Virus record (IMG/VR): IMGVR_UViG_3300017786_000140
Coordinates: 1-24,046 of that record
Direction: 5' to 3' (one strand)
DNA from: a virus
DNA: 24,046 nucleotides
Under the pieces are notes generated by a model. The model did not search any database. It saw only the letters and a list, made by a program, of their open reading frames with translations, and was not told the DNA's origin. Each line of letters starts with the position of its first letter. Position 1 is the first letter of the stretch. Below, in pieces: positions 1 to 24,046 of this stretch. The position numbers and the translations under genes are program-made.

Positions 1-1348
1 GTCTCTTAACTGGATTTAGCTCGCCATAAAAAGAAGCGTCTCCGCTTGCTAGTTTACTTTGAATTTGGGTTACATCTCTTGAAAGCCTGTTTTGTAGCGT
101 TGATCTACGAGTTTTATCTAGACCAAATGTATTTAATCTTGCTCCTATTATTTCTGAGGCACTAACATCTTCTGGACTGTCTAATCTTAAAGCTTCAGAT
201 AACAATGCTTGATAAGGAGTCTGCATAGAATCTATTTTTTCAGCATACTCGCCTTGTAAAAATTCTGCGCTGCCCCCTTCTGGAAAATCTATAGGTAAAA
301 ATTGTCTAACATAATTAATCGTAGCCTGTAATGACTTATAGCTGTCATCTCCTGGTTTAAGAACAGTAGATGCTCTTTCTTCCATTACCTGTAAATCTAT
401 AAACATCCTAGCAGCTTCTTTTGCTAAAACCATGTCGCTATTTAGCCTAGTATCTACAGCCAAGATTACATCCTTTATCGCATTCACAGTATTAGCCCTA
501 AGAACAGTAGGATCATTGAGTTCTTTTAATCTAGAGTCGTAAGCGTCTTCTAATCTGCCAATATCTGTTGCATCAAAATTTAGTTCAGGGTTAGCGGAAA
601 TAAACTCCCTAAGCTCGTCTTTTTTAACTGCTAAATCCTGAGGGCTAGCTGTGTTTTCAAGGTCTACCTGTGCAAAACCAAGCATGCTTTTTCCAACAAC
701 TTCCAAATAAGCTTCACGCCCTTCTGCTGTAAGACCCTTAGCAGTGCTGTAAACATCCTGTCCTTCCGTACTAGTAAAAAGTGGATGGTTTATAACAGAC
801 CGAAAAACAGATATTGGAGTTCCAACCCCAAAATAATCAACTAAATTAGTATTTATAAATTTTTGGAGCGCATCGCCTCTTTCTTCAGCTGTATCTATAA
901 TTACAGATTGAGCATTATTAGCCTCAAACCTTGCTTGTAGATTTCCAGTATCTTTATAAAAATTGTTATTATAGCGCAACATTGCTTTTTCACTAGTCAA
1001 CGCTACAGGGGAATCTTCAGGTAAAAAACTAGACAAAGGAGTACCAACAACAGACATAACATTGTCCTGTAACTCCTGAATACCCTTTAATCCAATTTTA
1101 TTACTAACACCAGTATTTAAAGCATCCAAAGCAGTTTTATACTGCACTTGACGCTCTGCGTCTGCTTTACTAGCCAGTTGTACCTGAGCCTCATCTTTCT
1201 TTTGTTGAATAGAAGTAGCATAACTAGCAGCAGCTTGACCAACTTGTCCAAAAGCCTGACCAACTTCTCTTAAACCGCTTCTAAAATTAGATGTAGTATC
1301 AAAAGCTGAAAATGGTGCTTTTTGTTGTTTTTGTGTAGGTTTTATCAT
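1..1348 (-). CDS. Large internal virion (core) protein, partial
   Basis: An open minus-strand frame starts at ATG 1348 (protein begins MIKPTQKQQKAPFSAFD) and stays open through the left edge, giving about 449 residues without a stop; the rest lies outside the window. The N-terminal part is rich in Gln, Ala and Ser (GQAFGQVGQAAASYA) and then becomes helical and acidic. The start overlaps the stop of the upstream gene by ATGA, so the two are translationally coupled. It is the last visible gene of the late cluster, directly after an internal virion protein B-like gene, where T7-like phages encode gp15/gp16-type core proteins that form the DNA-ejection conduit. The function is inferred from position and composition; I recognise no catalytic motif in the visible part. 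Confidence 0.6.
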   Translation of the reverse strand, partial: MIKPTQKQQKAPFSAFDTTSNFRSGLREVGQAFGQVGQAAASYATSIQQKKDEAQVQLASKADAERQVQYKTALDALNTGVSNKIGLKGIQELQDNVMSVVGTPLSSFLPEDSPVALTSEKAMLRYNNNFYKDTGNLQARFEANNAQSVIIDTAEERGDALQKFINTNLVDYFGVGTPISVFRSVINHPLFTSTEGQDVYSTAKGLTAEGREAYLEVVGKSMLGFAQVDLENTASPQDLAVKKDELREFISANPELNFDATDIGRLEDAYDSRLKELNDPTVLRANTVNAIKDVILAVDTRLNSDMVLAKEAARMFIDLQVMEERASTVLKPGDDSYKSLQATINYVRQFLPIDFPEGGSAEFLQGEYAEKIDSMQTPYQALLSEALRLDSPEDVSASEIIGARLNTFGLDKTRRSTLQNRLSRDVTQIQSKLASGDASFYGELNPVKR

Positions 1349-1953
1349 GGTCCAAATACGTTATTTTCAGCAGCATACCCAGCAGCCTGACCAAAAGATC
1401 CAAGTAGATTAGCCGTACCAGCTAACTGAGTTTGTTTTGCTTGGTTTCTAAATTGAGTAGCGTTATTAGCAGCAGTACGCAAAGTTAAATTTCGCGCATC
1501 TTGACCACGTTGATAGGCATATCCTAATTGTCGGTCTGTGTCTGCAAGTTGACTAGAAAATTGTGCAGTTTCTTGTGAAGCTGCAAAATCAAACCTAGCT
1601 AGGTTATCATAACCCTGTAATTCTGCAGAACGAAGCACATCACTAAATGTTCCACCAGAACCAGATAGTTGCATTCTTGACGTAGCTAACTCTCTAGCCT
1701 GTTTCTTTTGCAAATCTTCACGCCCAAAAGATGCTTTTTGTAGTGCCTGGTTTTTCTCTAAAGCGTTTGCAGATGCAACATAGCCAAGATCACCCTGCTC
1801 TGCCACCATGTTATTAACATCTATCTGAGCATTGTACTTACCCATAGCTATCGCAGACTCAGCTGAGTTACGCTGAGCCGCAGCCTCTCGTTGCGCTCCC
1901 ATGTACTGGGTTACGCCTGAGGCTACACTTGCTACTACGGCTACAATTTCCAT
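1345..1953 (-). CDS. Internal virion protein B-like (T7 gp14-like)
   Basis: A 202-residue protein starting at ATG 1953, one base after the stop of tail tubular protein B. The N-terminus (MEIVAVVASVASGVTQYMGA) is a short hydrophobic/glycine segment. It is followed by a long Ala/Gln/Asn/Arg-rich helical region, an LSGSGGTFSDVL stretch around residues 96-107, and a Gly/Ala-rich C-terminus (LLGSFGQAAGYA). This layout and length match gp14-type internal virion proteins (T7 gp14 is 196 residues), which are ejected into the host envelope at infection. Its place between the nozzle protein and the large core protein supports this. The stop overlaps the next start (ATGA). The assignment is structural and contextual, not motif-based. 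Confidence 0.65.
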   Translation of the reverse strand: MEIVAVVASVASGVTQYMGAQREAAAQRNSAESAIAMGKYNAQIDVNNMVAEQGDLGYVASANALEKNQALQKASFGREDLQKKQARELATSRMQLSGSGGTFSDVLRSAELQGYDNLARFDFAASQETAQFSSQLADTDRQLGYAYQRGQDARNLTLRTAANNATQFRNQAKQTQLAGTANLLGSFGQAAGYAAENNVFGP

Positions 1954-1954
1954 A

Positions 1955-4132
1955 TTAGTTCAGATCAGTTTTGGTTATAATTGATGCAATGGTTAAAGGA
2001 TAGGGTTCTTCGTGTTTAATAGTTGGTACATTATCTACGCCAAAAGTCGAGCCTGCAATAGGTCTTTCTTTATCAAAACCAGAAAATCCACCACTAGCCC
2101 CATAAGTTGTAGATAATGTAATTGTTTCAAACTTATTTTTTATACCTAACATAAAACTAAACGACTTAATAAAAAACGCTTTGAATGATATTATACGAGC
2201 CGTATCTGCTCCATATGCAGGCTTGTTTGCAGCATCCCATGTTGGGAACATCATCTGCAACTCACCAGTATAACGAAGTCCTATAATTATCTTTCCACTT
2301 CCTGTGTAACTACTAATCTCAGCAGCCGTTTTTTGCCCTATATACTGTCCATTATCAATAAGAGCTATATCGGAAGCCCCTAAAGCTGAAGATATAATAG
2401 TTGCAGAGGGGATAGAACTAGAACTACTATACTCCAAATAAGAATCCAACATGGGGTAATTAGAAGTCTGGGCAATATCTGGATCAGATAAAGCCTCTGT
2501 TCTTATAGTGCTACCTCTCTTAACAAGAATCCACACTTGATCTAAATTTGATACTGTACTCTTGTGCAACACAGATATATCTAAAACTGTAGCAGAGCCT
2601 CCTAATTCATGTTCCGACCAAGCATAAAATTCTTCTTGTCGGTGATAGGATAGACAAAACAACTTACCAGCAACAGTTCTAGTCCATATTCTAGGCTGAG
2701 GTGCGTGCTGGTATGCAATCTGAGCTATTGGATCCTTTATAAATATCCCATATATAAGTTTAGAAACATCGTTTGAGGACGCAGTAGTTAAAGACTGGTC
2801 ATATTTATACTCCATTAAGCGAGTGCCCGACTGATCAGGATAAAACACAGAACTACCTACTGTTTCAGCTTGTTGTGCACAAGGTTCTTCTTCCGTTAGC
2901 TCCATACGAACAGTCTTAGGGCTAATACCGTACTGATACTGGTTAGGCACTATTCTATAAATTCCACCAGTAGTACCAATAACTAAATCTTTTGCAGCAT
3001 TCATCCAACGTATACCAGCATTTCGATTTGCCAACGCATATGTTATTGCATCGGTATCTAGCACCTCACCATCATCTTGAGTTGGTTGAAAACTAGCTTC
3101 ATCGTCAACCCTACTAAAATATATAAAATTTGGATTATTATAAGTACCGCCAAATATTCTACGTTGTTCAAACTTAGCTACAGTTGTAGGAAAATTACCA
3201 GTAAACCACGCCCCAAGTTTTACATCTTGTAAAGCTCCTGCATTTTCAAAGTCAAGTGTTCTTTTGTTTCTAGGTACAGAATTTAAAAGAGTTACTACTG
3301 CTTGTTTATCAGAGGTAGCAGTTTTAATTTTCATGTATACATTTCCTGACTCCATTATTCCCATAATGTGTCTACCAACATCATCCGCTACAAAAGTGTT
3401 AGATTGTGATGCTGTAAGCTGAGCATCATTAGCAACTACTTCAACTACAAGGGTAGAGGTAGGAACTATTAAATTACCAGCTGTATAACTACTTTCATAT
3501 TGTTCAACTTTTTCAGTAGTATTACACTCTACCACATCAAATTGTTTCTGTGTTGATAAATTTCCAATTAAAAAATCTCCATCAGTTGACACAGGCACAG
3601 TTAAATTATCTGACTCGTCAGTATTAGCTCCAGCAGCTTTAGATAGACCGTGAGAAAAAGCATAAGTTCTATTTCCACCGTCTGTTAAAACAGCCGTTGT
3701 TTGGTTTATATCACCTTTAACATTTATACCCAACTGATAAAGAGTTACAGTATTACCTGAAAAATTATGATCGTATATTCTATACACAGAACCAGACGTA
3801 TATTCTGAATTATCATACGCGCCCCTAAAAAACTCTACAGGATGATCTTCTGTGCCTCTGTGTTCTTTAATATTTAACCAACGAACTCGTGCTCTAGTTT
3901 CGCCTACAACAACATTATTGTTTCTTCTGTCATCTCCAACACGAACCCAAGAGTTAACTTGACCCGCATTGAATATAGTAGTATCTGATCGCAAGTGTAT
4001 TTCTCCATCGGGGACACCATCTAATTCTAAAGCTTTTTCATCTGCAGAATTATTAGCTGTTTCTTCATTATCTAACAAATACAACTGTGCTGCATCATCT
4101 TCAATGTCTAATACAGACACAACAGGCTCCAC
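1955..4132 (-). CDS. Tail tubular protein B (nozzle), C-terminal part after an in-frame stop
   Basis: This is the larger piece (725 residues from GTG 4132) of a tail tubular protein B/nozzle gene. The frame is open upstream to 4297, and the 55 codons from 4297 to 4133 read as normal nozzle protein. The preceding codon is a TAA at 4298-4300, beyond which the same frame continues as the N-terminal part. Recognisable elements are an acidic loop region, a FPTTVAKFEQRRIFGGT motif (around residue 315) followed by IYFSRVDD, AITYALANRNAGIRWM, LVIGTTGGIYRI and FYAWSEHELGG. All are typical of the beta-propeller nozzle family that closes the podoviral tail. GTG 4132 lies in mid-domain without a ribosome-binding site and is unlikely to be a genuine start. 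The next in-frame Met lies far downstream. Confidence 0.8.
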   Translation of the reverse strand: MEPVVSVLDIEDDAAQLYLLDNEETANNSADEKALELDGVPDGEIHLRSDTTIFNAGQVNSWVRVGDDRRNNNVVVGETRARVRWLNIKEHRGTEDHPVEFFRGAYDNSEYTSGSVYRIYDHNFSGNTVTLYQLGINVKGDINQTTAVLTDGGNRTYAFSHGLSKAAGANTDESDNLTVPVSTDGDFLIGNLSTQKQFDVVECNTTEKVEQYESSYTAGNLIVPTSTLVVEVVANDAQLTASQSNTFVADDVGRHIMGIMESGNVYMKIKTATSDKQAVVTLLNSVPRNKRTLDFENAGALQDVKLGAWFTGNFPTTVAKFEQRRIFGGTYNNPNFIYFSRVDDEASFQPTQDDGEVLDTDAITYALANRNAGIRWMNAAKDLVIGTTGGIYRIVPNQYQYGISPKTVRMELTEEEPCAQQAETVGSSVFYPDQSGTRLMEYKYDQSLTTASSNDVSKLIYGIFIKDPIAQIAYQHAPQPRIWTRTVAGKLFCLSYHRQEEFYAWSEHELGGSATVLDISVLHKSTVSNLDQVWILVKRGSTIRTEALSDPDIAQTSNYPMLDSYLEYSSSSSIPSATIISSALGASDIALIDNGQYIGQKTAAEISSYTGSGKIIIGLRYTGELQMMFPTWDAANKPAYGADTARIISFKAFFIKSFSFMLGIKNKFETITLSTTYGASGGFSGFDKERPIAGSTFGVDNVPTIKHEEPYPLTIASIITKTDLN

Positions 4133-4297
4133 AAAAACTACAGTGTTTGTTGGATTTTGAAGAGTGTAGTTAGAAGTAGTACTAGCTGTAACAACCTTAC
4201 CTAAAAATTTTGTCCCATCAGCAATATATTCTACATACCAAGTTTTACTACTGTAGTTTGCTACTATGGGATTAAATAAAGATGCGGGTGCAGTTAA

Positions 4298-4300
4298 TTA
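4298..4300 (-). other. In-frame TAA splitting tail tubular protein B
   Basis: On the minus strand the sequence reads ...GAG AGA TAT GTT TAA TTA ACT GCA CCC... (protein ERYV, stop, LTAPASLF). The 165 bases between this stop and GTG 4132 are exactly 55 sense codons in the same frame. A frameshift is therefore excluded: one codon separates two halves of one protein of about 985 codons. TAA is a normal stop elsewhere in the window (for example the capsid gene), so global recoding of TAA is not an explanation. A base substitution, a sequencing error, a genuinely split protein or readthrough remain possible. The base after the stop is T, usually a strong termination context. Confidence 0.85.
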
Positions 4301-4912
4301 AACATATCTCTCGTTTTGAGCTAAAGTAAATTTATTTGAAGACGGTTGTTTATCCAAAAAAGGCTCAACATCAAAAGGCAAGTCTGATAATGTCCAACTA
4401 GTGTCTCCTTGGACTTCAGCATTTGCTAAAAGAGTATAATCATTAGTAGTAACTAACTCTTGACCGCCAGAAGCGTTTAAAACAGTTGCTAAGAAAGTAA
4501 GATCTGCAGTTAATTTTTTAGGTCTATGACGACCATGTGCTATATGCAACTCACCTGTTTCTGAGCTAAATCTAAGTTCAGGAATCTCTGCAGCACTGTA
4601 CGGAGTAGTTACTTCAGCTTTTTTTACTCCACTATTATCATAAATCTCAACCTTCCCTGAAGAAAAAACTGCACGATATGGGATTGCCGTAGCAAGAACT
4701 ATATCAACACTGATAAATTTATCTTGAGCCCCAGTTAGAGTATTATACTGTTTAAAACCCTGTCGAAAATTAGCAGGTCCTTGTAAAGTAGGAAAGAAAT
4801 TTTTAAAAACTCTACCTGAGTTTCCAACTCGTTTTATATCTGTGCGACCTAAAACGTGCTCACTTATTAAACCTCCAGAGAAATCAGTTTGGACATTACT
4901 ATACCTTGCCAT
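4298..4912 (-). CDS. Tail tubular protein B (nozzle), N-terminal part
   Basis: A 204-residue product from ATG 4912 to the in-frame TAA. The N-terminus shows the family signature FSGGLISEHVLGRTDIKR (residues 11-28) and NFFPTLQGPANFRQG, followed by IPYRAVFSSGKVEIYDN, TPYSAAEIPELRF and ELHIAHGRHRPKKLT. These match the start of phage nozzle/tail tubular B proteins (pattern FxxGxxSxxxxGRxDxxxYxxG...). The family is usually about 800-1000 residues, so 204 residues is a fragment; joined with the downstream piece the total is normal. It overlaps the end of tail tubular protein A by 14 bases (4899-4912). Whether the virion contains a full-length readthrough product, two interacting pieces or neither cannot be told from DNA. 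Confidence 0.85.
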   Translation of the reverse strand: MARYSNVQTDFSGGLISEHVLGRTDIKRVGNSGRVFKNFFPTLQGPANFRQGFKQYNTLTGAQDKFISVDIVLATAIPYRAVFSSGKVEIYDNSGVKKAEVTTPYSAAEIPELRFSSETGELHIAHGRHRPKKLTADLTFLATVLNASGGQELVTTNDYTLLANAEVQGDTSWTLSDLPFDVEPFLDKQPSSNKFTLAQNERYV

Positions 4913-6236
4913 AATTCTGATGAGCTGAAATAAAACCTGACATACTGCTATCTAAATACTGTGCAGGTGGTGCTTGTCTACCATCTAGAGTTTTAGCTCT
5001 CCGTAGTGCTAACCCATACTGTCTATGTAGTATTTCATGTCTATTTTCAGAACCCGATAACTCAATAGCAATATTCTGTGCCATGTGCAATGTTAAAAGC
5101 CTAAAAAGAAACCCAGGAAGTGTTATTGCACTAGTTTCTATGACAGGTAAAAATGCGTATGTAATATTTAAACTTTCAAGAGAGCTATATAAGTTACCGT
5201 TAGCAAGTTTATAAGTATTATACAATTCGTCTTCTGCATCTTCAACTTTTACTAAAAGATTAAGATCATTTGGAAGAGTAAATTCATTGGGACAATCTAC
5301 AAACTCTGCAGATGTTCTAGAAACTGTAGTAACATTTCTAAAATACACCGAATGAACGCTTATTTTGCTAATACCGTTAGACTCAGTAACACCGCCCGAC
5401 TGAATATTAGCCTTTACCCCAGCCCCTTGAGTTAGTGAGTCGTAAAATGCAGATGTTAGAACAAGATTACTGTCAGTAATAGTGCCAGTGCCCGTTAAGT
5501 TCTCTAATGTTATAGATGCATAAGAATCCGCGACAGCAGAACTTTTCCCTACAACAACATCTAGTGTTGCCTTAAATAAATGATTGCTGCCAACACTAGA
5601 AAGAGCTAATGGCGTGCCGACAACAGCATTACCATTATTTCTGTGTTGAAGTTTTAATTTAGCACTAGAACCAGTGCCTTCAAATTTTATCTGAAAAGAT
5701 AAATTTGGATTGCTTAAAACATCTTCACTTGGACTAACATCAGGATATTCATCCATATCTGTTAATGAAAACATGTATACACGCTGAGCATCAGAACTTT
5801 TAGTCCCAGGACCAAAATCAAAAGTATGCTCAAATCTAATGAGTTGCTGTTGTGCTGCTGTAACAACACTAGTAGTTCTTAAATTTTTATAATTATCACC
5901 CTCAGCGACTAAAGTTTCAGTGGTTGGTGATATTTGCCACTGGGCTGATTTAATAGTGTTTCCTTCCCAGTCAGGATTACTAGCTGCATCACCTGCACTT
6001 GTATAGCCTTCCGAAGCAAGAAAAGATGTTTCTAACCCAGGCTTAGAGTTGAGCTTAACTCTCCTAGTGTTATATCGAAAAATGTTATCGCCAAAAACCT
6101 CAGTAACTGCCTGAGAGTACGCACTGTTGGCTATGTCATATGTAGTGCTAGTTGTGTCGCTAGCTTCTAAGTGAAAACTGCCCACCATTCTCAGGGCAGA
6201 GTTCATTATATCAAGCTTTGTTGCTTCAGTAGACAT
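4899..6236 (-). CDS. Tail tubular protein A (adaptor/gatekeeper) with large inserted domain
   Basis: A 445-residue protein from ATG 6236. Residues 1-65 (LDIMNSALRMVGS..., YSQAVTEVFGDNIFRYNTRR) and about 312-440 (LPNDLNLLVKVEDAEDELY..., LPGFLFRLLTLHMAQNIAIELSGS...) together look like the compact helical adaptor of the T7 gp11 type, normally about 200 residues. Between them, residues about 70-311 form a beta-rich Ser/Thr/Gly segment (FEHTFDFGPG, LSFQIKFEGTG, HLFKATLDVVVG, YASITLENLTGTG) that looks like an inserted jelly-roll or lectin-like sandwich. In T7-like tails this protein joins the portal to the nozzle. The insert is inferred to decorate the tail surface. The ATG lies 9 bases beyond a strong hairpin that follows the capsid gene. 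Confidence 0.75.
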   Translation of the reverse strand: MSTEATKLDIMNSALRMVGSFHLEASDTTSTTYDIANSAYSQAVTEVFGDNIFRYNTRRVKLNSKPGLETSFLASEGYTSAGDAASNPDWEGNTIKSAQWQISPTTETLVAEGDNYKNLRTTSVVTAAQQQLIRFEHTFDFGPGTKSSDAQRVYMFSLTDMDEYPDVSPSEDVLSNPNLSFQIKFEGTGSSAKLKLQHRNNGNAVVGTPLALSSVGSNHLFKATLDVVVGKSSAVADSYASITLENLTGTGTITDSNLVLTSAFYDSLTQGAGVKANIQSGGVTESNGISKISVHSVYFRNVTTVSRTSAEFVDCPNEFTLPNDLNLLVKVEDAEDELYNTYKLANGNLYSSLESLNITYAFLPVIETSAITLPGFLFRLLTLHMAQNIAIELSGSENRHEILHRQYGLALRRAKTLDGRQAPPAQYLDSSMSGFISAHQNYGKV

Positions 6237-6244
6237 ACAATAAA

Positions 6245-6276
6245 GTAGTCTCCCCTGAGTATACAGGGGAGACTAC
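6245..6276 (-). terminator. Strong hairpin after the major capsid gene
   Basis: A perfect 13-bp stem (arm 6245-6257, GTAGTCTCCCCTG; arm 6264-6276, CAGGGGAGACTAC) with a 6-base loop, 8 bases beyond the capsid stop. On the minus strand it is followed only by TTTATTG, a weak U-tract, so termination is probably partial. The position matches the T7 terminator T-phi behind gene 10, which lets capsid mRNA exceed tail mRNA. Confidence 0.75.
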
Positions 6277-6284
6277 GAATATAA

Positions 6285-7325
6285 TTAACCTTCAGTACAA
6301 CGGATTTCGCCAGAAACTTCACCCCACATACGAGATGCTTCAGCAGCAAGCTTGAAGTAAACGTAAGGAATGTTTTTCTTAGCAGGAACACGCCACACAT
6401 CTCCCTTGAGAGCTGTGCCTGTAGATAGCTTAAGAGATTTTGGTGTTGAGATGATAACACGACGCTCGTCACCAGCAGAGCCAGTGGATAGTGGAAGCCG
6501 CTCAGTGTGAATGAAACGGAAGCCCATGAATGTAGTTACACTACCTTCAGCAAGTGACTTGCGAACTGCGAAGTCAGAGCTAACAACCTCAGTTATACCG
6601 AGTAGGTCATCAAGTTGCTTTGCAGAAACAAAACAGTTAACGATCTCGTCTTGGTCAATAGCGTGTAGCTTTAGCATTGTAGTGCGAGCTGCACGAAGTT
6701 TAGCAAGAGTAAGACCAGAGCCTACAGTGCCAAAGTTAGCACCAATAGAGAAACCTTCAGTTTCTCCACCAGCAACAACGTAGTCACCAGCAGCAGTAAT
6801 ATCTCCAGCGGACTTAGTCCCAACAACAATGTTAGCACGATCTTCGTCTGTAGCACCTTCTGCGAAAGTACGAGTAGTTCCGCCAGACTTACCAACGTAA
6901 GCCTCACCGAAGAACTTGTCAATGATGATGTCGTCGATCTTACGCTTACCAGATGCAAGAAGTGCTTGTGTGTAAGCATTCATTGGATCTGTAAGAACAC
7001 GCTTTAGATCTTTCTCATCAACATACTTGCCGAGCTCATAGTCCTTAAGACCAATCCGACGACGTTCGTGTGTGATAGATGAATTTGGGTTGTCACCATA
7101 ACGAGTAGCATCTTCACTCATTGCTTCAGCTGTGCCGATGCGATCAAAGTATTGAAACTCTTCGTTTTGTGTTTCTTGTTCGAAGTAAGGCTGTAGTTTA
7201 GACTCACTTTGTTGATATGCTTGCTCAAAACCAGCTTTGTAGGCTTGAACATAAGCATCGTTGATAGTAATACCCCCAGCAGGAGTACCAGTTTCTCCCA
7301 TATAGGTAGGATCTGAATATGCCAT
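6285..7325 (-). CDS. Major capsid protein
   Basis: A 346-residue protein from ATG 7325 (MAYSDPTYMGETG). The N-terminal region (QTNEEF... DRIGTAEAMSEDATRYGD, then HERRRIGLKDYELGKYVDEKDL) and the central ALLASGKRKIDDIIIDKFFG are typical of HK97-fold major capsid proteins of podoviruses. Later segments include LTLAKLRAARTTML and FMGFRFIHTERLP. The gene follows the putative scaffold gene, as in T7-like phages, and is bracketed by a terminator upstream and a strong hairpin downstream, giving it its own transcription unit. Its base composition is visibly less AT-rich than the flanking tail genes, as expected of a highly expressed gene. The leader before the ATG is AT-rich with no clear Shine-Dalgarno motif. 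Confidence 0.85.
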   Translation of the reverse strand: MAYSDPTYMGETGTPAGGITINDAYVQAYKAGFEQAYQQSESKLQPYFEQETQNEEFQYFDRIGTAEAMSEDATRYGDNPNSSITHERRRIGLKDYELGKYVDEKDLKRVLTDPMNAYTQALLASGKRKIDDIIIDKFFGEAYVGKSGGTTRTFAEGATDEDRANIVVGTKSAGDITAAGDYVVAGGETEGFSIGANFGTVGSGLTLAKLRAARTTMLKLHAIDQDEIVNCFVSAKQLDDLLGITEVVSSDFAVRKSLAEGSVTTFMGFRFIHTERLPLSTGSAGDERRVIISTPKSLKLSTGTALKGDVWRVPAKKNIPYVYFKLAAEASRMWGEVSGEIRCTEG

Positions 7326-7440
7326 AATTTTAAATAATTTAAGTTAAGTTTTAATTAGAAGTTTGTTTTTCGATGAGCTATCCTTTCGGACTCTTCTAGT
7401 TATAACGGAACCAACGGCTATCTAAAGCTGATATCGAGAC
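7326..7440 (-). promoter_or_regulatory. Capsid gene leader, probable promoter region
   Basis: This 115-base leader lies between the scaffold terminator and the capsid ATG. If the terminator works, capsid transcription must start here. On the minus strand it contains GTTATAAC (7400-7407), sharing TTATAAC with the two outward-facing CTTATAAC motifs in the divergent control region near 13.1-13.2 kb, and a small hairpin TCC-GAAA-GGA (7381-7390). No matching -35 hexamer is present, so the promoter call rests on position and the shared motif. Confidence 0.35.
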
Positions 7441-7477
7441 CAAAAAAAGGCTACCTCAATATTATTTGGATAGCCTT
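7441..7477 (-). terminator. Rho-independent terminator after scaffold gene
   Basis: On the minus strand a stem AAGGCTA/TAGCCTT (7471-7477 with 7447-7453, extended by two G-C pairs around a bulge) is followed directly by seven T residues (complement of 7442-7448). The plus strand also has a T-run (7479-7485) on the other side, so it could act in both directions. It lies 25 bases beyond the scaffold stop. Confidence 0.8.
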
Positions 7478-7501
7478 GTTTTTTTATAATGTCAAGTCGT
7501 T

Positions 7502-8416
7502 TTACCCTTCTCCGTACAAATTAGAGTATAGGTTTGCTCGTTTATTAAGTACCTCTTGTCGTTTAGCTCTGTCAGCCAAGTTCAAAGAAGATGGATCACT
7601 CATAATAAGTGATGCATTATCTGCATCAAGCTCTGCAATCGCAGTCTTTACTCCGTGAACGTTTTGGTTCGCAAAACCACTAGCTGGGTTATTAGCAACA
7701 GCAGGTAAAGTATCGCCTGATACTTCCGCCAACCTATGAAACAACTTTAAGACAGCAGGGTGATTTGCAACCACAGGATCAGCTTCTATTAGCTCCTTAA
7801 TCTCGGGGATCTCAGAAGCCATCGCCTCATACGCTTGATTAGCCTGAGCAAGATTTACTTCGTAGTTATCCCCCCAATCCATTCGAACGGAAGTTTTAGC
7901 ATCTTCAACCTGCTTTGCAACAGACTCTTCTGCAGTTTTTTGTTGCTCTATCCCCATACCTACATAAGCCTCGTATAGCTGATCAAACTGGTTTTGTGAT
8001 AATCCCAGCTCTGCTGTAAAATCAACAAACTCCTGTACAGCCTCAGTCGGTAGTTCAATAGGCACAGTCTCATCCCCAACAGTTACTTCATCAGGAATAG
8101 TATACTCAGAATCGGCAGGTCTTATATTGCTATAAAAGTCCTCCCATTGTTCTTCTCCCCAATCTTCTTGGGGTGCAGATAAACGTTTTGAACCCAAAGC
8201 ACTCTGTGCATTTACAAGCTGATCTGCTAGTGCATGCATAGACTTTGTATTCTTAAGTGTATCGTTTGCCTGTAATTCTTCAGGCAATGATTGTAAAAAC
8301 TGACCATAGGAATCTTCTGATGCAAAATCAAAAGCACTAGACTCAGTTGCGGTTTCAGAGGCTACCTCTTCGGGGATACCCCCGCCTAGACCTCCTGTGT
8401 TTTCTTCTTCGCTCAT
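7502..8416 (-). CDS. Probable scaffolding protein
   Basis: A 304-residue, strongly acidic, helix-rich protein from ATG 8416. The N-terminus is Glu/Gly/Ser/Thr-rich and probably disordered (MSEEENTGGLGGGIPEEV). The middle contains FDFASEDSYGQFLQSLPEE and a long Gln/Glu/Ala helix (QQKTAEESVAKQVEDAKTS), and the C-terminus is helical with alternating charge (ADRAKRQEVLNKRANLY). Length, acidity, and position between portal and major capsid protein match T7 gp9-type scaffolds, which guide procapsid assembly and then leave. No single motif proves it. It overlaps the upstream Bbp19-like gene by ATGA, and a GGAG lies about 12 bases before its ATG. Confidence 0.7.
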   Translation of the reverse strand: MSEEENTGGLGGGIPEEVASETATESSAFDFASEDSYGQFLQSLPEELQANDTLKNTKSMHALADQLVNAQSALGSKRLSAPQEDWGEEQWEDFYSNIRPADSEYTIPDEVTVGDETVPIELPTEAVQEFVDFTAELGLSQNQFDQLYEAYVGMGIEQQKTAEESVAKQVEDAKTSVRMDWGDNYEVNLAQANQAYEAMASEIPEIKELIEADPVVANHPAVLKLFHRLAEVSGDTLPAVANNPASGFANQNVHGVKTAIAELDADNASLIMSDPSSLNLADRAKRQEVLNKRANLYSNLYGEG

Positions 8417-8685
8417 ATGTTTTTATTCTCCATCTCTATTTTGTTAATAAGTTCTTGTGGATCGTCTTGACCCAACAGAGTGAGAAAGCTCATAGCTAAA
8501 CGCCTACGTCCCTCACACTCACGCATTTTTACATCGTCTGAGTGAAACACAGGTTTAGTTACATGACACTCACGGAGCAAGACTTTAAAAAATCTCTGCC
8601 CAGATGGAGTCTCTAAAATATTGATAAGATCTTCTTTCAGCTTAGATTTCTCACGAAGCCTCTCAAGAGTAGATAATACTGACAT
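8413..8685 (-). CDS. Bbp19-like small phage protein
   Basis: A 90-residue protein from ATG 8685. The central segment PSGQRFFKVLLRECHVTKP followed by CEGRRRLAMSFLTLLGQDDP matches the pattern I know from the Bbp19-like phage domain (GxRFxxxLLxxCxV...F......EGRRxxGLxLLxxLxxxDP). Members sit beside portal and scaffold genes in podoviruses, as here; their biochemical role is unknown to me. It starts one base after the portal stop and overlaps the scaffold start by four bases, so it is part of a tightly coupled head operon. Confidence 0.7.
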   Translation of the reverse strand: MSVLSTLERLREKSKLKEDLINILETPSGQRFFKVLLRECHVTKPVFHSDDVKMRECEGRRRLAMSFLTLLGQDDPQELINKIEMENKNI

Positions 8686-8686
8686 A

Positions 8687-10297
8687 TTAAATATTTAATA
8701 ATTGACCCACGCCTTCAGGATCTATTTGCTTTGCCTGAGCAACATCCTTCATTGCGCCACCAATTTGCGGAGCCATTTGAGCTTGTGCCATTATTTGCTG
8801 TTGTTGTTGTTGTTGTTCCTTAGCCTGCTGTACTTGCTCTGAAGTTTTTACAACATCAGGAATTATATTACGATATTTAGCGTAGCTTTCAAGAAGCTTC
8901 TGCTCATCAATAGCTTGAACCAACTCAGGTTTGGCTTGGGCTAGCGGTGCAATATCGCGCATAAATGCACTGATGTCGCTAAGTCTAGTAGAGAATTGAG
9001 CTTGAGAAGCAGGGCTTGAGTAACTAATTTCTAATTCACCCACACTAGCAGGAGCTTCGGGGAGTTGACCATTGCGCTCTAGTAGTGTAAACGTAGCTTC
9101 AATAGCTGGTCCCAAATATTCAGACTCCATACGATTAAGAAGAGGCGCGAGCTGATTGAGCATCTGTCCTCTTACATCTTGAATCTCTGTCACGCTTTGA
9201 CGCTCTTTCTTCTCTTGTCGGATAATCTGATCAACAAAGAATGATCTGTTTACAGAATCTCTGTACATCCGAATTAACTCCATAACATGCTGTGGCTGGT
9301 TGCCTGCCAGAATAGGCTTAGGCTGAGGACTACCAGGCTCATGGAACATAATTTGACGCGACCCGTACTTCATGGGTAGCATAATACTATCTTCCTCTGC
9401 AGTCAGGGTTGGGAAGTTTAAATACTCCGAAGAAATAAGAACTTCCTTAACCATTTTATTTAGTGCTCGTATCTGAGACAAGCAAGAAAAAGCAGGACCA
9501 CGACCATACACCTCGTCTGCTAGCTTAGACCAACGAGGAACTAAAAAACTAAAATAACTAGAACCACTTTCCTGTAACGGTTCTTTTAAAGCAGGTGACC
9601 AATAAGTCACCTTAAAAGGTCTACCTTTACCAACACGACCACCTTTCTTAGCGGCTTTGTCTGTGTTGGGTTCTATTGTGTATACTAACTCATATTTGTT
9701 ATGTACGGAGTTGTCTTTATTAAAGCCGTCCATGTCCTCAACACCTGGGAACATCATCATTAACTGACGAGCTGTTTTGTAACAACGATAATAAACTGTA
9801 TCTACTGTCCCGTACTGATCTGTATCAAAAAAAACGTCAGATAAAGGGCGAGAGCGAAAATTAACAATACCGTCCACTTCAGAAATTTGAACAGGAGAAG
9901 TGCCGTAAGAACCAATATCGAGAAAACATTCATGACTTGAAGTATAGAACTGTGCCTTAGGAAGAGAAAACTCATGCAGTATTCTATCAGCTACTGCTTG
10001 AAGATAAGCTCGTTCTTCGGAAGTATACTGGCTAGAATCCTTACCAGTAATTTTCAAATAAAACCAACGATCAGACTTAGGTATTAAATTTGCACTAAGC
10101 CCGTTAGCAAACATTTGATTACACCAAACTGCCGTGTCATCATACATTTCACGGGATCCATCATCCTGATGAGGAGTGTGTCCGTGATCAAACTTATTAG
10201 AATTGGGGCGCACATACTTTTGCGCATCAAGAAACATGCTGTCAAGGTGTGACCTTAACAACTTTAATTCTGCGTAACGTTGTTGTAGGTTAACCAC
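8687..10297 (-). CDS. Portal (head-tail connector) protein
   Basis: A protein of about 536 residues, the same length as T7 gp8 (536). It begins NLQQRYAELKLLRSHLDSMF and contains MYDDTAVWCNQMFANGLSANLIP, DIGSYGTSPVQI, YGRGPAFSCLSQIRALNKMVKE and VDQIIRQEKKERQSVTEIQ, all characteristic of T7-like portals. The portal ring forms the DNA channel and joins the tail adaptor. I place the start at GTG 10297, where it overlaps the upstream stop by 8 bases and has GGA 8 bases before it; an upstream GTG at 10315 is also open. The C-terminus carries a polyglutamine run (EQQQQQQQ) encoded by a short trinucleotide tract near 8790-8817, then a Met/Ala/Gln-rich tail. Confidence 0.9.
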   Translation of the reverse strand: MVNLQQRYAELKLLRSHLDSMFLDAQKYVRPNSNKFDHGHTPHQDDGSREMYDDTAVWCNQMFANGLSANLIPKSDRWFYLKITGKDSSQYTSEERAYLQAVADRILHEFSLPKAQFYTSSHECFLDIGSYGTSPVQISEVDGIVNFRSRPLSDVFFDTDQYGTVDTVYYRCYKTARQLMMMFPGVEDMDGFNKDNSVHNKYELVYTIEPNTDKAAKKGGRVGKGRPFKVTYWSPALKEPLQESGSSYFSFLVPRWSKLADEVYGRGPAFSCLSQIRALNKMVKEVLISSEYLNFPTLTAEEDSIMLPMKYGSRQIMFHEPGSPQPKPILAGNQPQHVMELIRMYRDSVNRSFFVDQIIRQEKKERQSVTEIQDVRGQMLNQLAPLLNRMESEYLGPAIEATFTLLERNGQLPEAPASVGELEISYSSPASQAQFSTRLSDISAFMRDIAPLAQAKPELVQAIDEQKLLESYAKYRNIIPDVVKTSEQVQQAKEQQQQQQQIMAQAQMAPQIGGAMKDVAQAKQIDPEGVGQLLNI

Positions 10298-10541
10298 TAT
10301 ACATTCCAGAGCCACCGCCTAAAGGAGAACGACCCTGAACTTTAGGGCGATTAGGCTTTTGTTTTGTTCTGGCTAGTCGAGCCAAACTACCCATAGCAGA
10401 TGCACCCGTTACTCTACGAGTAGGAGCGGATGCCTGTTGCATAGGTCTAGCGGCAACTGGCGCAGGAGGGGGTGGCGGAGCTGGCGCAGGAGGAGGCGGA
10501 GGAGGCGGAGGTGGTGGTGTTATTTTAGGTCTTGAGCCCAT
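10290..10541 (-). CDS. Proline-rich small protein of unknown function
   Basis: An 83-residue protein from ATG 10541. After MGSRPKIT comes a run of ten prolines, then APAPPPPPAPVAARP, and a basic C-terminal half with Gly/Ser (RRVTGASAMGSLARLARTKQ, GGGSGMYSG). A polyproline-II rod followed by a basic region suggests a binding or structural role. Similar proline-rich small proteins occur between terminase and portal genes in other podoviruses, from memory; their function is not established. It overlaps the genes on both sides (10525-10541 and the portal start). The proline tract is encoded mainly by CCT/CCG/CCA-type codons and is GC-rich against its neighbours. Confidence 0.65.
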   Translation of the reverse strand: MGSRPKITPPPPPPPPPPAPAPPPPPAPVAARPMQQASAPTRRVTGASAMGSLARLARTKQKPNRPKVQGRSPLGGGSGMYSG

Positions 10542-10908
10542 ATTTAGATAATCTTTTTAAAGTTTTCCATTTATAGAATTTATAAGGATCTTCCTCATTC
10601 ATTTTTTGATACCTGCAAAACTTAATTCTGTCAAGTGGAAAGGGAGCAAGTTTAAGAAACATGTCAAGAGTATTCTCAGATCTACTAGCCGCATACGAAA
10701 TATGCCAGTACCTTCCGACCTCATCTTCTTTGATCTCGCCCGCTAGCATATAGGTCGGTGACGAAAAAAAATATTTCTCCTCCCCCTCTTGACAGTTAAT
10801 ATAATAATCTAGTAACTTTATGAAGTCCTCGCCCTGAGTGTGGTACAGGACTGTAGCTTCATCTACTAGGGACAGTTTGTAGTACTCACCAACTGATTGC
10901 TGCGACAT
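10525..10908 (-). CDS. Hypothetical protein between terminase and portal
   Basis: A 127-residue protein from ATG 10908, overlapping the large terminase end by 23 bases. It is rich in Tyr, Lys and Glu. Visible segments are SVGEYYKLSLVDEATVLYH, YMLAGEIKEDEVGRYWHISYAA, and a C-terminal KFYKWKTLKRLSKYGLK. The alternating hydrophobic/aromatic pattern and the WHISY strand weakly recall the acetyltransferase-like fold proposed for the T7 gp13/DUF2833 family, but I see no acetyl-CoA loop and would not assign that function. Its position in the packaging/portal block suggests a role in virion assembly. Confidence 0.6.
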   Translation of the reverse strand: MSQQSVGEYYKLSLVDEATVLYHTQGEDFIKLLDYYINCQEGEEKYFFSSPTYMLAGEIKEDEVGRYWHISYAASRSENTLDMFLKLAPFPLDRIKFCRYQKMNEEDPYKFYKWKTLKRLSKYGLKT

Positions 10909-12199
10909 CGTATTGTGCTTTCGGTTGTTTATTGTTTAGCTTTGGAGTCTTAAGTCCTACAGCCATAGTCCTAAAAGCATCTGCTCCATGAGAGTTAGAA
11001 TCATGAACAGGGGTCTTTCGAAAAACTTGTCGGCTAGAATCGAACTCCTTGTGGTAACCCTTAAGTGCCTCTAACCCACGAGCACAACGTATTTTGTTAA
11101 ACCAACACCTAGGCAGCATAGCACGAACAGCGTCAATGCCATCAATGATCGGTAGCTTTTTTACAGTAGTAAACTTTAACCCCATACTTCTCGCTATCTC
11201 TAACCTGCTCTTACCTGTGCCAAGCTCGCGAACTTTAATGTCGTGCGGTGCGTAGTGCTTGCCGTAGACAATGTCAGACTGAACTGCGTAGCGATTTAAC
11301 TCCCTAGCGTAGTGTGGCAAACCCTCTCCACTGTTCTCGTAGTAATGTACAACTCGTATCTCATTCTTAAATAACTGAAAAAACCAGATAGTTGTAGCAT
11401 CGTCCATCCCTAAGTCCCACGCAGTATGCACAGGCAGTATAGGGTCGGGCGACAGCTCATCCAATATACGCTTGTCTCGATAGGCGCGAGATATATAAGG
11501 ACCGTAGTAACTGCCCTCGACTGGAGTCTTGAACGAACACATGTATTCCGATTGGAATCTTGCTTCATTGTTTAGCTCGTCACGGGCACGACGCAACTCG
11601 TCAGGCGGTATCGCCTTCGTGTCCTTGACTGACAGGTGACTACTATACCACTTGCCGTCCGACTGTGCTTTCAGCAGCATCTTGTAGAAGTGGTTTTCTC
11701 CACGAGGCGTTCCGTTAAACAGTGCCCAGCCCCCGTTCTCCGCCAAGATCGGATTAATCAACTGCCACGCAGACGGGTCAGAAATACTGTACTCTGAAAA
11801 CACACAGCCCACAGGGTTTGCACCCACCATCTTGTCAGGGTCGTCAGAGCCCATAAGCTGAATGACGCTGCCGTTCTTCAGGTGCACACGCATCTCCTGT
11901 TCGCTTTTCTTCTCGACAATCTCCCTTGGGAAGTAGTCAATAAACTTTTTACCCTCACCTGTCATGCCGTTCCATATGATACGCCTCGCCTGATTAGCAT
12001 AGGGCAGAACGTACCAGTATGTGCCCACGCGCTGTAAGGCTTTGATAGCCAGCACGTTAACGCAAGTTAGATCTTTTCCAGCCCGACGATGCCACGCAAC
12101 AACCGCACGCAGGTTGCGTTTACTCTGGGACATATACTTAAGCAGAGGGAGCTGGTAGCCTCTTGGCTCCCATCCCTGTGCAGGAACTTGTACACTCAT
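10886..12199 (-). CDS. terL: Terminase large subunit (packaging ATPase/nuclease)
   Basis: A 437-residue protein from ATG 12199. The N-terminal ATPase shows a variant Walker A HRRAGKD (residues 37-43), a Walker B-like VGCVFSE with Glu136, and coupling motif FNGTPRG (161-167). The C-terminal nuclease (RNase H-like) shows AWDLGMDDATT with Asp262, a HYAPHD segment with Asp320, and a final HGADAFR with Asp407. These are the residues expected for a packaging motor that translocates DNA into the procapsid and cuts the concatemer. The gene overlaps its upstream neighbour by ATGA and the downstream gene by 23 bases. GC content is visibly higher than in the tail genes. Confidence 0.92.
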   Translation of the reverse strand: MSVQVPAQGWEPRGYQLPLLKYMSQSKRNLRAVVAWHRRAGKDLTCVNVLAIKALQRVGTYWYVLPYANQARRIIWNGMTGEGKKFIDYFPREIVEKKSEQEMRVHLKNGSVIQLMGSDDPDKMVGANPVGCVFSEYSISDPSAWQLINPILAENGGWALFNGTPRGENHFYKMLLKAQSDGKWYSSHLSVKDTKAIPPDELRRARDELNNEARFQSEYMCSFKTPVEGSYYGPYISRAYRDKRILDELSPDPILPVHTAWDLGMDDATTIWFFQLFKNEIRVVHYYENSGEGLPHYARELNRYAVQSDIVYGKHYAPHDIKVRELGTGKSRLEIARSMGLKFTTVKKLPIIDGIDAVRAMLPRCWFNKIRCARGLEALKGYHKEFDSSRQVFRKTPVHDSNSHGADAFRTMAVGLKTPKLNNKQPKAQYDVAAISW

Positions 12200-12465
12200 T
12201 CTATATAGTTATCTTCTTCGTCCTCCTCCTCATCGTCGATATCTACAGATATCCATTGAATGTGGTCAAGGTCTGCGGGAACTCCTTCATTTATAAAACT
12301 TTCGTGATATTCAGTTGCACTCTCTAGCAGCCCCTTGGCTGCATACGGATCACTGAACCTAACATCATAGGACAAGGGTGAGTTGTCATGGGATGCAATA
12401 ACTACATAGTTTCGGAAGTGCTCTCCTAAAATACCAGTAACTTTGTTAAGTGCGTCAGTGCTCAT
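12196..12465 (-). CDS. Small acidic hypothetical protein
   Basis: An 89-residue protein from ATG 12465, lying between the two terminase genes with overlaps on both sides (11 bases upstream, 4 downstream). The N-terminal part (VTGILGEHFRNYVVIASH, YDVRFSDPYAAKGLLES) looks like a small alpha/beta domain, and the C-terminus is extremely acidic (DIDDEEEDEEDNY). I do not recognise a family. Tight coupling to both terminase subunits suggests a packaging-linked or expression-matched role, by inference only. Confidence 0.6.
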   Translation of the reverse strand: MSTDALNKVTGILGEHFRNYVVIASHDNSPLSYDVRFSDPYAAKGLLESATEYHESFINEGVPADLDHIQWISVDIDDEEEDEEDNYIE

Positions 12466-13009
12466 TTTTATCCTCCTCGCTTAAAAATTCATCGTAGTCC
12501 TCACCAACTATCTCAGCTTCAACTGAATTAGCAAGAGCAGACTTCACAACTTTTGAATAATCTACAGTCATTACTTTCATCTCGCCATTGAGAGTACCCT
12601 GGACATCAACACTCTTGAGCTTCGGCTGCGTGTAGCTGCAGATCTCCTTCCATATCGCTATCTTATCCCTCTTATCTACACTAGGATCTGCAGCGAAACC
12701 AAGTAGCTCTTCTATAGGGTTGATTCCTTTCTCATAAAACAATGCTAGTAATGCCTTGCGCTGCTGGGCTGGCGTAGGCGCAGAGTTCATCATCTCTAAG
12801 AACTGTTGCTTTACATCTATCTCTCCCTCTACTTTACGAAGTTGCTTCTGTGCAACCTTCATATCTTTCTCTGCTTTCATGCGGTTGCGATGACACCTGC
12901 TCCTTTTAGCAGCTTGTTGCTTAACGACTTGCTTTGGCTTCTTACCTGAAGCATATGTTCTACCATCTGGCACTAGTATCTGTATTGATGATTCATGCTC
13001 CTTTGTCAA
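12455..13009 (-). CDS. Probable terminase small subunit
   Basis: A 184-residue protein. The only available start upstream of the conserved part is TTG 13009 (the frame is closed by TAG a few codons earlier); the next in-frame Met is around residue 44. The N-terminal third is strongly basic (KQVVKQQAAKRSRCHRNRMK), then comes a coiled-coil-like helix. The C-terminal half contains EKGINPIEELLGFAAD, KIAIWKEICSYTQPKLKSVD and a short beta/acidic tail, a pattern I know from small terminase subunits that recognise phage DNA. It is the first gene of the leftward late cluster, directly downstream of the iteron-like region, and precedes the large terminase, which supports the call. An AAGGAG lies within codons 3-4, not before the TTG. 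Confidence 0.65.
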   Translation of the reverse strand: MTKEHESSIQILVPDGRTYASGKKPKQVVKQQAAKRSRCHRNRMKAEKDMKVAQKQLRKVEGEIDVKQQFLEMMNSAPTPAQQRKALLALFYEKGINPIEELLGFAADPSVDKRDKIAIWKEICSYTQPKLKSVDVQGTLNGEMKVMTVDYSKVVKSALANSVEAEIVGEDYDEFLSEEDKNEH

Positions 13010-13014
13010 GAGTT

Positions 13015-13263
13015 GCTCACACTATTCACACCTAGCTTACACTATATATAGGGGGGTGTGAGCTAATTAAGTTATAAGAGTATCAATGGTTTACGAGTCT
13101 GCTCACACAATTTACACTTTTTTCTGACAAAACTATTTTATTTTTACTATAGGCTAAAAAACTGTGAAAAGTGTGAGCAATTACATAAGTCGTTGATAAA
13201 GATACTGACTTATAACATTCTCTTCGATTTAAAAAGTGTGAGCTGACTGTGAGCAGTGTGAGC
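13015..13263. repeat. Mirror-image GTGTGAGC iteron array in the divergent control region
   Basis: Exact GTGTGAGC octamers lie at 13056-13063, 13171-13178, 13236-13243 and 13256-13263 (plus) and at 13015-13022 and 13101-13108 (minus), with one-mismatch copies at 13035-13042 (minus) and 13247-13254 (plus). Four are fused to a second half-site in 17-bp composites with a 9-bp period: 13015-13031 and 13101-13117 (minus), 13162-13178 and 13247-13263 (plus). Each arm, read outward from about 13140, has composite, 14 bases, TTGATA, CTTATAAC, single site, 3 bases, composite. The core 13118-13161 is AT-rich. This is a likely operator or replication-initiator array between the leftward late and rightward early genes. 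Confidence 0.8.
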
Positions 13264-13870
13264 AAAAACTCAAAATTATGTATGCTGGTAGGGACTCTAT
13301 GTGTCGTCGACTCGCAGTTTCCCCCATCGGGGGTGGCAGTCAGTCGATTCGTGCATCTCGGTCCACGGATCGTCGGACAAACGCGTCGACAGACCCATAC
13401 ATCCTATTGTCCACGCACCTACGGATTCCACGACTCTCTGTTGCATATCACTAGATGCATAAGGTGCTGAGCTGGAATATGTTATGTTGCGTGAACATCA
13501 GGATAAAAGAGTCGTGCTCCTTCAGAGCACCCTATCAGGAAAGATAGACTACACAAACCCTTGCACACAAGCAAGATACACAAGACAGACACCGTATGGT
13601 TTCCGACCCGAACCCAACCCCCAAGAACCCTTCGGGTTTTCTGTGCAATCTACCGTCTTGCCTCGTGACGGGATGACTCGCACGCAGTGTAGACCATCTC
13701 AAGTAACGAGCACTTTGGGTGGGCAGTCGGGTACACGTCTACTCGCAAGGCACGCCCATCGTCCTCAACTAGGACCGTCACACCTGTCGCGACTCAAGTC
13801 CGTAAACAAACGGGCACTCTTGTCTTTTCGCCACGTTTGTGTGGACAGCTTGTTCAGGATTTTTCCTTTC
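13264..13870. other. GC-rich, hairpin-dense stretch without a convincing gene
   Basis: About 600 bases, visibly richer in GC than the rest of the window. Reading frames cover much of it but give Arg/Gln/Ser/Pro-rich products with no recognisable domain, so I do not call a gene. Perfect short hairpins follow one another: 13321-13333 (CCCCC/GGGGG), 13514-13530 (GTGCTC/GAGCAC), 13532-13547 (CTATC/GATAG), 13560-13575 (CTTGC/GCAAG), 13626-13638 (AACCC/GGGTT) and 13761-13775 (GTCCT/AGGAC). There is also a 9-bp long-range pairing of 13429-13437 with 13508-13516. It may be a structured RNA or leader, or an origin/recognition region; no known RNA family is recognised. Confidence 0.5.
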
Positions 13871-13970
13871 TATTTTGACGGAATTGGCACAGCGACCTTG
13901 TAAAGGTAGTACATTTGTCTCCACCTTGACAAGGTCTTCTTCTCTGACAATTCCGTCAAAATAACGAAAG
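13866..13970 (+). promoter_or_regulatory. Long two-tier hairpin just upstream of the first early gene
   Basis: An outer stem of 16 perfect base pairs (13871-13886 TATTTTGACGGAATTG with 13948-13963) extends with CTTTC/GAAAG (13866-13870 with 13966-13970) across a 2-base bulge. Inside it, a second stem pairs 13894-13907 (GACCTTGTAAAGGT) with 13923-13936, 13 of 14 bases matching. The structure ends 8 bases before ATG 13979. It could be an RNase III-type processing site, a translation-control leader or a DNA structure at an origin. Confidence 0.75.
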
Positions 13971-13978
13971 ATAAAAAT

Positions 13979-14239
13979 ATGCCTAAACAAGCAACATCCA
14001 AACAAACTATCACCGAAAAGACTGGCAAGTGCGTCCGTTCATTCACGGAACCTCTTGAGTCAGGCGACTACGGTGCAACGCTCCTGGTCGAGAACGACGG
14101 GGCTCGCGAGTATATCCGTGTTTACCACGACTGCTCCATTCCCAAAGGTGCTATCGTCACCTTCGATGTAGTCGACAACGGCTCAAGCGAGTTCATCGTC
14201 GTCACAGAGTTCAAGAAGGCAGACCGCCCAGAACTCTAA
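13979..14239 (+). CDS. Small early protein of unknown function
   Basis: An 86-residue protein from ATG 13979, the first plus-strand gene. The N-terminus is polar and basic (MPKQATSKQTITEKTGK); the rest looks like a small beta-barrel or OB-like domain (GATLLVENDGAREYIRVYH, GAIVTFDVVDNGSSEFIVVTEF). I do not recognise a family. The coding region is GC-richer than the genes that follow, like the noncoding stretch before it. It lies between two strong hairpins (ending 13970 and starting 14249), a setting suggesting its own processed, stable mRNA. No Shine-Dalgarno motif is seen; the leader is A-rich. Confidence 0.65.
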   Translation: MPKQATSKQTITEKTGKCVRSFTEPLESGDYGATLLVENDGAREYIRVYHDCSIPKGAIVTFDVVDNGSSEFIVVTEFKKADRPEL

Positions 14240-14248
14240 CGAGCAACT

Positions 14249-14276
14249 TGGGAGTCGGGCTTCGGCTCGGCTCCCA
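14249..14276 (+). terminator. UUCG-capped hairpin after the first early gene
   Basis: A 12-bp stem (14249-14260 with 14265-14276, two G-U wobbles) is closed by a C(TTCG)G tetraloop, 10 bases beyond the stop codon. The next bases are TACTCTATTAAAAAAAG, with no U-tract. It therefore looks more like an mRNA-stabilising or processing hairpin than a classical intrinsic terminator. Confidence 0.65.
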
Positions 14277-14321
14277 TACTCTATTAAAAAAAGAAAGAAA
14301 AAGAAATAAATATATACTATT

Positions 14322-14504
14322 ATGTCAGAAACAAGCTACAAATATATACTAACAGTCACATACAAAGACTCACCAAGTGCAGAGTATGAAGTTGAATTCC
14401 GTTCAATAGATCGTGCAAAAGCATACATAGACAGAAACAGTCTATTTGAACACACCTGGCAACTCACCACATTAGATGGAGAGTTAGTTGAAGATAACAG
14501 TTAA
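14322..14504 (+). CDS. Small hypothetical protein
   Basis: A 60-residue protein from ATG 14322 (MSETSYKYILTVTYKDS). It alternates beta-strand-like segments (YKYILTVTY, AEYEVEFRS) with a short helix (IDRAKAYID) and ends acidic. It is preceded by an A-rich leader lacking a Shine-Dalgarno motif and follows a UUCG-capped hairpin. The family is not recognised. A small beta-alpha-beta domain is likely, perhaps an early host-takeover or regulatory protein by position; this is inference. Confidence 0.55.
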   Translation: MSETSYKYILTVTYKDSPSAEYEVEFRSIDRAKAYIDRNSLFEHTWQLTTLDGELVEDNS

Positions 14505-14514
14505 TAAATCTATT

Positions 14515-14874
14515 ATGAAAAACAACACTATATACAAACTAATTGTCGATGGTAAAGAAGTAGCCAGAGACACTCTGCTTACAGGCGTTGCCATCAAAGC
14601 AGAAAAAGTCAAAGATCACTATGAAATCCGAAAGTATTACAAGGGTAACATAGTTAAACTATGGGGCTATTCCATTAAAAATGGTAACAGAGTTGAGTAT
14701 GCGTCACACCCCAACGATAGCACCATACAAAAAACAAAGATAGTACAAACCAAAATCTCCAAGTTTATTGGAAGAGTTGGTAATGTGTTATCTACTATAA
14801 AAAGTGAGTACCGAGTTAGAAAGAACCTCAAGCAGATTGAGCGTAAAGTCGACCTTTGGGACTTTAATTCCTAG
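14515..14874 (+). CDS. Basic hypothetical early protein
   Basis: A 119-residue protein from ATG 14515; an upstream TTG at 14488 is also open but overlaps the preceding gene and is less likely. The protein begins MKNNTIYKLIVDGKEVARD and is strongly basic overall, with a Lys/Arg-rich C-terminal helix (EYRVRKNLKQIERKVDLW). The N-terminal half looks like beta strands (YKLIVDGKEVA, HYEIRKYYKGNIVKLWGY). I recognise no family. The basic character would suit nucleic-acid binding, by inference. It ends directly at a near-perfect 20-base-armed hairpin. Confidence 0.55.
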   Translation: MKNNTIYKLIVDGKEVARDTLLTGVAIKAEKVKDHYEIRKYYKGNIVKLWGYSIKNGNRVEYASHPNDSTIQKTKIVQTKISKFIGRVGNVLSTIKSEYRVRKNLKQIERKVDLWDFNS

Positions 14875-14925
14875 TTTGGAAATGGACTGTGCGTGCGTTT
14901 TGTGAACGCACAGCCCATATCCAAA
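14875..14925 (+). terminator. Intergenic hairpin with 20-base arms
   Basis: Three stacked helices are separated by single mismatches: TTTGGA/TCCAAA (14875-14880 with 14920-14925), ATGG/CCAT (14882-14885 with 14915-14918) and CTGTGCGT/ACGCACAG (14887-14894 with 14906-14913), with an 11-base loop. The following bases are CAAAAATCAAAA, with no U-tract. Like T7 early intergenic hairpins it may be an RNase III site. It ends 17 bases before ATG 14943. Confidence 0.65.
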
Positions 14926-14942
14926 CAAAAATCAAAACTACT

Positions 14943-15803
14943 ATGCAATATACAATACAAGAAATACTCATTGGGATATCCAATGCCGATCGCTATGACG
15001 TTCGTGAACAAAACGGGGAGCTAATCAGTGACTACAAGTTCTGGTGGCGTGAGCTATTCAAAGAAGCCAAACTTACAGCCAAGATGATCAGGCGTGAATC
15101 TATTCGTGACGGTATTGTCCCTCGTGACGATGACGACATCATGGTCACGATCATCGTTGATCAATGGCTTGCTGAGTTCAAGTCATATCAAGCACATTCA
15201 CATCCCAGTGATGATCAGTTATGTAATGATATGTCGTGCATGCAGGCACTTGCCAAACAACAAGAGCAATATCTACTAGACATTCGTAGGGCATTTGCTA
15301 GTGCATGCAGACGCAAAGACACCAAGGCTATGCAACGCATACGCAAGCTGTACTATCAGGAAAAGTCATCACAACTTTCTTCTGTTCAGTACACGCACTT
15401 AGATGAGCCCACCACCAAAGAACCTGTATTCACACCTGAAGATCAAGAGTTCTTTGATGAGACTGAGCAGCATGTACGCAAGCTCGACTATCAAGATGCA
15501 TTCATACAAGATCCAGAATGTGATCCAAACGATTCGCATTATATAGCTGACACACTGCGTATGAACAATGGCAAACCTCGTGGCAACATTGGGTTACTCA
15601 ATGGGTTCTATGAGCAAACACTACCTGAGCCTACTTATCGCACCAAAGATGCAAAACGCAGGTTATTCAAAACACTGCTAAACACTGGCAGTGTCTATGA
15701 TATTGAGAATGCATGTGGTATGCGTGGCTTCAAAAAAGGAATACGCAATTCATACATACACATGTACGCAGACTCAAACAAAGACGTAAAATGGAAATCG
15801 TAA
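14943..15803 (+). CDS. Hypothetical early protein, 286 residues
   Basis: I place the start at ATG 14943 (MQYTIQEILIGISNADRYD). An upstream GTG at 14889 lies inside the hairpin and is unlikely. The protein is charged and helix-rich: FWWRELFKEAKLTAKMIRRE around residues 33-52, an acidic PRDDDDIM, a Cys-containing LCNDMSCMQALAK, a long basic helix (RRAFASACRRKDTKAMQRIR), and a C-terminal part with NNGKPRGNIGLLNGFYEQ and CGMRGFKKGIRNSY. No catalytic motif or family is recognised. Its length and place among early genes leave open a regulatory or replication-accessory role. It overlaps the next gene by 13 bases. Confidence 0.6.
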   Translation: MQYTIQEILIGISNADRYDVREQNGELISDYKFWWRELFKEAKLTAKMIRRESIRDGIVPRDDDDIMVTIIVDQWLAEFKSYQAHSHPSDDQLCNDMSCMQALAKQQEQYLLDIRRAFASACRRKDTKAMQRIRKLYYQEKSSQLSSVQYTHLDEPTTKEPVFTPEDQEFFDETEQHVRKLDYQDAFIQDPECDPNDSHYIADTLRMNNGKPRGNIGLLNGFYEQTLPEPTYRTKDAKRRLFKTLLNTGSVYDIENACGMRGFKKGIRNSYIHMYADSNKDVKWKS

Positions 15804-16144
15804 TTCTATCTTTCTTTTCATCACTTGGTATTCTCCTTGTGTGCACACGCACACTTGGAGTTAACCGAGTAATCAAACACCGAAAGAAACTAGACATACT
15901 AGTAACTTTTGGTTTGCCAGCGTTATTTGTTGGCACTTTTTCAGGTATGATTACAGCCTTCTTCACAGGACTGTGGTTCACTATAAAAACCATACTACTG
16001 GCACTAGTTATACCAAAGACCTTCCCTTCTTATGGTAACCAAGAAGATAGGCGTAATGATGCTAAAGGTAATCGTTCCTCTCGCCCTTACCGTGGTAAAG
16101 TCGGTCATGACCAAGCACGCGTATCGGTTCTTAAGAGAATGTGA
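15791..16144 (+). CDS. Small membrane protein
   Basis: A 117-residue protein from ATG 15791 (MEIVILSFFSSLGILLVC), overlapping the previous gene by 13 bases. Hydrophobic stretches at about residues 3-18, 38-56 and 58-75 (LVTFGLPALFVGTFSGM, AFFTGLWFTIKTILLALV) predict two or three membrane helices, with a short basic loop (RVIKHRKKLD) between the first two. After about residue 80 the sequence turns into an Arg/Asn/Gly-rich tail (GNQEDRRNDAKGNRSSRPYR), exactly where a second ORF in another frame begins. The tail may therefore be noncritical. Membrane localisation is well supported; the function (lysis, superinfection exclusion or other) is not. Confidence 0.65.
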   Translation: MEIVILSFFSSLGILLVCTRTLGVNRVIKHRKKLDILVTFGLPALFVGTFSGMITAFFTGLWFTIKTILLALVIPKTFPSYGNQEDRRNDAKGNRSSRPYRGKVGHDQARVSVLKRM

Positions 16145-16163
16145 CAATCGGAAACGACGTTAG
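16032..16163 (+). CDS. Overlapping 43-residue hydrophobic/basic ORF
   Basis: ATG 16032 starts a 43-codon frame ending at TAG 16161-16163 in a different frame from the membrane protein, overlapping its last 113 bases. The product begins MVTKKIGVMMLKVIVPLAL and has a hydrophobic helix of about 14 residues flanked by Lys, then an Arg/Lys-rich end (RFLRECDNRKRR). In this interval it looks more protein-like than the Arg-rich tail of the overlapping gene. A nested small membrane-associated protein is plausible; I cannot prove expression. No good Shine-Dalgarno motif precedes it. Confidence 0.45.
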   Translation: MVTKKIGVMMLKVIVPLALTVVKSVMTKHAYRFLRECDNRKRR

Positions 16164-16170
16164 CATCAGC

Positions 16171-16218
16171 ATAGTAGAAAGTAGCCACTGTCCAGAACGG
16201 GCAGTGGCTACCCACTAT
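16171..16218 (+). terminator. Strong hairpin closing the first early gene block
   Basis: The stem GTAGCCACTG/CAGTGGCTAC (16181-16190 with 16202-16211) extends inward by a T-G wobble and two C-G pairs to 13 bp with a 5-base loop. An outer ATAGT/ACTAT (16171-16175 with 16214-16218) may add to it. The next bases are AATGATAACAAT with no T-run, so it is either a processing/stabilising hairpin or a weak terminator before the ubiquitin-like operon. Confidence 0.65.
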
Positions 16219-16219
16219 A

Positions 16220-16371
16220 ATGATAACAATAACAAACAAGGCAGGATATACACTTGTGAGTTATATAGTGTATTTTATAAACTATATGTCAAATAAAAAT
16301 CAATTTTATATACTTTTGGTGAGTAGCCAAAAACTAAACAAGAACAATAACAACATAAACCAATATATATT
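16220..16371 (+). promoter_or_regulatory. AT-rich leader with possible promoter of the ubiquitin-like operon
   Basis: A sigma70-like pair TTGTGA (16254-16259) and TATAAA (16276-16281) is separated by 16 bases. A hairpin TTTTGG/CCAAAA (16314-16319 with 16327-16332) follows, and the last 40 bases are A-rich without a Shine-Dalgarno motif. A 54-codon ORF (ATG 16220 to stop 16382-16384) runs through the stretch, but its Asn/Ile/Tyr-rich product looks like translated AT-rich DNA, so I do not call it a gene. Confidence 0.35.
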
Positions 16372-16596
16372 ATGGCAAGTGTAACAATTCGTTACGGTAT
16401 GACAAACTCTGTCACCCGTGATTTCGACAATGAAACTACTGTTTCTGAGATAATCAGCGACAATGGTATTCGCGCAGCTTTGTCTGCTCCCGAGAATATT
16501 CGTGCTGTTTCTGGTGGTCGTACACTAGAAGGACATGAATACGCAACCTCGTTTACAAGTATTACCTTGGAGCAACAAGCTTCAAGCAAGGCTTAG
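16372..16596 (+). CDS. Ubiquitin-like beta-grasp protein
   Basis: A 74-residue protein from ATG 16372, the length of ubiquitin/MoaD/ThiS domains. The segments fit a beta-grasp: strand SVTIRYG, hairpin strand SVTRDFD, DNETTVSEII leading into the helix (to about residue 38), strand ENIRAVSGGRTLEG, and a last strand TSITLEQQ. Its neighbours (E2-like, E1-like and JAB) make a ubiquitin-like protein the natural reading. It ends in ASSKA and not in Gly-Gly. Either this family uses another C-terminus, as PRTRC-type ubiquitin-like proteins appear to, or the JAB enzyme trims it. A weak stem plus T-run (16607-16647) follows, which might attenuate the downstream genes. The fold is inferred from pattern and context. 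Confidence 0.75.
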   Translation: MASVTIRYGMTNSVTRDFDNETTVSEIISDNGIRAALSAPENIRAVSGGRTLEGHEYATSFTSITLEQQASSKA

Positions 16597-16606
16597 TCCT
16601 TCCTAT

Positions 16607-16647
16607 GAGCGTCCTGAGTATGACGAAACATAAAACTGCTCTTTTTT
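16607..16647 (+). terminator. Weak stem with T-run between ubiquitin-like and E2-like genes
   Basis: GAGC (16607-16610) can pair with GCTC (16638-16641), with a smaller CGTC/GACG hairpin inside, and TTTTTT (16642-16647) follows directly before the E2-like ATG. If it acts as an attenuator it would keep the ubiquitin-like protein in excess over its enzymes, but the stem is short and this may be chance. Confidence 0.25.
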
Positions 16648-16650
16648 ATT

Positions 16651-17424
16651 ATGTCAGAAAAATATCTAGATCAAGAATTTATTTTACGCAGCGACGGTAA
16701 ATTCTACAAACGCACTACTGTAATATCTCCTGTGCAAAACGCAGACCAGATGTTATCCGCTGTCAAGGATGACGGTATACCAGTCGTATATCCTTTTAAT
16801 CAACTATTAAATCTACCCGCCATAGGTAAATCTTTTAATGTACAAAGTATGTTGTACAGCAATCAAACAAATCATGTATATACAATTACTGAATTAAACG
16901 AGTTTCCATTTCCTGAATCATGGCTAGCTAAACCAGACGATGGTGATCACTACAATCTTGGTGTTAATAATACTGATCGAGATTACACAGGTCCTAGATC
17001 ATTAATTTGGAATCCAACTGTAGACAACTTAAAACTGTATCTTTTAGTTTCAATTAACTTCAAAGAATACAGCATTTGTAATCCAATATTATTTGTTGTA
17101 GATCAAACTAAAACACCGTATGTTCCAAACATTCCTAATGTATATGACGACGGTCGTATATGCACTGGTGATGATTACAAAAAAGAGTTTCGTAACAAAG
17201 ACGAAGCAATGTTAATACATGCAGAAAACATGTATAATATGTACCGCACACCGTGCAACAACGACCTAAGAAATCACGCAGTAGAAAAACAATATATTAA
17301 ATTCACAGGAGATGGTTCAACTATTCCTACACTAGAAACTCCTGGTATAATATCTGATAATGATTTCAGATTCTATATAAAGTGCACAAACTCAAAAGTT
17401 ATTGACTTCCTTAAAAATGTCTAA
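16651..17424 (+). CDS. E2-like ubiquitin-conjugating protein (PRTRC protein B/Prok-E2 type)
   Basis: A 257-residue protein from ATG 16651. Residues 146-173 contain the core of an E2 fold: a hydrophobic strand (NPILFVVD), a Pro-rich turn (TPYVPNIPN) and the motif PNVYDDGRICTG with Cys171. This resembles the PNxYxxGxIC active-site loop of eukaryotic E2 enzymes and of bacterial PRTRC protein B/Prok-E2 family D. An N-terminal domain of about 110 residues (DQEFILRSDGKFYKRTTV..., PVVYPFNQLLNL) precedes it, and a helical segment follows (DEAMLIHAENMYNMYR). The gene lies between the ubiquitin-like and E1-like genes. Cys171 is predicted to carry the activated ubiquitin-like protein as a thioester. The next gene overlaps by 8 bases (ATGTCTAA). 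Confidence 0.7.
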   Translation: MSEKYLDQEFILRSDGKFYKRTTVISPVQNADQMLSAVKDDGIPVVYPFNQLLNLPAIGKSFNVQSMLYSNQTNHVYTITELNEFPFPESWLAKPDDGDHYNLGVNNTDRDYTGPRSLIWNPTVDNLKLYLLVSINFKEYSICNPILFVVDQTKTPYVPNIPNVYDDGRICTGDDYKKEFRNKDEAMLIHAENMYNMYRTPCNNDLRNHAVEKQYIKFTGDGSTIPTLETPGIISDNDFRFYIKCTNSKVIDFLKNV

Positions 17425-17758
17425 TCTATACAAATCAATATCAACTCAATATGTTGTTTCAGAAAATTGTCACTCTTGGTTTCAAGATGCATCTAATCAA
17501 AATATAAACAGACAATATTATCACGGGTTTGCGTCAAATCTTCAAAGCCAAGCTGAACAAGAATTTGATACATACCCTGTAGAAAATCCACTCAACGCAG
17601 AAGACACACGCATACTGTTTAAAATACTAAATAAATCGTATGCAGATTCTGGTCGTAAGCGTGGTGCAATCCTTCGGTACATTAAAGCTTACCGTGAACT
17701 CAAGCCAGATCAAATTGGTACTCGGCTTTACAATCAACTAAATCAATATGAAACCTAA
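17417..17758 (+). CDS. Unknown component of the ubiquitin-like operon
   Basis: A 113-residue protein from ATG 17417; the overlap of this ATG with the E2-like stop argues against the upstream TTG at 17402. It begins MSNLYKSISTQYVVSENCHS and is helical and polar, with QYYHGFASNLQSQAEQEF in the middle and a basic patch (SYADSGRKRGAILRYIKAY) followed by a short C-terminal helix. I recognise no family: no RING-type Cys/His pattern and no enzymatic motif. It is locked between E2-like and E1-like genes by 8- and 11-base overlaps, so it probably works with them, as an adaptor, substrate or substrate-recognition factor. That is inference from position. Confidence 0.6.
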   Translation: MSNLYKSISTQYVVSENCHSWFQDASNQNINRQYYHGFASNLQSQAEQEFDTYPVENPLNAEDTRILFKILNKSYADSGRKRGAILRYIKAYRELKPDQIGTRLYNQLNQYET

Positions 17759-18473
17759 ACTAAATGCAGTAATTATCGGAGCAGGCGGTGTCACAAGTTA
17801 TATGTTACCAGCTTTGCGTAGCAGTTTTGACACACACCTCACTATTATAGACGGAGATATACTTGAGAAGAAAAATCTCGACCGTCAACTATTCAGAAAC
17901 AATATGGTGGGTCAATACAAATGTGTTGCTCTTATGAAACAATATCACTTTAAGAAAAGTGAAGGTCAGGCAATCAGATCATATTTTGATCTAGCTATGC
18001 TTGACACAGAATACAAGTTTTGGTTCTCACAAGCAGATGTTATTATCTGTGCTGTAGATAATCATCCTGCGCGTAAAGCAGCTATTGATGCAGCTAAGCT
18101 GCTTAACACTCCTATTGTTATATGTGCAAACGAATACCACACAAGTCAAGCATTGTTCTATGATCCAAATCTTGCTAATCACCTTGGACTAACAATGTTT
18201 GATCCTATTATTCGATACCCTGAAATTAGCACTGATCAATCAGGTAGTCCAATTAGCTGCCAAGGAATTGCATTAGAATCTACACCGCAACTAGCAACAG
18301 CTAATCAAGTAGCTGGTGCTTTTGGTAACTTTTTATTATGGTCTTGGTTTGGTATGCCTAAATGCAAAGATGAAAATCTAAAATACATGCCAATCGAATT
18401 CCAATCAACATTCTCTAGAATGCAAACTACAACTATCGATGACCTCCAAAAACTTAATAAAAAAGCCAGTTAG
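17748..18473 (+). CDS. E1/ThiF-like adenylating enzyme
   Basis: A 241-residue protein from ATG 17748. It opens with the nucleotide-binding strand-loop NAVIIGAGGVTSYML (GAGGV at 11-15), then LTIIDGDILEKKNLDRQLF (31-49) with the Asp, Glu, Asn, Asp and Arg positions typical of ThiF/MoeB/E1 adenylation domains, and the strand ADVIICAVDNHPARKAA (96-112). Later comes SCQGIALESTPQLATANQ with Cys171, the best candidate thioester cysteine. The CxxC zinc pairs of MoeB are absent. It should activate the C-terminus of the neighbouring ubiquitin-like protein with ATP and pass it to the E2-like cysteine. Its small size matches PRTRC-type ThiF proteins. It overlaps the preceding gene by 11 bases and the JAB gene by 35. 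Confidence 0.85.
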   Translation: MKPKLNAVIIGAGGVTSYMLPALRSSFDTHLTIIDGDILEKKNLDRQLFRNNMVGQYKCVALMKQYHFKKSEGQAIRSYFDLAMLDTEYKFWFSQADVIICAVDNHPARKAAIDAAKLLNTPIVICANEYHTSQALFYDPNLANHLGLTMFDPIIRYPEISTDQSGSPISCQGIALESTPQLATANQVAGAFGNFLLWSWFGMPKCKDENLKYMPIEFQSTFSRMQTTTIDDLQKLNKKAS

Positions 18474-19602
18474 TGTTTACCACGACGGTGCTATCTACCA
18501 ACCTGTAGAAACATCTTTGTGCACAACTTACACTAAACTTCAAGATATTAAAGAAGTAGAAGAACTTACACCAACATGGAATGGTAAAAAAATACCAATA
18601 GCCTTGTGGAAAGAAATACTTGCATTCATGAAACATTCGTACGATGTACTTTCTTCCGAAACCCTGGTGTATTTGTTTTATGATGAAAACAAACAACAAC
18701 CTTGGTCGTATTGGGTTCCACCACAAGAAACAGCAGGTATGACTGTTAAGTCTTTACCAGATCATCCTGATTATATTGAACAGCGTGCTTTGTATCCAGA
18801 TACTATGTTTGGTACAGTGCACCATCACTGTTCTACTTCTGCATTTCAATCTGGCACAGATGAAGCAGACGAAGTTAATCGAGAAGGTATGCACTTTACT
18901 GTTGGTAAGCTTAACAACACCGAAATAGTTGATGTTCACTTTCGTATTACACTGGGCGGAGCACACGCTGAATTAGATGCGCAAACTTACATTAAAATGG
19001 AAGAGTCTCCATTTAAACGAACTTGCCGTGTTCCTGAAAAAATACAGAACCAAGCTAGACAAGAGCTGCACAAACTAGATATTACTACGCTGCCTGATAC
19101 TAAACATTATAATTTTACAAAACATATGGATAATGTTAGTAAAAAGACTTTTACACCTGTTACATATAATTACAACCAACGTTCACTTGGTTGGGATTTT
19201 GACTCAGCACCCGAAAAAAAAATCGACGACGAGGGTTTGTTAGATGATACACAAATACTTGCTGAGACTTTTATAGACTCAGTACTTACTGATTGGCATT
19301 TTGAAGAAATACTACAATCATATTATCAATATACTAACAATTCAGTTAAAGTTACTGATCTTATGCACGCTCAACTTGATGAAGAAGATGTTCGTGTTGA
19401 CCTAGTAACAATGTTTAACGATATAAAATATACAAACTCGCAAAATTATGCAGAAACTCATACATCAATTCAAATGTTTCTTGAAGAACAAAGTAACTTA
19501 GGAGTTGCATATACAACAAAAGAACTTATCAATGGACTTAACACTATCAAATATGACCAAGGAACAGGAGTTCAACAAATGGATAAGGAGAATGTTTTAT
19601 GA
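18439..19602 (+). CDS. JAB/JAMM metalloprotease (deubiquitinase-like) with C-terminal extension
   Basis: A 387-residue protein from ATG 18439. The JAMM zinc motif is complete: Glu74 in SSETLVYLFYDE, and the signature H128-x-H130-x7-S138-x2-D141 in VHHHCSTSAFQSGTDEAD. The domain spans about residues 50-190 (with FRITLGGAHAELDAQTY near its end). Such enzymes cut isopeptide bonds or trim precursors of ubiquitin-like proteins. Residues about 195-387 form an acidic, helix-rich extension of unknown role (DSVLTDWHFEEILQSYYQY..., RVDLVTMFNDI). It overlaps the E1-like gene by 35 bases, and its stop overlaps an ATG at 19599 (ATGA). Confidence 0.85.
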   Translation: MTSKNLIKKPVSVYHDGAIYQPVETSLCTTYTKLQDIKEVEELTPTWNGKKIPIALWKEILAFMKHSYDVLSSETLVYLFYDENKQQPWSYWVPPQETAGMTVKSLPDHPDYIEQRALYPDTMFGTVHHHCSTSAFQSGTDEADEVNREGMHFTVGKLNNTEIVDVHFRITLGGAHAELDAQTYIKMEESPFKRTCRVPEKIQNQARQELHKLDITTLPDTKHYNFTKHMDNVSKKTFTPVTYNYNQRSLGWDFDSAPEKKIDDEGLLDDTQILAETFIDSVLTDWHFEEILQSYYQYTNNSVKVTDLMHAQLDEEDVRVDLVTMFNDIKYTNSQNYAETHTSIQMFLEEQSNLGVAYTTKELINGLNTIKYDQGTGVQQMDKENVL

Positions 19603-19996
19603 ACAATCTAATCATAAAGTGTGCTGTCAGCGCATCGAAACTACTACGGGGAATGGAATACCTGATTTCTTGGTCGTCTTACCATTCGGAATCTATCTTA
19701 TTGAGAGCAAGTTTGAGACTACAAAAATACGCCCTGAACAAGCAGCGTTCCATATCAGAACGAATTCGATTGCGAAAGATGATGTCCACCGTTGTATTAC
19801 ACTCTCAGCATACCCAAAAAGTAAGAGACTAATAGCTACAACTTACAGTGCATATTCTATATCTGAAGATGGCATTGTACCTGCAAGAACAACAACATTT
19901 ACTCTTGATTCCAAGGGATTTAAACAATTCTATTTAACACTTTCCGACAAGCCAGTATGGCAAGAATCCGAAACTAAGCGACTCTGCACGGCTTAG
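19553..19996 (+). CDS. PD-(D/E)xK nuclease, VRR-NUC-like
   Basis: From ATG 19553 this gives 147 residues (MTKEQEFNKWIRRMFYEQ). The catalytic core is visible: GNGIPDFLVV (Asp38), IYLIESKFE (Glu51, Lys53) and RPEQAAFHIR (Gln63), the G-x-PD ... ExK ... Q pattern of VRR-NUC and related phage nucleases acting on branched or single-stranded-junction DNA. A likely role is recombination or resolution during replication. The start is uncertain: it overlaps the JAB gene by 50 bases, while the best Shine-Dalgarno sequence nearby (AAGGAG 19585-19590) points to ATG 19599 in another frame. A shorter in-frame start at ATG 19592 would keep all catalytic residues. Confidence 0.7.
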   Translation: MTKEQEFNKWIRRMFYEQSNHKVCCQRIETTTGNGIPDFLVVLPFGIYLIESKFETTKIRPEQAAFHIRTNSIAKDDVHRCITLSAYPKSKRLIATTYSAYSISEDGIVPARTTTFTLDSKGFKQFYLTLSDKPVWQESETKRLCTA

Positions 19997-20091
19997 AACC
20001 CAACTTGTGCAGACTAGGCGACATCGTAACCATCATTGAGATCACTTACACAGTCTATCCTAGATAACTGGTTAACATAACAGTTAGCCAG
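19983..20091 (+). terminator. Intergenic hairpins after the nuclease gene
   Basis: TCTGCAC (19983-19989) pairs with GTGCAGA (20007-20013) across the stop codon. A better hairpin, CTGGTTAAC/GTTAGCCAG (20068-20076 with 20083-20091, one G-U), has a 6-base loop and ends 10 bases before ATG 20102. No T-runs follow, so processing or stabilising elements are more likely than intrinsic terminators. Confidence 0.5.
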
Positions 20092-20101
20092 CCAATTTAC
20101 T

Positions 20102-20230
20102 ATGTCAGATATAAGCGCATTATTAGATCTAATCGACACAAAAACCAATCAAATATTGGCTGGTGATCCATACCTTGAACACAAACAAATAGCAAAATGG
20201 GCAAAAAAAATGGACTTATCAGACCCTTAA
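20102..20230 (+). CDS. 42-residue hypothetical protein
   Basis: ATG 20102 to TAA 20228-20230. The product begins MSDISALLDLIDTKTNQIL and ends IAKWAKKMDLSDP, a single acidic-then-basic helical peptide. It is supported by its fit in a run of overlapping small genes (the next ATG at 20197 lies inside it) and by otherwise empty sequence. No family recognised. Confidence 0.45.
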   Translation: MSDISALLDLIDTKTNQILAGDPYLEHKQIAKWAKKMDLSDP

Positions 20231-20325
20231 CTGATAACGAAATACAAACTCGTATGAATAATAAAACTTATAAAAAAGTAAATAAAATTATACATGCTAA
20301 TTTACGCAAACAAAAAGAAAAATGA
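20197..20325 (+). CDS. 42-residue basic hypothetical protein
   Basis: ATG 20197 to TGA 20323-20325, overlapping the previous small gene by 34 bases and the next gene by ATGA. The product begins MGKKNGLIRPLTDNEIQ and ends with a Lys/Asn-rich basic helix (YKKVNKIIHANLRKQKEK). The sequence looks protein-like and the ATGA coupling supports translation. A nucleic-acid-binding peptide is possible; no family is recognised. Confidence 0.5.
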   Translation: MGKKNGLIRPLTDNEIQTRMNNKTYKKVNKIIHANLRKQKEK

Positions 20326-20699
20326 ATTATATATCAATTATTCTTGCAATTCTTGTAATAGAAAGTGGTGGTAATGATTTAGCTGTTGGAGACAATGGCA
20401 TGTCATTAGGGTGTTTACAACTTACTGAAGCATATGTACAAGACGCATCTGAACATGCTAATATAGACTGGGTACATAATGATGCTTTTAACAGACAAAA
20501 AAGTATAGATATTTTTATTGCGTATATGTCACGATATGCAACACCTAAAAGATTAGGCAGACCAGTAACCGTTGAAGATATTGTACGAATACACAACGGG
20601 GGACCAAATGGATACAAAAAACAAGCAACAAAAAAATACTGGCGAAAAATTAAAAAACTATTAGATGCAACAAACAGAACTCAACGTAATAACATCTGA
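20322..20699 (+). CDS. Transglycosylase/lysozyme-like protein
   Basis: A 125-residue protein from ATG 20322. ILAILVIESGGND carries the probable catalytic Glu14, followed by AVGDNGMSLGCLQLTEAYV (glycine-rich active-site strand, then a helix) and VRIHNGGPNG near residues 87-96. This order is the signature of SLT/goose-lysozyme-like peptidoglycan lytic transglycosylases. The hydrophobic N-terminus is probably the first helix of the enzyme and not a signal peptide. It could be a virion-borne or lysis muramidase. Its place directly before the DNA polymerase gene, overlapping it by 35 bases, is unusual for a lysis gene. The C-terminus is basic (KKYWRKIKKLLD). Confidence 0.7.
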   Translation: MNYISIILAILVIESGGNDLAVGDNGMSLGCLQLTEAYVQDASEHANIDWVHNDAFNRQKSIDIFIAYMSRYATPKRLGRPVTVEDIVRIHNGGPNGYKKQATKKYWRKIKKLLDATNRTQRNNI

Positions 20700-22500
20700 T
20701 GTATTGTGGCGACCTCCAGTTATACTACCACAGTTTGAAAATATAGTAGCAATTGATCTAGAAACTTATGATCCATATTTAAAACAAACAGGACCATCAT
20801 ATAAACGTGGTGCTGGTAAAGTAACAGGAGTTGCTATAGCAGATAGTCACCAACAAATATACTTACCGTTTGATCATTTAAATGGGGACAATCTTGATAA
20901 AAATCTGGTTGTTTCTTTCGTTAAGGAAGTAGTTAAAAACAGTAAAGAAATACTGTTTGCTAACGCTGCATACGATCTCGGCTGGCTTGAGTCTCTGGGC
21001 ATTAAAGTCTCTTGTCCAGTCCGAGACGTTCAGATTGCTGAGGCATTAATTGATGAAGAACAGTTTTCATACAGTCTTAACAACCTGTCTAAGAAATACT
21101 TAAACAGAACTAAGTTTGAAGATAAACTTAACGAAGCTGCTAAAGCTTATGGTTACAGCCCTAAAGGTGACATGTGGAAACTACCCGCTAGGTATGTAGG
21201 TGAGTATGCTGAGATAGATGCTCGTAATACCTGGGATGTATACCAACATCAAATACCAATACTTAAAGAACAAAACCTTTGGAATATCTGGGAGCTAGAA
21301 TGTAAACTTACACCTATACTACTGCAGATGACACTTAAAGGTGTCCCTGTAGATATAGATAGAGCTGACCAACTTAATAATAAGTTACTTAAACAAGAAA
21401 CCAAACTCAAAGAAAAGTTTGGCACGCTAGATATTTGGTCACCTAATCAATTAGGCGAGTATATTACTAAGCTGGGTCTTGTAGTTCCTAAAACAGAAAA
21501 AGGTAATTACTCTGTATCTAAGTCATTCCTAGAACATTGTGAACATGAAACAGTAAAACAAATATACGAAACTCGTTGTATCAATCGGCTGCGTAAAGTG
21601 TTTATTGAAGATATCATACTCAAAGGTAGTTACAAAGGTCGCATCCACGCAGACTTCAGACAGACTGCATCCGATCAAGGCGGCACACGTTCTGGTCGAC
21701 TGTCTTCTAGTAACCCAAATCTACAACAAGTTCCTAAACGCAGTGAGATTGGTAAAGCAATTAGAACATTATACATAGCAGAACCAGATACACTTTGGTG
21801 CAAAGCAGACTACAGCTCTCAAGAACCAAGACTCCAAGTGCACTACGCACTGCTTGGTCAGTTTGGTAAACCACTGCCCAAAGCAGAACAGGCTAGAGAT
21901 GCTTTTGCTAGCGGTGAGAAGCTATATACTTTCTTTGAAAAAACCACAGGACTACCATACGACACATGTAAGATGTTGTGTTTAGGTATTAGTTATGGAA
22001 TGGGTAATAAAAAGATGGCAGAAACATTAGGCATATCAGAAGAAATGTGCAGTTCAACTATGAGAAAGTTTAACGATGAAGCACCATTCTTGAAAATATT
22101 ATTTGATAGCGTAATGAACAAAGCTAGTCAGCAAGGATACATAAAAACTATACTAGGCAGGCGTGCTCGTTTTGATTTCTGGGTGTCTGACTTTGGGGAT
22201 AAACCAATCAAAAACAAACGCATAGCCCAAGCTAGATTTAAAAATAACAGAGTGTTCCGTGCATTTACAAGCAAAGGACTAAACAGACTAATACAAGGCA
22301 GTGCCGCAGACCAAGCCAAAAAAGCAATGGTCGATGCACACGAAGCTGGCTTTGATCTTAGGCTGCCAGTTCACGATGAAATTAACGCCATGGTTAAAAA
22401 TAAACAAGAAAGCCTTGACTTAAAATTAATCATGGAGAATGCTATCACACTCAAAGTACCCGTTGTTGCAGATATAGATCTAGGAGCAACGTGGTGTTAG
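20665..22500 (+). CDS. Family A DNA polymerase with 3'-5' exonuclease
   Basis: A 611-residue protein from ATG 20665 (T7 gp5 is 704). The exonuclease motifs are AIDLET (Asp31, Glu33), FANAAYD (Asp104) and YAEID (Asp185). The polymerase motifs are TRSGRLSSSNPNLQQVP (341-357), motif A DYSSQEPRLQ (Asp382), motif B CKMLCLGISYG (Lys436, Tyr444) and motif C VHDE (Asp571, Glu572). It is the phage replicative polymerase. In motif B the residue four after the conserved Lys, equivalent to E. coli Pol I Phe762 and T7 Tyr526, is Leu440. No 5' nuclease domain is present. The polymerase is followed after 4 bases by the next gene; a helicase/primase is not in this window. Confidence 0.95.
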   Translation: MQQTELNVITSDVLWRPPVILPQFENIVAIDLETYDPYLKQTGPSYKRGAGKVTGVAIADSHQQIYLPFDHLNGDNLDKNLVVSFVKEVVKNSKEILFANAAYDLGWLESLGIKVSCPVRDVQIAEALIDEEQFSYSLNNLSKKYLNRTKFEDKLNEAAKAYGYSPKGDMWKLPARYVGEYAEIDARNTWDVYQHQIPILKEQNLWNIWELECKLTPILLQMTLKGVPVDIDRADQLNNKLLKQETKLKEKFGTLDIWSPNQLGEYITKLGLVVPKTEKGNYSVSKSFLEHCEHETVKQIYETRCINRLRKVFIEDIILKGSYKGRIHADFRQTASDQGGTRSGRLSSSNPNLQQVPKRSEIGKAIRTLYIAEPDTLWCKADYSSQEPRLQVHYALLGQFGKPLPKAEQARDAFASGEKLYTFFEKTTGLPYDTCKMLCLGISYGMGNKKMAETLGISEEMCSSTMRKFNDEAPFLKILFDSVMNKASQQGYIKTILGRRARFDFWVSDFGDKPIKNKRIAQARFKNNRVFRAFTSKGLNRLIQGSAADQAKKAMVDAHEAGFDLRLPVHDEINAMVKNKQESLDLKLIMENAITLKVPVVADIDLGATWC

Positions 22501-22504
22501 AACT

Positions 22505-22756
22505 ATGGATATACTAAAAACAGCACTAAAAATAACAAGCGAAGACAGACACAAAGACTATGGAGATTGTGATGTTGAATTTAAGAAGACTGCTAAAATG
22601 TGGTCTGAGATATTTGAAACAGAAGTAACTTCCACACAAGTAGTGCTTGCAATGATTGCTCTTAAATCTATTAGGCAACTAAACAAAAACAAAAGAGATA
22701 ACTGGGTTGATATCGCAGGATATGCAAGGCTTGGTGATCTCATAAACAAACAATAA
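22505..22756 (+). CDS. DUF6378-like small phage protein
   Basis: An 83-residue protein from ATG 22505. RHKDYGDCDVEFKKTAKMWSE, then VVLAMIALKSIRQL and RDNWVDIAGYARLGDL, match the pattern I know as DUF6378 (RxxxYGxxxxNF...AxxW...KxxR...DxWxDxAGYA), an all-alpha family distantly similar to MazG-like nucleotide pyrophosphohydrolases. The conserved acidic and Lys/Arg positions would suit nucleotide handling beside a DNA polymerase, but the activity is not established. It is 4 bases after the polymerase and 2 bases before the next gene, so the three are co-transcribed. Confidence 0.7.
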   Translation: MDILKTALKITSEDRHKDYGDCDVEFKKTAKMWSEIFETEVTSTQVVLAMIALKSIRQLNKNKRDNWVDIAGYARLGDLINKQ

Positions 22757-22758
22757 CA

Positions 22759-23340
22759 ATGACAGATCCTCTATTAGAAGAATCAGATGTAATACCAATC
22801 GCTGAGATTGAAGGCGTATCTACAGAACATGTAGCAGGTGATGACCTCCAAGAAATAACAAGCTTAGGTAAATCACTAAAAGATGTTGATAACGATATCG
22901 CAGCAAAAGAAGCAGAAGTTAGTCAACTAAAAATAATACGCAAACAAATTGCTGAAGAGTTGATTCCTGATCTTATGGCTAAAAACGGACTCAAACTAAT
23001 CCAACTAGATGACGGAGCAAAAATACAAATTAATGACTTTGTAGATGCTCGTATCAAAGACCCCTCTATTGCATTTGATTGGTTGCGAGACACAAACAAC
23101 GATTCGATTATAAAAAATCAAATCACTATATCTTTAGACAGAGGTGATGACGGCATAGCCGAAGAACTCACTACCAAGCTCAAAGAAGAGTATGGTATTG
23201 ATGCAGATCGTAAGATTGCTATACATCACTCAACTCTTAAATCTTTCTGTCGTGACGCTCTGGACGACCCAGAGCTGGCAGAATCCTTACCTCGTGAAGC
23301 CTTTGGTATTTACCAGGGTCAACGAGCGAAACTAACCTAA
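22759..23340 (+). CDS. Conserved phage protein with N-terminal coiled coil
   Basis: A 193-residue protein from ATG 22759. Residues 1-35 are acidic. A coiled-coil helix follows (KSLKDVDNDIAAKEAEVSQL, about 39-75), then ELIPDLMAKNGLKLIQLDDG, a strand-rich part with AFDWLRDTNNDSIIKNQITI, and a C-terminal HSTLKSFCRD...ESLPREAFGIYQGQRAKL. I know this pattern from phage proteins encoded near DNA polymerase and single-strand-binding-like genes, but without an assigned function. The position suggests a replication accessory role. Confidence 0.65.
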   Translation: MTDPLLEESDVIPIAEIEGVSTEHVAGDDLQEITSLGKSLKDVDNDIAAKEAEVSQLKIIRKQIAEELIPDLMAKNGLKLIQLDDGAKIQINDFVDARIKDPSIAFDWLRDTNNDSIIKNQITISLDRGDDGIAEELTTKLKEEYGIDADRKIAIHHSTLKSFCRDALDDPELAESLPREAFGIYQGQRAKLT

Positions 23341-23357
23341 AAATAGAAAGAAGAATC

Positions 23358-24046
23358 ATGGCATTCGATATAACAACAGTCGCAGGTCAGGGTACAGAGA
23401 ACTTGGATTCAGGTTCATCCTTACCCTTCATTCGTATCCTACAGGACTTAAGTCCCCAACTCAAGAAACAAAAAGATGAATATATTGAGGGGGCTGAATC
23501 AGGTGATCTATTCTTTGCTAAATCGCAAAGTGTATTAGAGCAACCAGTAGAGATAGTTCCATGCTATACAAAGTCCATCTACACTGAATGGGTTCCCCGT
23601 TCAAAAGGTGGCGGTTTTGTAGGCAATCATCCATTAACCGTGGTCAGCAACGCTGCTTACGAAAAAGGTCGGGAACGTCAATACGATGAATGGTTAGGTG
23701 AGAACGAACTTAAGTTTACAACTTATTGGTTCGTGCTAATGAAAGTAAATGACTCTTGGGAACAAGCAGTTATTCCTTTCACATCATCACAGCTTCGCGT
23801 ATCACGCAAGCTCACGCAAGACATCAATCGTTTCAGATACGATGACGCAAGCATTGCTCCGCCCTTGTTTGCACAGAGTTGGAAACTAAAGTCCGTCTTA
23901 GAAACTAGCAAGAATGGAGATGACTATTACAACTTTGAATTCGTAGAGCCTACAGCTCTCGACTTTGAAGCTGACGAGTCAATCCTTACGCTAGCATCTG
24001 ATACATATAAAAATGCATCAGATACTCCTCTTCTACAAACAGAAGA
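23358..24046 (+). CDS. Conserved phage replication-region protein, partial
   Basis: Starts at ATG 23358 behind GAAAGAAGAA and runs off the right edge after 229 codons. The sequence LPFIRILQDLSPQLKKQKDE, then EGAESGDLFFAKSQS, VEIVPCYTKSIYTEWVPR, GGGFVGNHP and YWFVLM, is one I know from a phage family often next to DNA polymerase genes. Its beta-rich middle, small size and location make a single-stranded-DNA-binding role possible but unproven. An acidic C-terminal region (FEADESILTLASDTY) is visible near the edge, a feature also found in phage single-strand-binding proteins. Confidence 0.65.
   Translation, partial: MAFDITTVAGQGTENLDSGSSLPFIRILQDLSPQLKKQKDEYIEGAESGDLFFAKSQSVLEQPVEIVPCYTKSIYTEWVPRSKGGGFVGNHPLTVVSNAAYEKGRERQYDEWLGENELKFTTYWFVLMKVNDSWEQAVIPFTSSQLRVSRKLTQDINRFRYDDASIAPPLFAQSWKLKSVLETSKNGDDYYNFEFVEPTALDFEADESILTLASDTYKNASDTPLLQTE

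Follow-up and report, generated by a model that had tools for sequence, protein, structure and literature searches.

A complete gene set for ubiquitin-like conjugation and deconjugation is present in the podovirus fragment analyzed here (the window, i.e., the whole stretch of 24,046 nt). It comprises five closely packed plus-strand genes (16372-19602), located between small early genes and a DNA polymerase gene, that encode in order a ubiquitin-fold protein (UBL), an E2-like conjugating enzyme, a small protein (hereafter, X), an E1/ThiF-like adenylating enzyme, and a JAB/JAMM metalloprotease. An initial annotation had proposed such a set, its PRTRC-like character, and its placement between early and replication genes. 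All three were borne out, the set by folds, family matches, and catalytic residues, and the PRTRC-like character by profile matches of E1, JAB, and E2.

The set resembles the ubiquitin system with which eukaryotes tag proteins and take the tags off again. In bacteria, ubiquitin-like conjugation has been described chiefly as a weapon of hosts against phages, or else as an uncharacterized plasmid cassette. Because such sets otherwise come from bacterial plasmids and anti-virus defenses, the window suggests that the virus itself may tag proteins, and a complete, catalytically intact set among the core genes of lytic-looking phages reverses the host-weapon picture. We consider it probable that the operon is a working, self-contained, reversible ubiquitin-like tagging pathway of the phage lytic cycle, whose targets most likely belong to the host or to competitors. 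The operon is a defined five-gene system amenable to testing.

Gene organization and predicted protein functions

The initial annotation had delimited the five open reading frames correctly, and the motifs it quoted are present in the E2 (PNVYDDGRIC, with C171), the E1 (GAGGV, DGD...NLDRQ, and C171), and the JAB (H128-x-H130-x7-S138-x2-D141). The X gene (17417-17758, plus strand; 113 aa from ATG, or 118 aa if TTG 17402 is used) overlaps the E2 gene by 8 nt and the E1 gene by 11 nt. Structural genes are on the opposite strand, distant from the operon, and promoter and terminator scans scored no better than shuffled sequences. Downstream on the plus strand are a NERD/VRR-NUC-like nuclease gene (19505-19996, likely start ATG 19553), recognized by Pfam NERD (1.8e-4) and synteny, and the family A DNA polymerase gene (20665-22500; Pfam DNA_pol_A, 8.7e-59), which served as the lineage marker for relatives. 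The nuclease is a neighbor of JAB in this family and probably stands outside the pathway.

The AF2 model of the UBL (16372-16596, plus strand; 74 aa) adopts a ubiquitin fold with high confidence (pLDDT 91), with Foldseek matches to ubiquitins and ubiquitin-like proteins (probability 1.00, TM about 0.7), and the beta-grasp assignment of the initial annotation is thus clear. The C-terminal tail is QASSKA, in which K73 is the sole lysine of the protein. In an alignment of 34 distinct UBL sequences, the SSKA end is invariant, and a single, penultimate lysine is found in 31/34; the lysine fraction is 1.5% in the UBL compared to 4.4-8.6% in the other genes compared. The tag ends in Ala, not Gly-Gly, which was counted against a tagging function. 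In CBASS, conjugation through a C-terminal Ala has been proven, and Cap3 cuts at this terminus in a linear cGAS-cGAS fusion (PMC10097602). Some diverged loci encode tandem UBLs with the tail repeated at every joint: the joint tails agree, whereas the bodies are just 39% (L042), 43% (L025), and 45-57% (D69, a triple with TGTKG tails) identical. In two further loci (L083 and L085), the UBL runs on shortly past KA. The tails shared at tandem joints point to precursors that would be matured by the JAMM protein and conjugated via the Ala/Gly end.

The E2-like protein (16651-17424, plus strand; 257 aa) has a predicted active site of N163-x7-C171, followed downstream by CNNDLR, and N163 and C171 are aligned in 33/33 sequences. 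Its model matched many chains of UBC enzymes (Z 3.5-4.5; about 4-4.5 over 115-125 residues), and the top VIA row was an actin-capping protein (Z 5.9); because Z <8 can reflect a common arrangement, these matches give the fold moderate support. Foldseek returned no match with an E-value <0.3 for this model, and BFVD returned nothing significant. The active-site segment aligned to PRTRC_B (hhalign 4.7e-6 over 23 columns), and a profile of PRTRC_B and large-phage E2 proteins was matched at E=4e-9. Three of 16 relatives reached Prok-E2_D at E about 0.1 (0.11 in Pfam). Thus, the 257-aa protein is, with moderate strength, a predicted UBC-fold E2 with a catalytic Cys after an HPN-like Asn. The E2-like assignment of the initial annotation stands less firmly than its beta-grasp assignment of the UBL, and the E2 is the weakest single assignment among the five genes.

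The E1 (17748-18473, plus strand; 241 aa) matched Pfam ThiF (7e-16), PRTRC_ThiF TIGR03736 (1.9e-8, below the curated cut-off), and PRTRC ThiF in hhalign (1.2e-22 over 186 columns), and its best plasmid matches are annotated as PRTRC ThiF. Its residues G11-x-G13-G14, D37, N43, R46, K58, D104, and the catalytic-type C171 are invariant in 36/36 sequences. The catalytic set of the JAB (18439-19602, plus strand; 387 aa), consisting of E74, H128, H130, S138, and D141, is invariant in 37/37, and the protein carries a variable C-terminal extension of ~150 aa. The JAB matched PRTRC_A TIGR03735 at 3.8e-5, far below the 101.8-bit cut-off, and a PRTRC and large-phage profile at 2.3e-15; direct hhalign to a single PRTRC_A sequence gave a probability of 3%. 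For the E2 and JAB, PDB sequence profiles produced only chance matches.

The X protein is small, basic, and conserved across related contigs, with the C-terminal motif R-x-L-x-K-I...GRKRGAxLRYI. Homologs were found only in podovirus-type loci and in L114; the proteins at the X position of other diverged loci have no detectable homology to it, and neither PRTRC_E nor PRTRC_F was matched. X is a possible partner of E2. When searched alone against Pfam, PHROGs, NCBIfam, and PADLOC, UBL and X returned nothing useful and E2 no family match.

Distribution and divergence among related phages

The same five-gene order is retained in ~35 other related marine viral contigs. Together with the ThiF and PRTRC_A matches and the confident UBL fold, this conservation indicates that the gene set is not a chance reading of the sequence. 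Distant versions occur in ~27 diverged loci and in isolates (Vibrio phages D69, D181, and D148 and Salmonella phage Arash) in which UBL, E2, JAB, and E1 are together on one strand and are annotated merely as hypothetical or structural. The E2 motifs of these isolates are PNVYGDARMC or PNQYGDGNMC, with FN-x-DL. In the E1 tree, these isolates group with PRTRC, outside the podovirus/IMG-VR clade. The window itself (megablast) and its E1 (tblastn) had no match among GenBank phages, and the JAB had distant matches only, through which D69 and a contig of a gut phage came to light. The gene set is not unique to the window phage: many uncultured phages carry it, and cultured ones carry a distant form.

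The module is present in 18/18 relatives with polymerase identity of at least 67% and enough upstream sequence. L150 (polymerase identity 58%, 42.9 kb contig) has no E1, showing that the module is dispensable in the wider lineage. The published particle proteome of Arash (116 proteins, many of them enzymes) includes homologs of E1, JAB, and E2, and a distant version of the module is thus expressed. The gp251 protein was rejected as the Arash UBL in that proteome, given that its frame in L158 (8001-8219) differs from the UBL frame (8014-8214). Arash and D69 are cultured phages open to deletion and proteomics.

Evolutionary rates differ among the five genes, with E2 the fastest-evolving and X nearly as fast. 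At 90-99.9% polymerase identity, median identities are 57% (E2), 69% (X), 85% (E1), and 91% (UBL), and in the L008/L009 pair, dN is 0.098 for E2 and 0.077 for X, compared to 0.004 for E1 at similar dS. Between the window and its close relative L002, dS is 0.64-0.96 across E2 to JAB and 0-0.54 in the flanking genes; judged from these sequences, the E2-to-JAB block is a replaced segment. Relaxed constraint could account for the fast evolution of E2 (dN/dS <1).

Proposed pathway and alternative explanations

Based on the folds and invariant catalytic residues, the E1 would adenylate the UBL at its C-terminal Ala and hold it as a thioester on C171, the UBL would be handed to C171 of the E2, and the JAB would eventually take the tag off. 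Family knowledge and the lysine pattern suggest that the E2, probably steered by X, would join the UBL to target lysines, giving mostly a single tag, since a UBL so poor in lysine offers hardly any site for chain growth. Where relatives encode tandem or extended UBLs, the JAB may also mature the precursor after Lys-Ala/Gly. A functional conjugation pathway is highly likely. We favor host or competitor proteins over the phage's own virion as targets, with about an even chance of being right, because E2 and X diversify quickly, UBL and E1 are conserved, and the E2-to-JAB block seems to have been replaced. A broader proposal, whose chance we place a little short of even, is that these operons represent a widespread, unnamed class of phage-encoded systems for reversible tagging that belong to the core genes of some lytic marine podoviruses. 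In this class, E2 would pair with X as a rapidly evolving and exchangeable unit of specificity, bringing a tag that is low in lysine and ends in Ala to proteins of the host or of rival phages. On this reading, viruses, and not hosts alone, would run ubiquitin-like conjugation in bacteria.

Taken alone, the competitor branch of this explanation would be a phage-borne weapon that tags the structural proteins of competitors, resulting in superinfection exclusion, much as Bil does with a tail protein of incoming phages. The diversification of E2/X and the replaced block are compatible with an arms race, and mobile elements are the home of PRTRC- and Bil-like sets. However, presence in every relative above the identity threshold and a fixed place beside replication genes are unusual for an exclusion module, and expression outside infection is without support in a lytic-looking phage, making this weapon unlikely. 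We also assign a low probability to a virion or assembly role, in which the tag would be put on, or taken off, the phage's own structural proteins. The module is core to the family and its Arash homologs were found in purified particles, but carry-over is likely there because the list of 116 proteins contains many enzymes; moreover, the divergence of E2 greatly exceeds that of E1 or the polymerase, and the operon and the structural genes occupy separate places on opposite strands.

The initial annotation had also raised counter-defense by decoy or deconjugating activity; here, the JAB and/or UBL would disarm host ubiquitin-like defenses (CBASS type II, Bil, or Bub). Counter-defense genes are usually patchy in distribution, whereas this module is not patchy in its family. 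Bacteria do possess ubiquitin-like defenses (PMC10097602), and all JAB catalytic residues are kept, but so are those of E1 and E2, which a decoy would not need, and PADLOC models match the E1 domain only; this explanation is a poorer fit than a functioning pathway and is improbable. A sulfur-carrier pathway (ThiS/MoaD with ThiF/MoeB and JAMM) serving small-molecule or tRNA chemistry instead of protein tagging is very improbable despite strong E1 matches to ThiF/MoeB models: every locus with sufficient sequence has the E2-like protein, the UBL terminates in Lys-Ala and not Gly-Gly, and the neighboring proteins scanned include no sulfur enzyme such as a rhodanese or a cysteine synthase.

Comparison with known systems

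Like the operon, TAPI/TAPK of lambda and T1 place a ubiquitin-like protein and a JAB inside a phage. However, they have no E1/E2, contain an NlpC/P60-JAB fusion, and belong to the tail assembly cluster (PMC1779556), whereas the window has no NlpC/P60 Pfam match and its operon is on the strand opposite to the structural genes. No description of a phage module of this type beyond TAPI/TAPK was found in the literature searched (mostly non-subscription). ThiS/MoaD sulfur carriers differ in their C-terminal Gly-Gly, in contrast to SSKA in the window family.

Bil (BilABCD), Bub, and CBASS Cap2/Cap3 share the E1/E2/JAMM logic, and CBASS also resembles the operon in the conjugation through a C-terminal Ala/Gly that is proposed here. 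The E1 profile reaches the BubCD E1 domain (1.8e-6) and, weakly, Cap2 in PDB; the best match of PADLOC E1-E2 models to the E1 was 1.9e-11, with none to UBL, E2, or JAB. The gene sets appear to differ, and the carrier is a virus, not a host. In CBASS type II, Cap2 is an E1-E2 fusion, whereas E1 and E2 are separate in the window and the operon has no CD-NTase/nucleotidyltransferase.

The nearest known kind is the plasmid PRTRC cassette, or class 6d operon of Iyer et al. 2006, which combines ubiquitin-like, JAB, E1, E2, and alpha-helical proteins; as in the window, E1 and JAB are separate proteins beside a ubiquitin-like and an E2-like protein. The Lys-Ala tail of the UBL resembles the Lys-Gly tail of PRTRC_C, a likeness that is suggestive only, and hhalign found no match between the two. 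Gene order differs, as does the carrier (lytic-looking podoviruses). The PRTRC companions ParB, D, E, and F had no Pfam/PHROG match among the neighbors in the window, which is a fragment record (NCBIfam was run on the five operon proteins alone). Class 6d E2 proteins have an absolutely conserved His C-terminal to the Cys (PMC1779556); the corresponding N-x-D-L position 205 is Asp in 32/33 sequences and His in one. The operon would work like PRTRC, yet we do not file it as a member because this defining histidine is absent. For PRTRC-type cassettes, it provides clues in the tail motif, precursor maturation, and E2/X specificity.

Layout and genome setting of the module

The module is real and conserved, beyond a curiosity of a single contig, and very probably constitutes a functional conjugation pathway. 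Its five plus-strand ORFs (16372-19602), which encode a ubiquitin-fold protein (UBL), an E2-like protein, a small basic protein (X), an E1/ThiF-like enzyme and a JAMM protease (JAB), were recovered in an ORF check of the window with all positions, lengths and motifs of the initial annotation. UBL and E2 are separated by 54 nt, and the E2/X, X/E1 and E1/JAB pairs overlap by 8, 11 and 35 nt, respectively. The label 'podovirus' is fair for the source record, a virus fragment of 24,046 bases, because its minus strand encodes a T7-type portal, major head protein, terminase and tail proteins; past the module, the plus strand encodes a nuclease, a lysozyme-like protein, a family A DNA polymerase and a DUF7307 protein. 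The operon leader holds a hairpin without a T-run (16181-16211; GTAGCCACTGTCC/GGGCAGTGGCTAC), possibly a processing or regulatory element, whose position is shared by four compared loci (L002, L003, L005 and L024); in L024 its sequence changes are paired, and L003 has one that is partly paired.

Identity of the five proteins

E1 matched Pfam ThiF (7e-16), and its ATP and catalytic residues, including C171, are invariant in 36 sequences, those of the more distant ('diverged') IMG/VR loci included. JAB matched PRTRC_A (3.8e-5), with E74, H128, H130, S138 and D141 invariant in 37 sequences, and X (113 aa) contains a conserved GRKRGAxLRYI motif. The initial annotation also proposed a decoy or deconjugating activity against host ubiquitin-like defenses; such a role is possible, but in our judgment a working conjugation pathway fits better.

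No direct family match was found for E2 alone, and three of 16 E2 relatives touched Prok-E2_D at E near 0.1. The E2 model (pLDDT 82) gave no significant Foldseek match; a second structural comparison included several dozen UBC enzymes (Z 3.5-4.5), mostly with 115-125 residues aligned, spanning model residues about 46-234. Because actin-capping proteins occupy the very top rows of that comparison, the fold evidence by itself is moderate. The classical HPN...C site has an N-x7-C spacing (N79 and C87 of Ubc13), and the same spacing, N163-x7-C171, is aligned in 33/33 E2 sequences; in our judgment, this predicted active site settles the E2 identity.

The AlphaFold model of UBL (built from 14 relatives; pLDDT 91) has the beta-grasp order of strands and helices with a floppy tail, and all 50 Foldseek matches listed were ubiquitins, ubiquitin variants or Ubl domains. 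All 34 distinct UBLs of podovirus-type (window-like) loci, including L114, end in SSKA. Diverged UBLs carry x-K-A or x-K-G (other K-x ends in a few), followed by nothing, 1-7 residues or a second UBL. Tandem UBLs repeat the tail at the joint despite diverged bodies (identity: L042, 39%; L025, 43%; Vibrio phage D69, 45-57%), and PRTRC_C, from the PRTRC plasmid cassette, ends in -KG, with SYA beyond it in one case. Taken together, these tail patterns suggest that JAB would expose the C-terminal Ala/Gly of UBL. In CBASS, a C-terminal Ala is conjugatable, and the JAMM enzyme Cap3 cuts a linear fusion at this residue (PMC10097602). The penultimate residue is the single lysine in 31 of the 34 UBLs; selection against self-tagging is plausible because, at the lysine content of neighboring genes, a single sequence would have a probability of 0.04 to 0.0015 of carrying no lysine at its remaining 72 positions.

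Distribution and evolution in uncultured viruses

A wider IMG/VR search via E1 yielded 38 loci, nearly all with at least 58% identity, in the order UBL-E2-X-E1-JAB-nuclease with the polymerase downstream. In a polymerase-led search, E1 and JAB were present in 18/18 loci that had 3.5 kb or more of upstream sequence and a polymerase identity of at least 67%. L150, a 42.9 kb contig with 58% polymerase identity, is without E1 and JAB; upstream of the nuclease gene it has small ORFs in which 'YYEDSDG'-like motifs recur. A search with a DNA pattern encoding HHHCx3AFQSGTD gave 86 matching stretches, and about 27 of the collected loci were diverged, most of those with enough sequence keeping the order UBL-E2-small ORF-E1-extra gene-JAB. 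The gene between E1 and JAB (L051, L066, L085, L090 and others) encodes a protein of about 180-345 aa with a common motif like NxxxRxxVxxxxKxPxPxxxxTxxxIxxWxExN, possibly a sixth component; the podovirus version is without it. The diverged locus L025, on a phage-like contig in a Cloacimonadota genome bin, has the order UBL-?-JAB-E1-E2, and a GroES-like ORF (L025:7770-8159) adjoins this tandem-UBL module.

For pairs at 90-99.9% polymerase identity, median protein identity was 91% for UBL, 85% for E1, 76% for JAB, 69% for X and 57% for E2. Between loci L008 and L009, dN was 0.098 in E2 and 0.077 in X versus 0.004 in E1 and 0.006 in the polymerase (dS 0.13-0.20). This joint variation suggests that E2 and X may form a specificity unit, and their dN/dS below 1 leaves positive selection unproven. 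Between the window and L002, dS was 0.64-0.96 in a stretch that begins at roughly codon 33 of E2 and runs almost to the end of JAB, and 0-0.54 in the neighbors; because synonymous change is raised inside this block and lower around it, we read the E2-to-JAB block as a probable recombinational replacement.

Isolate phages and relation to known systems

Distant versions occur in the isolates D69, D181 and D148 (Vibrio phages) and Arash (Salmonella phage). The D69 module (OZ195729.1 173528-178085; L157) encodes a triple UBL, every unit of which ends in TGTKG, an E2 (PNVYGDARMC), JAB and E1, all annotated as hypothetical, and the annotated E1 start seems to be placed too far downstream. The Arash particle proteome includes E1, JAB and E2 (gp246-gp248; PMC10585845), and because many other enzymes are also listed, it is better evidence of expression than of packaging. 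The annotated frame of Arash gp251 (OQ632216.1, L158:8001-8219) may be wrong, as it overlaps an ORF in another frame (L158 8014-8214) that reads as a UBL with a TGTKG end. An unannotated gut phage scaffold (L159; MT835919.1), with JAB, E1, an E2-like protein (SNVYDDLRVC) and other genes interspersed, is a further branch. In an E1 tree with long branches, rooted at the midpoint without an outgroup, the podovirus and IMG/VR set formed one group apart from PRTRC and the large phages.

In the part of Iyer et al. 2006 (PMC1779556) on these operons, class 6d comprises Ub-like, JAB, E1, E2 and alpha-helical proteins in bacterial operons, and TAPI/TAPK is the only phage case described. By gene content, we equate class 6d with the PRTRC type. 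The phage E1 is clearly homologous to its PRTRC counterpart. For E2 the homology is seen at the active site, for JAB through NCBIfam, and for both also through the large-phage versions. In contrast, the class 6d His after the E2 Cys is missing in the phage E2 (Asp in 32/33), and homology of UBL to PRTRC_C is not detectable. On these grounds, the phage module, as judged from sequence, appears to be a related phage branch that would work like PRTRC/6d rather than a member of that class.
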